In this document: one piece after another, positions 1 to 64,000 of the stretch
Numbering within the stretch: position 1 is the first letter of the stretch
Layout of the letters: every line of letters begins with the position of its first letter
Source of the DNA: Ochrovirga pacifica
GTDB taxonomy: Bacteria; Bacteroidota; Bacteroidia; Flavobacteriales; Flavobacteriaceae
Assembly (NCBI RefSeq): GCF_000220525.1
Contig: NZ_AFPK01000029.1
Coordinates: 62,006-126,005, forward strand
Length of the DNA: 64,000 nt
Direction of reading: 5' to 3'
Made by a program: the position numbers and the translations under genes
Notes under the pieces: model-generated
What the model was told of the DNA's origin: nothing
What the model saw: the letters and a program-made list of their open reading frames with translations, nothing else
Databases searched by the model: none

Positions 1-33
1 TCCGAAATCTAGAATAAGTACTTTTTGTTGCAT
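1..33 (-). CDS. guaA: GMP synthase, N-terminal fragment (5' end only)
   Basis: Reading the minus strand from the ATG at 33-31 gives MQQKVLILDFG, the usual start of bacteroidetal GMP synthase (glutamine-hydrolysing), which normally continues SQYTQLIARR in the class I glutamine amidotransferase domain. Only 11 residues lie in the window, so the call rests on this signature. A -7-like element, TACTTTTG on the minus strand (44-37), ends only three bases before the ATG, so the message may be leaderless or nearly so. The gene is divergent from the histidine kinase gene. Confidence 0.7.
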   Translation of the reverse strand, partial: MQQKVLILDFG

Positions 34-283
34 GCACAAAAGTAAACTTTTATTTACGGACTTAAAAGCCTAATTTCTGCAAATAAATCATAAAAAAAAG
101 CTCTAAAAACAAAGCATGTAACACACTAAATAACAACGCATTACAACACTACCTGTTTCGTTTTTAAAAAACGTCAATTTCTTTTTTTCCTTATTACACA
201 AATCTTAACATCCCTATTATTGCCTGTTAACTACCGAATTACTATCTTTTGATTCGTTTTACAGACTTTCTATAAGAATTGTT
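34..283. promoter_or_regulatory. Divergent intergenic region guaA / histidine kinase
   Basis: About 250 bp of AT-rich DNA between two divergent genes. It holds the -7-like TACTTTTG of guaA on the minus strand at 37-44. No clear -33/-7 pair for the kinase and no terminator or RNA gene was recognised. Confidence 0.4.
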
Positions 284-2098
284 ATGAAATCAATTTTATT
301 AACCTTTTTTGTTTGTATTGTTACTTGCACAACACTTTTTTCTCAAGAGGATCATCCTTACGACAAATTTGAGCTGCTAAACGACTCTTTAACTTCAAGT
401 TCTATAAAACAAACGCTTTTATACTATAATCAACAAAAATTCAACAAACCTTTTGGGCACAAAATATACCACCACATCCCTAAAGGCAAAACTTTTTGGA
501 TGCATTTTTCTTTACCTAAAACCGAAGAAAACTACTATTTTACTATTGGAAATTCTTACTTACCACACGGAAAAGTATACAGCTATAGCAATGGTACACT
601 AGATAGTTTAGAAACATTGCATTACATTACCAACAGAGGTTACAAACAGGTTTTTTACCGACAACCTACTTGGTTGTTAAAAGCTAAAAATCATAAAACA
701 GAGTATTTTGTAGAAATAAAGGATGTAGAATCTAAAACTAGATTGGCACCGCAACTGAACACTACAAATGACTTTTTAAAATTGGTAGAAATTGAATATT
801 TCTTAACCGGAGGCACGCTTACCTATGTATGTTTACTGATTTTAATTATTTTGATTTTGTTTCTGGTAGAAAAAAAATATTCTCTTTTATGGTACGGTTC
901 TTTGGTGTTTTTTATGGCAATGGCTATGTTGGCCAACAAAGGTATTGGACCACAATACTTTTGGGGAGAGTCTGAATTTTTAATCACATCTACCAAAAGC
1001 TTTTCGCATACGATGATGGCTTTGAGTTCGTGTTTTTTTTATGCCAATTTTTACCCTTTTCCGAAACGTCTTTTTTACTTAAAAAAAATCTTAACCATTT
1101 TTGGATATATTTCTGCGGGCTTAGGGGCTGTGTATATTTACAAAATGTTTTATGGAGGTTTGTACGACTGGTACATTGTAGTATGGGCTGTGCTAAAGCC
1201 AATGGTGTTTATAGTTGGCATCATCCATATTATTCTTATTTTTCATAAAGTGATTCCATTTTATTTGGGATTTGGTTTTTTAAACTCTATTATTGGAATT
1301 TTTATTTTTGTATACAACAACCCCACCTATCAAGATTCTATTTTAAAAAACTTTTTCTTTTCAGAACTATTTAATTTGGGCTTAATTTTAGAAATGACTC
1401 TAATGTTAGTTTACATTATATCCTCTAATGCCAATGCTAAAAATTTAGCTTCTAAATTAGAAAACGAAAACAACACGCTAAAAAGATCATTCAATCAAAA
1501 CTTAAATGAACAAACCAACAACTTGGTAAACGATGTTCACGATACTTTTGGAAGTTATATAGAAGCATTGAACTTACAAATTAAAAACAATAGCGATCAT
1601 CAATTGCTACAAACAACTATTAAAGCTTTTAGAAACGATTATAAAATATTACTTAATAACAATTTTTTGCCCAATATAGATACTCATAATTTTTATGAAG
1701 CTTTGTCTGAATATTGTAAAAAAATCAATCAAATTACAACGGTACATGTTATGCTAGGGTTTTCTAACCCCAACAACACATCTATTCCTAAGCCATTAAC
1801 ACTAGAAGTTTACAAAATTGTTTGCGAGCTAACCACTAATGTTATCAAACACGCCAAAGCAAACACAGCAACTATAAAGGTTTATATTGATGAAAACACT
1901 ATTGTGTTAAACGTAAAAGATGATGGAATTGGTATGAAAAAAGAACAACAAAAAGGATTTGGTATTAACTCCGTTAAAAAGAGAGTCCAGTTTTTACAAG
2001 GTGTTTTTCAGTTAACTTCAGAATTAAACAAAGGAGTTTCCTATAAAATTAGCATTCCAATACAATCTACTGTAACCGAACAATTGTATTATTTATAA
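284..2098 (+). CDS. 7TM-type membrane sensor histidine kinase (NarL/LytS-like output)
   Basis: A membrane sensor kinase of 604 residues. A signal peptide (about 1-20, ending at LFSQ) leads to an exported sensor domain (about 25-165), then roughly seven hydrophobic helices (about 175-385), a short coiled segment, and a kinase core. The phospho-acceptor box is VNDVHDTFGS with His at about 419, as in HisKA_3-type kinases. The ATPase domain shows an N box (ELTTNVIKHAKA, about 515), the G1 box DDGIGM (about 546) and the G2 box GFGINSVKKR. This layout matches 7TMR-DISM sensor kinases. No response regulator gene is adjacent: guaA is divergent and thrS follows after 135 bp with its own promoter-like element. 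The signal is unknown. Confidence 0.85.
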   Translation: MKSILLTFFVCIVTCTTLFSQEDHPYDKFELLNDSLTSSSIKQTLLYYNQQKFNKPFGHKIYHHIPKGKTFWMHFSLPKTEENYYFTIGNSYLPHGKVYSYSNGTLDSLETLHYITNRGYKQVFYRQPTWLLKAKNHKTEYFVEIKDVESKTRLAPQLNTTNDFLKLVEIEYFLTGGTLTYVCLLILIILILFLVEKKYSLLWYGSLVFFMAMAMLANKGIGPQYFWGESEFLITSTKSFSHTMMALSSCFFYANFYPFPKRLFYLKKILTIFGYISAGLGAVYIYKMFYGGLYDWYIVVWAVLKPMVFIVGIIHIILIFHKVIPFYLGFGFLNSIIGIFIFVYNNPTYQDSILKNFFFSELFNLGLILEMTLMLVYIISSNANAKNLASKLENENNTLKRSFNQNLNEQTNNLVNDVHDTFGSYIEALNLQIKNNSDHQLLQTTIKAFRNDYKILLNNNFLPNIDTHNFYEALSEYCKKINQITTVHVMLGFSNPNNTSIPKPLTLEVYKIVCELTTNVIKHAKANTATIKVYIDENTIVLNVKDDGIGMKKEQQKGFGINSVKKRVQFLQGVFQLTSELNKGVSYKISIPIQSTVTEQLYYL

Positions 2099-2203
2099 GA
2101 GCAATCAAATATTCCCATCTATTCTTATAATTTCATCAAAAAAATAAAAAAGAAGCCTAACAATCTTTTAAAGTTAGACTTTATGTTTGATTAAATTATT
2201 AAC

Positions 2204-2211
2204 TATCTTCG
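2204..2211 (+). promoter_or_regulatory. -7 promoter element of thrS operon
   Basis: TATCTTCG followed by CATCC, close to the Bacteroidetes -7 consensus TAnnTTTG, 22 bp before the thrS ATG. A TTTG lies at 2186-2189, but its 14-bp spacing is shorter than the usual 17-23, so the -33 element is uncertain. Confidence 0.5.
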
Positions 2212-2233
2212 CATCCATAAATTTTAAAATAAA

Positions 2234-4174
2234 ATGATTCAAATTACTTTACCCGATGGAAGTGTAAGAGAGTACGAAAAAAATAGTACTCCAATGGATG
2301 TTGCCAAAAGCATTAGTCAAGGTTTGGCCAGAAACGTGATTTCTGCAAATTTTAATGGAACCACCGTTGAAACCAAAACCCCATTAACTACAGACGGTAA
2401 TTTAACCTTATATACTTTTGATCAACCAGAGGGAAAAAAAGCTTTTTGGCACTCTTCTGCACACGTATTGGCACAAGCCATTCAAAAACTGTATCCAGGT
2501 GTTCACTTAACCATTGGACCTGCTATAGAAAACGGTTTTTACTATGATATTGATTTTGGAGAACATAAAGTTTCTGAAAACGACTTTCCAAAAATTGAAC
2601 AAAAGTTCTTAGAATTGGCCAGAGGAAAACACGAATTTAATATGCGTGAAGTTTCTAAGGCTGATGCTTTGGCAAAATATAAAGAAGAGGGAAACCCTTT
2701 TAAGATTGAACTGATTGAAAATTTAACTGACGGAGATATAACTTTCTGTGACCACGATGATTTTACCGACTTGTGTCGTGGTGGGCACATTCCAAATACG
2801 GGTATAATTAAAGCTGTAAAGGTAATGAGTGCTGCAGGTGCTTATTGGCGTGGTGATGAAACCAAACCCCAGTTAACTCGTATTTATGGAATCTCGTTTC
2901 CAAAAGCCAAAATGCTAACGGAGTATTTGGAAATTTTAGAATTGGCCAAACAACGCGATCACCGTAAACTTGGAAAAGAATTAGAATTATTTACTTTTTC
3001 TCAAAAAGTAGGTCAAGGATTGCCTTTGTGGTTACCTAAAGGAGCGGCTTTAAGACAACGCTTAGAAGACTTTTTAAAACAAGCATTAAAAAAAGGAGGA
3101 TACGAAATGGTGGTTACACCACACATTGGTCAAAAAGACTTGTACGTAACTTCTGGTCATTATGAAAAATACGGAGAAGATAGTTTTCAACCTATCAAAA
3201 CTCCTAAAATGGATGAGGAGTTTTTACTAAAACCAATGAACTGTCCGCACCATTGTGAAATTTATAACTTTAAACCTTTTTCTTACAAAGATTTACCAAA
3301 ACGTTATGCCGAATTTGGTACGGTTTACCGTTACGAACAATCTGGAGAATTGCATGGAATGACACGTGTACGTTCTTTTACACAAGATGATGCACATATT
3401 TTCTGTACTCCAGATCAGTTAAAAGACGAATTTAAAGCAACCATCGACTTGGTATTGTACGTATTCAGTTCTTTAGGGTTTGACGATTTTACAGCACAAG
3501 TTTCATTGCGTGACCCAGAAAAACCAGAAAAATACATTGGTAAAGATGAAAACTGGATAAAAGCTGAAGCCGCTATTATAGAAGCAGCAGAAGAAAAAGG
3601 ACTAACAACTGTAGTAGAAACTGGTGAAGCAGCATTTTACGGACCTAAGTTAGACTTTATGGTAAAAGATGCTTTAGGAAGAAGCTGGCAATTGGGAACC
3701 ATTCAGGTAGACTATAACTTACCAGAACGCTTTGATCTTACTTACAAAGGAGCAGATAACGAATTGCACAGACCTGTGATGATTCACCGTGCTCCATTTG
3801 GGTCTTTAGAACGATTTATTGCGGTATTACTAGAGCACACAGGAGGAAATTTTCCGCTTTGGTTAATGCCAGAACAAGTTATTCTACTGCCTATCAGTGA
3901 GAAATATCAGAAATATGCCGAAAAAGTTTCAAAATTACTAGAAAATTCCGAAATTCGCACCCTCATTGACGATCGAAATGAAAAGACAGGTCGTAAGATT
4001 AGAGATGCCGAAGTTAGCAAGGTTCCTTACATGATTATTGTTGGAGAAAAAGAAGAAAATGAAGAAAGCGTATCTGTAAGAAAACACGGAGAGGGAGATT
4101 TGGGAACTTTCTCTATTACTGATTTTATCGAATTGATAAAAAAAGAAATTGCAAAAACTTTGGTTCAGTTTTAA
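2234..4174 (+). CDS. thrS: Threonine--tRNA ligase
   Basis: Charges tRNA-Thr in the cytoplasm. The 646 residues are standard for the family. An N-terminal TGS domain (about 1-60) precedes the editing domain with the HSSAH motif (H73, H77) and the later DLCRGGH segment, both of which supply zinc-site-type Cys/His residues for hydrolysing mischarged Ser-tRNA. The class II catalytic core has [10 protein letters not shown] with the zinc-binding Cys, and motif 3 [15 protein letters not shown]-terminal anticodon-binding domain follows (about 545-640). It heads the thrS-infC-rpmI-rplT run; the gap to infC is only about 58 bp, so co-transcription is likely. No T-box leader is seen. Confidence 0.97.
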
Positions 4175-4232
4175 AATAAGAGTTTAATTTTCTTATGTAA
4201 AATACCTACATAAGAGCAAAATATAGATAGCC

Positions 4233-4793
4233 ATAGCAATTAAAAGAAGAAGGTCAAGAGGACCAGCAAGAGTCATTAAGGAAAATCCACACAGAATAAA
4301 CGAGCAAATTCGTTATGTGGATGAAGTTCGTTTGGTAGGAGACAACGTAGAAATAGGTGTATATCCTATTTCTAAAGCCAAACAGATAGCGCGTGAACAA
4401 GAATTAGATTTGGTAGAAATTTCTCCCAAAGCAGTTCCTCCTGTTTGTAAAATTATAGACTACAAAAAGTTTCTATACGAGCAGAAAAAACGTGATAAGG
4501 TTATGAAAGCGAAAGCAACAAAAGTAACCGTAAAAGAAATACGTTTTGGACCACAAACAGACGAACACGATTATGAGTTTAAAAAGAAACATGCTATTAA
4601 ATTTTTGCAAGATGGTGCAAAACTAAAAGCTTATGTTTTCTTTAAAGGTCGTTCTATTATTTTTAAAGATCAAGGTCAAATTTTGTTATTAAAATTAGCC
4701 CAAGAACTAGAAGAATACGGAAAAGTAGAGCAAATGCCTAAATTGGAGGGAAAACGTATGATTATGTTTATAGCTCCCAAAGTAAAAAAATAA
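4233..4793 (+). CDS. infC: Translation initiation factor IF-3, non-canonical start codon
   Basis: IF-3 binds the 30S subunit and controls start-codon selection. Alignable sequence ([20 protein letters not shown]) runs upstream of the first GTG in frame (4317), back to an in-frame TAG at 4224, with no ATG, GTG or TTG between. The possible starts are ATA 4227, ATA 4233 and ATT 4239. ATA 4233 gives (M)AIKRRRSRG and ATT 4239 gives (M)KRRRSRG. E. coli infC uses AUU so that IF-3 represses its own synthesis, and the same logic may apply here. N domain about 15-85 and C domain ([30 protein letters not shown]) are complete. About 186 residues. The exact start is not certain. Confidence 0.93.
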
Positions 4794-4810
4794 AAAAGGT
4801 TAAAAAGTTA

Positions 4811-4890
4811 CAAGTTTGTAAAGTTTTTAAGTAAAACTCTTTTTTTAGAGTTTGACAAAAACCTTACAAACTTTTTAGACTTTACAACTT
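4811..4890 (+). repeat. Large imperfect hairpin between infC and rpmI
   Basis: The arms AAGTTTGTAAAGTTTTT and AAAAACCTTACAAACTT pair with one mismatch. Inside them is a second perfect hairpin, AAACTC / GAGTTT, around a T-rich loop. It lies in the 135-bp gap between infC and rpmI. It could act as an attenuator, an RNA-processing site or an L20-type autoregulatory structure; the sequence alone does not decide. It also belongs to the AT-rich, short-period repeats seen in other gaps of this window. Confidence 0.55.
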
Positions 4891-4928
4891 AAGAAGATTA
4901 TATCAAGCAAGGAATAAACTTATTAGAG

Positions 4929-5126
4929 ATGCCTAAATTAAAAACAAAATCTAGTGCTAAGAAACGTTTTAAAGTTACTGGTACTGGAAAATTAAAGAGA
5001 AAGCACGCTTTTAAGAGTCACATCTTAACAAAGAAATCTAAAAAGCGTAAATTGAAGTTAACTCATGACGGATTGGTACACAAGAGTGATGAAGCTAACA
5101 TCAAAAATCAATTAAACTTAAAGTAA
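4929..5126 (+). CDS. rpmI: 50S ribosomal protein L35
   Basis: A 65-residue basic protein beginning [20 protein letters not shown], the L35 signature, with the usual [11 protein letters not shown] core. It is a component of the large ribosomal subunit. Its position between infC and rplT is the standard arrangement. It is preceded by the large infC-rpmI hairpin. Confidence 0.96.
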
Positions 5127-5171
5127 TTTTAAGTTTATAGGGAATATTAAATTATTAACCATGGAGTGGGC

Positions 5172-5236
5172 AAACAACAATTAACAATAGACAATATAGC
5201 AATTACAATAATATTGCTAATTGAAAATTGAAAATG
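5172..5236 (+). repeat. Degenerate heptamer repeat with hairpin, rpmI-rplT gap
   Basis: Successive units of about seven bases (ACAATTA, ACAATAG, ACAATAT, then AATTGAA twice) fill the gap before rplT. A central inverted repeat, AGCAAT / ATTGCT, can form a hairpin. The repeat ends about 25 bp before the rplT ATG. Confidence 0.5.
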
Positions 5237-5262
5237 GCCTTACTACAAAAAACATTGAAAAC

Positions 5263-5607
5263 ATGCCTAGATCAGTAAATTCAGTAGCTTCAAGAAGAAG
5301 AAGAAAAAAAATCTTGAAGCAAGCAAAAGGTTACTTTGGAAGACGTAAAAACGTTTATACGGTAGCAAAAAATGCGGTTGAGAAAGCAATGGCTTACTCT
5401 TACCGTGATAGAAAAAACAAAAAGAGATCATTCCGTGCTTTATGGATAACTCGTATTAACGCGGGTGCTCGTATTCATGGATTGTCTTATTCAGCTTTCA
5501 TGGGGAAAGTAAAAGCTAACAACATCGAATTAAACAGAAAAGTTTTAGCAGATTTAGCAATGAACCACCCAGAAGCTTTTAAGGCTATCGTCGAAAAAGT
5601 AAAATAA
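5263..5607 (+). CDS. rplT: 50S ribosomal protein L20
   Basis: A 114-residue protein starting [16 protein letters not shown] at ATG 5263. An upstream in-frame TTG (5221) would add 14 residues that fall in repeat sequence and do not look like L20, so ATG 5263 is preferred. The basic N-terminal tail and the [10 protein letters not shown] core are typical. L20 is essential for early assembly of the large subunit and in several bacteria represses its own operon. It is the last gene of the operon, followed by a strong terminator. Confidence 0.97.
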
Positions 5608-5638
5608 TTAATTAGTAAATAACAACCTTGCTTTATAT

Positions 5639-5672
5639 AAAGCCCTTTGCATTTCTGCAAAGGGCTTTTTTT
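5639..5672 (+). terminator. Rho-independent terminator after rplT
   Basis: Perfect stem AAAGCCCTTTGCA / TGCAAAGGGCTTT with a TTTC loop, running into seven T residues. It closes the thrS-infC-rpmI-rplT operon. Confidence 0.9.
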
Positions 5673-5994
5673 ATGTACTTCATCAACACTCTTCCTAAAA
5701 AAAATATTCCTACTACTATTTCATTTTTACTATAAACAAAACATTTTTTTAATCTGTTTATTAACAAACCCTTTCTTTTAAGCAATTTATACTAAGTATA
5801 TGTGAATTCTATACTGATTTATAACAAATCTGCTCACTATTTTTGGATTGCATTATTATCAATAAAACAACCAAATCACTAAAATATTCAAAACTATAAG
5901 ATTAAAAAACTAATAAACACGAATTCATCATCACATAAAACTAACGAATCAAAACACCAAGACCAAATTTATTAACTAACGAATCATACTAAAT
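5673..5994 (+). promoter_or_regulatory. susC upstream region with ACGAATCA repeats
   Basis: A non-coding, AT-rich stretch of about 320 bp. AACTAACGAATCA occurs exactly at 5939-5951 and again at 5974-5986 (35 bp apart), and a related ACGAATTCA lies at 5919-5927. The last copy ends 8 bp before the susC ATG. No convincing -33/-7 promoter pair was found. The repeats could be operator sites or part of the leader RNA. Confidence 0.45.
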
Positions 5995-8900
5995 ATGAAG
6001 AATTACAACTACAAAAGGAACCAATTCCTTGATGCATTCCCTGCAAAAATTAGTTTTTTGTTTTGGGTCTTTAGCTTAAGTACTTTTTTAACTTTTGCTA
6101 AAAATAAACCCAAAATACAAAACGAAGCAAAAACAACCATTACTGGTACTGTTTCTGATAAAACAGGACCTTTACTTGGAGTTAACATCCTTGTTAAAGG
6201 AACTAGTATTGGTACCCTAACAGATTTTGACGGAAACTATAGCATTGAAGTAGAAAATGCCAGCAGTGCTACTTTGGTTTTTTCGTACGTAGGTTACAAA
6301 TCAAAAGAAATTGTAATTGGCAATCAAAAAAATATTAACGTAGAACTGGAACAAGAAACTTCTGAATTAGAAGAAGTTGTACTGCTAGGGTATACTAGCA
6401 GAAAAAAAGGAGAATTAACAGGCTCGGTAACTACTATTAAAGAAGATGTAATAGAAAAATCATCTAGTAAAGACATTGCAAAATCGTTAGCTGGTAGGGC
6501 TTCTGGATTGATAATTAATGACCGTGGAGGATATCCTGGTGCTAATGGAGGTACGTCAATCTTAATTAGAGGATTAAGCACTACAGGTAATAATGCACCT
6601 TTAATTTTAATTGATGGAATTCAAGCTGGTTCTTTTTCTCATTTATCTCCTCAAGACATTGCCTCTTTAACAGTTCTAAAAGATGGTGCTGCTGCTATAT
6701 ACGGGTCTAGAGCTGCCAATGGTGTTATTTTAATTACCACTAAAAGAGGAAAACAAGGGGGACCTAAAATAAACTTTACAACATCTTACAGCTCCTCTAC
6801 ATTTTCTAGAACTCCTAGCTTAATGAGTTCTGAACAATACGCTATTTATGAAAATGAAATTGCCGAAAGAATAGGACAACCATTGCCTTTTACTAACGAG
6901 CAAATAGCAGCTTACAAAGCAGGTAATGATCCTTTAAACTTTCCTAATACAGATTGGTCTTCGTTGACTTTGGCAGACAATACTCCAGAATCTAGAACAA
7001 GTCTAAGTATTTCTGGAGGTGATGAAAAAACAAAATACTTTGTTAGTGGTGATATTTTTGATCAACAAGGATTATATCGCTCTGGCGACTTAGGGTTTAA
7101 ACAAAAACAAATTAGATCTAATATTGACATCAAAGTGTTTGATAAACTTAAAATAGGAGTAGATTTGTTAGGTAGGTTTGGAAACAGAAAAGAACCAGGA
7201 GTAGATGATGGATTTATTTACAAACACATTTACACCAATTTACCAACAGAAGTAGCTGTATACCCTAACGGACTTCCTGGGTTTGGTGGTGAAAATGGTG
7301 CAAACCCAATTGTAATGTCTAGTTCAGAATCTGGATATGTAAAAAGAAAAGACAACGATTTAAGAGGTAAATTTTCTTATGATTTAAACCTTGATAAAAT
7401 TGCCCAAGGCTTAAGTATTAAAGGTTTTGCAGGAATTAGAAAAATGAGTAATGATGAAAAATCTTGGTATACACCATGGACTTACTATTCTCTGCAAGGA
7501 GTCGATGATTATGTTCCACAAACAGGTTTTTCTCAAAGAGGACAACAAAGAATTTTAAGAAATTCTTTTTGGAAATACGACGAGACCTTGTTAAACTCAA
7601 CCATCCACTACTCCAACTCTATAAACGACCATCAGTTCTCTGGATTTGTAGGAGTAGAATCTTTAACTAGTAATACAAGTTCTTTTTGGGCACAAAGAAT
7701 AGGAGCCTTCCCTACATCAACATCTACAGAACTGCCATTTGGAGATCAAGAGCAACAATCAACCTCTAGTCAATCTACAGAGTTTGCTAGGTTAGATTAT
7801 TTTGGATCTTTTTCTTACAACTACGCAAAAAAATACTACGTAGATCTTACTTTACGTAGAGATGGCTCAAGTAATTTTTACTCAGGAAACAGATATGGAA
7901 CTTTTCCTAGTGTAGCTGTAGGTTGGGACATTACCAAAGAATCCTTTTTAGACGATGTAAAAAACTTAGATCAACTAAAACTTAGAGCTTCTTGGTCTAT
8001 TATGGGGAATGATAGAATTGCTCCTTTTCAATGGTCTTCTGGTTATATATCGGGAAATACCAACTTAAACACAGCGTTGCCTAGATACTACGTTTTTGGA
8101 ACTTCTGGAAGCTTGGTAAACGCTTTTGGCTTGCCTGTTTTGGCTAACAGAGATGTAACTTGGGAAACAGCGTATATGAAAAATTTAGGGGTAAACGTTA
8201 CTTTGTTTAACAAACGTTTCAATGCAGATTTAAACTACTTTCATCAAAATAGAGAAGACATCCTTAGACAAAATACTGATGGATTACCAGCTATTTCTGG
8301 AATCGCTTCATCTCAAATTCCAGATACAAACTTAGCAAAAACAAAAAGCTGGGGGTATGAATTTGAAATGTCTTGGAATGATCAGGTAGGGGAAGTTACT
8401 TATAACATAGGGATGAACTACTCTTTAGCTAAAAATGAAGTACTTGACATTAATGAAGCAGACGGAGTGCCATCTTATCAAAAGCAAGAAGGAAAACCTA
8501 TCAATTCTTTTTTAGTATATCCAACCAACGGAATTTTTAAAGATCAGGCAGAAGTAGATGCTACTGAAGTAAAGCTAGAAAATACGGTTGAAGGAGAACC
8601 TATTTATGTAGACACGAATGGAGATGGTAAAATTACAGGTGCCGATAGAATTAGAGTAGACGAGACAAACATTCCACAAGTACAATATGGTATTTATGGG
8701 GGATTGGAATACAAAAAATTTGAATTCAATTTCTTGTTGCAAGGTCAAGCTGGGGCAAAAACACTTGTCTTTTTCGATCAAGTAGGAGCTAAACCCGATT
8801 TTGTGTTTCATAACAGATGGACACCAGACAACAGGAACGCAAGTTACCCTAGGGCTTTTGGGCAAGGAGATCCTTTTAGTGGAAATCAAAGTGGTGATGT

Positions 8901-9165
8901 TGCTAATTTTGAAGGTGCAGACATCTACTTAAAAGATGCTTCTTTCTTACGATTAAAGGAAATAGAACTTGCATACACCTTTACCAAAGAAAAATTAAAA
9001 TTTGGAAATATTAGAGTGTTTGCTAGAGGTTTTAACTTGCTAACCATGTTTTCTGATATATATGACTTAGGATTGGATCCTGAAGCAACAAGTTTCAACA
9101 ATTTTAGAGAAGCCACTTACCCTTCTTTAAAAACCTATACTGTTGGAGTAAATGTTAACTTTTAA
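5995..9165 (+). CDS. SusC/RagA-family TonB-linked outer membrane transporter
   Basis: An outer-membrane active transporter of 1056 residues that, with its SusD lipoprotein, imports oligosaccharides or peptides using TonB energy. An N-terminal hydrophobic segment is followed by a carboxypeptidase-like regulatory domain (about 45-130; ITGTVSDKTGPLLGVNILVKG, LTDFDGNYSIEV), then the TonB-box region ELEEVVLLGYTSRK, the plug (about 140-260; VLKDGAAAIYGSRAANGVILITTK) and the barrel, ending at a terminal Phe (VGVNVNF). The VVLLGYTSRKKGELTG motif differs from the commoner VVVVGYGTQ form. It overlaps no other gene; susD starts 12 bp later. The substrate cannot be told: no glycosidase or sulfatase is adjacent. 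Confidence 0.95.
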   Translation: MKNYNYKRNQFLDAFPAKISFLFWVFSLSTFLTFAKNKPKIQNEAKTTITGTVSDKTGPLLGVNILVKGTSIGTLTDFDGNYSIEVENASSATLVFSYVGYKSKEIVIGNQKNINVELEQETSELEEVVLLGYTSRKKGELTGSVTTIKEDVIEKSSSKDIAKSLAGRASGLIINDRGGYPGANGGTSILIRGLSTTGNNAPLILIDGIQAGSFSHLSPQDIASLTVLKDGAAAIYGSRAANGVILITTKRGKQGGPKINFTTSYSSSTFSRTPSLMSSEQYAIYENEIAERIGQPLPFTNEQIAAYKAGNDPLNFPNTDWSSLTLADNTPESRTSLSISGGDEKTKYFVSGDIFDQQGLYRSGDLGFKQKQIRSNIDIKVFDKLKIGVDLLGRFGNRKEPGVDDGFIYKHIYTNLPTEVAVYPNGLPGFGGENGANPIVMSSSESGYVKRKDNDLRGKFSYDLNLDKIAQGLSIKGFAGIRKMSNDEKSWYTPWTYYSLQGVDDYVPQTGFSQRGQQRILRNSFWKYDETLLNSTIHYSNSINDHQFSGFVGVESLTSNTSSFWAQRIGAFPTSTSTELPFGDQEQQSTSSQSTEFARLDYFGSFSYNYAKKYYVDLTLRRDGSSNFYSGNRYGTFPSVAVGWDITKESFLDDVKNLDQLKLRASWSIMGNDRIAPFQWSSGYISGNTNLNTALPRYYVFGTSGSLVNAFGLPVLANRDVTWETAYMKNLGVNVTLFNKRFNADLNYFHQNREDILRQNTDGLPAISGIASSQIPDTNLAKTKSWGYEFEMSWNDQVGEVTYNIGMNYSLAKNEVLDINEADGVPSYQKQEGKPINSFLVYPTNGIFKDQAEVDATEVKLENTVEGEPIYVDTNGDGKITGADRIRVDETNIPQVQYGIYGGLEYKKFEFNFLLQGQAGAKTLVFFDQVGAKPDFVFHNRWTPDNRNASYPRAFGQGDPFSGNQSGDVANFEGADIYLKDASFLRLKEIELAYTFTKEKLKFGNIRVFARGFNLLTMFSDIYDLGLDPEATSFNNFREATYPSLKTYTVGVNVNF

Positions 9166-9177
9166 AAGACTATAGAA

Positions 9178-10899
9178 ATGAAAAATATAAAAAAATACAA
9201 ATTATTATGCTTAGGTGCTTTTACTTCTGTGCTAAGTTTAACCAGCTGTGAAGATTCTCTAGATACCCTACCTTCGGATAGAACTGATGCAAGTGTGATT
9301 CTTTCGGATCCGAAATTAGTAGAAAACCTATTGTTTAAAACTTACAATAGTACCGAAACATGGGGATACAATAATAGCATTTGGTGGTCTAGAAGATACA
9401 ATTTAGAAAACGGTTCTTTTGAAGCTAAATTCAACTTCAGGGATTTAGATAGACTTAGACTAAGAGCTGGATGGACTCCAACAAACATCGGTGATTTTAG
9501 ATTAAAATGGGAAAACTATTGGACCTACATAAGAGAGGCAAATGACTTTATTGAAAAAGTAAACGAGAGCCCAGCAATGCAAGAAGATCCTGATGGAGTT
9601 GCTGCTTTAGTAGCAGAAATGCGATTCTTAAGAGCCAATACTTATTTTAAATTAATCAATCTTTGGGGTGGGGTTCCCATTATTCAACAAGCATTAGGCT
9701 TAGATGACAACTACGATTTGGTAAGAAACAGCTATGAAGAATGTGTAGATTTTATTGTTTCTGAATTAGATCAAGCAATTGTTGTTTTACCTGAAACTAG
9801 ACCTGATGATGAATTTGGACGAGCTACAAAATTAGCAGCTATGGCTGTAAAATCTAGAGTTTTACTATATGCAGCAAGCAATCTACACGATTCTAGCACC
9901 ATACCCAACGGTCCTTTGTACGACTACACAAAACCAACCAAATGGCAAGATGCTGCCAATGCTGCAAAAGATATTATTGATGCTGTAGGAGACCGAGATT
10001 TGATTTCTGTATCTAATGCACAAGAATACCACAACTTATTTTTATCTGTAAACCAAGACTTACTTTTTGGACGTGCTTTTGGAGGGACTGTTTATGGTTT
10101 TGGTACAGATGTTAACTCTCTACCTGATCAGACACAAAGCCCTAGTGGATATGGAGGATGGGCTTTGTCTTCGCCAACACACAACTTTGCTCTTGAATTT
10201 AATATGGCCGATGGAAGCACTACAGATGCACCCGCAACAACATATGACCCAACAAACCCTAATGAAAACAGAGAAATTAGGTACTATGCCAACTTAAACT
10301 TTAACGGAGCTATTTTTAGAGGTAGACCCGTAGATTATGCCCTTTCTGATGATCCTGATACTCATCCACATGGTTTAGATTCTCCTGAAGGATTAGGTAA
10401 TGTACTTCACTCATCCAAAACAGGGTACAATATGAAAAAATTCTTAAATGAAAATGTTGGACTAACAGACCCTACCCCTGGTAGACCTTATATACTATAT
10501 CGTTTAGCAGAAGTATACCTAAACTATGCCGAAGCACAATACCACTTAGGTAATGAACCCCTAGCTAGAACCTATGTAAATAAAGTTGCAACTAGAGCAT
10601 TACTTCCTGAAATTACTTCGTCAGGATCAACGTTATTAGAGGCTATTAAAAGAGAAAGACGTGTTGAACTGTGCTTTGAAGGACATAACTTTTTTGATGA
10701 AAGAAGATGGATGAATACCGAAAACTTAGGATTCGACATCAAAGGGCTTAAATGGAAAAAAGATGCAAGCGGAAATGTTTCTCACGAAGAATATACAGTC
10801 GTTACAAGACCTTGGTTTGAAAGACATTATTACTTACCAATTCCACAAGAAGAAATGAACAAAATTCCTTCTTTTGAACAAAACTTTGGTTATGAATAA
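9178..10899 (+). CDS. SusD/RagB-family nutrient-binding outer membrane lipoprotein
   Basis: Partner of the preceding SusC. It has a lipoprotein signal with lipobox SLTSC (Cys about 24), then the TPR-rich SusD fold. The conserved helical segment AEMRFLRANTYFKLINLWGGVPII (about 147-170) and the C-terminal ERRVELCFEGHNFFDERRW are diagnostic. It ends with YYLPIPQEEMNKIPSFEQNFGY, as usual. It is 573 residues and is followed by a terminator, so susC-susD form a two-gene unit. Confidence 0.95.
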   Translation: MKNIKKYKLLCLGAFTSVLSLTSCEDSLDTLPSDRTDASVILSDPKLVENLLFKTYNSTETWGYNNSIWWSRRYNLENGSFEAKFNFRDLDRLRLRAGWTPTNIGDFRLKWENYWTYIREANDFIEKVNESPAMQEDPDGVAALVAEMRFLRANTYFKLINLWGGVPIIQQALGLDDNYDLVRNSYEECVDFIVSELDQAIVVLPETRPDDEFGRATKLAAMAVKSRVLLYAASNLHDSSTIPNGPLYDYTKPTKWQDAANAAKDIIDAVGDRDLISVSNAQEYHNLFLSVNQDLLFGRAFGGTVYGFGTDVNSLPDQTQSPSGYGGWALSSPTHNFALEFNMADGSTTDAPATTYDPTNPNENREIRYYANLNFNGAIFRGRPVDYALSDDPDTHPHGLDSPEGLGNVLHSSKTGYNMKKFLNENVGLTDPTPGRPYILYRLAEVYLNYAEAQYHLGNEPLARTYVNKVATRALLPEITSSGSTLLEAIKRERRVELCFEGHNFFDERRWMNTENLGFDIKGLKWKKDASGNVSHEEYTVVTRPWFERHYYLPIPQEEMNKIPSFEQNFGYE

Positions 10900-10933
10900 T
10901 CACCTTTTTTAGGTTAGGTTTTTTGATTGGTTT

Positions 10934-10965
10934 GGCACTAGAATATTCTTCTAGTGCCTTTTTTT
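10934..10965 (+). terminator. Rho-independent terminator after susD
   Basis: Stem GGCACTAGAA / TTCTAGTGCC with a five-base loop, followed by seven T residues, 35 bp after the susD stop. Confidence 0.9.
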
Positions 10966-11010
10966 ATTGCATAACGTAAACTTATTTTGACCAACTACAA
11001 TCCATAATTT

Positions 11011-11048
11011 CTAAACTCAGTTTAGTTTATTTTTATGCCATATCTTAG
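11011..11048 (+). promoter_or_regulatory. Palindrome and -7-like element before aldehyde dehydrogenase
   Basis: CTAAACT-C-AGTTTAG (11011-11025) is a perfect 7-bp inverted repeat. A -7-like TATCTTAG lies at 11041-11048, so the palindrome falls where a -33 element would be. This would suit a repressor site, but no regulator gene is next to it. Confidence 0.35.
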
Positions 11049-11128
11049 TCGTTGGCTTTTCCTTCTTTTATGCTCAACATCCAACATTGGATATGTAAAA
11101 AATCAATCAAACCAAAAATGACAAATAA

Positions 11129-12583
11129 ATGAAAACACAAAATTTTGGATACAAAAAACTGTATGTAGATGGACTACTGCTAGATGCATATAGTGGAGAA
11201 AAATTAGACGTAATTTGTCCAGCTACAGGAAAATCAATTGCTCAAGTCGCTAAAGCTGGTAAACAAGATACTCAAAAAGCACTGATAGCTGCACAAAAAG
11301 GTTTTGCATATTGGTCCAAACTCTCGCTAGCAGAAAGAACACAATGGATGCAAAAACTACGTACTGCTATTCTAGAAAAAGAACAAGAGCTAAGAACTGC
11401 TATGGTTCACGAAATGGGAAAAACTTATGCAGGAGCTTATGAAGATATTGAGGCTTTAGTAAATGCCTTGGAATGGTATCCTAATGCCATGAAAAATTTA
11501 CGTGAAGAGCAAATTCTAGACTATGAAAATACCCATACTCATAAAATGATCTCAAAACCAGCAGGAGTAGCTGTTGCGTATTTGGCCTGGAACTTTCCTT
11601 TACTAAACGTAGGCTTTAAACTTGGACCCGCACTTGCTGCCGGATGTTCAATCATTATCAAACCATCTTCGGTATCACCATTATCTGCGTATATGATTGG
11701 TGAAATTTTAGCCAATATTAACTTTCCTGCCGGAGTTGTAAACATTTTAGCGGGTTCTAGCAGTGAAGTAGCCACGCCTATGACAACCAGTACCATTCCG
11801 GCCGTAATAACCATGATTGGTTCTACCGCTACTGGAAAAAAAATTATTGCAGACAGTACAACGTCTATCAAAAAATTAGGAATGGAATTGGGTGGAAATG
11901 CCCCTTTTATTGTTTTTGATGATGCAGATTTTGATAAGGCATTAGACTTAGCTATTGGACTAAAATTTGGGAACTCTGGACAAATTTGTGTTGCTGCTAA
12001 CAGAATGTTTATTCATAAAAATATTTATGATAAATTCTTAAAAGCGTATATACAAAGAGTTTCAGAAATCAAAATAGGATTTGGAACCAAAGAAAATCCT
12101 GATGTGTTTATGGGGCCAGTAGCTAGCTTAGCCGACAGAAACCGTATGTTTGATTTGATAGAAGATGCTATTAGCAAAGGTGCTAAATTAGAATACGGAG
12201 GAAAAATTCCAACACACTTACCTAAAGAAGGATATTGGATAGAACCTTCTGTTGTTTCTGGAATAACTGTCGATATGGATTTGTTTAAAAAAGAAACTTT
12301 TGGTCCAGTTGCTGGTATTCTTAGCTTTGATTCTGACGATGAAGTTTTAGCCTTAGCAAACAATACAGAATATGGTTTGGCTTCTTATATTTTTACCAAC
12401 AATCACAAGAGAATTGAACGTTTTACAGAAGAACTTGAATTTGGAGAAATTCAAATTAACGGAGTAAAATATGCTATCTACTTACCACATGGCGGAATTA
12501 AGGAAAGTGGAATTGGTCATGATTGTTCTCACTTAGCCTTAGAGGATTACTTGGTTAAAAAAAGAATTTCAACCGCCATATAA
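11129..12583 (+). CDS. NAD(P)-dependent aldehyde dehydrogenase
   Basis: Oxidises an aldehyde to the acid with NAD(P); cytoplasmic, 484 residues as expected. The cofactor-binding stretch is AYLAWNFPLLNVGFKLGPALAAG with IIIKPSS. The catalytic Glu is in MELGGNAPF and the catalytic Cys in NSGQICVAANR. Family members of this kind are annotated as succinate-semialdehyde or lactaldehyde dehydrogenases. It follows the SusC/SusD pair but is separated by a terminator and a promoter-like region, so a role in catabolism of the imported compound (for instance lactaldehyde from deoxysugars) is only inference. Confidence 0.88.
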   Translation: MKTQNFGYKKLYVDGLLLDAYSGEKLDVICPATGKSIAQVAKAGKQDTQKALIAAQKGFAYWSKLSLAERTQWMQKLRTAILEKEQELRTAMVHEMGKTYAGAYEDIEALVNALEWYPNAMKNLREEQILDYENTHTHKMISKPAGVAVAYLAWNFPLLNVGFKLGPALAAGCSIIIKPSSVSPLSAYMIGEILANINFPAGVVNILAGSSSEVATPMTTSTIPAVITMIGSTATGKKIIADSTTSIKKLGMELGGNAPFIVFDDADFDKALDLAIGLKFGNSGQICVAANRMFIHKNIYDKFLKAYIQRVSEIKIGFGTKENPDVFMGPVASLADRNRMFDLIEDAISKGAKLEYGGKIPTHLPKEGYWIEPSVVSGITVDMDLFKKETFGPVAGILSFDSDDEVLALANNTEYGLASYIFTNNHKRIERFTEELEFGEIQINGVKYAIYLPHGGIKESGIGHDCSHLALEDYLVKKRISTAI

Positions 12584-12607
12584 CTGATAAAAAACACAAT
12601 ACAATTT

Positions 12608-12640
12608 TACCCTTTCTAACATACCTAGAGAGGGTTTTTT
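12608..12640 (+). terminator. Rho-independent terminator after aldehyde dehydrogenase
   Basis: ACCCTTTCT pairs with AGAGAGGGT (one G-U pair) around a nine-base loop and is followed by a T run. It sits immediately before the terC promoter element. Confidence 0.8.
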
Positions 12641-12643
12641 AGT

Positions 12644-12651
12644 TACATTTG
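12644..12651 (+). promoter_or_regulatory. -7 promoter element of terC
   Basis: TACATTTG matches TAnnTTTG and lies 22 bp before the terC ATG. No clear -33 TTG is present at the expected distance. Confidence 0.5.
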
Positions 12652-12672
12652 TTGAACAAATTTATATAACAA

Positions 12673-13368
12673 ATGCTACAAGAAATCCTTATACCCCTGT
12701 TATCATTAGTATTTTTAGAAGTTGTATTAGGTATAGATAACATTATCTTTATCTCTATTCTTACCGACAAACTTCCTGTAGAAAAAAGAGATAAATTAAG
12801 AGTAATTGGTTTGGCTTTGGCTGCCGTAATTAGAATTGGACTATTAACTGTTGTTTCTTGGATTCTAAAACTAGATAACGAACTTTTTGCGTTGTTTGGA
12901 GTTAGTTTTAGCGGTAAAGGGTTAATTTTATTAGTAGGAGGTGTATTTTTGCTCTACAAAGCAAGCAAAGAAATTTTCCATCATACGGAACACGAAAAAG
13001 ATCCTACCAAAGAAATTAAAAAGCCAACTTTTATGAACTTATTAATTGAAATCTTAATTCTAGACATTGTATTTTCTGTAGACTCTATCATTACAGCTGT
13101 AGGAATGGTAGACAACCTATACGTAATGTATGCAGCCATTATTACAAGTGTACTTATCATGATTTTTGCCTCTAAACCCATTGTTAATTTTATCAACAAA
13201 CACGTGTCTTTTAAGATTTTAGCACTGTGTTTTTTAATGATGATTGGTGTTTCGTTAATTGCAGAATCTTTACATTTTGCAATTCCTAAAGGCTATATTT
13301 ATTTCTCTATGCTATTTGCATTTCTGGTTGACTTGATTCAAATCAAAACCATCAAAACAGATCATTAG
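12673..13368 (+). CDS. TerC-family integral membrane protein
   Basis: A 231-residue protein with about seven membrane helices. It has the two family signatures: EVVLGIDNIIFISIL near the N terminus (about 15-29) and LDIVFSVDSIITAVG in the middle (about 127-141), each with a membrane-buried Asp. TerC/Alx proteins are linked to tellurite resistance and, in better-studied cases, to manganese export and metallation of exported enzymes. It is a single-gene unit between two terminators. Metal specificity cannot be read from the sequence. Confidence 0.9.
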   Translation: MLQEILIPLLSLVFLEVVLGIDNIIFISILTDKLPVEKRDKLRVIGLALAAVIRIGLLTVVSWILKLDNELFALFGVSFSGKGLILLVGGVFLLYKASKEIFHHTEHEKDPTKEIKKPTFMNLLIEILILDIVFSVDSIITAVGMVDNLYVMYAAIITSVLIMIFASKPIVNFINKHVSFKILALCFLMMIGVSLIAESLHFAIPKGYIYFSMLFAFLVDLIQIKTIKTDH

Positions 13369-13390
13369 TTTTTTGATAATTATAAACACG

Positions 13391-13433
13391 AAAAAAGGAT
13401 TGAAAATATATTCGTTTTTCAATCCTTTTTTTA
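13391..13433. terminator. Bidirectional terminator between terC and the DUF4268 gene
   Basis: AAAAAAGGATTGAAAA and TTTTTCAATCCTTTTTTT form a stem flanked by an A run on one side and a T run on the other. It can serve terC on the plus strand and the rimO-side minus-strand genes that converge on it. Confidence 0.85.
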
Positions 13434-13874
13434 TTTTACAACCGCCTGCTCTATGTAATCTTGATATTCGTACCAAAAGAGCTCAAACTGATGCATTGTA
13501 TCATTAAAAAAATCATAACAAGCCCCCCAAGTATCTTTATTGTAAATACTAAATTTTTGTTGATGCACTACGTAAATTCTTGAGATTTCTTTGCCACTTT
13601 CTAGACAATAAGAAGCATCAAAAATAGCTTCGGGCAAATAGTCCGACAACAAAATATTTTTTAGTGACTGTACCTGCTCAAACAACAATGCTCTTTGAAC
13701 AGCATCAGTACAAGTAATTTCTAAAGCAACCTCGGCATATTTTCTTTCTGCAACAAACTTAAAACCAAAATCTTTTATTTTAGTTTTGTATAGCACCCAT
13801 TTTCTAGGAAAAGATTTTCCATAACTCACCCAAAATTCCTTTCGTATTCGTGCTGCCTCTTCTCTGCTAAACAT
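13431..13874 (-). CDS. DUF4268 domain-containing protein
   Basis: A 147-residue protein with the DUF4268 pattern: an N-terminal helix (SREEAARIRKEFWVSYGKSF), a central beta region and a C-terminal aromatic helix (FNDTMHQFELFWYEYQDY). In other proteins this domain accompanies nuclease-like folds, but the stand-alone flavobacterial version has no established function. Its start codon directly abuts the miaE stop codon, which suggests translational coupling; it is the last gene of the minus-strand run. Confidence 0.75.
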   Translation of the reverse strand: MFSREEAARIRKEFWVSYGKSFPRKWVLYKTKIKDFGFKFVAERKYAEVALEITCTDAVQRALLFEQVQSLKNILLSDYLPEAIFDASYCLESGKEISRIYVVHQQKFSIYNKDTWGACYDFFNDTMHQFELFWYEYQDYIEQAVVK

Positions 13875-14456
13875 CTATCCGTGTATCGATTCTTTGGTTC
13901 CTAAATTTCTCATCAACAAAGCTTCGTAATCTAACAATTTTTTCCATTTTTCATCAACTTGTACCCTGTTTCCATACTGCCTTGCAAAATTTAAAAATAA
14001 GGTATAGTGATTGGCTTCTGACACCATTAAGTCTCTGTAAAATTTAGCCAATTCTGCATCTTCTAAATGTTCGGATAGCAATCTAAATCTTTCACAACTT
14101 CTGGCTTCTATCAAAGCAGCATACAGCAGCCTATGTACCAACTGATCCGTTCTGCTTCCACCTTTTGGAAAAAAAGTAACCAACTGAACCACATACTCAT
14201 CTTTTCGGTCTCTACCTAAGGGAATTCCTTTAGCAATCAATCTGTCGTGTACCAATTTAAAATGGCTTATTTCCTCTTTTACCAAAGCAATCATTTCTGT
14301 TACCAATTCGGTATACTCCGGAAAGCTAACAATCAAAGATATTGCTGTCGATGCTGCCTTTTGTTCACAATGTGCATGATCTATTAGTATTTCATCAATA
14401 TTTTTTTCTGCAATGTTTGCCCATCTTGGGTCTGTTGGTAATTTAAGGCCTAACAT
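13875..14456 (-). CDS. miaE: tRNA-(ms2io6A37) hydroxylase
   Basis: A diiron monooxygenase that hydroxylates the isopentenyl group of ms2i6A37 in tRNA. Its 193 residues form a ferritin-like four-helix bundle with metal ligands visible in HAHCEQKAAS (about 28-37), KEEISHFKLVHD (about 59-70), EARSCERF (about 116-123) and SEANHYTLF (about 147-155). It lies in a minus-strand run behind dnaX (11-bp gap) and directly ahead of the DUF4268 gene. Confidence 0.92.
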   Translation of the reverse strand: MLGLKLPTDPRWANIAEKNIDEILIDHAHCEQKAASTAISLIVSFPEYTELVTEMIALVKEEISHFKLVHDRLIAKGIPLGRDRKDEYVVQLVTFFPKGGSRTDQLVHRLLYAALIEARSCERFRLLSEHLEDAELAKFYRDLMVSEANHYTLFLNFARQYGNRVQVDEKWKKLLDYEALLMRNLGTKESIHG

Positions 14457-14467
14457 AAATTTTACTA

Positions 14468-15103
14468 TTAAATATCTAATCCAAATGTATTTTTAAGTAA
14501 CAATACATCTGGATTTTCTTCTGCTAATTTTTGAAACTTATCTTCTCGTGTATAAATAAGCTTTTTCTTCTGAGTCTTATCAACCTTGGTCTGAATCTGA
14601 ATACCGTAATTGTTTAACGAACTTCTTAAAAACCTTAATAATTTAGGTTTTACGGAACCTAACTGATCTTCCATCAACTTGGTTGGTAACGTAAATAAAA
14701 TTTGTCCATCTTGCAAAACGGGATCGTTTACGTTGATAACTGATGCTGTGTTTAAATCTCCCTCACTTTTCATCTTAGCACCAAATGATTGCCACTTTTC
14801 TATTAACTGAGATTCTGTGAATTTGTCTCTTGGTTTTTTGCTTAAATCTTCTGTTTGTACAAAATCTTTGTCTGTTAGCTTTTCTCTTTTTAATGAAAGT
14901 GCAGATTTTCTTCTGTTTACCTGAGTTCTTCTAATAGGTATAGACTCAACCTCTTTTTTTACAGTCTGAACTGCACTAGGCTGTTTGTTATCCGATGCGC
15001 TACCCTTTACTGTGTCTTTTTTGATTTCATTTTTTTCTTTAGGCGAATTGAGCCTGAAAAAAGTTGCGGGGATTATGAAATTACTGCTTTTTTTTTTGTC
15101 CAT
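14468..15103 (-). CDS. dnaX: DNA polymerase III tau subunit, C-terminal part in a shifted frame
   Basis: This frame encodes the C-terminal half of bacteroidetal DnaX. It has a linker starting NFIIPATFFRL, a basic low-complexity section, and the conserved C-terminal domain (FTESQLIEKWQSFGAKMKSEG ... LRFLRSSLNNYGIQI ... LLLKNTFGLDI). In relatives these residues follow directly after the GxKKK that ends the upstream frame. It overlaps the N-terminal dnaX frame by 23 bp. The junction is a run of ten A residues (15097-15088 on the minus strand). An ATG (15103) happens to open the frame, so separate initiation is also possible. In tau this part binds polymerase and helicase. Confidence 0.85.
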   Translation of the reverse strand: MDKKKSSNFIIPATFFRLNSPKEKNEIKKDTVKGSASDNKQPSAVQTVKKEVESIPIRRTQVNRRKSALSLKREKLTDKDFVQTEDLSKKPRDKFTESQLIEKWQSFGAKMKSEGDLNTASVINVNDPVLQDGQILFTLPTKLMEDQLGSVKPKLLRFLRSSLNNYGIQIQTKVDKTQKKKLIYTREDKFQKLAEENPDVLLLKNTFGLDI

Positions 15104-16157
15104 CGTGAGTGATAGAAGCCAGCTGCATTAAGCACAATTCTACTAGCAAACGCTGATTTTTACTTGCTCTATAACTTAAATCTGTTGTATTTGCCTTTTC
15201 TATTGCTGTTAGTAAAAATGAAAAATCGGCCTTGCTAGCTTGTTCTAAATATTGCTTTTTTGCTGTATCTCCAACCTCTAGTAATTGTATAGTAGCACTG
15301 TCTTTAGCTACTAATAAATCTCTAAAATGAGATGCTAACCCATTGATAAAATGTTGTCCATCAAATCCTTTAGACAATACTTGATTAAAAGCTATTAAAA
15401 CTTCGGGTATCTTATTGGTAATTAGTAAATCGGTAATATTAAAATACACATCATAATCTAACACATTTAGATTTTCTGTTACCGCTTGTCTTGTTAGATT
15501 TTTTCCAGAAAAGCTTATCACCCTATCATAAATAGACAAAGCATCTCTCATAGCTCCGTCTGCTTTTTGTGCAATAATGTGCAAAGCATCATCTTCGGCT
15601 TGTACACCTTCTTGCACTGCAATATTTTTTAAATGCTCTTTGGCAGATTGAACTGTGATTCTCTTAAAATCAAAAATTTGACACCTTGACAGGATTGTAG
15701 GTATAATTTTGTGCTTTTCAGTAGTGGCCAAAATAAAAATTGCATGTACAGGTGGTTCTTCTAAAGTCTTTAAAAAAGCGTTAAAAGCTGCAGAAGACAA
15801 CATGTGTACCTCATCTATTATATATACTTTGTATTTACCTACTTGTGGAGGTATTCTTACTTGATCTATTAAACTTCTAATATCGTCAACAGAGTTGTTA
15901 GAGGCAGCATCTAGTTCAAAAATATTAAATGCAAAATCGTCATCATCTACTCCCGTAGCTTGCTCATTTATTTTTTTTGCTAAAATTCTAGCACAGGTTG
16001 TTTTCCCAACTCCTCTTGGCCCTGTAAAAAGTAAAGCTTGAGCTAAATGGTTGTTTTCTATTGCATTTTCTAAAGTATTGGTAATAGACTGCTGCCCTAC
16101 AACATCTTTAAATGTGGCAGGTCTATACTTACGTGCAGATACTACAAATGGCTCCAT
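15081..16157 (-). CDS. dnaX: DNA polymerase III clamp-loader gamma-length DnaX (domains I-III)
   Basis: AAA+ clamp-loader ATPase. The Walker A motif GPRGVGKTTCARILAKK (about 45-61), Walker B IIDEVHMLS (about 115-123) and the SRC-type arginine-finger motif TILSRCQIFDFKRI are intact. It is 358 residues from the ATG at 16157; a TTG at 16166 is a weaker alternative. It ends GQKKKQ-stop just after a run of ten A residues, right at the end of domain III (RLLVELCLMQLASI), much like the gamma form in other bacteria. The -1 frame also stops within a few codons; only the +1 frame continues, into the tau C-terminal part. Transcripts with nine A residues would encode full tau. A sequencing error in the homopolymer is the main alternative. 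Confidence 0.95.
   Translation of the reverse strand: MEPFVVSARKYRPATFKDVVGQQSITNTLENAIENNHLAQALLFTGPRGVGKTTCARILAKKINEQATGVDDDDFAFNIFELDAASNNSVDDIRSLIDQVRIPPQVGKYKVYIIDEVHMLSSAAFNAFLKTLEEPPVHAIFILATTEKHKIIPTILSRCQIFDFKRITVQSAKEHLKNIAVQEGVQAEDDALHIIAQKADGAMRDALSIYDRVISFSGKNLTRQAVTENLNVLDYDVYFNITDLLITNKIPEVLIAFNQVLSKGFDGQHFINGLASHFRDLLVAKDSATIQLLEVGDTAKKQYLEQASKADFSFLLTAIEKANTTDLSYRASKNQRLLVELCLMQLASITHDGQKKKQ
15088..15097 (-). promoter_or_regulatory. dnaX: A10 run at the dnaX frame junction (candidate slippage site)
   Basis: On the coding strand the sequence reads GGAC, ten A residues, then GCAG. With ten A residues the frame closes at TAA two codons later; with nine it enters the tau C-terminal frame. 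Thermus thermophilus dnaX makes gamma and tau by transcriptional slippage on a run of nine A residues, so the site has a direct precedent. Confidence 0.6.
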
Positions 16158-16479
16158 AAAACACAAATTTTAGAAAGCAAATATACCTAATTGAAGATAG
16201 CGATACAACAAGTTCATGGCATAAAAAAACTCAGCCATAAATTAAAGATTTAATTTACAAGCTGAGCAATTGTGTTTACATTATCTATTACTTAAAATAA
16301 CATATAAATTTCTACCCCTAAAAATTTAATATGCAATAATGTAATTATAAATACCTACCCCTAAATATTTACGTTTCAAATATACGAACTTATTCGTAGA
16401 AACCATATCAAATGTTAAAAAAAAAACAATAATGGGTACAAAAAGATAGTTTTTCTTTTCACCCTACCCTTTGACCCCC
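16158..16479 (-). promoter_or_regulatory. rimO-dnaX gap with dnaX promoter
   Basis: A 322-bp gap. On the minus strand TTG (16208-16206), a 20-bp spacer and TATATTTG (16185-16178) match the Bacteroidetes -33/-7 arrangement, 21 bp before the dnaX ATG. The gap also holds the rimO-side terminator (16223-16266) and two copies of CTACCCCTAAA (near 16312 and 16355). No gene is seen. Confidence 0.6.
16223..16266 (-). terminator. Rho-independent terminator downstream of rimO
   Basis: On the minus strand CTCAGC ... TAAATTA / TAATTTA ... GCTGAG forms a long stem followed by seven T residues. It separates rimO from the dnaX promoter, about 210 bp after the rimO stop. Confidence 0.75.
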
Positions 16480-17793
16480 TTATTTTACTGGGGTTCCGTA
16501 CAAATCAAAGTCCCCTGCTTCGTGAATTTTTATGTTGATAAATTCTCCTGTTTTTACATAATTTTCACTTGCATCTACCAAAACTTCGTTATCTACATCG
16601 GGAGAATCGTGCTCAGTTCTTCCTATAAAATAAGCTCCTTCTTTTCTATCAAAAATACATCTGTAAACGTTGCCAACTTTTTCTTGGTTTAACTCCCACG
16701 ATATTTGTGCTTGAACCTCCATAATCTCTGCTACTCTGGCCTCTTTTACCTCCTCAGGAATATTGTCTTCTAGAGTGGCAGCATGTGTATCTTCTTCGTA
16801 TGAATAGGCAAAAACACCAAGTCTTTCAAAACGCATCTTTGTAACCCATGCTTTTAACTCTTGAAAGATTTCATCTGTTTCTCCTGGGTAACCTACAATT
16901 AGTGTGGTACGTATAGCCATTTTAGGTACTGAAGTTCTAAATTCTCTAAGTAGTTTGTTGGTTTTTTCATACGTAGTTCCTCTACGCATTGATTTTAAAA
17001 TCTCAGTATTGATATGTTGTAAAGGAATATCTAAGTAATTACAAACTTTGGGTTCATTTTTCATAACTTCTAAAACATCTAGAGGAAATCCTGCAGGAAA
17101 AGCATAATGCAAACGAATCCATTCAATCCCTTCAACTTTTACCAATTCTTTTAACAAATCGGCTAAGTTTCTTTTTCCATACAAATCCAATCCATAATAG
17201 GTTAGGTCTTGAGCTATTAAAATCAATTCCTTTATTCCGTTGGCAGCTAATTTCTCTGCTTCTTGCACCAATTCTTCTATAGGAGTTGATCTGTGTTTTC
17301 CTCTCATCAACGGAATGGCACAAAAAGAGCAAGGCCTATCACATCCTTCTGCTATTTTTAAATATGCATAGTGTTTGGGTGTAGTCGTTAAACGCTCTCC
17401 TATCAATTCGTGTTTGTAATCTGCTTCTAATACTTTTAATAAATTAGGTAAGTCTTGTGTTCCAAAATATTGATCCACATTGCTGATTTCTGCTTCCAAA
17501 TCGGGTTTGTATCGCTCCGACAAGCATCCTGTAACATATACCTTATCTACCTCACCATCTTCTTTCTTGTTTGCGTAATGCAAAATTGTATTTACAGACT
17601 CCTCTTTTGCTTTACCTATAAACCCACAAGTATTAATAACCACAATGTTTCCCTCATCGTTTTCATCTTCATGAACCACATTCTTTCCATTGGCTTTTAA
17701 CTGCCCCATCAACACTTCAGAATCATATACATTTTTAGAACACCCAAGGGTTACCACATTGATTTTATTTTGTTTGGTAGATTTAGTACGCAT
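16480..17793 (-). CDS. rimO: Ribosomal protein S12 methylthiotransferase
   Basis: A radical SAM enzyme that adds a methylthio group to an Asp of ribosomal protein S12. Its 437 residues contain the N-terminal UPF0004 domain (VVTLGCSKNVYDSEVLMGQL with its cluster Cys, then NTCGFI and VTGCLSERY), the radical SAM motif CDRPCSFCAIP (CxxxCxxC, about 150-157) and a C-terminal TRAM domain. It starts at ATG 17793, with a -7-like TATTTTTG on the minus strand at 17820-17813. In many Bacteroidetes rimO directly follows ftsY; here a secreted-enzyme gene on the other strand separates them. Confidence 0.95.
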   Translation of the reverse strand: MRTKSTKQNKINVVTLGCSKNVYDSEVLMGQLKANGKNVVHEDENDEGNIVVINTCGFIGKAKEESVNTILHYANKKEDGEVDKVYVTGCLSERYKPDLEAEISNVDQYFGTQDLPNLLKVLEADYKHELIGERLTTTPKHYAYLKIAEGCDRPCSFCAIPLMRGKHRSTPIEELVQEAEKLAANGIKELILIAQDLTYYGLDLYGKRNLADLLKELVKVEGIEWIRLHYAFPAGFPLDVLEVMKNEPKVCNYLDIPLQHINTEILKSMRRGTTYEKTNKLLREFRTSVPKMAIRTTLIVGYPGETDEIFQELKAWVTKMRFERLGVFAYSYEEDTHAATLEDNIPEEVKEARVAEIMEVQAQISWELNQEKVGNVYRCIFDRKEGAYFIGRTEHDSPDVDNEVLVDASENYVKTGEFINIKIHEAGDFDLYGTPVK

Positions 17794-17820
17794 CCATTTC
17801 TATTTTAGGTTGCAAAAATA

Positions 17821-18446
17821 CTAAAAACCTATGTATAAACACTATAATACTAGAATCAACCTAGACGATGCCTTACATTGCACCCTCTATTTTATCAATC
17901 AATCAAAACCTCCTAACCATCCCCTTTTCTATAAAGTCATTAGCACAAGAAATCTATAGTGATTATTGAAATAATAACCTATGTACTAGCTATGGTCTAA
18001 AAACTGTAAATATTATTTTTATAGATATTATTTCGTCTTTTTTGAAACCATATCGAAAGATTCTTTAACCAACTTACATTAAAATCATTTATGCTGTAGA
18101 ACATTTTCACATAGCAGAAAAAATAATATGGTCCTTATTTTTCTACAATCAATGTTATTTAATATTTACTATAAGTTTAAAACTGAATATTAAATTTCTT
18201 AAAACCACTCTCTTTTTTAATAAGCAATAATTCATCTGTTATTAACAATACATTTATTCTCCCATCACACAAACATTTAATGTATTACGTTAACTATCTG
18301 TAATACAACAAAAAACATTTAACTCATGGTTTTATTAGTATGGTATATTAATCTTTTTTGATAAAGAACTGTTGACTAATAACTTACAGCATAGTATTTA
18401 TTGTATTGATAAATACCAAACTAATTTTTAAACCCTATTTATAAAA
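17821..18446. other. AT-rich intergenic region between rimO and the beta-helix gene
   Basis: Apart from the rimO -7-like element at its left edge, this region of about 625 bp shows no gene-like frame, RNA gene, mobile-element end or clear promoter. Only short AT-rich repeats such as ACATTTAATGT are visible. Its size suits a regulated or acquired gene downstream. Confidence 0.5.
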
Positions 18447-20654
18447 ATGAAAAAAAATCATTTTGGAATTTTACTATTTTACTTATTAGTAATAGTAAAC
18501 ACGAACGCGCAAATTTTTTACGGACCAACTAATACGACAACTGCTCAGGCTGTGGATGTTGGGGAACCTTCAGCACCTGAAAATGGTACAGTACAAACAG
18601 CCATCGCTCCACTTGGTCCTGATAACAGAGCGAATGCTAGGACAGCATACCAAAACGCTGGTATTCCTAACTCTATTATTGACTTAGAGAGGTTTTTAGG
18701 GAATGGGAAATTTTCTAGGCAGATTTCTGACATGTGGGCTGTTAAACAAACAGCAACCAATGTTAGGAAGGTTACCTCACAACCTTCTAATTTACCCGCT
18801 CCATCAAGCAATGTAATCTATATTAGTAGTAGAGCAGAGTTAGATACCAACAGAGCTAACATAGCTAGTAATAACAACTATACTTTTGTTTTTCAGGGAT
18901 GGATAAACCCAGGGTGGCCAATTAGTGTAGGATCCAATACAACAATTTGGGTAGATGGTACATTAAGCTATGATGGTACAGATGCACCAAGAACCGCTAC
19001 AGGAGCTGCATTTACACCTAGACCTTCCAAATACGATGGTGTATTTAATATTCGTCCTCAAGGTACTTTTTTAGATGAACCAAGCAGTGCTGCAAATGTA
19101 ACAAGCAATAAGGATTTGATCAACCAAAAATTCTGCTCAACCTGTAATAACCACTCTATAGAATTTGTAAATATTTTTGGGACAAGAAATGGGCAAATCA
19201 TAGTTGCTCCAGGAAGTTATACAGACCCCAATGGGCAAACTCTTCCTCAGGTAAATGGTATTACAATTATGAATGCTAATAATATAAACATAGAAGGTGT
19301 TACCATTAAAAACTCTTTACAAGGAATCTTTCTATCTTCTTACTCACATAGAGTTAATTTTAGGAACAACTTTATTGACAACACTCTTTATAGAGCGATA
19401 CACCTTAAAGGAGCTTGGAATCCAAGTTCATTCTGGGGGAACATTACCAACAACTTAATTACCAATTCTAAATTTGACGGGATTGACATAGACTCATACG
19501 CAGCTGACTTTATTATTAATGAAAATGTAGTAATAGGTGCTAGAGACAGACTTTTAATATGGACAGAAATTGATGCTAATAACAATCTAATCAATAACAA
19601 TGTGGGGATTTTATTAGACTCAGCTACCGAAGGAATTCCACTAGGAAACGCAGGTAAAGGTGCTTATCAAGAGAATGGTACAGAAAGTGAAAGGGATCCA
19701 AATTCTCCAAATTATGATGGAACAAGCGTAGGATTTAATGGAACAAGCAACAACTCTTGGACCAACAACCATAGCTTTTATGCCGAAAATAGCTCTAGAG
19801 GTTTTGATGGTTTTGTAATGCGTAAAGAACGTTACATACAGTTTAACACTGTAACCTTTACCAACAACTATGTTTGGACAACCGATGCTAACATAGCAAA
19901 ACACAATCCTAAATACGGAGTAAGTAACGATGTTTATTACTTAATTGCCGCTAACAACGATACTCCTTTTTATATTGTTAATAGAGAAACTGGTAAAAAA
20001 ATAAGACCTTTAACAGATTTAGAGGGCTCTACTATAATCCAAGGAGATGCTTCTCTCACTGGGGACTATGTAAGATGGGATGAAGTACCAACATCGGATG
20101 GATATTTTTATCTAAGAAACGTACAAACAGGTATGTATTTTAGACCCTCTGGAAATAATGATGGAGATTTACTTGAACAAAGACCTAACAGTTATTCTGG
20201 TAACTATACACAATGGAAAAAAGTATATACAACTGGAGATTATTTCTATTTACAAAATAGAGAAACAGGTAAATACTTTAGACCAATAAGTGATGATAAT
20301 GATAGCTCTTTAGAACAACGCCCAACAAATTATTCAGGTAATTATACACAATGGTTGTTCCAAAACACGTCTACTACTCCAAGGGTAGATCTTTCTGAGA
20401 TAAACATGACAACCTCTATATTTGATGTTACAATCACTAGAATAGGATCAACTTCAAAACTTAACGTTCATATTCCGAAATCAGGAATTGCAAAAGTTCA
20501 AATTTTTAATACCACAGGAAACTCTGTTCTTTCTAATAGTTATAATTTAAGAGAAGGACACAACCTAATTACAATTCCGAATGTGCCAGTGGGTATTTAC
20601 ATTGCTGTAATACAATATGAAGGAGGCAGAAAAAGAATAAAATTCCACAACTAA
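18447..20654 (+). CDS. Secreted right-handed beta-helix protein with lectin-like repeats and T9SS tail
   Basis: Probably an extracellular polysaccharide lyase or hydrolase; the family is not settled. A signal peptide (about 1-22, ending NTNA) is followed by an unassigned N-terminal region, then Asn-rich beta-helix coils (about 190-490; NINIEGVTIKNSLQGIF, IINENVVIGARDRLLIW). Next come three repeats of about 45 residues with the pattern FY-NRETGK-RP ... SGNYTQW (about 495-645), like ricin-type/CBM13 trefoil modules. The C terminus (about 655-735; VQIFNTTGNSVL ... GIYIAVIQYEGGRKRIKF) is a type A T9SS sorting domain. An ExD pair (WTEID) lies in the helix, a spacing used by some carrageenases, but this is weak evidence. 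It lies alone between rimO and ftsY. Confidence 0.85.
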   Translation: MKKNHFGILLFYLLVIVNTNAQIFYGPTNTTTAQAVDVGEPSAPENGTVQTAIAPLGPDNRANARTAYQNAGIPNSIIDLERFLGNGKFSRQISDMWAVKQTATNVRKVTSQPSNLPAPSSNVIYISSRAELDTNRANIASNNNYTFVFQGWINPGWPISVGSNTTIWVDGTLSYDGTDAPRTATGAAFTPRPSKYDGVFNIRPQGTFLDEPSSAANVTSNKDLINQKFCSTCNNHSIEFVNIFGTRNGQIIVAPGSYTDPNGQTLPQVNGITIMNANNINIEGVTIKNSLQGIFLSSYSHRVNFRNNFIDNTLYRAIHLKGAWNPSSFWGNITNNLITNSKFDGIDIDSYAADFIINENVVIGARDRLLIWTEIDANNNLINNNVGILLDSATEGIPLGNAGKGAYQENGTESERDPNSPNYDGTSVGFNGTSNNSWTNNHSFYAENSSRGFDGFVMRKERYIQFNTVTFTNNYVWTTDANIAKHNPKYGVSNDVYYLIAANNDTPFYIVNRETGKKIRPLTDLEGSTIIQGDASLTGDYVRWDEVPTSDGYFYLRNVQTGMYFRPSGNNDGDLLEQRPNSYSGNYTQWKKVYTTGDYFYLQNRETGKYFRPISDDNDSSLEQRPTNYSGNYTQWLFQNTSTTPRVDLSEINMTTSIFDVTITRIGSTSKLNVHIPKSGIAKVQIFNTTGNSVLSNSYNLREGHNLITIPNVPVGIYIAVIQYEGGRKRIKFHN

Positions 20655-20670
20655 ATAATTAGGAAAAGAA

Positions 20671-20704
20671 AAACCAGACAACTAAAGGGTTGTCTGGTTT
20701 CTAT
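20671..20704. terminator. Terminator between the beta-helix gene and ftsY
   Basis: AAACCAGACAAC / GTTGTCTGGTTT is a perfect 12-bp stem. It lies between two convergent genes and may serve both, although the T runs are short on each side. Confidence 0.75.
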
Positions 20705-20724
20705 CTGTTAAATTTAGTAGCTCT

Positions 20725-21678
20725 TTATTTAAAAAACGAATCTACAAACTCAAATTTATTAAATACTTGTAAATCATCTATTCCTTCTCCTACACCAATA
20801 TATTTTACAGGAATTTGAAACTGATCAGAAATACCAATCACCACTCCTCCTTTTGCAGTTCCGTCTAGTTTTGTTACTGCTAACGATGTGACCTCTGTAG
20901 CTAGCGTAAATTGCTTTGCTTGCTCAAAAGCATTTTGACCAGTAGAACCATCTAAAACCAATAAAACATCATGTGGAGCATCGGGAACTACTTTTTGCAT
21001 AACACGTTTAATTTTGGTCAATTCATTCATCAAGTTTACTTTATTGTGTAAGCGACCTGCGGTATCAATAATAATCACATCAGCATCCTTAGCTGCTGCA
21101 GAGTTTAAGGTGTCGAATGCAACTGAAGCAGGATCAGAACCCATTTCCTGACGTACAATAGGTATTCCTACTCTATCTGCCCAGACTTGCAATTGATCTA
21201 TCGCTGCTGCTCTAAAGGTATCTGCAGCCCCTAACACAACTTTTAAACCTTTCTTTTTAAATTGAGCAGATAGTTTTCCTATAGTCGTTGTTTTTCCAAC
21301 ACCATTTACACCTACCACCATTAAAACATAAGGCTTTTTGTTTTTAGGAACTACAAAATCTGTGGCATCTTCTTCGTTGGTTTCAGAAAGTAGATTTGCA
21401 ATTTCTTCTCTTAATATTTGATTCAATTCCTCTGTTCCCAAATATTTATCTTTCTCGACCCTTGCTTCAATCCTGTCTATAATTTTCAATGTGGTATTTA
21501 CACCTACATCCGAAGAAATTAACACTTCTTCTAAATCATCCAATACATCATCATCTACTTTGGATTTTCCTGCAACCGCTTTGGATAATTTTGAAAAAAA
21601 AGAGGCTTTAGATTTTTCCAAACCTTTGTCTAAGGTTTCTTTTTTTTCTGAAGAAAATATTTTTTTAAAAAAACTCAT
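20725..21678 (-). CDS. ftsY: Signal recognition particle receptor FtsY
   Basis: An SRP GTPase that docks ribosome-nascent chain complexes at the membrane. The 317 residues lack the long acidic A domain of E. coli, as is usual in this phylum. The NG domains are complete: the P-loop GVNGVGKTTTIGKL (about 124-137), DTFRAAAIDQLQVWADR, DTAGRLHNK and TKLDGTAKGGVV. It lies downstream of the rpmB-rpmG-DUF4295 set but behind a terminator-like hairpin. Confidence 0.96.
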   Translation of the reverse strand: MSFFKKIFSSEKKETLDKGLEKSKASFFSKLSKAVAGKSKVDDDVLDDLEEVLISSDVGVNTTLKIIDRIEARVEKDKYLGTEELNQILREEIANLLSETNEEDATDFVVPKNKKPYVLMVVGVNGVGKTTTIGKLSAQFKKKGLKVVLGAADTFRAAAIDQLQVWADRVGIPIVRQEMGSDPASVAFDTLNSAAAKDADVIIIDTAGRLHNKVNLMNELTKIKRVMQKVVPDAPHDVLLVLDGSTGQNAFEQAKQFTLATEVTSLAVTKLDGTAKGGVVIGISDQFQIPVKYIGVGEGIDDLQVFNKFEFVDSFFK

Positions 21679-21726
21679 CTGATTCGATTTATCGTTCCAA
21701 TAATTAAACTGTTAAAATACAAAAAA

Positions 21727-21753
21727 GCTACTTTCCTTTTATAAGAAAGTAGC
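21727..21753 (-). terminator. Terminator after the DUF4295 gene
   Basis: On the minus strand GCTACTTTC / GAAAGTAGC encloses a nine-base loop and is followed by six T residues. It sits between the DUF4295 stop and the ftsY start, so ftsY may depend on read-through or its own promoter. Confidence 0.75.
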
Positions 21754-21779
21754 CTTTGTATTGTCAAAATTTTGCAAAA

Positions 21780-21932
21780 TTATTTTTTTGCTAAAAAATC
21801 TTTTACTTCTGTTGGATCCATAATCGCTTCAACAAATGTATAAGCCCCTGTTTTTGGAGACTTTACCATCTTGATAGCCTTTGATAATCTTTTAGAACCT
21901 GATTGTAACGATGCTACTGCTTTCTTTGCCAT
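21780..21932 (-). CDS. DUF4295 family small protein
   Basis: A 50-residue basic protein (MAKKAVASLQSGSKRLSKA ... VEAIMDPTEVKDFLAKK) found next to rpmG in Bacteroidetes, often annotated as DUF4295. Its fixed position behind the L28 and L33 genes and its composition suggest a ribosome-associated role, but no function is established. The start is 7 bp after the rpmG stop, so it is surely co-transcribed. Confidence 0.9.
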   Translation of the reverse strand: MAKKAVASLQSGSKRLSKAIKMVKSPKTGAYTFVEAIMDPTEVKDFLAKK

Positions 21933-21939
21933 GATTCAA

Positions 21940-22122
21940 TTATTTTATTTCTTTATGAACTGTCATCTTCTTCAAGATAGGATTAAACTTTTTAATCTCT
22001 AATCTATCCGGAGTGTTTTTCTTATTCTTTGTAGTAATGTATCTAGAAGTCCCTGGTTGACCAGAAGCTTTGTGTTCAGTACACTCTAATATAACTTGTA
22101 CTCTGTTTCCTTTTTTTGCCAT
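21940..22122 (-). CDS. rpmG: 50S ribosomal protein L33
   Basis: A 60-residue L33: [18 protein letters not shown], then [26 protein letters not shown]. It has a single Cys in the N-terminal strand, so it is not the four-Cys zinc-ribbon form. It lies between rpmB and the DUF4295 gene in one operon. Confidence 0.96.
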
Positions 22123-22149
22123 CTCTATATATGCTTTTAGTAAGAAAAA

Positions 22150-22389
22150 TTATTTTGTTAAAATACCTTTTTCTCTAGCTTCTTTAATTACAGCAGAAAT
22201 TCCTTTCTTGTTGATATTCTTTAAAGCAGCAGTAGATATTTTTAAAGTAATCCACTTATCTTCTTCAGGAATATAAAAACGCTTTGTAATTAAGTTAGCG
22301 TTGAATTTTCTCTTTGTTCTATTTAATGCGTGAGAAACATTGTTCCCAACCATTGCTTTCTTTCCAGTAAGCTCACAAACTTTTGACAT
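22150..22389 (-). CDS. rpmB: 50S ribosomal protein L28
   Basis: A 79-residue L28 with [20 protein letters not shown], then [11 protein letters not shown] and the C-terminal [16 protein letters not shown]. First gene of the rpmB-rpmG-DUF4295 unit, with a well-formed promoter directly upstream. Confidence 0.97.
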
Positions 22390-22425
22390 CTCGTATCAGT
22401 TTTAATTTAAATTCTAAACGGAGTG

Positions 22426-22456
22426 CAAATTTAAGAACAAATATCCTTACTAACAA
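22426..22456 (-). promoter_or_regulatory. Promoter of the rpmB-rpmG-DUF4295 operon
   Basis: On the minus strand TTG (22456-22454), a 20-bp spacer and TAAATTTG followed by CA (22433-22426) fit the Bacteroidetes sigma-ABfr promoter very well. The ATG of rpmB is 37 bp downstream. Confidence 0.7.
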
Positions 22457-22463
22457 AATTAAT

Positions 22464-23708
22464 TTACTGATTTTTTAATATTTCTTTTAGCATCATTTCT
22501 AAAGCCTTGTTTTTTGCTTGTTCTATAACCTTTTCTCTAGGTTGTCCAAAATCAAACCTTTCTACAAAAACTTGATTTTCAGCTGCAATTGAAACATACA
22601 CAACTCCTAAGGTTTCATCTGTATTATCGGTTGATGGCCCTGCATTTCCTGTGGTTGCGATAGCATAATTAGCTCCTGTTTTTTGTTGAATCCCTCTAGC
22701 CATTGCTTTTGCAACTTCTGCAGACACTACAGTGTGTTTTTCAATAATCTTATCCGAAACCCCTAAAAGCTCTCTTTTTAAATTGGCATGATAGGCAACA
22801 ACTCCTCCAAGAAAAAAACTAGACACCCCACTTTCTAAGGTTATGTAAGAAGCAATCGCCCCTCCGGTACAACTCTCTGCTACTGCAAGTGTTTTTTGTT
22901 TTGCAATTAACATTTTTTTTACAAGTGCTACCGTATCTTCAGTTCCTTTTACAATTGAATAATCTTTAAAGACCGACAGTAATTTTTCTCCCAACGTTGC
23001 AATTGTTTGTTGCAAAAAAACTTTTTCTTGATGTTTTCCTGTCAACCTCAAAGTCAATCTCCCTGGTTGTGGCAAATAGGCCAATTTGATAAAATCTGGC
23101 AAGATATCTTCAAAATCATCCAACATATCTGCTGCACTACTTTCTCCCAAACCATACAAAACATAAGTTTGATATTCTTGATATAAAAATCCACCTATTT
23201 TTCTTAACCTAGGCAAAACTTCTCCAAGCATCAACCCTTTCATTTCATACGGTACACCTGGTAGGCTGATTACAATCTTCCCTTCTTTCTCAAACCACAT
23301 TCCAGAGGGTGTACCTAACAAATTAGGTAAGGTAATGGCTTTTTTAGGCAACATTGCTTGATTTTTGTTCAGTTCAGAAAAAGGAATATTTCTTTTATCA
23401 AAAATCGCTTTGATCCGATTCATTACCACTACATCTAGCTCCAACTCATCCTTAAAATACGATGTTAATGTATGTTTGGTAATATCGTCTTTGGTGGGAC
23501 CTAATCCCCCTGTAATTATTACCAAATCGGACTGAGATAATGCGTGGTCTAGACTATTAACAATAGCCTGTTTGCTATCTGATACCGATACACTCTCTAC
23601 TAATTCTACTCCAAGCTGATGCAATTCTTTTGCTATCCATTGGCTATTTGTATCTAATATTTGCCCTAGCAGTAATTCGTCTCCTATGGTTACAATACTT
23701 GTTTTCAT
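22464..23708 (-). CDS. cinA: CinA family protein (nicotinamide-nucleotide amidase / competence-damage protein)
   Basis: A 414-residue two-domain CinA. The N-terminal MoCF-like domain (about 1-170) has TIGDELLLGQILDTNS and VITGGLGPTKDD and in relatives carries ADP-ribose pyrophosphatase activity. The C-terminal PncC domain (about 255-410; AVAESCTGGAIASYIT, ATTGNAGPSTDN) deamidates nicotinamide mononucleotide in the NAD salvage cycle. The gap to rpmB contains the rpmB promoter, so cinA may be the end of its own transcript that starts at purU or at the FAH gene. Confidence 0.93.
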   Translation of the reverse strand: MKTSIVTIGDELLLGQILDTNSQWIAKELHQLGVELVESVSVSDSKQAIVNSLDHALSQSDLVIITGGLGPTKDDITKHTLTSYFKDELELDVVVMNRIKAIFDKRNIPFSELNKNQAMLPKKAITLPNLLGTPSGMWFEKEGKIVISLPGVPYEMKGLMLGEVLPRLRKIGGFLYQEYQTYVLYGLGESSAADMLDDFEDILPDFIKLAYLPQPGRLTLRLTGKHQEKVFLQQTIATLGEKLLSVFKDYSIVKGTEDTVALVKKMLIAKQKTLAVAESCTGGAIASYITLESGVSSFFLGGVVAYHANLKRELLGVSDKIIEKHTVVSAEVAKAMARGIQQKTGANYAIATTGNAGPSTDNTDETLGVVYVSIAAENQVFVERFDFGQPREKVIEQAKNKALEMMLKEILKNQ

Positions 23709-23776
23709 ATCTTTTATTTTTCTACAAAAAAAGAGGCAACCAGCCCCCTTTCTTTCTTTCTATGTTTTTGCAAACG

Positions 23777-24394
23777 TTACCTTACTTTAATATCAATCAT
23801 TTTCTGATTTTCTACAAAACCTTGCAACACATCTCCTTTTGCTACTGGCCCAACTCCAGAAGGTGTTCCTGTAAAAATAATATCTCCTTTTTTTAAAGTA
23901 TAAAATTGAGATACGTGAGCAATGATTTCATCAATTTTAAAAATCATCAACGATGTGTTTCCTACCTGAACATCCTCTCCATTTTTTTCCAATCTAAAAT
24001 TGATGTTCTGCAAGTCTGCAAAATCTTCTTTAGGCAAAAATTGTTCACTAATTACAGCACTTCCGTCAAAGCCTTTAGAAATTTCCCAAGGCTGCCCTTT
24101 TTCTTTTAGTTGACGTTGCACATCTCTGGCGGTAAAATCTATTCCTAATCCAATTTCGTCATAATACTTATGTGCAAATTTTTGATCTATAAACTTCCCT
24201 ACCTTGTTGATTTTTACCAAAACCTCAATTTCATAATCTACTTGATTGGAAAATACAGGAATCACAAATGGATTTTTTCTAGGCAACACTGCTGAGTCTG
24301 GCTTAAGAAAAACAACTGGACTTTTGGGTATAAAATCCCTATCAAATTCTTTGATATGTGCCACGTAGTTCATACCAATACATAAAATCTTCAT
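23777..24394 (-). CDS. Fumarylacetoacetate hydrolase (FAH) family protein
   Basis: A metal-dependent C-C hydrolase/decarboxylase fold of 205 residues. Typical features are ILCIGMNYVAHIKE at the N terminus, the metal-site Glu residues in DYEIEVLVKINK, the GIDFTARDVQ segment and the C-terminal GDIIFTGTPSGVGPV. Close types act as acylpyruvases or oxaloacetate decarboxylases; the substrate cannot be fixed here. It is closely spaced with cinA (68 bp) and purU (56 bp) on the minus strand. Confidence 0.88.
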   Translation of the reverse strand: MKILCIGMNYVAHIKEFDRDFIPKSPVVFLKPDSAVLPRKNPFVIPVFSNQVDYEIEVLVKINKVGKFIDQKFAHKYYDEIGLGIDFTARDVQRQLKEKGQPWEISKGFDGSAVISEQFLPKEDFADLQNINFRLEKNGEDVQVGNTSLMIFKIDEIIAHVSQFYTLKKGDIIFTGTPSGVGPVAKGDVLQGFVENQKMIDIKVR

Positions 24395-24450
24395 ATCTTT
24401 TATTTTATAATCCTTATACTGTATAACACAAGCCTCTTTAAACTGTACAA

Positions 24451-25323
24451 TTATTCCCCTGTCTCAGGAAAAACAATCGCTTTGTTATTGTCTACAATAA
24501 TTTGATTGTTTAAATGACACTTTACTGCCCTTGCCAAAACCATCGTTTCGATATCTGCACCAATGTTTTTTAATGTTTTAGGAGTACTTTCATGGGTTAC
24601 ACGCTCTACATCCTGCTCTATAATAGGTCCTTCATCTAAATCTTCGGTAGCATAATGTGCAGTAGCACCAATCAACTTTACCCCTCTTTCATAGGCTCTT
24701 GCATAAGGGTTGGCTCCTTGAAAAGCTGGCAAAAAAGAATGATGGATATTGATGATTCTGTTGGGATAGTGATTGATAAAATCATTAGACAAAATTTGCA
24801 TATACCTTGCCATTACAATCAAATCTATTTCATTGCTATCAAACAAATCAATCAATGCAGCTTCTTGCTCTTGCTTGGTATCCTTATTAACAGGTTTGTG
24901 ATAAAAAGGAATGCCAAACATGTCTGCCACAGGTTTTAATTTGGTATGATTGCTTACAACCATACTAATTTCGCAGTTTAGCTTTCCTTCTTTATGACGA
25001 TGTAACAAATCATATAAATTATGACTGGTATGCGATACCATTACCGCTACTTTCTGTTTTCTATCTCCATAATCTACATGCCAAACAAGGTCGTAGGCAG
25101 CAGCCAATCTTGTAAATCGTTCTTCTAACTGTTCTTTGCTTAATACAACCTCTTCGTCTGCTTCTGCACGCAAACGCATAAAAAACATATTGTCTATAGA
25201 ATTGGTGTACTGTTGTGCACTTAACAGATTAAACCCTTCTTGGTAAAAAAAATGGGTCAACTTAGACACAATCCCTTTTTGATCGGGACATTTTATTAAA
25301 AAAGTTACTACTTGTGGTTTCAT
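24451..25323 (-). CDS. purU: Formyltetrahydrofolate deformylase
   Basis: Hydrolyses 10-formyl-THF to THF and formate, balancing the one-carbon pool. An N-terminal ACT domain (about 5-85; FLIKCPDQKGIVSKLTHFF) precedes the formyltransferase-fold domain with HKPVNKDTKQEQE, ARYMQILSNDFI and the hallmark INIHHSFLPAFQGANPY (about 204-220), then IGATAHYATEDLDEGPII. It is 290 residues, as usual. Confidence 0.95.
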   Translation of the reverse strand: MKPQVVTFLIKCPDQKGIVSKLTHFFYQEGFNLLSAQQYTNSIDNMFFMRLRAEADEEVVLSKEQLEERFTRLAAAYDLVWHVDYGDRKQKVAVMVSHTSHNLYDLLHRHKEGKLNCEISMVVSNHTKLKPVADMFGIPFYHKPVNKDTKQEQEAALIDLFDSNEIDLIVMARYMQILSNDFINHYPNRIINIHHSFLPAFQGANPYARAYERGVKLIGATAHYATEDLDEGPIIEQDVERVTHESTPKTLKNIGADIETMVLARAVKCHLNNQIIVDNNKAIVFPETGE

Positions 25324-25496
25324 TCTAATTGTAAATTGTAAAGTTGAAGGTTTATAAAGTTCTATAAAACAAAACTTTTACCCTATTTACTTGTAACATT
25401 ATTTTATAGAGTTGTAAAGTTTAGCATTTTTAAAGTTAGAAAGTCTACTGATGTTTTGGTGATAAAACTTTATAAACGCTAAACCTTATAAACTTA
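25324..25496. repeat. AT-rich degenerate repeat between menB and purU
   Basis: Variants of TTGTAAAG, TTTATAAAG and AGTTAGAAAGT recur on both strands across the 173-bp gap, with paired TATAAA arms that could fold. It resembles the infC-rpmI gap in composition. Confidence 0.4.
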
Positions 25497-26336
25497 TTAA
25501 ACAATATACTTTTTGTCAAAATTAGGTTTGCGTTTTTCTAAAAAGGCATTTCTTCCTTCTTTAGCTTCGTCGGTCATATAAGCTAAGCGAGTGGCTTCTC
25601 CAGCAAACACTTGTTGTCCTACCATACCATCGTCGGTTAAATTCATTGCAAACTTTAGCATTTTAATAGACAAAGGTGATTTTCCTAACACTTCTTGAGC
25701 CCATTCATAAGCGGTATCTTCTAACTGATCATGTGGGACAACCGCGTTAACCATTCCCATTTCAAAAGCTTCTTGAGCGGAATAGTTTCTTCCTAAAAAG
25801 AAGATTTCTCTGGCTTTTTTTTGTCCTACCATTTTTGCCAAATAGGCAGAACCGTAACCTCCATCAAAACTTGTCACATCAGCATCGGTTTGTTTAAAAA
25901 TTGCATGCTCCTTACTTGCCAACGTCATATCGCATACTACATGCAAACTATGACCGCCTCCTACAGCCCATCCTGGCACAACCGCAATTACCACTTTGGG
26001 CATAAAACGTATCAAGCGTTGTACTTCTAAAATATTCAAACGGTGCGCACCATCTTCACCAACATAGCCTTGATGTCCTCTTGCTTTTTGATCCCCTCCA
26101 GAACAGAAAGAATATACCCCATCTTTAGTAGAAGGTCCTTCTGCTGACAATAAAATTACCCCAATAGAGGTATCCTCTTGTGCATCGTAAAAAGCATCGT
26201 ACAATTCGGAAGTTGTTTTGGGACGGAAAGCATTTCTTACATTGGGTCTATTGAATGCAATTCTTGCAACTCCATCACACTTTTTATAAGTAATATCTTC
26301 GTACTCTTTGGCTGTTTGCCAGTTGATCGTTGACAT
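25497..26336 (-). CDS. menB: 1,4-dihydroxy-2-naphthoyl-CoA synthase
   Basis: A crotonase-fold enzyme that closes the naphthoquinone ring in menaquinone synthesis. The start is taken as ATG 26336 (MSTINWQTAKEYEDITY); the frame extends 13 codons further, but those residues are not family-like. It has the oxyanion-hole segments SFCSGGDQKARG and GWAVGGGHSLH, the catalytic Asp/Ser region TDADVTSFDGGYGSAYLA and the C-terminal FLEKRKPNFDKKY. 279 residues. A -7-like TAACTTTG lies at 26371-26364 on the minus strand. menD is in the same window at 29.7-31.4 kb, with the U32 gene and others between. Confidence 0.95.
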   Translation of the reverse strand: MSTINWQTAKEYEDITYKKCDGVARIAFNRPNVRNAFRPKTTSELYDAFYDAQEDTSIGVILLSAEGPSTKDGVYSFCSGGDQKARGHQGYVGEDGAHRLNILEVQRLIRFMPKVVIAVVPGWAVGGGHSLHVVCDMTLASKEHAIFKQTDADVTSFDGGYGSAYLAKMVGQKKAREIFFLGRNYSAQEAFEMGMVNAVVPHDQLEDTAYEWAQEVLGKSPLSIKMLKFAMNLTDDGMVGQQVFAGEATRLAYMTDEAKEGRNAFLEKRKPNFDKKYIV

Positions 26337-26473
26337 AGTTTTCTTGTTTAAAATCACAAATGCCAAAGTTATCATTTTAATTTAAATCTAGGGACTTATC
26401 CACTGAAAGCCAATCTACTTAGTACAACAAACTTAAATCACTGATTACAAACTATTTTATCGAATAAAAAAAC

Positions 26474-26481
26474 TAAATTTG
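26474..26481 (+). promoter_or_regulatory. -7 promoter element of the U32 gene
   Basis: TAAATTTG followed by CA matches the -7 consensus, 18 bp before ATG 26500. It overlaps the TTG at 26479 that would otherwise look like a start, which argues for the ATG. Confidence 0.55.
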
Positions 26482-26499
26482 CATTCCCAAATTTACACC

Positions 26500-28371
26500 A
26501 TGAAGAAAAAAGTAGAAATTTTAGCTCCTGCCAAAAACTTAGTTCAAGGAATGGCAGCCATCAATGCTGGTGCCGATGCTGTTTATATTGGTGCTCCTCA
26601 GTTTGGAGCCAGATCAAACGCCAACAATTCTATAGAAGATGTGGCAGAAATGGTCCGATATGCACACTTGTTCAAAGCACAAGTATTTGTGGTAATCAAC
26701 ACTATTTTGTACGATAATGAGTTAAAAAAATGCGAGCAAATGATTCATCAACTTTACGAGGTAGGTGTAGATGCATTGATTGTACAAGACATGGCTATTT
26801 TTGAAATGGACTTGCCTCCTATTGTGATTCACGCCAGTACACAAGCCAACAACCGTACTCCTGAGCACGTAAAGTTTTTGGCTGATGCAGGAATGAAACG
26901 TGTAGTTTTGGCTAGAGAGTTAAATTTGGATCAGATTAAAGAAATTCATCAAACAACCGATGTAGAGTTAGAGTTTTTTGTATCTGGAGCACTTTGTGTT
27001 TCTTTTAGCGGAAACTGTTACATGAGTGTGGCTGGGGGTGAGCGTAGTGCCAACCGTGGTTCTTGTGCACAAAATTGTAGATTGCCCTATGAATTAAAAG
27101 ATGGAGATGGAAATACTTTAATAAAAGAGAGTCATTTGCTTTCTATTAAAGATTTGGATTTAAGCGACCAAATGCCAGCAATGATTAAAGCAGGTGTGAT
27201 GTCTTTTAAAATAGAAGGACGTTTAAAAGACGTTGTATATGTAAAAAACAACGTGTCATACTTAAGAAAACGTTTGGACGAGTTTTTAAACGGTGAAGGA
27301 AAAGAAGACTACATCAAAGCCTCATCAGGACGAACTTTTTACACTTTTGATGCGGAAATGGATCGAAGTTTTAATAGAGGTTATACAGATTATTTCTTAA
27401 ACCACAGAATAGAAAAAATTGGTTCTTGGGAAAGCCCAAAATCCAAAGGACAAATTATTGGAAAAGTTATTGAAGTAAAAAATAATAAGTACAAAATAGA
27501 AAATTCTGAAAAGCTAAACAACGGAGACGGATTGTACTTTTTAAACAACGAAGGTTTTGCTGATGGAGTTCAAATTAACACCGTAGAAAACGGTTGGATA
27601 ACACCTAATAATTTTAAAGACATCGCAATTGGAACTTTAATTTCTAGAAACTCCGATGCTAACTTTAACAAGCAAGTAGAAAAAGACAACAGTGCCATTC
27701 GTAAAATTGGGGTAGAATTAACTTTTAAAGAAACTTCTGATGGATTTGCCTTAACTGTAGTAGATGAAGATGGACATACATATACAGAAGGAGTAATTAC
27801 TGATAAAGAACTCGCTAAAAAAGAAGGTTTCTTGATTGCCAATTTAGAAAAAAATTTAGTAAAAGCAGGTAACACTCCTTTTATTGTTGATGAAATTCAT
27901 GTAGATGTAACAGACAATTGGTTCTTACCAATTTCTAAAATCAATGAACTAAGAAGAACTGTGCTGGATAGATTGGTTGATTTAAGAATTGAAGAATACC
28001 ACAGAGAAGAACAACCAATAGTAAAAACAGAGCATCCTTACCCAGAAAAAAGTTTGGATTATATGTACAATGTATCTAATGAATTGGCTAGACAATTCTA
28101 CCACAGGCACGGAGTTGAAGAAATTGAAAAAGCTTTTGAGCTACAATGGGAACCAGGAAAAGCTAGAGTAATGACCACCAAATATTGTGTTCGTTACGAA
28201 TTGGGAAAATGTCCACATTATCAAAAAGAGACCATGGGTCAAAAAATAAAGGAACCAATGACCTTAACACATGGCGAAAATGAATACAAACTAAAATTTA
28301 ACTGCAAGCCTTGCGAAATGGAAATATGGGAAAAGGATGCAGATTTGATTTTTGAAGAGGACGAGGTATAA
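26500..28371 (+). CDS. U32 family protein (RlhA/TrhP-like RNA hydroxylation factor)
   Basis: A 623-residue long-form U32 protein from ATG 26500 (MKKKVEILAPAKN). Annotated historically as a collagenase-like peptidase; characterised members RlhA and TrhP hydroxylate cytidine in 23S rRNA or uridine in tRNA. The iron-sulfur/active-site Cys cluster is seen in GALCVSFSGNCYMS and NRGSCAQNCRLPYEL (about 165-205). A C-terminal Cys-rich segment (YCVRYELGKCPHY, CKPCEMEIWE) may bind metal. The TIM-barrel half is about 1-300 and an extended domain follows. The precise RNA target cannot be assigned. Confidence 0.88.
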   Translation: MKKKVEILAPAKNLVQGMAAINAGADAVYIGAPQFGARSNANNSIEDVAEMVRYAHLFKAQVFVVINTILYDNELKKCEQMIHQLYEVGVDALIVQDMAIFEMDLPPIVIHASTQANNRTPEHVKFLADAGMKRVVLARELNLDQIKEIHQTTDVELEFFVSGALCVSFSGNCYMSVAGGERSANRGSCAQNCRLPYELKDGDGNTLIKESHLLSIKDLDLSDQMPAMIKAGVMSFKIEGRLKDVVYVKNNVSYLRKRLDEFLNGEGKEDYIKASSGRTFYTFDAEMDRSFNRGYTDYFLNHRIEKIGSWESPKSKGQIIGKVIEVKNNKYKIENSEKLNNGDGLYFLNNEGFADGVQINTVENGWITPNNFKDIAIGTLISRNSDANFNKQVEKDNSAIRKIGVELTFKETSDGFALTVVDEDGHTYTEGVITDKELAKKEGFLIANLEKNLVKAGNTPFIVDEIHVDVTDNWFLPISKINELRRTVLDRLVDLRIEEYHREEQPIVKTEHPYPEKSLDYMYNVSNELARQFYHRHGVEEIEKAFELQWEPGKARVMTTKYCVRYELGKCPHYQKETMGQKIKEPMTLTHGENEYKLKFNCKPCEMEIWEKDADLIFEEDEV

Positions 28372-28454
28372 CTTAAACACTCTCAAATTATTAAGTTTTC
28401 ATCAACATTCATACTATTGTATGAGCCTGTTTTCTATTTTATTTTTATAATACA

Positions 28455-28488
28455 ACGAATAATTAACCCATTATTCGTTTTTTTTTTC
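28455..28488 (+). terminator. Rho-independent terminator after the U32 gene
   Basis: Perfect stem ACGAATAAT / ATTATTCGT with a six-base loop, then ten T residues. Confidence 0.9.
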
Positions 28489-28502
28489 TAATTTTAGCAT
28501 GC

Positions 28503-28561
28503 TATGAAAAGAAATATATTCCCCTAATCAATTAATTATTAGAACATTGTTTCTTTTCATA
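28503..28561 (+). repeat. 12-bp perfect inverted repeat upstream of the four-TM protein gene
   Basis: TATGAAAAGAAA (28503-28514) and TTTCTTTTCATA (28550-28561) are exact inverse complements around a 35-base loop that itself contains AATTAATT. It starts 15 bp after the U32 terminator and ends 89 bp before the next ATG, so it may be part of that gene's leader or an operator. Confidence 0.5.
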
Positions 28562-28650
28562 CATCATAATCCGCTTAAAAAACGGAAAACATAACTGAGC
28601 TTTTGTAAGTATTACTAAGGTTTAAAAGAATGGTTGCTGAAAATTGAAAA

Positions 28651-29259
28651 ATGTTATTAAAAATTCAATTATATATCCTATCCCTGTGGCTTCTATTTCT
28701 TTTACTGTTTGTAAACAAAGTTAATATCCCTCTTTGTTTATTCGACTGTGAAGAGATTGAACTCAAACAGCTTGTCATGGACAATTTGATTCCTATCACT
28801 TGTCTTGTTTTTATTTGTTCTGGTTTTTTATTCTACTACAAGTTTAAATACATCATAACAGGCTCAAAATCTTTGCCAGAAAAAATTATCAACTTAGAAA
28901 ATCACAACTGGGAACATTTAACGTTTTTAGTTACCTATATTGTACCGCTACTTAGTTTTGATTTGGATTTTGATTTAGAAAAAGATCGTAACGGATTGAT
29001 GTTTGTCTTAATTATTTTAATCATTGGAGTTATCTATGTAAAGACCAACATTTTTTACAACAACCCTACATTAGCACTATTGGGATATCATATTTACAAA
29101 GTAAATACCTCTAAAAACAAACACATTATTTTAATTTCTAAAGATTCTTTAAAACTAGATGATTTGATTGAAACCAAGCATATTAGCGATAATATCTTTT
29201 TTGCCATCAAATCAGACAATCAAACAGAAATTACCACCAATCGAGGTTTGGTCAGTTAA
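28651..29259 (+). CDS. Uncharacterised four-TM membrane protein, KwaA-like layout
   Basis: A 202-residue protein with four hydrophobic helices (about 3-23, 47-66, 88-106 and 114-133) and a soluble C-terminal tail (about 145-202). The TM4 exit, KTNIFYNNPTLALLGYHIYKVNT, followed by IILISKDSLKLDD, resembles from memory the membrane protein KwaA of the Kiwa anti-phage system. No DUF4868 partner (KwaB) is adjacent: the neighbours are the U32 gene and, convergently, an S1-domain gene. Its stop overlaps the end of that S1 gene by four bases. The family call is tentative; only the membrane layout is directly supported. Confidence 0.55.
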   Translation: MLLKIQLYILSLWLLFLLLFVNKVNIPLCLFDCEEIELKQLVMDNLIPITCLVFICSGFLFYYKFKYIITGSKSLPEKIINLENHNWEHLTFLVTYIVPLLSFDLDFDLEKDRNGLMFVLIILIIGVIYVKTNIFYNNPTLALLGYHIYKVNTSKNKHIILISKDSLKLDDLIETKHISDNIFFAIKSDNQTEITTNRGLVS

Positions 29260-29684
29260 ACTTCATAAACTTTTAGACGAATTCCGTTTTCCTCCAAGTC
29301 TACCACTTTATTTTTATAAAGTCCACCAATAGCATTTTTAAATGCTTTTTTACTCATTCCTAGTTCATACTTTATAGTTTCTGGGCTAGATTTATCGGTT
29401 AAAGGTAAAAAACCGTTGTGTGCTTTTAGAGCATTTAAAACCTGAACCTGGAACTTGGTAATACTATTTCTAAAACCCAATGGTTGTAGAGACAAATCCA
29501 GCTTTCCATCTTCTCTAATCTTTTTTACGTATGCCTTTAATCGCTGCCCTTCTTCCAAACGTTGGTAAACTTCATTGGTGTACAACATTCCCTCACAAAA
29601 CTCATCAACCAAAACGGTAATTCCTATTTTAGAAAAACTTCCTATAATAATCTCTACTTCTTGTCCTACTTCAAATTCTTCCAT
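29256..29684 (-). CDS. Short S1/winged-helix RNA-binding protein (CvfB C-terminal type)
   Basis: 142 residues. An N-terminal S1-like OB domain (EFEVGQEVEIIIGSFSKIGITV ... LKAYVKKIREDGKLDLSLQP) is joined to a winged-helix C-terminal domain (LPLTDKSSPETIKYELGMSK). Full-length CvfB proteins have about 280 residues and several S1 repeats; this version keeps only the last S1 plus the winged helix. It is an intact frame, not obviously a decayed gene. Three bases separate it from menD upstream, so it is translated with menD. Confidence 0.8.
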   Translation of the reverse strand: MEEFEVGQEVEIIIGSFSKIGITVLVDEFCEGMLYTNEVYQRLEEGQRLKAYVKKIREDGKLDLSLQPLGFRNSITKFQVQVLNALKAHNGFLPLTDKSSPETIKYELGMSKKAFKNAIGGLYKNKVVDLEENGIRLKVYEV

Positions 29685-29687
29685 TAT

Positions 29688-31370
29688 TTATTTTTTAAAA
29701 TTTTCAAAGTATGCTACCAACACACTATCGTTCAAATCACTAGGTGTAAAAACCTCAAGTAATTTAGGTTTATTTTCTACTTTATAAAAACTTTTTAGTT
29801 GCTTACTAAGTTCTTTTTTATTCTCTGCTTTAAGGTAATTAAACCCGTACATTTTTGCCAAATTTTCTGCTGTGAGTCCATGTGGAGTTTCAAAATAAGG
29901 CAAAGCTTGTGTTTGTTTTGGACCTGGAAGAATTTTAAAAATACCACCTCCATTATTATTTACTACAATAATTCTAAAATTTTTAGGTATTTCAGAGTTC
30001 CACAAAGCATTACTATCGTACAAAAAACTTAAATCTCCCGTAACTAAAACCACTTGTTCTTGTGTCTTTATAGCGTAACCTACAGCGGTTGATGTACTTC
30101 CGTCTATACCACTGGTCCCTCTATTACAAAACACTTTTATACCTTTAGAAATATCAAACAATTGTGCATACCTTATAGTTGCACTGTTGGCCAACTGAAG
30201 TATAGTGTTTTTTGGCAACGATTGGTTGATACAATCAAAAACAGAAAAATCTGTATACGGAGCTTTTAAAAGATAATTATTATGAGCTGCTTTTCTTTTT
30301 TCTTTAATAGACAATCCAAAAAGCTGATAAGTGCTTCCTACCTTTTCTGTTCTCCAAAAAAACTGACTAAAAAACAGGGTTGCAGAATTTTTAAAATGAT
30401 GAGACAAGCAAAAATACGTATCATAACCTACATGTGGATGCACTACCCAATGTGCTTTAGGAGAGAAAGTTCTTAAATATTGTTTAATCCTTTTAGACAC
30501 AACCATCCCCCCAATACTTAGTAAAATATCTGGTTTTAATTCTTGTTTTTCCTCATCAGAAAGTCCGGCCAAAAACTGATCAATACTATTCACTACTCCT
30601 TGGTTGTCTAAGTTAGAGGTAGTTTCAGTAAAGACCAAAACAGACGGATCTTTTAATAAGTGATTGATTTGTTCTTGCAACAATTCATCTGGTTGGTGTA
30701 CGCCTACCAAAACCAACTTCTTGTTTGCAGAATTCCATTCTTTAGAAAACGTTACCAAGGTTTGCTCATCTAATAATTCTTCTTGTATCTCTTGAGCCTC
30801 TGGTACTAGAATTTCAGGATATGTTTTTAGTTCATTTACCAAATCGTACAAAGGTTCTTCAAAAGGTACGTTAATGTGTACTGGTCCTTTTTGCTCCTTG
30901 GCTGTTTGATAGGCTTTAAATAAAAGCTCTTTATTCCATGTTTCATCTTCTTGATTCTGAATTTCTTTCAAATTGGCCTGAAACAAGATGTGATTGCCAA
31001 AAACCCCTTCTTGACGTATGGTTTGCCCGTCACCTATATCAATTTTATTCTTAGGTCTATCGGCAGAAATAATCACCAAAGGAATATGGCTATAAAAAGC
31101 TTCAGCAACAGCTGGATAATAGTTAAGCAATGCTGAACCTGAAGAACACAAAACAGCCGTTGTGTGATTTGTTTTTTGAGACATCCCTAAAGCCACAAAA
31201 GCCGCACAACGTTCATCGACAATACTGTGAGTTTGTATATTTTCTACAGCCGAAAACCCAATAGTTAAAGGTGCATTTCTAGAACCAGGAGAAATAACAA
31301 CATCAGCTAACTGATTGGCAACCGATGAGGCAATAACTACCTGAGCTAATTTATTTTTAGGATATACCAT
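29688..31370 (-). CDS. menD: 2-succinyl-5-enolpyruvyl-6-hydroxy-3-cyclohexene-1-carboxylate synthase
   Basis: A thiamine-diphosphate enzyme that adds a succinyl-semialdehyde unit to isochorismate in menaquinone synthesis. It has the N-terminal VISPGSRNAPLTIGFS (about 24-39), the DERCAAFVALG segment with the catalytic Glu region, and the C-terminal ThDP/Mg site GTSGIDGSTSTAVGYA ... LVTGDLSFLYDSNALWN. It is 560 residues. A -7-like TAATTTTG lies on the minus strand at 31403-31396, divergent from the Nudix gene. Confidence 0.95.
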   Translation of the reverse strand: MVYPKNKLAQVVIASSVANQLADVVISPGSRNAPLTIGFSAVENIQTHSIVDERCAAFVALGMSQKTNHTTAVLCSSGSALLNYYPAVAEAFYSHIPLVIISADRPKNKIDIGDGQTIRQEGVFGNHILFQANLKEIQNQEDETWNKELLFKAYQTAKEQKGPVHINVPFEEPLYDLVNELKTYPEILVPEAQEIQEELLDEQTLVTFSKEWNSANKKLVLVGVHQPDELLQEQINHLLKDPSVLVFTETTSNLDNQGVVNSIDQFLAGLSDEEKQELKPDILLSIGGMVVSKRIKQYLRTFSPKAHWVVHPHVGYDTYFCLSHHFKNSATLFFSQFFWRTEKVGSTYQLFGLSIKEKRKAAHNNYLLKAPYTDFSVFDCINQSLPKNTILQLANSATIRYAQLFDISKGIKVFCNRGTSGIDGSTSTAVGYAIKTQEQVVLVTGDLSFLYDSNALWNSEIPKNFRIIVVNNNGGGIFKILPGPKQTQALPYFETPHGLTAENLAKMYGFNYLKAENKKELSKQLKSFYKVENKPKLLEVFTPSDLNDSVLVAYFENFKK

Positions 31371-31395
31371 ACCTTATTTTATCAAAGTAAGGATG

Positions 31396-31426
31396 CAAAA
31401 TTACAAATAAAAAGATAGTATCTTTA
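31396..31426. promoter_or_regulatory. Divergent -7 elements of menD and the Nudix gene
   Basis: TAATTTTG followed by CA on the minus strand (31403-31396) faces menD, and TATCTTTA on the plus strand (31419-31426) faces the Nudix gene, 22 bp before its ATG. Clear -33 TTG elements are not seen. Confidence 0.45.
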
Positions 31427-31447
31427 CGTGTATAATGTTTCTTTTTT

Positions 31448-31987
31448 ATGGATGAATTAATCGACATTGTAAACCTAAAAGGACAACCTACAGGCAATGC
31501 TTGTATGAAAAGTTTTGCTCATCAAAACGGAATTCTACACGGTAGTGTACATCTTTGGTGTTACAATACCCAACAACAGATTTTGGTACAAAAAAGAAAA
31601 GCTTCTAAAACTATTTTCCCTAACCTGTGGGATGTTTCTGTTGCTGGACACATTGCATCAGGAGAACTTCCTTTATCAGCCGTAATTAGAGAAACGCAAG
31701 AAGAAATTGGCTTATCAATCTCTGCTATTGATTTAGAGTATTTGGGTATTTGGGAAGACAAACACAGCCATGCTAATGGAATAATAGATCATGAAATTCA
31801 CCATCTTTTTGTAACACAAACCTCTGTTGCTATTAATGAATTAACTTTGCAAAAAGAAGAAGTTGAAGAAGTACAATGGCTACCTATTGATGTACTTAAA
31901 GAAAAAATTAGCAGATTTGCTGATTTTGTTCCACATCCCAAAGCCTATTACCAATTTATCTTACAACAAATTCAAGAAAGATTTTAG
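31448..31987 (+). CDS. Nudix hydrolase (IPP-isomerase-like subgroup)
   Basis: 179 residues with a perfect Nudix box, G-x5-E-x7-RE-x2-EE-x-G (GHIASGE ... RETQEEIG, about 67-89). The early WCYNTQQQILVQKRKASK and the WDVSVAGH motif are shared with isopentenyl-diphosphate isomerase and YfcD-type hydrolases. Whether it isomerises IPP or hydrolyses a nucleotide-like substrate is not decided by sequence. The next gene starts 3 bp after its stop. Confidence 0.88.
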   Translation: MDELIDIVNLKGQPTGNACMKSFAHQNGILHGSVHLWCYNTQQQILVQKRKASKTIFPNLWDVSVAGHIASGELPLSAVIRETQEEIGLSISAIDLEYLGIWEDKHSHANGIIDHEIHHLFVTQTSVAINELTLQKEEVEEVQWLPIDVLKEKISRFADFVPHPKAYYQFILQQIQERF

Positions 31988-31990
31988 CTT

Positions 31991-33904
31991 ATGAAAAATA
32001 GCTTAGCAGAAAGAATTTTAGACTTTCTAAAAACCTATCCTCCGTTTGACAGTGTTTCTTATTCTGATTTGTACAAACTTGCTGTAGAAACCAAAGTAAT
32101 TTATGTAGACAAAGACGAAACACTCTACTCGCAAGGAAAACCAGCAAAAGAACATTTTTATATTGTAAATCAAGGAGCCATCCGAATTTACAGACAAGAA
32201 GGAGAAAATACCGTTGAAATTGAAATTTGTGATGAAGGAGATGTACTAGGCTTAAGACCTTTAATTGTAAATGAAAACTACAATGTAACTGCCAAAGCTT
32301 ACGAAGAGTCTATTGTATATGGCATCCCTATAAAAACATTCAATCAGCAATTTGAAAACAATGCTGAGATTAATAAATACCTCATCACACGTTTTGCGAG
32401 TAACTCTCCTGCAAGATTTTCTCAGGAAGACAACAATACCATTTTTGCCGATTACAAGCGAACCACCCAAACAGATTATTTTAGTTCTAAGATAGAAAAC
32501 CTTACTACTCCTGCCGCTTGGTGTTCTTATAAAGACACCGTGCAACATGCTGCACTAAAAATGAGTGATGAAAAAATCAGCTCTATTTTTATTTTGCAAA
32601 AAGAGCATCCTATTGGTGTTATTACCAACAAACAATTAATGCACACCATTGCTACAGGCAAACATGATATTAAAGAAAATGTAACCCGCATTATGATTGC
32701 TCCTGTTATTACAGCCTCTCCTGATGTATCTATTGCAGAAGCTCAAATTATTATGCTAAAAAACAAGGTAGAGCATCTTTGTATTACACAAGATGGTACG
32801 CCAGAAAGCAAAATGTTAGGAATGTTAACCCAGCAAGAAATCGTAGCCTCGTTAAGTAACAATCCTGCGGTGTTGATGAAACAGATTAGCAGAGCGAGAA
32901 GTATTTCAAGACTTAGAGATATCCGACAACAGCTAAACCAACTACTAAGACGCTACATAGATCAAAAAATTTCTTTTACACACACTAGCACCGTGGTAGC
33001 GGAACTAAATGAATCTATCAACCAAAAAGCGGTAGAACTTTCTCTTAGCGATTTTACCAAAGTGCCTCCTGTAAATTTTGCTTTATTTTCTATGGGAAGT
33101 CAAGCTAGAAAAGAACAACTTGTTCCGACTGATCAAGATAATGGAATTATTTTTGAGAACGTAGCGGATGAAAAGTTAGAAGAAACCCGTTCTATTTTTA
33201 TAGAGCTGGCTAATATCATCACCAAAAACTTGCACACCATTGGTTACGAATACTGCCCTGCAGAAATGATGGCTAGCAACCCTACTTGGTGTTTGTCTAG
33301 AAAAGAATGGCAAGAAAAATTTAAAAACTGGATTCACAACCCAACTGAAAAATCCATTTTACTCTCTTCTGTTTTTTTTGATTTTAACTTTGTTTATGGA
33401 CAAAAATACTTGATTGACGAGATGTCTAACATGGTGTACAGCCACACTCCTAACAACTCAAGATTTTTTATGTTTATGGCTCAAGATGCATTAAAAAACC
33501 CAAGCCCTATAGGATTTTTTAGACAGTTTTTAGTAGATCAAGACGGAGCACATAAAGATCAGTTTAACATCAAACAAAGAGCTATGATGCCTTTGATTGA
33601 TGCTGCTAGAATTTTAACGCTACATCATAATTTAATAGGCATTAATAATACAGCAGAGCGTTATTACAAACTAAGAGAGTTAGAACCTCAAAATGCAGAA
33701 GTATACGAAGCTTGTGCTTATGCTTTTAAAGCCTTGCTAAAATTTAAAACAAAAAACGGATTGGCTACATTAGGAGAAGATGACGGGAAATTCATCAAAC
33801 TCGAAACACTTTCTAAATCCGACAAAGTAAAGCTAAGACGATGTTTTAAACCCATCAAAAGTATACAAGAATTGCTTACTGTACGTTTTCAGGGAATTAT
33901 ATAA
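31991..33904 (+). CDS. cNMP-binding / CBS / DUF294 nucleotidyltransferase-like signalling protein
   Basis: A 637-residue multidomain cytosolic protein. A cyclic-nucleotide-binding-type beta barrel (about 15-130) is followed by two CBS domains (about 165-300; MMLKNKVEHLCITQDG type), the DUF294 GlnD-like nucleotidyltransferase (FSMGSQARKEQLVPTDQDNG, about 367-386, with the GS and DxD metal motif) and a C-terminal helical substrate-binding domain. In many bacteria this protein and an epsilon-type exonuclease stand beside the acetate permease actP; here they follow a Nudix gene instead and no actP is present. Likely a nutrient-status nucleotidylation switch (inference). Confidence 0.9.
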   Translation: MKNSLAERILDFLKTYPPFDSVSYSDLYKLAVETKVIYVDKDETLYSQGKPAKEHFYIVNQGAIRIYRQEGENTVEIEICDEGDVLGLRPLIVNENYNVTAKAYEESIVYGIPIKTFNQQFENNAEINKYLITRFASNSPARFSQEDNNTIFADYKRTTQTDYFSSKIENLTTPAAWCSYKDTVQHAALKMSDEKISSIFILQKEHPIGVITNKQLMHTIATGKHDIKENVTRIMIAPVITASPDVSIAEAQIIMLKNKVEHLCITQDGTPESKMLGMLTQQEIVASLSNNPAVLMKQISRARSISRLRDIRQQLNQLLRRYIDQKISFTHTSTVVAELNESINQKAVELSLSDFTKVPPVNFALFSMGSQARKEQLVPTDQDNGIIFENVADEKLEETRSIFIELANIITKNLHTIGYEYCPAEMMASNPTWCLSRKEWQEKFKNWIHNPTEKSILLSSVFFDFNFVYGQKYLIDEMSNMVYSHTPNNSRFFMFMAQDALKNPSPIGFFRQFLVDQDGAHKDQFNIKQRAMMPLIDAARILTLHHNLIGINNTAERYYKLRELEPQNAEVYEACAYAFKALLKFKTKNGLATLGEDDGKFIKLETLSKSDKVKLRRCFKPIKSIQELLTVRFQGII

Positions 33905-33907
33905 CAT

Positions 33908-34609
33908 ATGCCTATGTGGAAGTCTATTGTAAAAACGTTCAATTATTATTTGAACAGAAAAAACCTACCTCCTTTCTGGAAAAACTATAAAGAAACCCTA
34001 AAAGGAATCAAAAAAAAGGACATTCAGCATTCTAAATTTGTAGTGTTTGATTGCGAAACCTCTGGACTTACTCCCAAAACAGACCGCATACTATCTATGG
34101 GAGCTGTTACTATTGTGAACAATGAAATAGACATAAAAAACAGTTTTGAACGTTATTTAGAACAAGATATTTATAGCCGAGAAAGTGCTGAAATTCACGG
34201 TTTGTTAAGAAATGGAAAATACACCAAACACTCTGAAGAAGAAGTAATTAAAGATTTTTTAAAATACATAGAGGGTGCCATTTTGGTAGGCCACCATGTA
34301 GGTTTTGATGTTGGTTGTGTTAACTACGCACTAAAAAGAATGGGACTACCCAAGCTCAAAAACAAAACATTAGATACTGGGGTTTTATTTAAAAAAACGA
34401 AGCATGAATTGTATGCGGAACTGCATAATAAAATTTACTCATTAGACGAGGTTTGTGACGAACTAAACATCCAAAAAAAAGACAGACATACCGCATATGG
34501 AGATGCTTTTTTAACCGCTTTGGTGTTTTTTAAAATTTTAGGTAAGCTAAATAAAAATAAAGACATGCGATTAAAAGACCTGTTTTATGTTCCTAAAATA
34601 AAATATTAA
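33908..34609 (+). CDS. DEDDh 3'-5' exonuclease (DNA polymerase III epsilon-like)
   Basis: 233 residues with the three exonuclease motifs: FVVFDCETSGL (ExoI, about 45-55), GHHVGFDVG (ExoII, about 126-134) and HTAYGDAFLTA (ExoIIIh, about 195-205). An N-terminal extension of about 40 residues is polar. It starts three bases after the DUF294 gene, with which such exonucleases are regularly paired, so it probably acts in that signalling pair and not as the replicative proofreader. Confidence 0.88.
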   Translation: MPMWKSIVKTFNYYLNRKNLPPFWKNYKETLKGIKKKDIQHSKFVVFDCETSGLTPKTDRILSMGAVTIVNNEIDIKNSFERYLEQDIYSRESAEIHGLLRNGKYTKHSEEEVIKDFLKYIEGAILVGHHVGFDVGCVNYALKRMGLPKLKNKTLDTGVLFKKTKHELYAELHNKIYSLDEVCDELNIQKKDRHTAYGDAFLTALVFFKILGKLNKNKDMRLKDLFYVPKIKY

Positions 34610-34696
34610 ACTTCTGCTGTTTACTTTTTTAAAAATTATAACGTTTTCGTTAAATTTTCTATTTCATAGCCCTTGCAATACATCTAAACCAAAGGA

Positions 34697-34731
34697 TTGG
34701 CTGTCTAATCAAAAGAAACACACTATCTTTG
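34697..34731 (+). promoter_or_regulatory. Promoter of mqo
   Basis: TTGG (34697-34700) and TATCTTTG followed by CATCC (34724-34731) resemble the -33/-7 pair, with a spacer about 23-24 bp long, slightly longer than usual. The ATG is 25 bp downstream. Confidence 0.55.
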
Positions 34732-34756
34732 CATCCAAAATTTATAGGTTTTAAAA

Positions 34757-36118
34757 ATGCCCAAAACAACGCAAACAATCAAACATTCGGAATTTGTTTT
34801 AATTGGAGGTGGAATTATGAGTGCTACACTTGCCATCTTACTTTTTGAAAAATTCCCTGGTAAAAAAATTACTGTTATTGAAAAACTTCCCAAAATGGCT
34901 GAAGAAAGTTCCGAAGCTTGGAACAACGCTGGAACGGGACATGCTGGAAACTGTGAACTAAACTACACTCCTGAAAAAGACGGAGCTATTGATCCTGCCA
35001 AAGCATTAAAAACAGCTCAACAGTTTTATGAAACTTTAGATTTTTGGAAAGATTGTGCAGACAAAGGATACATTCAAAACCTATCAAAATGTATTTCTTC
35101 CGTACCACACATAAGTTTTGTTAGCGGTAAAAAAGATGTTGAATTTTTAGAAAAAAGATATCAGGTATTAAAAGACACTGAATATTTTAAAGGAATGAAA
35201 TTTTCTACTGATAAAGAAGAAATAGAAAAATGGATTCCTTTAATGACTCAAGGAAGAAGCAAAAGATCTAGCATTGCGGCCACCTTTTTTGAAAATGGTT
35301 ACGATGTGAATTTTGGAGAAGTAGCCGAGCAAATTTTTAGGTTTTTAGACAAGCAACCTAATGTAAGTTTGATAAAAAACAGCAATGTCATCAATCTACA
35401 AAAAACAGACAATAAACGTTGGTTGTTAAGTGTAAAAGGTCAGAATGTAGGTAAACACTGGAAAATTGTTAGTAATTATGTGTTTGTTGGTGCTGGTGGG
35501 GGTGCTTTACCTTTGTTGGAAAAATCAGGAATTAGAGAGGCCAGAGGATACGGAGGTTTTCCTATTAGCGGATTGTGGTTGCGTTGTACCAATCCAGAAA
35601 TTATAGAACAGCATCAAGCAAAAGTATATGGAAAAGCAAAAAAAGGATCGCCACCAATGTCTGTTCCACATATGGATACTCGTGTAATTAACGGTAGAAA
35701 AGAATTACTTTTTGGTCCGTATGCTGGATTTACCACTAAATTTTTAAAACACGGTTCTGTATTTGATTTACCAAAATCTGTGGAATTTGACAATATCATG
35801 AGTTTGTTAGGAGCTGGATACAAAAACTTACCTTTGGTAGGATACTTAATCAAACAGGTAAAGTTGAGTTTTGAAGACCGTATGAATATGTTACGAGAAT
35901 TTTATCCTGAGGCCAAAGATGAAGACTGGAAAGTTGTTGTTGCTGGACAACGTGTACAAATTATAAAAAAGGATAAAAATGGTAAAGGGAAATTGGAATT
36001 TGGAACAGAAGTTATTGTTTCTAGAGACAAATCTATTGCAGGATTGTTAGGAGCTTCTCCTGGTGCATCAACCTCTTATTCGGTAATGAAAAATGTAATG
36101 GAAAAATGTTTTAATTAA
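34757..36118 (+). CDS. mqo: Malate:quinone oxidoreductase, short C terminus
   Basis: A membrane-associated FAD enzyme that oxidises malate to oxaloacetate and reduces menaquinone, part of the TCA cycle. It has the FAD-binding FVLIGGGIMSATLAILL at the N terminus (about 14-30), EAWNNAGTGHAGNCELNYTP and the C-terminal SIAGLLGASPGASTSYSVM. At 453 residues it stops just after MEKCF, where longer family members continue for about 45 residues. The codons after the stop do not resume the family sequence in any frame I could read. It may be a natural short form. Confidence 0.92.
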   Translation: MPKTTQTIKHSEFVLIGGGIMSATLAILLFEKFPGKKITVIEKLPKMAEESSEAWNNAGTGHAGNCELNYTPEKDGAIDPAKALKTAQQFYETLDFWKDCADKGYIQNLSKCISSVPHISFVSGKKDVEFLEKRYQVLKDTEYFKGMKFSTDKEEIEKWIPLMTQGRSKRSSIAATFFENGYDVNFGEVAEQIFRFLDKQPNVSLIKNSNVINLQKTDNKRWLLSVKGQNVGKHWKIVSNYVFVGAGGGALPLLEKSGIREARGYGGFPISGLWLRCTNPEIIEQHQAKVYGKAKKGSPPMSVPHMDTRVINGRKELLFGPYAGFTTKFLKHGSVFDLPKSVEFDNIMSLLGAGYKNLPLVGYLIKQVKLSFEDRMNMLREFYPEAKDEDWKVVVAGQRVQIIKKDKNGKGKLEFGTEVIVSRDKSIAGLLGASPGASTSYSVMKNVMEKCFN

Positions 36119-36134
36119 AACAAATACACTCAAA

Positions 36135-36174
36135 TAAAAAAGGCTGTTTGAATTCAATTCAGACAGCCTTTTTG
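36135..36174 (+). terminator. Rho-independent terminator after mqo
   Basis: AAAAAAGGCTGT ... ACAGCCTTTTT with an inner GAATTC-containing loop. It lies between mqo and the convergent lipoprotein gene and may serve both. Confidence 0.85.
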
Positions 36175-36197
36175 TAATTATAACGCAAAAAATTAAT

Positions 36198-36611
36198 TTA
36201 TTCTGATTTTTTATACAGCTTATACTCCTGATTTTTGTCATTATTAAGCATTAACAAAGTGTCTTGTAGGCTATATTTCCAATGTCCGTTTAACACATAC
36301 GATTTTTTATTCTGATCATCTACCACGGATTCATTAATAAAAGTGATCGATTTTTCTTGAGAGTTGACAATGTAAGTACCAAACCTTACTGTTGGAAAAT
36401 CTGGTGATGTTTCACTATATCCAGAAAATTTGGTGTCGAATAGTTTGATATTAACTGGAGCTTTTTTCTTGTTTTCATCAGTAAAAACACCTTTGTATGT
36501 TCCTTGTAAATTGCTGTTCTTTTTTAATTCTGTTGCTCTTGTAGCTTTGTTACATCCCGTAGTTAAGAGTATCAAAAAAATAACTCCCAAGTATACATTT
36601 ATATTTTTCAT
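36198..36611 (-). CDS. Small lipoprotein of unknown function
   Basis: 137 residues with a lipoprotein signal (lipobox LLTTGC, Cys about 20). The mature part begins with a beta-rich LQGTYKGVFTDENKKKAPVNIKLFDTKFSGYSE, the general look of NlpE/META-like barrels, but the Cys pair typical of NlpE is missing. Convergent to mqo, with its own start next to a long non-coding region. No function can be assigned. Confidence 0.75.
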   Translation of the reverse strand: MKNINVYLGVIFLILLTTGCNKATRATELKKNSNLQGTYKGVFTDENKKKAPVNIKLFDTKFSGYSETSPDFPTVRFGTYIVNSQEKSITFINESVVDDQNKKSYVLNGHWKYSLQDTLLMLNNDKNQEYKLYKKSE

Positions 36612-37378
36612 TCAATCTAAGCTTTAAAAAGTTGTTTTGTATCCTAGCAAAATAAGATTAGCTTATCGTATTACAGGACTTTTTAAAATTGCTTAAAAAA
36701 AAGCAAAAAAAGAGAAACAAATAAACAAAATCTAGATACAAACATCTTAAAAACGTACTGTAAAGCATGTATATTCAGTATTTTACTAACACATATATAT
36801 AGATTTATGGAATTTTGGTTTAAAAAATATACAACCAATCTTGTAAAAACTAATTGACTCAAATTATCTAAAGTGTAATTTTAAACCAAAGCATGGTAAC
36901 TTTTATTGTTGGTTAAGTTTGGTACAAGTTTCTCTTGTTTCACTATCAAAACTCTAAAACCTGTCTTTATTAGCATCTATCCCAAAAACCTTAACCACTA
37001 AATAGCAACACTTTATAAACTATTTTCACTTACAGTACAGCTTGTATTAACTTATTTGTCTGCCAATGATAAAATCTAAATACAATTAAAAAATTGAATT
37101 GTCATCTACTTTTTTTCTACTTTTATTTACTGATTTATTAGGGACTTATGGATAAAATCCATACCTACTTCAGTTATTTACGAGTTGTTTAACAACTTAA
37201 CTTTACCTGTACATCTACTGTTTTTAGTAGAAAATCTTATAGCTCAAGAAATTTATACAGAAAAGCGTTCTATGCTTGTAAAAATGTTTACACAATTCTT
37301 CGTATCAAAATAGATCTAACAATAAACAAAAAGCCTCAACTTTGTGTTGAGGCTTTTAAAAATTATTCATGATGTTTT
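36612..37378. other. 767-bp non-coding region with inverted repeats
   Basis: No protein-like frame, tRNA or mobile-element end is seen. TTTGGTTTAAAA (36814-36825) and TTTTAAACCAAA (36879-36890) are exact inverse complements 53 bp apart. TATGGAT-AAA-ATCCATA (37147-37163) and CTACT / AGTAG (37216-37231) are smaller hairpins. The right edge holds the fabD terminator. A small RNA or remnant is possible but unproven. Confidence 0.45.
37328..37357 (-). terminator. Rho-independent terminator after fabD
   Basis: AAAAGCCTCAAC / GTTGAGGCTTTT with a five-base loop, 21 bp after the fabD stop on the minus strand, with a T run in that direction. Confidence 0.9.
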
Positions 37379-38260
37379 TTAGATTTCGGCACTACTTCTT
37401 GCCACAGATCTATCTATTTTTGCAAACAAACCTTGCAATACTTTTCCAGGTCCAACTTCAATTACTTCAGTAGCCCCATCTGCAATCATAGCTTGTGCAC
37501 ATTGTGTCCATTTTACTGCACCTGTTAACTGAGCAATTAAATTTTCTTTAATTTCTGCTGGATTGGTAACTGCCTTTGCTACCACATTTTGATAAACTGG
37601 ACAAGATGGCTGGTTAAATTGAGTTGCTTCTATTGCTGCAGCCAATTCCTCTTTTGCAGGTGCCATTAATGGCGAATGGAAAGCCCCCCCGACAGGTAAT
37701 AACAACGCTCTACGAGCACCTTTTTCTGTAGCCAGTTCGCAGGCAGCTTTTACAGCTTCTAACTCTCCAGAAATCACCAATTGCCCCGGACAATTGTAGT
37801 TGGCAGCCACTACATCTCCTTCAATTGCTGCACAAATTTCTTCTACTACTGCATCTTCTAAACCTAAAATTGCAGCCATTGTTCCTGCTTGTAATTCGCA
37901 TGCTTTTTGCATGGCATCTGCACGTTTGGCTACCAATTTTAATCCGTCTTCAAAAGACAAAGTTCCGTTAGCTACCAAAGCAGACAATTCCCCTAAAGAA
38001 TGTCCAGCAACCATATCTGCTTTAAAATCTTCTCCTAAAACTTTGGCCAAAATTACAGAGTGTAAAAACACCGCTGGTTGAGTTACATTGGTTTGTTTTA
38101 AATCTTCAGCAGAACCTTCAAACATAATTTTAGTAATATCAAATCCTAAAATTTCATTAGCCTGTTCGAACAATTCCTTAGCCAAAGGAGAGTTTTCGTA
38201 CAAGTCTTTACCCATTCCGGTAAACTGTGCTCCTTGTCCAGGAAATACATATGCTTTCAT
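37379..38260 (-). CDS. fabD: Malonyl CoA-acyl carrier protein transacylase
   Basis: Transfers malonyl from CoA to ACP in fatty acid synthesis. It has the N-terminal FPGQGAQFTGMGKDLY, the nucleophile elbow GHSLGELSA (Ser about 92), the catalytic His in GGAFHSPLM (about 200) and the C-terminal EVGPGKVLQGL. It is 293 residues, complete. A -7-like TACTTTTG lies on the minus strand at 38297-38290. Confidence 0.97.
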   Translation of the reverse strand: MKAYVFPGQGAQFTGMGKDLYENSPLAKELFEQANEILGFDITKIMFEGSAEDLKQTNVTQPAVFLHSVILAKVLGEDFKADMVAGHSLGELSALVANGTLSFEDGLKLVAKRADAMQKACELQAGTMAAILGLEDAVVEEICAAIEGDVVAANYNCPGQLVISGELEAVKAACELATEKGARRALLLPVGGAFHSPLMAPAKEELAAAIEATQFNQPSCPVYQNVVAKAVTNPAEIKENLIAQLTGAVKWTQCAQAMIADGATEVIEVGPGKVLQGLFAKIDRSVARSSAEI

Positions 38261-38361
38261 AAAAAATAGTTTTTCTAAATTTTGTGGGACAAAAGTAACA
38301 AAAAACGTTCAAAAGGATTGTTGTTCAAACAAAGAGTTCTACTTTTAGCTTTAAACAAGAG

Positions 38362-39066
38362 ATGCAAAATATGACTGAAAAACAAGAGAAACAAGCTGGA
38401 ATAATTTTTTTAATCCTTGCCTCTATTTTTATCACCTCATTGGTAGTGTGCAATTTAATTTTTCAAAAATTTATTTACTGGAACCCTTTTGGCTGGTATC
38501 GTTTTGAAATCTCGGTAGGATTACTTCCCTACCCGATTACATTCCTAATTACAGATACTATTTCTGAAATTTACGGAAAGAAAAAAGCCAATCAGGTAGT
38601 GATTGCTGGAATTTTTGCTTCCGTTTTTTCTATGTTGATTATTTGGGTGGCCAATACCGCTCCTGCCATTAGCAACTCTCCTATAGACAATCTTACTTTT
38701 AGTAAGGTGTTTGGTCTATCTCCATTAGGGGTTTTAGCATCAATGTTGGCGTATTTGGCTGCACAATTTGTAGACATCCGCATTTATCACTTCTGGAAAA
38801 ATTACACAAAAGGAAGGCATTTGTGGATTCGAAATAACTTTTCTACATTTTCATCTCAACTTTTAGATACTGCACTAGTTGTAGGACTGTTATGTGCTTT
38901 TGAGGTGTTGCAATGGAGTTCTTTTCCTTCCCTAGTTTTTAGTGGTTTTTTATACAAAGTTATTGTAGCCATACTCGACACTCCTTTTTTATATGCCATT
39001 GTGTATTATATGAAAAGAAAATTCAACTTAGCCCCCCAACAAGAAATTACTGAATTGCTTTTGTAA
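38362..39066 (+). CDS. Queuosine precursor transporter family protein (YhhQ/Vut_1)
   Basis: A 234-residue membrane protein with about six helices and the Vut_1 hallmarks: PYPITFLITDTISEIYGKKKANQVVIAG (about 55-82) and AQFVDIRIYHFWKNYTKGRHLWIRNN (about 135-160). The family imports queuine precursors for tRNA modification. A second ATG (38371) would drop three residues. It is the nearest plus-strand gene before the arsenosugar operon, but a link is not implied. Confidence 0.9.
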   Translation: MQNMTEKQEKQAGIIFLILASIFITSLVVCNLIFQKFIYWNPFGWYRFEISVGLLPYPITFLITDTISEIYGKKKANQVVIAGIFASVFSMLIIWVANTAPAISNSPIDNLTFSKVFGLSPLGVLASMLAYLAAQFVDIRIYHFWKNYTKGRHLWIRNNFSTFSSQLLDTALVVGLLCAFEVLQWSSFPSLVFSGFLYKVIVAILDTPFLYAIVYYMKRKFNLAPQQEITELLL

Positions 39067-39112
39067 TGATTCTATAAATCCCCCCACTAAAGCACTAATT
39101 AAATAGATTTTT

Positions 39113-39826
39113 ATGAAATCAATCCTTTTTGCTTTTTGCTTTTTAATACACATTTCAGTATTGCACTCTCAAACCAAAGTTTGGAATAATCTCTTACAAA
39201 AATTTGTAAATACTAAAGGCGAAGTAGACTATAGAGGATTGTCTAAAGATTCTTCTCAATTAGACTTGTACCTAACTTACTTAGCACAGCTTAATTTTAA
39301 TAAGCTCCCATCAAAAAAAGCACAAAAAGCCCTTTGGATAAACGCTTACAACGCATACACTATCAAATTGATTTTAGACAATTATCCCTTAACATCAATC
39401 AAAGACATCAAACAAAATAAAAAAAACGCTTGGGAAATTCCTTTTGTAAAAGTAGCTAGCAAGACATACACACTCAATTATATTGAACATGAAATTTTAA
39501 GAAAGCAGTATAAAGATCCTAAAATTCACGTGGGAGTTAATTGTGCTTCTGTTTCCTGTCCTGCATTGCCCAATGTAGCTTTTACAGAAAATAATATTGA
39601 TGAATTGCTTACCAAGGGAATGCTAAACTTCATCAACAACCCTCAAAGAAATGTACTTACAAAAAACACGATTAATTTGTCTCAAATTTTTAATTGGTTT
39701 TTAGATGATTTTACCCAACATTCAGATTTGATTACTTTTATCAACCAATACAGCAAGATACATATCAATCCCAATGCTACCATTAATTATTTAGAGTACA
39801 ATTGGACATTAAATTCACAAAAATAA
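39113..39826 (+). CDS. Exported DUF547 protein
   Basis: 237 residues with a signal peptide (about 1-19, ending LHSQ). DUF547 is visible as ALWINAYNAYTIKLIL (about 71-86), LNYIEHEILR (about 122-131) and GVNCASVSCPALPN (about 143-156), giving a Cys/His pair of the sort proposed for papain-like enzymes. Its biochemical role is unknown. The next gene follows after 6 bp and DUF547 genes recur beside arsenosugar genes, so it is counted as the first gene of that operon. Confidence 0.85.
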   Translation: MKSILFAFCFLIHISVLHSQTKVWNNLLQKFVNTKGEVDYRGLSKDSSQLDLYLTYLAQLNFNKLPSKKAQKALWINAYNAYTIKLILDNYPLTSIKDIKQNKKNAWEIPFVKVASKTYTLNYIEHEILRKQYKDPKIHVGVNCASVSCPALPNVAFTENNIDELLTKGMLNFINNPQRNVLTKNTINLSQIFNWFLDDFTQHSDLITFINQYSKIHINPNATINYLEYNWTLNSQK

Positions 39827-39832
39827 AAAAGC

Positions 39833-40168
39833 ATGCAAAAAACATATTACGATCCAAAAGATTTAAAAGACTTCGGAAAAATTAGCGAATGGGATCAGGA
39901 ATTAGGAGAAAAATTTTTTGAGTATTACGGAAAGGTATTCGAGGATGGTGCACTAACTGCAAGAGAAAAATCGTTAATTGCCTTAGCAGTATCGCATACC
40001 GTACAATGCGCATATTGTATAGATGCCTATACTTCAGATGGACTTAAACGCGGTTTGGAACGTGAAGAAATGATGGAAGCTGTGCATGTGGCTGCTGCCA
40101 TAAAATCTGGAGCAACGTTGGTACACAGTGTACAAATGATGAAAAAATACGATAAACTATCGTTTTAG
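39833..40168 (+). CDS. AhpD/carboxymuconolactone-decarboxylase-like protein of the arsenosugar cluster
   Basis: A 111-residue all-alpha protein with the AhpD-type redox motif, TVQCAYCIDAYT (CxxC, about 61-66 region) and a following basic/acidic helix. Members in this genomic setting are annotated as arsenosugar biosynthesis-associated peroxidase-like proteins. The probable job, thiol-based redox handling of arsenicals or peroxides, is inference. It lies directly before arsS. Confidence 0.87.
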   Translation: MQKTYYDPKDLKDFGKISEWDQELGEKFFEYYGKVFEDGALTAREKSLIALAVSHTVQCAYCIDAYTSDGLKRGLEREEMMEAVHVAAAIKSGATLVHSVQMMKKYDKLSF

Positions 40169-40248
40169 AAATTAGTACAGAGTAGTTAGTACAAAACAAA
40201 CGTACTACAGAAACTCGGTACTTAATACTCAATACTTAGTACTAGAAA
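40169..40248 (+). repeat. Degenerate heptamer repeat before arsS
   Basis: GTACTTA, ATACTCA, ATACTTA and GTACTAG follow one another at a seven-base period, and the left part (TTAGTACAGAGTAG) is partly complementary, so a hairpin is possible. It fills the whole gap between the AhpD-like gene and arsS. Confidence 0.5.
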
Positions 40249-41298
40249 ATGAAATCACTCGCAAAAAGAAAAGATAGCCTAGCAAATCCTAAAAACCAAT
40301 TGGCCTTATTTAACAATGGAATTTTTGCCAGCGGTGAACTCCCAACTTTTAAACAAAAAGTTTCAGAAACCCATCAATTTCCCTTAGTGCCTAACAAGCT
40401 TGAAATTTTTCAGGTCAATATAGGGTATATGTGCAATCAAGTTTGTACACACTGCCATGTAGATGCAGGTCCAGACAGAAAAGAAATCATGACCCAAGAA
40501 ACCATGCAATTGTGCTTGGACAAACTAAAAGAGTCTGGAGCCACCACTTTAGATTTAACAGGAGGAGCTCCTGAAATGAACCCTAACTTTAGGTGGTTTG
40601 TAGAAGAAGCTAGTAAAATTGGTGTACAAGATTTTATTGTACGATCTAATTTAACCATTATTCGTGCCAACAAAAAATACTACGATTTGCCTATTTTTTT
40701 TAAAAAACACAACGTACACGTGGTATCTTCTTTACCTTTTTACAAACGTGGCCAAACAGACAAACAAAGAGGAAACGGTGTGTTTGATGCTTCTATTGAA
40801 GCCTTAAAAGAATTGAATAAAGTCGGATACGGAATCGAAGGGTCTGGACTAAAATTAGATTTGGTGTACAATCCATCAGGAGCTTTTTTACCAGGAAATC
40901 AAGCTGAATTAGAACAAGAATTTAAAACCGCTTTAAAAGAAGATTTTGGCATTCATTTCAATCAATTATTTGCCATAACCAATTTACCTATCAGTCGTTT
41001 TTTAGAATTCTTAGTGGCTTCTGAGAACTACGAAGATTATATGGACGAGCTAGTAAATGCATACAACCCTGCTGCCGTAGAGGGTGTGATGTGCAAAAAC
41101 ACCATTTCTATAGATTGGAATGGAAATTTATACGATTGCGATTTCAATCAACAACTAGACTTAAAAGTAGCTACCAAAGGAAAACACCTATCAGAGTTTA
41201 ATGCAGATGCATTGAGCAAAAGACACATTGTAGTTTCTCAACATTGCTACGGATGCACAGCAGGTGCAGGTAGCAGTTGCCAGGGTACGTTTGCTTAA
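40249..41298 (+). CDS. arsS: Arsenosugar biosynthesis radical SAM protein ArsS
   Basis: 349 residues. The radical SAM motif is CNQVCTHCHVDAG (CxxxCxxC, about 63-70), followed by LDLTGGAPEMNPNF. The C-terminal part carries the extra Cys-rich region: CKNTISIDWNGNLYDCDFNQQL and HCYGCTAGAGSSCQG, the radical SAM/Cys-rich family (TIGR04167 type). ArsS joins a 5'-deoxyadenosyl group from SAM to dimethylarsenite, the key step towards arsenosugars. All ligating positions are Cys here; some relatives have selenocysteine. It is followed by the CofC-like transferase gene. Confidence 0.9.
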   Translation: MKSLAKRKDSLANPKNQLALFNNGIFASGELPTFKQKVSETHQFPLVPNKLEIFQVNIGYMCNQVCTHCHVDAGPDRKEIMTQETMQLCLDKLKESGATTLDLTGGAPEMNPNFRWFVEEASKIGVQDFIVRSNLTIIRANKKYYDLPIFFKKHNVHVVSSLPFYKRGQTDKQRGNGVFDASIEALKELNKVGYGIEGSGLKLDLVYNPSGAFLPGNQAELEQEFKTALKEDFGIHFNQLFAITNLPISRFLEFLVASENYEDYMDELVNAYNPAAVEGVMCKNTISIDWNGNLYDCDFNQQLDLKVATKGKHLSEFNADALSKRHIVVSQHCYGCTAGAGSSCQGTFA

Positions 41299-41366
41299 TT
41301 CTTGTTCACAAAATATCAATCTAAATATACAAACTTAACGCCATAAGCTAAAGGCTCGTGACTATC

Positions 41367-41975
41367 ATGAAAAACCAACTCTTAATTATATTCATACGCA
41401 AACCTGAACTAGGAAAAGTAAAAACACGTTTGGCTAAAGACACTTCTGACGAAACTGCTTTGGCTGTTTATAAAGATTTATTAGCACATACTCATAAAAT
41501 TACCAAAAATTTAGAGGTAGACAAATGGGTATTTTATACCGATGAAATTGAATTTGATGACCTTTGGGACGACGGAGGTTTTATGAAAATGATTCAAGCA
41601 GAAGGTAATCTAGGACAAAAAATGCAATCGGCAGTTCTTAAAGCTTTTGCTACAGGTTATTTAGAAGTTGTGGTTATTGGTAGCGATGTAGCTACTTTAA
41701 ATAAGGAAATTTTAGAAGAAGCTTTTGATCAAGTACAACAACAAAATGTTTTAGGACCATCAGAAGATGGAGGCTACTATTTATTGGGGTTGAATGAACC
41801 TAGAACAGATGTATTTATCAACAAACAATGGAGCACAGACACTGTGTTAACCGACACTTTAAAAGATTTTGAAAACGACGAAGTTTATTTGTTAGAAGAA
41901 CTCAACGATATTGATTATTTAAACGACATAGAAGAGGATTCTCCGCTGTTCCACCATGTAAAAAATTATAAATAA
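41367..41975 (+). CDS. CofC/DUF2064-like transferase of the arsenosugar cluster
   Basis: 202 residues from ATG 41367; a GTG at 41358 is a possible longer start. The nucleotidyl/glycosyltransferase A fold is seen in IFIRKPELGKVKTRLAKD (about 6-23), VVIGSDVATL and GPSEDGGYYLLGL (DUF2064, TIGR04282 type). Members are called arsenosugar biosynthesis glycosyltransferases. The donor and acceptor are not known. Only one base separates it from the phosphorylase gene. Confidence 0.88.
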   Translation: MKNQLLIIFIRKPELGKVKTRLAKDTSDETALAVYKDLLAHTHKITKNLEVDKWVFYTDEIEFDDLWDDGGFMKMIQAEGNLGQKMQSAVLKAFATGYLEVVVIGSDVATLNKEILEEAFDQVQQQNVLGPSEDGGYYLLGLNEPRTDVFINKQWSTDTVLTDTLKDFENDEVYLLEELNDIDYLNDIEEDSPLFHHVKNYK

Positions 41976-41976
41976 A

Positions 41977-42792
41977 ATGACTTTAGAACACATTAGAGAA
42001 AGTGTAAACTTTATACACAAACAAGGAATTACAACTCCAAAAACAGGAATTGTTTTGGGAACAGGGTTGGCTAAGTTGGTAGATGAAATTGATATACAAA
42101 GAGTCATTAACTACGAAGACATTCCTCATTTTGTAAGTGCTACTTTAGAATCTCATGCTGGTAAACTAATTTTTGGAACTATAGAAAACCAACAAGTTGT
42201 GGTTATGAGTGGTCGTTTTCATGCTTACGAAGGTTATAATTTTAACGAAATAACTTACGGAGTTAGAGTAATGCAAGCCTTAGGAGTAGAGCAATTATTA
42301 ATTACCAATGCTGCTGGTGCTATAAATTTAGGTTTTAACAAAGGAGAGCTAATGTTAATAGAAGATCATATCAATTTACAAGGAGGTTCTCCTCTAGCCT
42401 TTAAAAATGCTAAAGATTTTGGGAATATTTTTGTTGACATGTCTGCTCCTTACAACAAAACTTTAAACAACAGAATAGTCCAAATAGCTACAAATAACAA
42501 CATCAATCTTCATAAAGGAGTTTATGCATCAGTAGTAGGTCCTCAGTTAGAAACTCGTGCAGAATATCGCTATTTAAAAATTATAGGAGCTGATGCTGTG
42601 GGAATGAGTACGGTTCCAGAGGTTATAGTTGCCAATCAAATAGGATTGCCATGTGCTGCAATTTCTGTATTGACAGATGAATGTGATCCGGAAAATTTAA
42701 ATCCTATCAACATTCCTGAAATTTTTGAAATGGCTGCCAAAGCAGAGCCTCAACTAACAATTCTTATCAAAGAGCTGTTAAAAACATTATAA
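41977..42792 (+). CDS. Purine nucleoside phosphorylase
   Basis: A 271-residue trimeric-type (class II/PNP1) phosphorylase: GIVLGTGLAKL near the N terminus, SGRFHAYEGYN (about 83-93), LLITNAAGAINLGFNKGELMLIEDHINL and VVGPQLETRAEY ... GMSTVPEVIVA. In its operon between the ArsS-linked transferase and ArsM it could cleave the adenine from the 5'-deoxy-5'-arsinoyl-adenosine made by ArsS, giving the arsinoyl-ribose used for arsenosugars. Normal purine salvage is the alternative. Three bases before arsM. Confidence 0.92.
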   Translation: MTLEHIRESVNFIHKQGITTPKTGIVLGTGLAKLVDEIDIQRVINYEDIPHFVSATLESHAGKLIFGTIENQQVVVMSGRFHAYEGYNFNEITYGVRVMQALGVEQLLITNAAGAINLGFNKGELMLIEDHINLQGGSPLAFKNAKDFGNIFVDMSAPYNKTLNNRIVQIATNNNINLHKGVYASVVGPQLETRAEYRYLKIIGADAVGMSTVPEVIVANQIGLPCAAISVLTDECDPENLNPINIPEIFEMAAKAEPQLTILIKELLKTL

Positions 42793-42795
42793 AAC

Positions 42796-43764
42796 ATGAA
42801 TTATTTAGAAACTACCAAAAATGTATACAAAGAAGCAGCACTTACCCCAGACGTAGGTTTATGTTGTACCACCAACCCGATATGGGAATTGCCAGGATTA
42901 ACCATTCCTAAAATTATGCAAGAAATGAACTACGGTTGTGGTTCTACAGTGCATGCTCGTGATTTGTCTAAAAATCCAAAAATACTATACGTAGGTGTAG
43001 GTGGCGGAATGGAATTATTACAATTCGCTTATTTTTCTCGTCAAAAAAGTGGCGTTGTTGGTGTAGATGTTGTTGATGAAATGTTAGAAGCCTCTGCCAA
43101 AAATTTTATAGAAGCCGAAGAAAAAAACGATTGGTTTCGCAAAGAATTTGTCGACTTAAGAAAAGGAGATGCTCTAAACTTACCTGTTGATGACAACTCT
43201 ATTGATGTAGCTGCACAAAATTGTTTGTTCAATATTTTTAAAGCTGAGGAGTTACAAAAAGCAATTGCAGAAATGTACCGAGTGTTAAAACCTCATGGTC
43301 GTTTGGTAATGAGTGATCCTACTTGCGAGCAAGAAATGAACGAAACACTTAGAAATGATGAACGTTTGCGTGCCTTGTGTTTAAGTGGAAGTTTACCTAT
43401 AGCTGATTATGTAAAAGCATTAACAGATGCAGGTTTTGGAACCATAGAAATTAGAGCTAGAAAACCTTATCGAATTTTAGACCCTAAAAATTATCCAACG
43501 GATGAATTAATTTACATAGAGTCTATAGAAGTAGCAGCTATTAAAGACCCTATGCCAGAAGATGGACCGTGCATCTTTACAGGAAAAGCTGCTATTTATT
43601 ATGGCAATGAAGATTTTTTTGATGATGGAAAAGGACATACCTTATTAAAAAATCAACCTTTAGCCATTTGTGATAAAACCGCACAAGCTTTAAAAAATTT
43701 AGGTAGAGACGATATTTATATTTCTGAATCTACTTTCCATTACGATGGTGGAGGATGTTGTTAA
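42796..43764 (+). CDS. arsM: Arsenite methyltransferase ArsM, arsenosugar type
   Basis: 322 residues. SAM-dependent methyltransferase fold: ILYVGVGGGMELLQFAYFS (motif I, about 56-74), VVGVDVVDEML and a Thr-Asn-like IDVAAQNCLFNIF. Cys residues for As(III) binding are visible in GLCCTTNP (about 16-23), DPTCEQEM, and the C-terminal DGGGCC. It methylates arsenite to DMA(III) for ArsS. It is the last gene of the operon; the next gene is convergent. Confidence 0.9.
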   Translation: MNYLETTKNVYKEAALTPDVGLCCTTNPIWELPGLTIPKIMQEMNYGCGSTVHARDLSKNPKILYVGVGGGMELLQFAYFSRQKSGVVGVDVVDEMLEASAKNFIEAEEKNDWFRKEFVDLRKGDALNLPVDDNSIDVAAQNCLFNIFKAEELQKAIAEMYRVLKPHGRLVMSDPTCEQEMNETLRNDERLRALCLSGSLPIADYVKALTDAGFGTIEIRARKPYRILDPKNYPTDELIYIESIEVAAIKDPMPEDGPCIFTGKAAIYYGNEDFFDDGKGHTLLKNQPLAICDKTAQALKNLGRDDIYISESTFHYDGGGCC

Positions 43765-43772
43765 ACGTTGCT

Positions 43773-44963
43773 CTACTGATACACTACTCCACCTACATCC
43801 AATGGATTTGCGTGGAGTATTTTATTATTTGATAAATCCATACGATTCAATCCGTTAACTTCAATAATCATTTCAAAATAAGCAGGAATACTTCCAAACT
43901 CAGTCTTTAAGAAGGACTTGATTTCTTTTTGCATCTCTATATGAGTAATCATGCTTACACTATGCGAAGCTCCAGTGTCCCAAATACCACCAAGTAAATA
44001 AATCTCGTTGTTGTTTGTTCCCGGTATTTTGGCTATGATAGCATAATCTTTGTGATAGAAATCTGCATCACCACCAGGTTTGTATTTATACTTTTTTTGG
44101 GTGTTAGGATCGGTATATACTACACCATCAGTAATGAACTCAATGGCTGAATTTTTAGAGTACTTTTTAAAAAAACGAAAGGTTTTAACCAATCCAACCA
44201 CAAACAAATTGTAATCTCTCACTTCTTTGGTAGTTACTTCAGACATTTTTCTAATAACAAAATCTTGATCTTGCTCATAAAACAATCTACTGATATCTTT
44301 TACCCAATTGACAGCGTTTGTAGATAAAAAAGAATAATTCAGCAACTCATACTCTACATCTTGTTTGGCTTTCTTTTCAAACTCTTTAAAATCTTCGTTT
44401 GAATTTACATCTTTATCTCTTAGAACTTTTGCTATTTTATGAAGGGTATCATTTTCTCTTACTAATAAAAAGTCACCAACAATCATCATTGAATTTTTTC
44501 CATTGTCAAAAAAACCATCTAACAGAATACTATTAGAAGCTTTTTCTGTTTTTGAGAAAACCAAAGTATAAGATGCTACACTTATAAAAACAATCAAACA
44601 AGCAAAAAATCCTATTTTAAAAAAACTCTTATTCTTTTTTTTAGGCTTGTCTCTTTTTATCAATTCTACTTCATAACTTCCTTTGGGGATGTGCAAAATA
44701 AAAAGATCGTTTTTTCCTTCATTCTCGTAATATTTTTCTAGCTTTTTTCTAAGATTGTACATATACACCCTTATCAAAGTACTTTGTGAGGGATCAAAAT
44801 TATTTTTACCAAAAACCTCTGAGGCAATTGTAGTTTCTTTAGGAATTTCTCTTTTTTGAGTACAAGCAACTAAATACTTAAGCAAATTTTCGTAAGTGGT
44901 TGAGTTTCCAAAAGAATTACTCTCAAAAATTTTCTGCAAAAAATCAGCCTCTATTTTTTTCAT
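43773..44963 (-). CDS. Membrane-bound winged-helix regulator of the cytochrome/DUF1501 module
   Basis: 396 residues. An N-terminal OmpR/ToxR-type winged helix (about 10-115; TLIRVYMYNLRKKLEKYYENEG, IPKGSYEVELI) is followed by a basic linker, one membrane helix (about 128-148), and a periplasmic domain of about 245 residues. This ToxR/CadC-like layout links an outside signal directly to DNA. The periplasmic part contains LLGGIWDTGASHSVSM and does not match a domain I know. It is divergent from the cytochrome/DUF1549 gene; the 145-bp gap holds TTAACTGTTAA repeats that are its likely sites. Confidence 0.8.
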   Translation of the reverse strand: MKKIEADFLQKIFESNSFGNSTTYENLLKYLVACTQKREIPKETTIASEVFGKNNFDPSQSTLIRVYMYNLRKKLEKYYENEGKNDLFILHIPKGSYEVELIKRDKPKKKNKSFFKIGFFACLIVFISVASYTLVFSKTEKASNSILLDGFFDNGKNSMMIVGDFLLVRENDTLHKIAKVLRDKDVNSNEDFKEFEKKAKQDVEYELLNYSFLSTNAVNWVKDISRLFYEQDQDFVIRKMSEVTTKEVRDYNLFVVGLVKTFRFFKKYSKNSAIEFITDGVVYTDPNTQKKYKYKPGGDADFYHKDYAIIAKIPGTNNNEIYLLGGIWDTGASHSVSMITHIEMQKEIKSFLKTEFGSIPAYFEMIIEVNGLNRMDLSNNKILHANPLDVGGVVYQ

Positions 44964-44985
44964 TTTTTTGTTTTTATCAAAGATA

Positions 44986-45077
44986 GTTTAACTGTTAAAA
45001 AATCAAAAAATTAACTGTTAACTGAACTGTTTAACATATCGTTAAACCTTTGTTTTATCAATAAAAATCTAATTTAG
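44986..45077 (+). promoter_or_regulatory. Divergent control region with TTAACTGTTAA sites and promoter
   Basis: TTAACTGTTAA occurs at 44988-44998 and again at 45011-45021 (23 bp apart); GAACTGTTTAAC at 45024-45035 and CGTTAAAC at 45040-45047 are related. Next to them, TTTG (45049-45052), a 17-bp spacer and TAATTTAG (45070-45077) fit a -33/-7 promoter 32 bp before the ATG of the cytochrome/DUF1549 gene. Site placement upstream of -33 suggests activation. Confidence 0.55.
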
Positions 45078-45108
45078 TTATCAAAACAACAACGAACTAC
45101 CTTATACA

Positions 45109-48100
45109 ATGAAAAAAACAATATTTGGAGGAGTTGTAGCTCTTTCACTTGTTCTTTTGTCGTGCAATGAAGATAGCAAGTACAAAACTACGAGTAAACT
45201 TCCTGATGAAATTGATTATAACTTTCATGTAAGACCTATTTTATCGGATAAGTGTTTTTTATGTCACGGCCCAGACAAAGCAAAACAGAAAGCAAATTTA
45301 AGATTGGACACCTATGAGGGTGCAACCGCTCAGAGAAAAGACGGCAGTTACCCTATCTACCCAAACAAATCTGAAAAAAGTGAAATCATTCGTAGAATGA
45401 CTACCAAAGACACTAAAATTTTAATGCCTCCTGTAGACTCACACCTTTCCATGACAGATGGAGAAATTGCCATCATTAGCAAGTGGATTGATCAAGGAGC
45501 GAAATATGAAAAGCATTGGTCGTTTGCTGCTTTGGAAAAAGTGGAAGTTCCAAAAGTTGATTTAGAAAAATGGCCTAAAAATGAAATTGACCATTTTGTT
45601 GCAAAAAAATTAGAGCAAAACGGATTGACTCCATCAGAAAAAGCGAGTAAAGAAACCTTGATCCGTAGATTGAGTTTTAACTTAACGGGGCTTCCACCAA
45701 CTTTAGAAGAAATAGATGATTTTGTAAACGATACATCTGAAGACGCTTATGAAAAAGTGGTAGATAGTTTACTATCAGATTACACGTATGGTGAAAGGAT
45801 GACCGCTGAGTGGTTAGACGTAGCTCGTTTTGCAGATTCTGATGGTTATTTAGATGACAAACATCGTGATTTTAGTCCTTGGAGAACTTGGGTGATCAAT
45901 GCTTTTAACCAAAACAAAAGCTATAAGGATTTTGTAACGGAACAGATTGCTGGAGATTTACTCCCAAATGCCACTCAAGAAACAACTTTGGCAACTGCCT
46001 TTAATAGATTACACAGAAAAAATTCAGAGGCTGGAATTATTTTCGAGGAATTTAGAGTAGAAGCTGTTGCCGATAGAACGAACACTTTCGGGAAAGCATT
46101 CTTAGGATTAACGATGGAATGTGCTCGTTGCCATGACCATAAATACGATCCGATTAGTCAAAAAAATTATTTTGAATTGTTTGGCTTTTTCAATAGTACA
46201 CATGAAATAGGAACAGCTGTTTACGGCCCCGGCCAAGTTCCTGGTCCGTCCTTATTATTAACAAGTGATGAAAAACAAAAAGTTTTAGACTATTTAAATA
46301 ATGAAATAGAAACTCAAGAAGATCAATTACATCAAGAGATTGCAAGTTCAAACCAAACAGCCTTCAAAACATGGTCTCAGAACACAAATCAAATTAAAAA
46401 ATCGGTACAAAGCGAATATAGAAAGCACTTGATTGCAGATTATCCTTTGAACAACTTTAAAAAATTACCGCATAGTAAAAAGAGTAAATGGGAAAAGAAA
46501 TCGGTAATTCACACTACTAGTAGCAAACTTCCAAATCAGAAGGAGGCCAGAATTACTCAAGGAATTTTCAAAAAGGAAAAATCTAGGAAAGCTGCATTTA
46601 TAGACAACTATACTAAAATAACCATTCCTAAGCCTATTGGTAAGTTCGACCACATGGATGCTTTTAGTGTTTCTTTTGATGTGTATTTAGATACTATTTA
46701 TGAGGAAGCAGGAATTATGGCACATTCCGAAGGACGAAGAAATGGATTGAAAGGGTATTCGATGTTCTTAGAAAACAACAAACCTAAATTTATCATTGCT
46801 CGTTCTTGGCCTCAAAATGCTATCGAAGCTTATGCCTTGGATTCGCTTCCAACCAAAGAATGGATCAACCTAACCGTAACCTACGATGGTTCTGCAAAAT
46901 CAGAAGGAATTCATTTATTCGTAAACGGAAAATCAGTTCCTGTAAAGAGAAATGGACAAAAAGTATACAAAACCTTGAACTTTAAACCAAATATTCACAC
47001 TTACGGATTTAAGGGTTTTGTTCTAGGAGCTTCTAACGGAAAACCTATCAAAAACGGTGGGTATAGCAACTTAAAAATCTTTAACAAGCAATTATCTCCT
47101 TTGGAAGTAGCTTACAATTATGAACCAAATCAGTTGAATACTTTGGTTGCTAATCAGGAATTTGTAGAAGATTTTTATTTAGGTGCTATTGATAATAATA
47201 ACCTGGCTGTAAATCAAAAATTAAAAGAGTTAAGAACTTCGTTAACCAAAGAGTTAGACTCTATTCCTGAAATTATGGTGATGGGAGATTTACCAGAACC
47301 AAGACCTACTTATATTTTAAACAGAGGAAACTACGACAGTCCTGAAGAGGAAGAATTGAGCCCAAATACACCAGAGAGTATTTTAGAATTCGATAAAAAA
47401 TTCCCTAGAAACCGTTTAGGTTTGACACAATGGTTATTTGATGAAAAGAATCCTTTAGCATCCAGAGTATTTGTAAATCGTATTTGGCAAATGCACTTTG
47501 GAAAAGGATTGGTAAAAACTTCGGATGACTTTGGAAACCAAGGAGACTTACCTACACATCCTGAATTGCTTGACTGGCTATCTAAAGACTTTATGGAGTC
47601 TGGTTGGGACATCAAAAAATTACACAAGAAAATAGTAATGTCTGCAACCTATCAGCAAAGCTCAAAAGTAAAAGAGGAATTGCTAAAAATGGATAGTGAT
47701 AACAAATTATTGGCAAGAGCTCCAAGCAACCGTTTTACTGCCGAAATGGTGCGTGACAATGCGCTAAAAATTAGCGGATTGTTAGTAAACAAACTAGGTG
47801 GAGAAAGTGTATATCCTTATCAACCTAAAGGATTGTGGTCAGAGTTAACCACAAAAAAATGGAGATACAAATACAAACACGGACAAAATGAAGGACTGTA
47901 CCGAAGAAGCATTTACTCTGTTTGGAAACGCAGTAGTCCACCTCCTACCATGTTAATTTTTGATGCACCTGATAGAGGAGTTTGTACCGTAAACAGACGA
48001 CAAACAAGTACACCTTTACAAGCTTTGGTCTTATTAAACGATCCTCATTATTTAGAAGCTGCCAGAGTCTTAGCTGAAAAATTGGTAGGTACTACGGATA

Positions 48101-48354
48101 CCATCGACAGTAAATTAACCAAAGCATTTCGATTGGCTACAGGAAGAACTCCGAATAAAAAGGAATCAGAAATTATTAAAGAATTTTATCAAACGGAATT
48201 CGACAAATTCACCAAAACACCAAACGATGCGATTGCTTATTTAAGCACAGGAACTTTGGAAAGAAACAAGGCTTTAGATCCTGTAAAAACAGCTGCTTTG
48301 GCCAATGTGATTAACGGAATTATGAACACTACAGAGGGATATACCCTTAAATAA
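45109..48354 (+). CDS. Cytochrome c / DUF1549 / LamG / DUF1553 lipoprotein (PSD1-type)
   Basis: 1081 residues; lipoprotein signal (LSCNEDS, Cys about 19). One heme-binding CFLCH site sits in the planctomycete cytochrome domain (DEIDYNFHVRPILSDKCFLCHGPD, about 35-60), followed by DUF1549 (about 150-360; DVARFADSDGYLDDKHRDFSPWR, CARCHDHKYDPIS, which is a second CxxCH), a LamG/concanavalin-like domain (about 500-680) and DUF1553 (about 760-1030; LASRVFVNRIWQMHFGKGLV, RRQTSTPLQALVLLNDP). Usually found with a DUF1501 gene, as here. Its reaction is unknown. First gene of a four-gene plus-strand run. Confidence 0.92.
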   Translation: MKKTIFGGVVALSLVLLSCNEDSKYKTTSKLPDEIDYNFHVRPILSDKCFLCHGPDKAKQKANLRLDTYEGATAQRKDGSYPIYPNKSEKSEIIRRMTTKDTKILMPPVDSHLSMTDGEIAIISKWIDQGAKYEKHWSFAALEKVEVPKVDLEKWPKNEIDHFVAKKLEQNGLTPSEKASKETLIRRLSFNLTGLPPTLEEIDDFVNDTSEDAYEKVVDSLLSDYTYGERMTAEWLDVARFADSDGYLDDKHRDFSPWRTWVINAFNQNKSYKDFVTEQIAGDLLPNATQETTLATAFNRLHRKNSEAGIIFEEFRVEAVADRTNTFGKAFLGLTMECARCHDHKYDPISQKNYFELFGFFNSTHEIGTAVYGPGQVPGPSLLLTSDEKQKVLDYLNNEIETQEDQLHQEIASSNQTAFKTWSQNTNQIKKSVQSEYRKHLIADYPLNNFKKLPHSKKSKWEKKSVIHTTSSKLPNQKEARITQGIFKKEKSRKAAFIDNYTKITIPKPIGKFDHMDAFSVSFDVYLDTIYEEAGIMAHSEGRRNGLKGYSMFLENNKPKFIIARSWPQNAIEAYALDSLPTKEWINLTVTYDGSAKSEGIHLFVNGKSVPVKRNGQKVYKTLNFKPNIHTYGFKGFVLGASNGKPIKNGGYSNLKIFNKQLSPLEVAYNYEPNQLNTLVANQEFVEDFYLGAIDNNNLAVNQKLKELRTSLTKELDSIPEIMVMGDLPEPRPTYILNRGNYDSPEEEELSPNTPESILEFDKKFPRNRLGLTQWLFDEKNPLASRVFVNRIWQMHFGKGLVKTSDDFGNQGDLPTHPELLDWLSKDFMESGWDIKKLHKKIVMSATYQQSSKVKEELLKMDSDNKLLARAPSNRFTAEMVRDNALKISGLLVNKLGGESVYPYQPKGLWSELTTKKWRYKYKHGQNEGLYRRSIYSVWKRSSPPPTMLIFDAPDRGVCTVNRRQTSTPLQALVLLNDPHYLEAARVLAEKLVGTTDTIDSKLTKAFRLATGRTPNKKESEIIKEFYQTEFDKFTKTPNDAIAYLSTGTLERNKALDPVKTAALANVINGIMNTTEGYTLK

Positions 48355-48375
48355 AATAGACAGAAATAGACAGAA

Positions 48376-49854
48376 ATGGACGAATTAAAACAGCTACAAT
48401 TTTCTGAATCTAGAAGGAGCTTCCTAAAAAAGACTTCTTTAGGTTTTGGTTCCATTGCACTAAGTTCTTTGATGAACCCAACGATGGCTCAGGCAAAAAA
48501 GTTTTTAGAAAACCACAATCAAAACTTTGAAAATGGGAACTTAGGGCAACCCATTTTGTCACCTCATTTTCCTGCCAAAGCTAAAAGGGTTATCTACTTG
48601 TTTCAAAGCGGGGGTCCATCGCAATTAGAGACTTTTGATTACAAACCCTTACTTCAAAAGAGGCACGGTCAAGAAATTCCACCTTCCGTAAAATCTACTC
48701 AGAGAAACTCTGGAATGGTAGCAGGACAAACAAGTTTCCCTTTGGCTGGATCTGTTTATGATTTTAAACAACACGGACAATCAGGAGCTTGGGTAAGTGA
48801 ATTGTTTCCACATACTGCCTCGGTAGTGGATGATTTATGTGTGATTAATTCGGTATACACCGAAGCGATCAATCATGAACCAGCCGTAATGTTCATGCAA
48901 ACAGGATCGCAACAAGGGGGTAGACCTTCTATTGGCTCTTGGTTAAGCTATGGATTAGGAAGTGACAACGAAAACTTACCGGGATTTGTGGTATTAGTTT
49001 CCAAAGGTGGTGGTGGTCAACCGTTGAGTTCTGCTGCTTGGGGGAACGGTTTTTTACCATCGCATCACCAAGGAGTCCGATTCAGATCTGGGAAAGATGC
49101 CGTGTTGTATTTGAGTAACCCTAAAGGAATCAAAAAAGAAGATAGAAGACGTGCGTTGGATTACATCAATCAATTGAACAACGAACAGTTCGATCATTGG
49201 CAAGATCCTGAAATCCATTCAAAAATTAGCCAATACGAAATGGCTTATAAAATGCAAAGTTCGGTTCCAGAAGCGATTGATACCCAAACAGAACCTGATC
49301 ATATTTACGATTTATACGGTGAAGATGCTAAAAAACCAGGAACGTTTGCTGCCAACTGTTTACAAGCAAGAAGATTGGCAGAGCGTGGCGTAAAATTTAT
49401 CCAATTGTATCATACCGGATGGGATCACCATGGAAATTTACCTGGTGGAATGAAACACAAAGCCAAACAAACCGATCAAGCTGCAGCTGGATTGATTCAA
49501 GACTTAAAACAACGTGGGCTGTTAGAGGATACTTTAGTTGTTTGGGGAGGTGAATTTGGTAGAACAAGTTTCTCTCAAGGTAAATTAACTGCTACCAATT
49601 ACGGTAGGGACCATCATCCAGGATGTTTTAGTATGTGGATGGCTGGTGCTGGTGTTAAACCAGGAATGGTGTACGGAAAAACGGATGAGTTTGGTTACAA
49701 TGTAGTAGAAAACGGAGTACATGTACACGATTTACAAGCGACTCTATTACATTTATTAGGAATTGATCACGAAAAATTGACTTTCAAACATCAAGGAAGA
49801 AGATTTAGATTGACCGATGTACACGGACATGTGGTGAAAGACATTTTATCGTAA
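48376..49854 (+). CDS. Tat-exported DUF1501 family protein
   Basis: 492 residues with a twin-arginine-type N terminus (SRRSFLKKTSLGFGSIALSSL, about 13-33), so it folds before export. DUF1501 belongs to the alkaline-phosphatase/sulfatase-like superfamily; seen here are RVIYLFQSGGPSQLETFD, EPAVMFMQTGSQQGGRPSIGSWLSYGLG and GGEFGRTSFSQ with GRDHHPGCFSMWMAGAGV. It starts 21 bp after the DUF1553 gene, with which it almost always pairs in Planctomycetes and marine Bacteroidetes. Substrate unknown. Confidence 0.92.
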   Translation: MDELKQLQFSESRRSFLKKTSLGFGSIALSSLMNPTMAQAKKFLENHNQNFENGNLGQPILSPHFPAKAKRVIYLFQSGGPSQLETFDYKPLLQKRHGQEIPPSVKSTQRNSGMVAGQTSFPLAGSVYDFKQHGQSGAWVSELFPHTASVVDDLCVINSVYTEAINHEPAVMFMQTGSQQGGRPSIGSWLSYGLGSDNENLPGFVVLVSKGGGGQPLSSAAWGNGFLPSHHQGVRFRSGKDAVLYLSNPKGIKKEDRRRALDYINQLNNEQFDHWQDPEIHSKISQYEMAYKMQSSVPEAIDTQTEPDHIYDLYGEDAKKPGTFAANCLQARRLAERGVKFIQLYHTGWDHHGNLPGGMKHKAKQTDQAAAGLIQDLKQRGLLEDTLVVWGGEFGRTSFSQGKLTATNYGRDHHPGCFSMWMAGAGVKPGMVYGKTDEFGYNVVENGVHVHDLQATLLHLLGIDHEKLTFKHQGRRFRLTDVHGHVVKDILS

Positions 49855-49870
49855 ATTTTAAAAACATTCT

Positions 49871-51196
49871 ATGGATATTGTTTCATTTTTAGGAAGGTTG
49901 CACCCATTAGTTGTACACTTACCTATCGGATTTTTAATGATTGCTTTTTTGATTGATCTCTTTTTTAAAGGAGAAAAAAGGAAAAGCTTAAAATCAGGTG
50001 TCCTATTTATTTTAGTCCTTGGATTTCTTTCATCAGTTGGAGCAGCTGTTTTAGGATGGTTGCTGTCTTGGGAAGGTCGTTACGAATCTGACGTACTACA
50101 ATTACATAAAATCTTTGGGATTATTACCGCTATATTTGCACTCGTTGCACTTTGGAGTCGCTTTTTTGACAAAGACAAAGTATATGCTACCAGTGCAATT
50201 ATTATTGTTGTGCTGATTTCAATGACAGGACATTATGGTGGTGTGTTAACACACGGTGCTACTTATCTTACTGAACCTTTTATGAGCGCTAACGAAGAAA
50301 GTGAAGAAACCTCTAGTTTAGCATCAAATGATTCCATTAAACTTTACGAGCATTTAATTACTCCTATTTTTGAAGAAAAATGTTACAGCTGTCACAACGA
50401 TGGTAAAATGAAAGGTGGTTTGAACTTAACCTCTTTGGCTCATTTAGCAGAAGGTGGAGATAGCGGACACTACTTATTTACCAAAGCTTGGAACAATGAA
50501 ATTTTTCAACGTGTGATTTTACCCAAATCTGATGTAAAGTTAATGCCTCCTAAAGGGGAGCGTTTGACTTATCAGGAAATGGCCTTGTTAAAATACTGGA
50601 TAGAAACTGCTAAAGGAGAAGAATTGATACTATCTGCAGACAATACTCCAGATGAAATTCAATTCGTGTTGTTAGACCAATACAATTTGGATTTAACGCC
50701 AAAACCTTTGTACGAAAAAATCAAAGTCACTAAAATTAGTGATGAAGATTATCAAGCTTTACGACAAGCAGGTTGGAATCCTAAACTATTGAGTGAAGAA
50801 AATCATTTGATAGAAATGACACCACTTTCTCCAAAAAAGAGACCGTCTTTCCAAACGATTGTTGATTTAGGAGTTCAGGATAAAATCTACAAATTCAACC
50901 TCAACAATTTTAACGTTACAGAGAAAGAGTTAGGTATTATCGCTCAATGCAATCATTTGATGTATTTGAATTTAGCGAATAACAATATAGACGATTCACG
51001 CTTGAAAAAAATCAGTAATTTAACGCATCTAGAAATTCTGAACATTCACAAAAATGCAGTGACAGATGAAGCTTTGGCTTTGTTAAGCAAGATGCCTTTG
51101 TTGAAAAAAGTTTATGCTTGGCAAACACAAATCACTAAAGAAAAAGCTACAGAGATTGCTTCAAAAACAAAATTAACAATCAATACAGGTATTTAA
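49871..51196 (+). CDS. Membrane cytochrome c protein with C-terminal leucine-rich repeats
   Basis: 441 residues. Four to five N-terminal membrane helices (about 5-130; LGRLHPLVVHLPIGFLMIAFLIDL resembles DUF2231) lead to a single-heme domain (EEKCYSCHNDGKMKGGLNLTS, CYSCH about 173-177, with LMPPKGERLTYQEMALLKYWI), then a region of leucine-rich repeats (about 345-430; LMYLNLANNNIDDSRLKKIS). This fusion matches proteins seen next to DUF1501 genes. The membrane part could receive electrons from the lipoprotein cytochrome. Partners on the electron acceptor side are not obvious. Confidence 0.87.
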   Translation: MDIVSFLGRLHPLVVHLPIGFLMIAFLIDLFFKGEKRKSLKSGVLFILVLGFLSSVGAAVLGWLLSWEGRYESDVLQLHKIFGIITAIFALVALWSRFFDKDKVYATSAIIIVVLISMTGHYGGVLTHGATYLTEPFMSANEESEETSSLASNDSIKLYEHLITPIFEEKCYSCHNDGKMKGGLNLTSLAHLAEGGDSGHYLFTKAWNNEIFQRVILPKSDVKLMPPKGERLTYQEMALLKYWIETAKGEELILSADNTPDEIQFVLLDQYNLDLTPKPLYEKIKVTKISDEDYQALRQAGWNPKLLSEENHLIEMTPLSPKKRPSFQTIVDLGVQDKIYKFNLNNFNVTEKELGIIAQCNHLMYLNLANNNIDDSRLKKISNLTHLEILNIHKNAVTDEALALLSKMPLLKKVYAWQTQITKEKATEIASKTKLTINTGI

Positions 51197-51200
51197 ATTC

Positions 51201-52292
51201 ATGGATAAAACCACTAATAACGACTCAAGAAGACAATTTATAAAATCAGCATCTGCATTAGCACTAACAAGTGCTGTTGCACCTTCCATAGCCGCATCCA
51301 CTTTTGAAATTTTACCTTCTAGACCCAAATTAGAAAGTAAAATTATAGGTCATGGAGATTTTAAATACCGAGTAGAAACCGCTTGGGGGAACTTGGACCC
51401 TCAAAAATTCCCTGTAAACAACTGTCACGAAATGGTGATGGACAGCAAAAAAAGAATCTTTTTGTTAACCGATCATCCTAAAAACAACATTATCATTTAC
51501 GATAAATCTGGAAAGTTTTTAGGAAGTTGGACTTTGGGTTTAAAACGTGCACATGGTTTGACCTTACACGATGAAAACGGAACGGAGTTTTTATACATCA
51601 CAGATAACGGTGGACGAATTATCAAAACTACCTTGGATGGAAAAATTTTGTTTGAATTAAAAAATCCTAAAACAACTGGTGTTTATGGTAAACACGCAAA
51701 GTTTACACCTACCGAGACTGCCATTGCTCCTAACGGAGATATTTATGTAGCAGATGGTTATGGTTCTCAGTTTATGTTACACTACGATAGCAAAGGAAAC
51801 TTTATTAGAAAATTTGGAGGAGACAGTTTTTTACAGCCTCACAAATTCAAACAAGCACATGGAATTGCTATTGATGATCGTGATCCTAACAACATCACCT
51901 TGATTTGTTCTGCGAGAATTAAAAATGCCTTTAAACGTTTTACCTTAGATAGTAAATACATTGAGACTATTTACATTCCTGGAGCTTATGTAAGTAGACC
52001 TGTAATTGATGGTGAGAACTTGTATTCTGGAGTGTGTTTTGGAATGGAAGAAGGGAACTTCAACATGACGATGAACAAAGGTTTTGTAACGATTCTAGAT
52101 AAAAACAACAAAGTAGTTTCCAACCCCGGAGGAACCAAACCAAAGTACAAAAAAGGAAAAATGGAATTGGTGCTGCAAGACGAACCTATCTTTAAACACT
52201 GCCACGACGTATGTGTAGACGACGATAAAAACTTATACGTATGCCAGTGGAATGCTGGAAAAGTATATCCTTACAAACTGCATAGAGTGTAA
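51201..52292 (+). CDS. Tat-exported NHL-repeat beta-propeller protein
   Basis: 363 residues. Twin-arginine signal SRRQFIKSASALALTSAVAP (about 9-28). The rest is a beta propeller with NHL-type blades, for example NCHEMVMDSKKRIFLLTDHPKNNIIIYDKSGKFL, ETAIAPNGDIYVADGYGSQFMLHYDSKGNFI and HDVCVDDDKNLYVCQWNAG. Such proteins occur with the cytochrome/DUF1501 set. It may be the substrate-binding or enzymatic part. It starts 4 bp after the cytochrome/LRR gene and ends the module, with a terminator after it. Confidence 0.87.
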   Translation: MDKTTNNDSRRQFIKSASALALTSAVAPSIAASTFEILPSRPKLESKIIGHGDFKYRVETAWGNLDPQKFPVNNCHEMVMDSKKRIFLLTDHPKNNIIIYDKSGKFLGSWTLGLKRAHGLTLHDENGTEFLYITDNGGRIIKTTLDGKILFELKNPKTTGVYGKHAKFTPTETAIAPNGDIYVADGYGSQFMLHYDSKGNFIRKFGGDSFLQPHKFKQAHGIAIDDRDPNNITLICSARIKNAFKRFTLDSKYIETIYIPGAYVSRPVIDGENLYSGVCFGMEEGNFNMTMNKGFVTILDKNNKVVSNPGGTKPKYKKGKMELVLQDEPIFKHCHDVCVDDDKNLYVCQWNAGKVYPYKLHRV

Positions 52293-52313
52293 TTTTACAC
52301 TAATATTTCTTCT

Positions 52314-52345
52314 AAAAGACCTCTTTTTTAAATGGGGTCTTTTTT
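52314..52345 (+). terminator. Terminator after the NHL protein gene
   Basis: AAAAGACCTC pairs with GGGGTCTTTT (one G-U pair), followed by a T run. It closes the cytochrome/DUF1501 operon and separates it from the FAD oxidoreductase gene. Confidence 0.85.
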
Positions 52346-52484
52346 GTTATTAAACCTATCCTATTTCTAACTCCTTACACCCAAACGCTAATTTGTACAA
52401 ACTTTAAATAATCATCTTTTTTTAAGTATTTAAAAAATATTGCGACTTAAAAACAGTAAATTGAGATAGACAAACGCTTTACTT

Positions 52485-53810
52485 ATGAAAAACGTCGTAA
52501 TTATAGGAAATGGAATTGCAGGGGTTACCGCTGCAAGACACATCCGCAAAAAGTCCAATCATAAAATTACCATCATCTCTGCAGAAACAGATTACTTTTT
52601 TTCTAGAACTGCATTAATGTACATTTTTATGGGTCACATGAAATTTGAACATACACAACCTTACGAAAACTGGTTTTGGAAAAAAAACAGGATAGAATTG
52701 GTAAAAGCCTATGTAGATTCTGTAAATACCGATGCTAAAGAATTAGTATTAGACAACGGAACTAGTTTAAATTACGACGATTTAATCATCGCCACAGGAT
52801 CTAAACCAAATAAATTTGGTTGGCCTGGGCAAGATTTAAAAGCGGTTACTGGAATGTATTCTAAGCAAGACTTAGATACTATTACCCATTATTCCAAAGA
52901 TTGTCACCGAGCCGTCATAGTAGGGGGTGGATTGATTGGAATTGAAATGGCTGAAATGTTAGTTTCTAAAAATATTCCTGTTACTTTTTTGGTACGCGAA
53001 ACTAGTTTTTGGAACAAGGTATTGCCTGCTGAGGAGTCGGAAATGATCAACCGACACATTAAAGAACATCATATCGATTTACGTTTAGACACCAACTTGG
53101 TAGAAATTCTATCCGATGAAAATGGAAGAGCCAAAGCGGTGGTGACAGATAAAGGAGAAACCATAGCATGTAACTTGGTTGGATTGACTGCAGGAGTGAG
53201 TCCCAATGTATCTTTCTTAAAAGATTCAGGAATTGATTTAGACCGAGGCGTTTTAGTCAACCGACAATTAGAAACCAATATACCAAACGTATATGCTATT
53301 GGAGATTGTGCTCAACAACACCAGGCAATTGGGGAACGAAGAGCTATTGAGGCAGTTTGGTACACGGGTAGAATGATGGGCGAGACCGTAGCAAGAACCA
53401 TTTGCGGAAAACCCTCGGAATACCAACCTGGGCAGTGGTTTAATTCTGCTAAATTTTTGGATATTGAATACCAAACCTACGGATGGGTTTGGGCTAAACC
53501 TAGAGAAAACGAAGCTCGTTTCTATTGGGAACACAAAGATGGTAAAAAGTGTATCCATATTAATTACGACAAAGATTCTAAAGAATTTATTGGAATCAAC
53601 ACTTTTGGAATTCGAATGCGACACCAAAAGTTTGACCAATGGTTGCATGAAAAACAATCCGTACATCATGTGTTAGAACATTTAAAAGATGCCAATTTCG
53701 ATCCTGAATTCTATGCACAACACGAAGATGAAATCTTAGCCAAATTCAACTTAGAAAATGGAACTGATTTAAAAGCTAAAAAGAAAAGTTGGAAACGAAT
53801 TTTTGCTTAG
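52485..53810 (+). CDS. NAD(P)/FAD-dependent oxidoreductase
   Basis: 441 residues of the pyridine nucleotide-disulphide reductase type: FAD site VVIIGNGIAGVTAARHI (about 3-19), NAD(P) site AVIVGGGLIGIEMAEML (about 142-158), and NVYAIGDCAQ near residue 270. It resembles the reductase half of nitrite or rubredoxin reductases. An added C-terminal domain (about 310-441) is rich in aromatic and basic residues. It probably passes electrons from NAD(P)H to a partner, possibly the membrane ferredoxin encoded 90 bp downstream. Confidence 0.9.
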   Translation: MKNVVIIGNGIAGVTAARHIRKKSNHKITIISAETDYFFSRTALMYIFMGHMKFEHTQPYENWFWKKNRIELVKAYVDSVNTDAKELVLDNGTSLNYDDLIIATGSKPNKFGWPGQDLKAVTGMYSKQDLDTITHYSKDCHRAVIVGGGLIGIEMAEMLVSKNIPVTFLVRETSFWNKVLPAEESEMINRHIKEHHIDLRLDTNLVEILSDENGRAKAVVTDKGETIACNLVGLTAGVSPNVSFLKDSGIDLDRGVLVNRQLETNIPNVYAIGDCAQQHQAIGERRAIEAVWYTGRMMGETVARTICGKPSEYQPGQWFNSAKFLDIEYQTYGWVWAKPRENEARFYWEHKDGKKCIHINYDKDSKEFIGINTFGIRMRHQKFDQWLHEKQSVHHVLEHLKDANFDPEFYAQHEDEILAKFNLENGTDLKAKKKSWKRIFA

Positions 53811-53899
53811 TTACTTGTTCTTGGTTCTTAGTTCCTAGCTCAAAACAGCAAACCTCAGGACCATCAACCAACAACTAATAACCATCAACCAAAACAAAA
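53811..53899 (+). repeat. Heptamer-like repeats between the FAD oxidoreductase and ferredoxin genes
   Basis: Two short sets of seven-base units: TTGTTCT, TGGTTCT, TAGTTCC, TAGCTCA, and CCATCAA, CCAACAA, CTAATAA, CCATCAA. They fill the gap almost completely. Confidence 0.55.
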
Positions 53900-55513
53900 A
53901 TGAAAACAATTAAAAATACAGGATACATAATCACCTTTTTAGGTTTTGCTTTTTTTATAGGAAGCTTATTTGTCGGCACCTACAAGGTCACTCCAAAAGC
54001 TTATCAACAATGGATTGATAACAAAGGTATTAAAAGTGAGATTTTTATTAAAAACACCCAAAAGGAGCTTGTAAATAAAGAACTAAGCGCTTGGAAATTG
54101 TCTAACATCGTTCTAGACAACTTTAAGAAATCCAATACTTATCATAAAAATCAATCGAACATAGATTGGAACAAAGTTGTACATGTAAAATGGAGTAAAA
54201 CCTCTAAAGAATACATTTACCCGTTGATAAGAAACGCTGCTACAGGTTGGTTTGTAAACCACACGTCTCTTTGGTTTTTCCTTACTTTTGGTTTGACAAT
54301 TTTAGGTGGATTGATGGTGTTTGTTCCCGACTATAAGCTATTAGGACCTCCGGGAATTAAAAACAACGGAATTTTTCAACACAGTGCTACCAATAGAGGA
54401 ATTATTGGTTTTATAACAGCCTTCTTTTTTATCTCATTTTATATACTTCTTTACTTTTTTCCCAACTATATTATCAATCCTATTTTGGCTGTGAATGGGG
54501 TTAGCAAAGCGCTGAATGGAAATCCTGCCAGCCAATGGTTTTTGTACGGATTTATGTATTGCTCAGTAATGACGGTATTTGCCGTTCGTATGTTTATAAA
54601 ATACAGACACAATAAATATCAAACAATTCGTACTGCCGTAGTCTTATTTTTTCAAATTGCTTTTGCCTTTTTGATTCCAGAAATTTTAGTGGCTTTTAAC
54701 AAACCTTGGTTCGATTTTAAGAATGCTTGGCCGCTGAACTACACTTTCTTTTTTGATTGGAATTTAAACAACTTACTCAACAGTGGTAACCTAGGAATTT
54801 TTATGCTGGTATGGGGAATTGTTTTAACGGCTATTGTAGTACCTGTAATGGTCTATTTTTACGGTAAACGTTGGTATTGCTCATGGGTTTGCGGTTGTGG
54901 AGGATTAGCAGAAACATTAGGAGATCCTTACAGACAATTATCTGACAAATCATTAGCTGCCTGGAAAATAGAACGCTGGTTGGTGCACGGTGTATTGGTA
55001 TTTGCCATTGCTATGACGGGTCTAACTTTGTATGTTTACTTTGCTGAAATCCCTAGTTGGAAAGAAATTGGACTGGGAATTTCTGCCTACGATGTACAAA
55101 ATTGGTACGGATTTTTAATCGGTTCCATGTTTGCAGGTGTTATCGGAACTGGTTTTTATCCTATTTTAGGAAACAGAGTTTGGTGTCGTTTTGGCTGCCC
55201 TTTGGCAGCTTACTTAGGTTTGGTACAGCGTTTCAAATCTCGATTTAGAATCACCACCAACGGAGGGCAATGTATTTCTTGTGGGAACTGTTCTACCTAC
55301 TGTGAACAAGGAATTGACGTAAGAGCTTACGCTCAAAAAGGGCAAAACATTGTACGTGCTTCTTGCGTAGGTTGTGGAATTTGTTCTGCGGTGTGCCCTA
55401 GAGGAGTTTTAAAATTAGAAAATGGACCTGATACAGGAAAAACAAGAACTGAAGTGGATGACATTTTATTAGGAAATAATATTGATTTATTAAATATGAC
55501 CAAAAAAAAATGA
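53900..55513 (+). CDS. NapH/NosR-like membrane 4Fe-4S ferredoxin protein
   Basis: 537 residues. About six membrane helices surround a membrane-facing Cys motif (WYCSWVCGCGGLAETLGD) and another, NRVWCRFGCPLAAYL, as in NapH/NosR/CcoG-like proteins. Two [4Fe-4S] ferredoxin motifs follow: CISCGNCSTYCEQG (about 457-470) and CVGCGICSAVCPRG (about 492-505). An N-terminal helix and a periplasmic loop (about 30-110) are specific to this subgroup. Likely transfers electrons across the membrane, probably with the FAD oxidoreductase. Overlaps the next gene by 4 bp. Confidence 0.88.
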   Translation: MKTIKNTGYIITFLGFAFFIGSLFVGTYKVTPKAYQQWIDNKGIKSEIFIKNTQKELVNKELSAWKLSNIVLDNFKKSNTYHKNQSNIDWNKVVHVKWSKTSKEYIYPLIRNAATGWFVNHTSLWFFLTFGLTILGGLMVFVPDYKLLGPPGIKNNGIFQHSATNRGIIGFITAFFFISFYILLYFFPNYIINPILAVNGVSKALNGNPASQWFLYGFMYCSVMTVFAVRMFIKYRHNKYQTIRTAVVLFFQIAFAFLIPEILVAFNKPWFDFKNAWPLNYTFFFDWNLNNLLNSGNLGIFMLVWGIVLTAIVVPVMVYFYGKRWYCSWVCGCGGLAETLGDPYRQLSDKSLAAWKIERWLVHGVLVFAIAMTGLTLYVYFAEIPSWKEIGLGISAYDVQNWYGFLIGSMFAGVIGTGFYPILGNRVWCRFGCPLAAYLGLVQRFKSRFRITTNGGQCISCGNCSTYCEQGIDVRAYAQKGQNIVRASCVGCGICSAVCPRGVLKLENGPDTGKTRTEVDDILLGNNIDLLNMTKKK

Positions 55514-56373
55514 TTAAACTTTTTTCATCTATATTTTTATTACTTCCTTTTGTTGTTCTTGCACAGCAAAAGGAAGTTTTACATCAAGAATATTTTAAAG
55601 ATGGAAGTGTGCAGCACGAATGGTATATCCAAAACAACCACCCTGTAAAATATTGGAGAACGTACATGCACAATACCCAAAGTTATTACCAAAGAAATTA
55701 CAACTCCAACGGAAAAATAGTATCAGAAGGATGGTACAAAGAACATCAAAAAACAGGATATTGGACAGAACAATTGCACCCACAAGGTAAGGCTTCAGGA
55801 AATTATATAAATAATTTAAAAGAGCTTTATTGGGAATACAAAACAAACAATCACCTTGATTCTGCAGGGTATTACCACCTCAATAACAAAACTAAAATAT
55901 GGTCCTATTATATTCATCAACAATTGTCTAAACAGCAAAAATACCAACGTAAAGATTTATATTATCAAAAGGAATTTTACAAAAATGGCCAACTAAAAAA
56001 CGAAGGCTGGTTCTTAAGAGACAAGCCGCACGGCTTTTGGAAAACTTATACAAATGATAATGTTTTAATAGCATCTGGCACTTATAAAAATGGGAAAAAA
56101 AACGGATATTGGCACTTTTTTAATAAGAGTGGTTTTCCTGTAAAAGAAGGAACTTATGATGAAGATAAAAAACAAAAATGGTGGATATTTTTTAATACTC
56201 TAGGACAAATTTCTCACAAATGCGAATTTAAAAACAACACAAAAGATGGGTTGTGCATTTTTTATAAAAACAACAAAATAGTAAAAGGAAGTTATTACGA
56301 AAAAGGGATTCGGAAAAAGGAATGGAAAGACTGGAAATCTTTTAGAAAAGACTACAAAAAAATACATGAATAA
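55510..56373 (+). CDS. Exported MORN-like repeat protein (YwqK family)
   Basis: 287 residues with a signal peptide (about 1-18, FVVLAQQ). The body consists of MORN-type repeats, for example NGKIVSEGWYKEHQKTGYW, NGQLKNEGWFLRDKPHGFW, GTYKNGKKNGYWHFFNK and GTYDEDKKQKWWIFF. The family is often annotated as a YwqK antitoxin, but no toxin lies next to it. In this operon it more likely has an envelope role. It overlaps the preceding and following genes, so translation is coupled. Confidence 0.85.
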   Translation: MIKLFSSIFLLLPFVVLAQQKEVLHQEYFKDGSVQHEWYIQNNHPVKYWRTYMHNTQSYYQRNYNSNGKIVSEGWYKEHQKTGYWTEQLHPQGKASGNYINNLKELYWEYKTNNHLDSAGYYHLNNKTKIWSYYIHQQLSKQQKYQRKDLYYQKEFYKNGQLKNEGWFLRDKPHGFWKTYTNDNVLIASGTYKNGKKNGYWHFFNKSGFPVKEGTYDEDKKQKWWIFFNTLGQISHKCEFKNNTKDGLCIFYKNNKIVKGSYYEKGIRKKEWKDWKSFRKDYKKIHE

Positions 56374-57061
56374 AGTACTTGTAATTATACCTGCTTTTAA
56401 CGAAGAAAAATCGATTTCAAAAGTAATACATGATATTCCTAAAAAGGTAGTTGATGAAATTATAGTGATTAACAATAATTCTACTGACCAAACTGCTAAC
56501 CAAGCTAAAAATGCTGGTGCTACTGTATTGTTTGAACCCAATAAAGGATATGGCTATGCTTGCTTAAAAGGAATGGAGTATGTAAAAAATCAAAATTTAC
56601 AACCAGATATTATTGTTTTTTTAGATGGTGATTATTCCGATTATCCCGAACAAATTACAGAACTTATTTTACCAATTACAGCACATAATTACGATTTTGT
56701 AATTGGCTCTAGAAACAATCCACAAGTAGAAAAAGGAGCTATGACCCCACAACAAATCTTTGGAAACAAACTAGCGACCTCACTAATGAAACTCTTTTTT
56801 AATGCCAATTTTACCGACCTAGGTCCTTTTAGAGCTATTAAATACCCAGCTTTATTAGAATTAAAAATGCAGGATAAAACATATGGTTGGACTGTGGAAA
56901 TGCAGTTAAAAGCATTAAAAAATAAATTAACTTGCACCGAAATTCCAGTAAAGTATAGAAAACGTATTGGTACCTCTAAGGTATCTGGTACCGTTAAAGG
57001 AACTATCTTTGCCGGAATAAAAATATTAACTTGGATTTTTAAATACACTTTAAAACGATAA
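56366..57061 (+). CDS. GT2 glycosyltransferase, dolichyl/polyprenyl-phosphate sugar synthase-like
   Basis: 231 residues. GT-A fold with VIIPAFNEEKSISKVI (about 5-20), FLDGDYSDYPEQI (DxD-like, about 91-103) and FRAIKYPALLELKM ... YGWTVEMQLKAL, the pattern of DPM1/DPG-type synthases. There are no long membrane helices. It probably makes a polyprenyl-phosphate sugar. It overlaps the MORN-like gene by 8 bp, and the next glycosyltransferase starts 15 bp after its stop. Confidence 0.9.
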   Translation: MNKVLVIIPAFNEEKSISKVIHDIPKKVVDEIIVINNNSTDQTANQAKNAGATVLFEPNKGYGYACLKGMEYVKNQNLQPDIIVFLDGDYSDYPEQITELILPITAHNYDFVIGSRNNPQVEKGAMTPQQIFGNKLATSLMKLFFNANFTDLGPFRAIKYPALLELKMQDKTYGWTVEMQLKALKNKLTCTEIPVKYRKRIGTSKVSGTVKGTIFAGIKILTWIFKYTLKR

Positions 57062-57076
57062 ATAGAGAACAATTCT

Positions 57077-58684
57077 ATGAGTATTACAAACAATGAATTT
57101 GATTTTTGGTTTGCTTTCAGTTGGTTTTTAATAAGCATCTATTTCATCGCTTTAATTATGGTTCTTTTTTATGCTTTGGCCCAACTAAACCTTTTGTTCA
57201 ACTACTTAAAAGCTTTAAAGAAAAATAAAGAAGTTGAAAAAAACTGTCTAAAATTTGACCTTAACAAGCCAGAAGAGGTACCGTATGTAACCATACAGCT
57301 TCCTGTTTACAATGAAAAATATGTAATGAAGCGCTTGTTAAAAAACATTGCCACTATAGACTACCCTAGAGAGCGTTTAGAAATACAAGTTTTAGACGAC
57401 TCTACCGATGAAACAGTGGAAAAAACTAGAGAAAGAGTACAAACACTTGCAGATACAGGTCTTGATATTGTTCACATTACCCGTACCAATAGAGAAGGTT
57501 TTAAGGCAGGTGCTTTAAAAGAGGGACTCGCAATTGCTAAAGGAGATTTTATTGCAATTTTCGACTCTGATTTTTTACCTGAACCTAATTGGTTGTACAG
57601 AACAGTTCCTTATTTTAAAAATCCCAAAGTTGGAGTTGTACAAACCCGATGGGGACATATTAACAGAGATTTTTCTTTGTTAACAAAAATTCAAGCTTTT
57701 GCTTTAGACGCACATTTTACCCTAGAACAAATGGGCAGAAATGCCAAAGGACACTTTATAAACTTTAACGGTACTGCGGGTATTTGGAGAAAGGAATGCA
57801 TTTATGATGCTGGTAACTGGCAAGGAGATACCCTAACAGAAGATTTAGATTTAAGCTATCGTGCTCAATTAAAAGGATGGGAATTTAAATATTTAGTTGA
57901 TGTAGAAACCCCTGCAGAATTACCTGTAGTAATTAGTGCTGCACGTTCTCAACAATTTAGATGGAACAAAGGAGGTGCAGAGAACTTTCAAAAAATGTTT
58001 AAAAAAATCATGTGTTCTCAGTTGCCTTTCAAAACCAAAGCACATTGTGTATTACACCTGCTAAACAGCACCATGTTCTTAAACGTATTTATTGTTGGTT
58101 TGCTTAGTGTGCCTATGTTGTACATTAAAAACTACTACTCCGATTTTAAATTGTACTTTATTGCTATGAGCTTTTTTGGCTTAAGCACGCTTATTTTCTT
58201 TGTTTGCTATTGGTACGTGTACAAAAATATAAGACAGCAATCTGGTTTAGGACTTTTTGTAAAATATACTCGTACTTTTTTTACTTTTTTTAGCGTAGCT
58301 ATGGGCTTGTCTCTAAACAATTCTGGAGCAGTTATTGAAGGACATCGAAGAAAGAAAAGTGAGTTTGTAAGAACTCCAAAATTCAATATAAAAAACCTGA
58401 CCGACAATTGGAAAAACAATAAATATTTGCGTAAAAAACCCTCTAAAAATGTGGTATACGAAGGCTTACTTTGTATATACTTTTTGTTTGGAATTGCAAG
58501 TGCTTGGTTGGTTAGGTATATTGGTGAGAATGACAGAAACACCAACTATCAGTGGAACACAAAAACATTATTTGCTGCTAACGAATGGTATATGCCTTTT
58601 GATTCTGGTATGCTTATTTTTCATGTCATGCTATTTTTAGGTTTCGGATTTATATTTTATAAATCTGTATTTAAAAAAGTTTAA
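57077..58684 (+). CDS. Membrane GT2 glycosyltransferase, cellulose-synthase-like
   Basis: 535 residues. One N-terminal helix (about 12-40), a GT-A domain with QLPVYNEKYVMKRLL, QVLDDSTDETVE (about 110-121), FDSDFLPEPN (DxD, about 162-171), TEDLDLSYRAQL (about 254-265) and QQFRWNKGGAENFQ (QxxRW, about 293-306), then four C-terminal helices. These are the motifs of processive beta-glycosyltransferases. The partners suggest glycolipid or surface glycan synthesis rather than cellulose. Confidence 0.9.
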   Translation: MSITNNEFDFWFAFSWFLISIYFIALIMVLFYALAQLNLLFNYLKALKKNKEVEKNCLKFDLNKPEEVPYVTIQLPVYNEKYVMKRLLKNIATIDYPRERLEIQVLDDSTDETVEKTRERVQTLADTGLDIVHITRTNREGFKAGALKEGLAIAKGDFIAIFDSDFLPEPNWLYRTVPYFKNPKVGVVQTRWGHINRDFSLLTKIQAFALDAHFTLEQMGRNAKGHFINFNGTAGIWRKECIYDAGNWQGDTLTEDLDLSYRAQLKGWEFKYLVDVETPAELPVVISAARSQQFRWNKGGAENFQKMFKKIMCSQLPFKTKAHCVLHLLNSTMFLNVFIVGLLSVPMLYIKNYYSDFKLYFIAMSFFGLSTLIFFVCYWYVYKNIRQQSGLGLFVKYTRTFFTFFSVAMGLSLNNSGAVIEGHRRKKSEFVRTPKFNIKNLTDNWKNNKYLRKKPSKNVVYEGLLCIYFLFGIASAWLVRYIGENDRNTNYQWNTKTLFAANEWYMPFDSGMLIFHVMLFLGFGFIFYKSVFKKV

Positions 58685-58733
58685 TGTAACATTTTGTGCA
58701 CACTAGCGACCAAAAGCGTGTAAATTTTATTGA

Positions 58734-60071
58734 ATGTTTTCTTTCTTTTCTTCTTTAAAAATAACCAAGCTACATAGTGCCCTTTTGGTTTTGTGGACTT
58801 GTATTGTTTATTTTTTATTTGCTTACCAAACCAACAGAACCGATTTTATACAAGTATTAACGCTGTACAGTTTGTTGTTTTTAAGCTTTGGTTTGTTGTA
58901 TAATTATAGTGTGTTTCAGTTTAAAACTTTGCTTGGAGTTGGTCTTGTATTTCGTTTCTTATTATTGATAGCTCTTCCAAATTTATCAGATGATTTTTAT
59001 CGTTTTATATGGGATGGCAGAGCTTTCATTCAAGGCATCAATCCATATTTAATTCTCCCTGAAAACAACCCTGATATCATTCAAGACGGAGCTTTGCTGT
59101 ACAAAGGAATGGGACAAATGAATGGAAGTCACTATACTTGTTACCCTCCTTTAAATCAATTTGCTTTTGGGATTCCGGCTTTGCTAAAAAACAACAGTCT
59201 TTTGGCCAGTACAATTCTTATGAGACTTACACTAATTATTGCAGACCTCATCACCATATATTACGGAGTTAAATTGCTAAAATTGTTTAGCATAGCTCCC
59301 AAAAAAATACTTTTATATTTTCTTAATCCATTCATCATTTTAGAACTTACAGGAAACTTGCATTATGAGGGAATGATGTTGGCTTTTTTAAGTGCAAGTT
59401 TGTACTACCTTTTTTGTCAAAAAAACAATTTATCGGCTGTATTATTTGCTGGGGCTGTTTCTATCAAACTAATTCCCTTAATTTTTCTACCTGTTTTCTA
59501 TAAAAAATTAGGACTAAAAAAAATAATTGTATATGCAATGCTTGTAGGTTTGGTAAACCTTTTGTTATTCCTTCCTTTTTTAAGTCAAGATTTAGTCACT
59601 AATTTTATGTCTAGCATCCATTTGTACTTTCAGAACTTTGAATTTAACGCTAGCATTTATTATATCGTAAGAGCTATCGGTTATCAAGTTAAGGGCTACA
59701 ACATTATACAAAGTGTAGGAAGCGTAACTCCTTTTATTGTAATTGCTATTACGTTGGTATTGTCATTAATCCCCAAAAACAAGCACCACAAAACTTTAAT
59801 GACCAGTATGCTTTGGGTGATTTGTTCTTATTATTTTTTATCGAGTATTGTACACCCTTGGTACATAACCATTCCTTTATTTTTAAGTCTATTTACTCGA
59901 TTCAGATTTCCTATACTTTGGTCTTTTGTAATTATCTTTAGCTACAGTGCCTATACAAATGCTAGTTACCAAGAAAACTTGTGGTGGGTTAGTTTAGAAT
60001 ATACACTTTTGTTTTTTTGTTTGATGATGGAACTTTTTAACTGGAAAATATTTTCTAAATTCAAAACATGA
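58734..60071 (+). CDS. GT-C type polytopic glycosyltransferase (mannosyltransferase-like)
   Basis: 445 residues with about ten membrane helices. The N-terminal exoplasmic loop has LSDDFYRFIWDGRAFIQGINPY (about 83-104) with acidic residues typical of GT-C enzymes that use polyprenyl-phosphate sugars, and YPPLNQFAFGIPAL follows. It would use the lipid-linked sugar made by the upstream DPM-like protein. Its end overlaps DUF523 by four bases. Confidence 0.83.
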   Translation: MFSFFSSLKITKLHSALLVLWTCIVYFLFAYQTNRTDFIQVLTLYSLLFLSFGLLYNYSVFQFKTLLGVGLVFRFLLLIALPNLSDDFYRFIWDGRAFIQGINPYLILPENNPDIIQDGALLYKGMGQMNGSHYTCYPPLNQFAFGIPALLKNNSLLASTILMRLTLIIADLITIYYGVKLLKLFSIAPKKILLYFLNPFIILELTGNLHYEGMMLAFLSASLYYLFCQKNNLSAVLFAGAVSIKLIPLIFLPVFYKKLGLKKIIVYAMLVGLVNLLLFLPFLSQDLVTNFMSSIHLYFQNFEFNASIYYIVRAIGYQVKGYNIIQSVGSVTPFIVIAITLVLSLIPKNKHHKTLMTSMLWVICSYYFLSSIVHPWYITIPLFLSLFTRFRFPILWSFVIIFSYSAYTNASYQENLWWVSLEYTLLFFCLMMELFNWKIFSKFKT

Positions 60072-60490
60072 AAATCGTTAGTGCCTGCTTGGCAAACATT
60101 CCCTGTAGATTTGATGGCAAAGCAAAACCCAATCAGCAAATTATAGAGTTAGTAGCACAAGGAAAAGCTATTACAGTTTGCCCCGAAGAATTAGGAGGCT
60201 TGTCTACACCTAGAATTTCTGCAGAAAAACTAGGAGACAAAATCATCAATAAAAACGGAGAAGATGTTACGCAACAATATCAAAATGGAGCTCTAAAAGC
60301 ATTGAATATTGCTTTAGAAAATAAGTGTACAGAAGCCATTTTAAAATCTAAATCTCCTTCTTGTGGTTGTGGAAAAATTTACGATGGTACTTTTACAGGG
60401 CAATTGGTTCATGGAGATGGCGTATTTTGTAAGCTATTAAAAAAACATCATCTAAAGATCTTAACAGAAAAATCACTGAAAAGCAAGTAG
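60068..60490 (+). CDS. DUF523 family protein
   Basis: 140 residues with the family signatures: SACLANIPCRFDGK (about 5-18), ITVCPEELGGLSTPR (about 35-49) and LKSKSPSCGCGKIYDGTFTG (about 97-116). The conserved Cys residues suggest metal or Fe-S binding. Function unknown. It starts inside the stop of the GT-C gene and ends the operon. Confidence 0.88.
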   Translation: MKIVSACLANIPCRFDGKAKPNQQIIELVAQGKAITVCPEELGGLSTPRISAEKLGDKIINKNGEDVTQQYQNGALKALNIALENKCTEAILKSKSPSCGCGKIYDGTFTGQLVHGDGVFCKLLKKHHLKILTEKSLKSK

Positions 60491-60531
60491 AAAATACTCG
60501 CTTATTTTTCGTCAAAAAAAAATTAGTTATT

Positions 60532-60539
60532 TATCTTTG
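60532..60539 (+). promoter_or_regulatory. -7 promoter element of the superoxide dismutase gene
   Basis: TATCTTTG, 28 bp before the ATG. A TTCG at 60508-60511 lies 20 bp upstream as a weak -33 match. Confidence 0.5.
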
Positions 60540-60567
60540 ATAGATAATCAATAAAAACAATTATAAA

Positions 60568-61176
60568 ATGGCATTTGAATTACCAAATTTACCGTATGCA
60601 ACGGATGCATTAGAACCAAATATTGATGCGAAAACTATGGAAATACACCATGGAAAGCACCACGCAGCTTATACATCTAAATTGAACGCTGCTATTGAAG
60701 GAACAGACTTAGAAGGAAAATCTATTGAAGAAATCTTAGGCAACTTAGATATGAGCAATGGAGCTGTTCGTAACAACGGAGGTGGATTTTACAATCATAA
60801 CTTGTTTTGGTCTGTAATGTCGCCTAACGGAGGAGGAGAACCTACAGGAGAATTGGCTGAAGCCATTAACAAAGCATTTGGATCTTTTGAGGAGTTTAAA
60901 ACAGCTTTTTCTAACGCTGCTGCTACTCAGTTTGGATCTGGATGGGCTTGGTTATGTGTTGCCAAAGGTGGAGAAGTAAACGTTTGTTCTACTCCTAACC
61001 AAGACAACCCATTAATGCCAGGTGTTACTTGTGGTAACCAACCAATTTTAGGTTTGGATGTTTGGGAGCACGCATATTACTTAAACTACCAAAACAGAAG
61101 ACCAGATTATATTGAAGCGTTCTTTAATGTAATTAACTGGGAAGCTGTTTCTGCAAATTATGCTGCTGCTAAATAA
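60568..61176 (+). CDS. Superoxide dismutase (Fe/Mn type)
   Basis: A cytoplasmic enzyme of 202 residues that dismutates superoxide. The four metal ligands are visible: His in MEIHHGKHH (about 27), His in NHNLFWSVM (about 75-80), and Asp/His in [19 protein letters not shown] (about 164 and 168). Metal choice (Fe or Mn) is not settled by sequence. A single-gene unit ending at a strong terminator. Confidence 0.96.
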
Positions 61177-61204
61177 TTAGCCAGTGTAACTTTATAGTTT
61201 ATAC

Positions 61205-61238
61205 AAAAAACACTCTCTGATATAGAGAGTGTTTTTTT
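61205..61238. terminator. Bidirectional terminator between sod and uvrB
   Basis: AAAAAACACTCTCT / AGAGAGTGTTTTTTT with a four-base loop. A and T runs on both sides suit the two convergent genes. Confidence 0.9.
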
Positions 61239-61239
61239 G

Positions 61240-63228
61240 TTATGACAACTTTGCCTTTAAAGCTTTAATATCGTCTCTTAACTTAGCTGCAGTCATAAAG
61301 TCTAGTTCTTTAGCAGCTTTTTCCATTGCTCTTTGTTTTTCTCTTATTCGCTCTTCAAGAGCTGGTTTAGATAAGTAATCTAGATCTTCTTCTGCTGCTA
61401 AATTGTGCTGAATTTCTTCGTAATTAGTTCCTGAATTGTCAGTTAGGTTGTTTCCTAAATCTTTTTTTATTTGTGTAGGAGTAATACCGTGTTGCGTATT
61501 GTAAGCAATTTGTTTCTCTCTTCTTCGAGCCGTTTCATCAATGGTAAGCTGCATGCTTTTTGTAATTTTATCCGCATACATAATTGCCATTCCGTTTACA
61601 TTTCTAGCAGCTCTACCAACGGTTTGTGTCAAAGATCTATGCGAACGTAAAAAACCTTCCTTATCGGCATCAATAATTGCTACTAAAGATACTTCGGGCA
61701 AATCAAGACCTTCACGTAGTAAGTTTACTCCTATCAATACATCAAACAAACCTTTGCGTAAATCTTGCATAATCTCTACTCGCTCTAAAGTATCTACATC
61801 AGAGTGAATGTAACGACATCGAACCTGTATTCGGGTTAAATACTTAGCTAGCTCTTCTGCCATACGTTTGGTTAGTGTGGTTACCAAGATTCGCTCATCT
61901 ACTTCAATTCTTTTCTGAATTTCTTCAATCAAATCATCTATTTGGTTTTGACTAGGCCTTACTTCTATAATAGGGTCTAACAACCCTGTTGGTCTAATAA
62001 CTTGTTCTACCACTACTCCACCCGATTTTTCTAACTCATACTCTGCAGGAGTAGCTGTTACATATATTACTTGATTTTGCAAAGCTTCAAACTCTTCAAA
62101 CTTTAAAGGTCTGTTATCCATCGCTGCTGGTAGTCTAAAACCGTATTCTACTAAGTTTTCTTTTCTAGATCGATCGCCTCCGTACATGGCATGTGTTTGC
62201 GGTACGGTTACATGGCTTTCGTCTATAACCATTAAAAAATCTTCTGGAAAAAAATCTAACAAACAGAAGGGTCGTGTTCCTGGTTCACGACCATCTAAAT
62301 AACGAGAATAGTTTTCAATTCCGCTACAGTAGCCTAGTTCACGAATCATCTCTAAATCAAACTCTGTGCGTTCTTTTAATCTTTTGGCTTCTAATGGTTT
62401 TCCTGTTTCTATAAAATAATCGTATTGTTTCATTAAATCCTCTTGAATTTGATGAATTGCATTTTGCAGAATTTCTGGTGAGGTTACAAATAAATTCGCC
62501 GGATAAATATCCAATCTATCAAAACGTTCTACCACCAATTGATTTTCTAAATCATACGATTCTATTTCTTCTATCTCGTCACCAAAAAAATGAATGCGAT
62601 ATGCATAATCTCCGTATGATGGAAACACGGTTACTGTATCTCCTTTTACTTTAAAATTTCCGCTTTTCATTTCCTCTTCTGTTCTTGCATACAAACTCTG
62701 TACTAGCTGATGCAAAAACTTAGTTCTACTAATTGTTTGGTCGACTTCTATAGAAATGACATTCTTTTTAAACTCCTGCGGATTTCCAATTCCGTACAAA
62801 CAGGAAACTGAAGCAACAACCAATACATCTCGTCTACCAGATAGTAAAGCCGAAGAAGTACTTAATCGCAATCGTTCAATTTCATCGTTTATAGACAAAT
62901 CTTTTTCTATATATACTCCTGTGGTAGGGATGTAAGCTTCAGGTTGATAATAGTCGTAATACGACACAAAATACTCTACAGAATTTTCTGGAAAAAAGTT
63001 TTTAAATTCTGAGTATAGCTGAGCTGCCAATGTTTTGTTGTGAGCTAATACTAAAGTAGGTTTGTTAACCTCTTGTACTACGTTGGCAACAGTAAATGTT
63101 TTTCCTGACCCTGTAACACCTAACAACGTTTGGTATTGTTCTCCGTTTTCTATTCCTTGAGACAATTCCTTAATAGCATTGGGCTGATCTCCTGTGGGAG
63201 TGTATTTAGATACGACTTTAAAATCCAT
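61240..63228 (-). CDS. uvrB: UvrABC excision nuclease subunit B
   Basis: A nucleotide excision repair helicase-like subunit that verifies damage. It has Walker A GVTGSGKTFTVAN (about 38-50), the beta-hairpin YYDYYQPEAYIPTTGVYIEK (about 91-110), the DESH box (about 337), the helicase motifs QTVGRAARNVNG and a C-terminal UVR domain (KQRAMEKAAKELDFMTAAKL, about 626-645). It is 662 residues, complete. Confidence 0.98.
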   Translation of the reverse strand: MDFKVVSKYTPTGDQPNAIKELSQGIENGEQYQTLLGVTGSGKTFTVANVVQEVNKPTLVLAHNKTLAAQLYSEFKNFFPENSVEYFVSYYDYYQPEAYIPTTGVYIEKDLSINDEIERLRLSTSSALLSGRRDVLVVASVSCLYGIGNPQEFKKNVISIEVDQTISRTKFLHQLVQSLYARTEEEMKSGNFKVKGDTVTVFPSYGDYAYRIHFFGDEIEEIESYDLENQLVVERFDRLDIYPANLFVTSPEILQNAIHQIQEDLMKQYDYFIETGKPLEAKRLKERTEFDLEMIRELGYCSGIENYSRYLDGREPGTRPFCLLDFFPEDFLMVIDESHVTVPQTHAMYGGDRSRKENLVEYGFRLPAAMDNRPLKFEEFEALQNQVIYVTATPAEYELEKSGGVVVEQVIRPTGLLDPIIEVRPSQNQIDDLIEEIQKRIEVDERILVTTLTKRMAEELAKYLTRIQVRCRYIHSDVDTLERVEIMQDLRKGLFDVLIGVNLLREGLDLPEVSLVAIIDADKEGFLRSHRSLTQTVGRAARNVNGMAIMYADKITKSMQLTIDETARRREKQIAYNTQHGITPTQIKKDLGNNLTDNSGTNYEEIQHNLAAEEDLDYLSKPALEERIREKQRAMEKAAKELDFMTAAKLRDDIKALKAKLS

Positions 63229-63294
63229 ACAACAAAATTACACAAAATGGTTTACAGAGCACCTTGTAACCTCCCGCTTGTATTGTTATTTAAC

Positions 63295-64000
63295 TTATTG
63301 TTGTTGCTGCTGCTGCTGTTGCTGATTTTCTTCTTCAGCAGGTCGGATGTCTACAGAAACCTTTAATCGGCTTGCACCACTAGTATACAATACTCCTTTT
63401 AAGGGAGCTACGTCGTAATAGTCTCTTCCCCAAGCCACAATGATGTGTTGGTTTTTAGGAACTTGATTGTTGGTAGGATCAAAATCTACCCAACCAAATT
63501 CTGGTAAAAAAACAGAAAACCAAGCATGAGAGGCATCGGTACCAATCAACTTTTCTTTGCCAGGCGGTGGTAGTGTTTCTATATAGCCGCTTACATATCT
63601 GGCAGGTAATTTTACGGAACGTAAACACGCAATGGCCACGTGTGCAAAATCTTGACAAACTCCTTTTTTTTCTTTCATTACTTCCGAAATAGGAGTTGCT
63701 ACGTTGGTAAAACTAGTGTTGAATTCAAAGTCTTTAAAAATACGTTCCATCAACTCATAAGTTGCCTCATAAACAGATCGGTTAGGTTGAAAAGATTGCT
63801 CTGCATATTCTTTAATGTTTTTATCAATGTCATGTAACAAAACAGAATCTAACTGAAATTGCCTGGCATCTAAAATTGCAGGTTCATAACCTTTTAACAT
63901 AGCCAGTGTTTCTGTCAAAGTTCTGTTTTTTGCTTTCGGATGTACATCAATGTCTTTTTGTTGGGTATAGTCTCTACGTACCAAGCTTGTAGCCGTAACT
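63295..64000 (-). CDS. Transglutaminase-like protein with polyglutamine tail (5' end outside window)
   Basis: The frame runs off the window edge; 63984 only marks a TTG codon and the sequence continues upstream (VTATSLVRRDYTQQ). The transglutaminase core has the catalytic triad in GVCQDFAHVAIACLRSV (Cys), GTDASHAWFSVFLPEFGW (His) and VDFDPTNN (Asp). The N-terminal part fits the bacterial transglutaminase-like N domain. The C terminus ends EEENQ followed by a run of nine Gln. Such proteins are often proteases or tied to alpha-E and ATP-grasp genes in a peptide-making operon, which would lie beyond the right edge. Confidence 0.85.
   Translation of the reverse strand, partial: VTATSLVRRDYTQQKDIDVHPKAKNRTLTETLAMLKGYEPAILDARQFQLDSVLLHDIDKNIKEYAEQSFQPNRSVYEATYELMERIFKDFEFNTSFTNVATPISEVMKEKKGVCQDFAHVAIACLRSVKLPARYVSGYIETLPPPGKEKLIGTDASHAWFSVFLPEFGWVDFDPTNNQVPKNQHIIVAWGRDYYDVAPLKGVLYTSGASRLKVSVDIRPAEEENQQQQQQQQQ
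63298..63324 (-). repeat. CAA/CAG trinucleotide run (nine Gln codons)
   Basis: Nine consecutive CAA/CAG codons directly before the stop of the transglutaminase-like gene. Short trinucleotide runs like this can vary in length by replication slippage. Confidence 0.9.

Follow-up and report, generated by a model that had tools for sequence, protein, structure and literature searches.

Split dnaX gene at a run of ten A residues in Ochrovirga pacifica and the probable slippage of RNA polymerase at its gamma/tau junction

The dnaX locus of Ochrovirga pacifica

The window (the whole 64,000-nt stretch of DNA that was analysed, from contig NZ_AFPK01000029.1 of Ochrovirga pacifica, whose 3.38-Mb assembly is a 77-contig draft) carried dnaX on its minus strand, and both the N-terminal clamp-loader part and the C-terminal tau tail of DnaX were encoded at the locus in two overlapping frames, with the following features:

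15081..16157, minus strand: dnaX gamma frame, from ATG at 16157 to TAA at 15083-15081; 358 aa, 39.9 kDa; TIGR02397 match above cut-off
15088..15097, minus strand: A10 run, proposed slip site; gamma-frame codons 354-357
15081..15083, minus strand: TAA that would close gamma on a transcript with 10 A; product of 358 aa
15073..15075, minus strand: TAA that would close gamma on a transcript with 11 A; product of 361 aa
14468..15103, minus strand: tau tail frame, 211 aa from ATG at 15103; NF011531 match

The plus strand read ten T at 15088-15097, which gives the coding strand its A10. The gamma frame had the C-terminus ...GQKKKQ followed by the TAA at 15083-15081, and the tail lay in the +1 frame relative to the gamma frame and stayed open across A10 down to 14468. 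An earlier sequence-only reading of this DNA had claimed that dnaX was split at A10 into a gamma-length frame and a tail frame, and this was borne out by the frames of 358 aa and 211 aa; its further claim that tau could be reached only by losing one A (or gaining two) also held, since translation of dnaX with 9, 10, and 11 A gave products of 562, 358, and 361 aa, respectively.

The 358-aa frame was the gamma part of DnaX: TIGR02397 (dnaX_nterm) matched it with 378 bits (cut-off 250), positions 3-354 of the 355-position profile lying on residues 6-346, and the match thus ended at residue 346. Its residues 4-270 were matched by solved gamma/tau chains (E 2e-58), the best solved relatives being chains annotated as DNA polymerase III gamma or tau, from E. 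coli, and Pfam domain III was weak (residues 222-349; 22.2 bits, below the cut-off of 24.4). The tail frame matched positions 433-613 of the 614-position DnaX model NF011531 (E 3e-23), each half of the split dnaX scoring below the cut-off of this model (685); a Pfam search of the tail frame found no domain. Wenyingzhuangia aestuarii was the closest named relative found among the best 80 of 586 candidates, at 86% across the gamma part. A MiaE-like tRNA hydroxylase gene (PF06175; window positions 13875-14456) began 11 bases after the dnaX tail on the same strand, and the two genes perhaps form one operon.

The genome contained 37 distinct runs of ten A or longer. A10 runs also lay within other ORFs of the same genome (L287, L298, L307, L381, L383, L384, and L386), and for this reason a lone A10 was rejected as evidence. 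A10 was nevertheless scarcer than predicted, with three runs in the window versus 12.3 expected from dinucleotide shuffles (97 of 100 shuffles had at least three). Three of the ORFs with an A10 were as follows: (i) the Omp85-family gene L298, with A10 at codon 262 of 745 and the ORF open through the run; (ii) the RNA pseudouridine synthase gene L383, with A10 at codon 479 of 491 and the ORF likewise open; and (iii) the apiosidase-like ORF L307 (374 aa), which terminated just past its A10 (codon 370), a 455-aa ORF on the same strand beginning directly after this run.

Recurrence of the A run, selection on it, and drift of its register

The sequence comparison was applied to 340 dnaX loci, 321 of them with a distinct core, from genomes of the family, order, class, and phylum together with 80 named dnaX records (the best 80 of 586 candidates). 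The first set had matches in 39 of 40 genomes, and 30 loci were used. The family set had matches in 116 of 120 genomes, and only the best 30 loci (22 of them new) were retained, so the family sample was biased to near relatives. The loci used from the outer groups were 58 of 62 matches outside the family, 80 of 93 outside the order, and 46 of 73 outside the class. The run was defined as the longest stretch of A residues in an interval that opened 30 nt ahead of the end of residue 349 and closed 190 nt beyond it; this rule was set after the first tables had been inspected, and a few chance runs may be counted under it in A-rich genomes.

The junction comparison with relatives, which the sequence-only reading had proposed, gave an A run of 9-14 at the same place in 284 of the 321 distinct dnaX loci across the phylum. 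Runs of at least nine were present in 132/133 loci of the family, 54/58 of the rest of the order, 70/84 of the rest of the class, and 28/46 of the rest of the phylum, and the run was present in 27 of 28 loci of a set added afterwards, from a different family in the order. The upstream core of the same genes had a run of at least nine in 6/321 (three in the family, three in the order, and none in the class or the phylum). Runs of 7-8 A at the junction were rare (4/321 loci), L177 and L190 having A7 under a narrower search rule. A10 was also found in G+C-rich genomes, for example in L248 and L263 (0.67-0.68 G+C of the piece) and in L371, L374, and L378 (0.60-0.64 G+C). Relatives had the run at this dnaX codon, and with it stops in both off-frames (see below), more often than chance allows; a chance run at the dnaX junction was rejected on recurrence, off-frame stops, and synonymous shuffles.

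Junctions without the run were found in 37/321 loci: 32 had a single frame of 528 aa or more, four (L037, L171, L180, and L184) had a frame that ended at 341-356, and one (L269) had no stop within the piece examined. L037 was the sole family locus without the run; its gamma part ended GAA AAG TAA without a strong hairpin (z 0.0), and a long tail frame lay in another register. L184, from a 300-kb genome, had a short frame and lacked a long tail frame.

The DNA register was assigned for 282 loci, L166 and L202 (cut by contig ends) being set aside from this count. Tau was in frame in 204 loci, one more A was needed in 67, and one fewer (or two more) was needed in 11; the window dnaX belonged to the last and rarest kind. 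The sequence-only reading had held that unbroken homologues lacking a long A run, together with clean RNA reads, would speak against slippage, and such homologues were not found as the rule: the 204 homologues of 282 with an unbroken tau frame had the same A run and off-frame stops. The in-frame-tau homologues are consequently also predicted to slip.

In 277/282 loci, both off-frames closed at most 60 nt from where the run began, the exceptions being L183, L191, L192, L327, and L352. The closure-distance test took 276 of the 284 run-bearing loci: median closure was 14 nt, whereas synonymous shuffles gave 61 nt and other places in the genes gave 43 nt, and the distance lay under the gene's own shuffle median in 241/276 genes. 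Within the family, one off-frame stop was often the TAA arising from ATA plus ATT in the tail frame; L023, L085, and L110 had these codons replaced, yet the stop still arose, and these codon changes are read as suggesting selection for an off-frame stop. The run itself was kept as A9 or longer after synonymous shuffling in 53.8/106 genes of the family, 17.5/35 of the order, 18.5/48 of the class, and 2.8/17 of the phylum, a test confined to genes that had tau in frame and were preselected for the run, with shuffles that ignored relatedness. The outer groups showed a strong effect and the AT-rich family a modest one; because half of the runs would survive synonymous shuffling in this family, the run alone is weak evidence there.

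Run length and register were combined as follows: (i) runs of 9 in 30 in-frame, seven one-more, and no one-fewer loci; (ii) runs of 10 in 154/204 in-frame, 48/67 one-more, and 5/11 one-fewer loci; (iii) runs of 11 in 15, 11, and six loci, respectively; and (iv) longer runs in five, one, and no loci, respectively. At least 43 register changes were counted on the tree (17 within the family sample), versus 67-75 in 20 label shuffles, so the register was inherited for a time yet often changed. W. aestuarii needed one more A, and the window dnaX one fewer. All three registers were found within Lacinutrix: L078 and L112 had A10 with tau in frame, L087 had A9 and needed one more A, and L089 had A11 and needed one fewer. 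The tail dN/dS relative to L078 was 0.17 for L112, 0.11 for L087, and 0.10 for L089, and tails in all three registers were thus under purifying selection. Two loci of the order from genomes of about 0.6 Mb, L191 and L192, had A11 in the same rare register as the window dnaX, and one of their off-frames stopped later (codon 391 in L191 and codon 381 in L192).

Transcriptional slippage and its alternatives

These comparisons make it very probable that RNA polymerase, rather than the ribosome, slips at A10, which would make the run a programmed transcriptional slip site, and comparison with relatives argues with still greater confidence that both gamma and tau are made; the sequence-only reading had considered slippage giving both forms plausible, and the relatives support this well. 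The dnaX transcripts would be expected to vary in run length: 10 or 11 A would give gamma of 358 or 361 aa, because a stop sits just past the run in each of these frames, and 9 or 12 A would give tau (562 aa with 9). We infer in this way that the RNA is heterogeneous in run length, that the polymerase is the slipping agent, and that cells make and use both proteins. No ribosomal shift in one fixed direction serves three coexisting registers, while a polymerase that spreads transcript lengths can.

A homopolymer error in sequencing or assembly, with a true run of nine, tau in one frame, and nothing special at the site, is an unlikely account. The source assembly is a 77-contig draft and the register of the window dnaX is the rarest (11/282), both as an error would have it, but split dnaX genes were also present in single-contig genomes (e.g., L028, L033, L129, L145, and L195), the same register was common to L046 and L194, two species whose cores were 97.5% identical, and ORFs across other A10 runs of the O. 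pacifica genome remained open. Such an error would in any case alter the register and not the mechanism, since a nine-A gene still has the conserved slip site. The weakest part of the analysis is the exact number of A residues, ten, which comes from a 77-contig draft; this number has no bearing on the proposed polymerase slippage, which stands even if the assembly is one A off, because runs of 9 and 11 lie within the conserved range.

Ribosomes are known to slide on long A runs, and both forms could come from ribosomes that shift frame at the run while reading an accurately transcribed mRNA, whether or not stimulators assist; we regard this as quite improbable. The window gamma frame (0 frame) contained A_AAA_AAG within CAA AAA AAA AAG, and a modest hairpin (-10 kcal/mol, z -2.2) lay behind the run and counts against polymerase slippage. 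A minus-1 shift in the window dnaX, however, runs into a stop at codon 361 and never enters the tail frame, and it was rejected as the route to tau. A minus-1 heptamer, moreover, does not require nine or more A residues, and a shift in a single direction cannot serve the three coexisting registers. Among 280 loci, no hairpin enrichment was found behind the run, where the mean z of +0.28 (standard error 0.07) indicated a slightly weaker fold than elsewhere in the gene (+0.54, +0.10, -0.12, and +0.38 in the family, order, class, and phylum sets, respectively), and no enrichment of SD-like motifs was found upstream of it (14/280 versus 7.4% at control places).

Three loci of the same order without the run, L171, L180, and L422, had CCA AAA AAG (containing A_AAA_AAG), an immediate stop, and a hairpin, with z against other gene pieces of -6.8, -2.5, and -2.5, respectively; some other gene piece folded equally strongly in L180 and L422, and the tail continued in the minus-1 frame in L171 and L180. 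In a quick tree built from 41 rows, they formed one side of a branch whose support was 100. These signals suggest that the lineage can use the ribosomal route, and in these three genes a ribosomal minus-1 signal has probably replaced the A run and would yield the same two products.

Gamma and tail might alternatively be two proteins, the tail being made by re-initiation at ATG 15103, which is very unlikely. The window tail frame did have an ATG 6 nt ahead of the run, but an ATG upstream of the tail was present in only 7 of the 80 split genes (a count that includes two genes cut by a contig end), the window dnaX being among these seven, and 72/80 had neither an upstream ATG nor an ATG within the first 20 tail codons; in the in-frame-tau genes, gamma and tail parts form one protein. 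The separate tail protein that the sequence-only reading had entertained therefore does not hold as a general device.

Decay, with progressive loss of the tail and gamma as the sole product, is scarcely credible: it has a parallel in the short frame of L184, but split-gene tails were under purifying selection wherever this could be measured (dN/dS 0.10 for L089 versus L078 and 0.24 for L009 versus L040; comparison against L039 gave no ratio, its synonymous sites being saturated), and the window tail matched NF011531 to its end.

For polymerase slippage on a wider scale, we favour, with fair though limited confidence, the reading that register-blind transcriptional slippage decodes dnaX across much of the phylum: the run (mostly of ten) and its two stops would be selected, the register would drift over three states, the frequencies of these states may reflect how much of each slipped transcript is produced, and a single clade would have switched to a ribosomal minus-1 signal. 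The DNA register would be free to drift because transcripts in every register come from the polymerase in any case. The rarest register calls for a lost A or two gained A residues, which would fit a spread that falls off with slip size.

Comparison with known systems

Two-ORF dnaX genes with slippage had been called undescribed in Bacteroidota by the sequence-only reading, a claim that needs correction; the interpretation given in that reading is partly supported overall. According to the available part of PMC3711429 (Antonov et al. 2013), 17 two-ORF dnaX genes were described from 12 genera, nine of them with 10 A's, and slippage was proposed; those named in this part include genes of Chloroherpeton thalassium and two Chlorobium species (Chlorobi), and Bacteroidota may be among the nine A10 species. 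As in these genes, the window gamma frame stops right past the A run and the tail lies in another frame. The 17 genes are described there as minus-1 at the DNA level, whereas the window tail lies in the +1 frame; on our reading of the term, 'minus-1' is taken to be the register needing one more A (67/282 here). The search, as the same part of that paper presents it, targeted broken frames, so in-frame-tau genes with the run, the majority here, would have been invisible to it.

Slippage at A9 has been measured for Thermus thermophilus dnaX (Larsen et al. 2000, as reported in the available parts of PMC1088944 and PMC5009743). The window dnaX resembles it in the A run at the gamma end and in the nearby stops in both non-tau frames. 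The Thermus DNA encodes tau in one frame, whereas the window DNA encodes gamma, an unbroken tau frame being absent in the window dnaX and present in 204/282 relatives; slippage was measured in Thermus and is proposed here from sequence comparison.

The E. coli dnaX gene yields gamma through a minus-1 ribosomal frameshift at A_AAA_AAG, aided by a hairpin and by an SD-like stimulator that lies upstream (PMC5009743 and PMC3711429, in the parts available). It shares with the window dnaX the production of gamma and, as proposed here, tau from one gene with the cut at about the same domain border, but a minus-1 shift in the window dnaX gives only a 361-aa gamma and never tau. L171, L180, and L422 resemble the E. 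coli mechanism in the two-ORF arrangement. The importance of the short form gamma has long been disputed in E. coli, as the available part of PMC5009743 relates; the slip site and paired stops found across the phylum, also in G+C-rich pieces and across register changes, suggest selection for both forms.

In these bacteria, an essential gene that is split is not necessarily an error or a pseudogene, and the A9, A10, and A11 series within the single genus Lacinutrix offers natural material for measuring slippage yield.

Slippage also joins two overlapping ORFs into a longer protein in Shigella mxiE, which differs from the window dnaX in being another gene with a U run and an added nucleotide (PMC1088944, available part). 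No account of register-drifting dnaX slippage in Bacteroidota or Chlorobi was found among the matches listed, which covered the titles and abstract beginnings of open-licence papers. The kind of system is already known, since two-ORF A10 dnaX genes (PMC3711429) and the A9 of Thermus have been described in the parts of these sources available; within the literature searched, the features that appear to be new are the register of the window dnaX, the presence of the site in a large majority of genes that have tau in frame, and the drift of the register.
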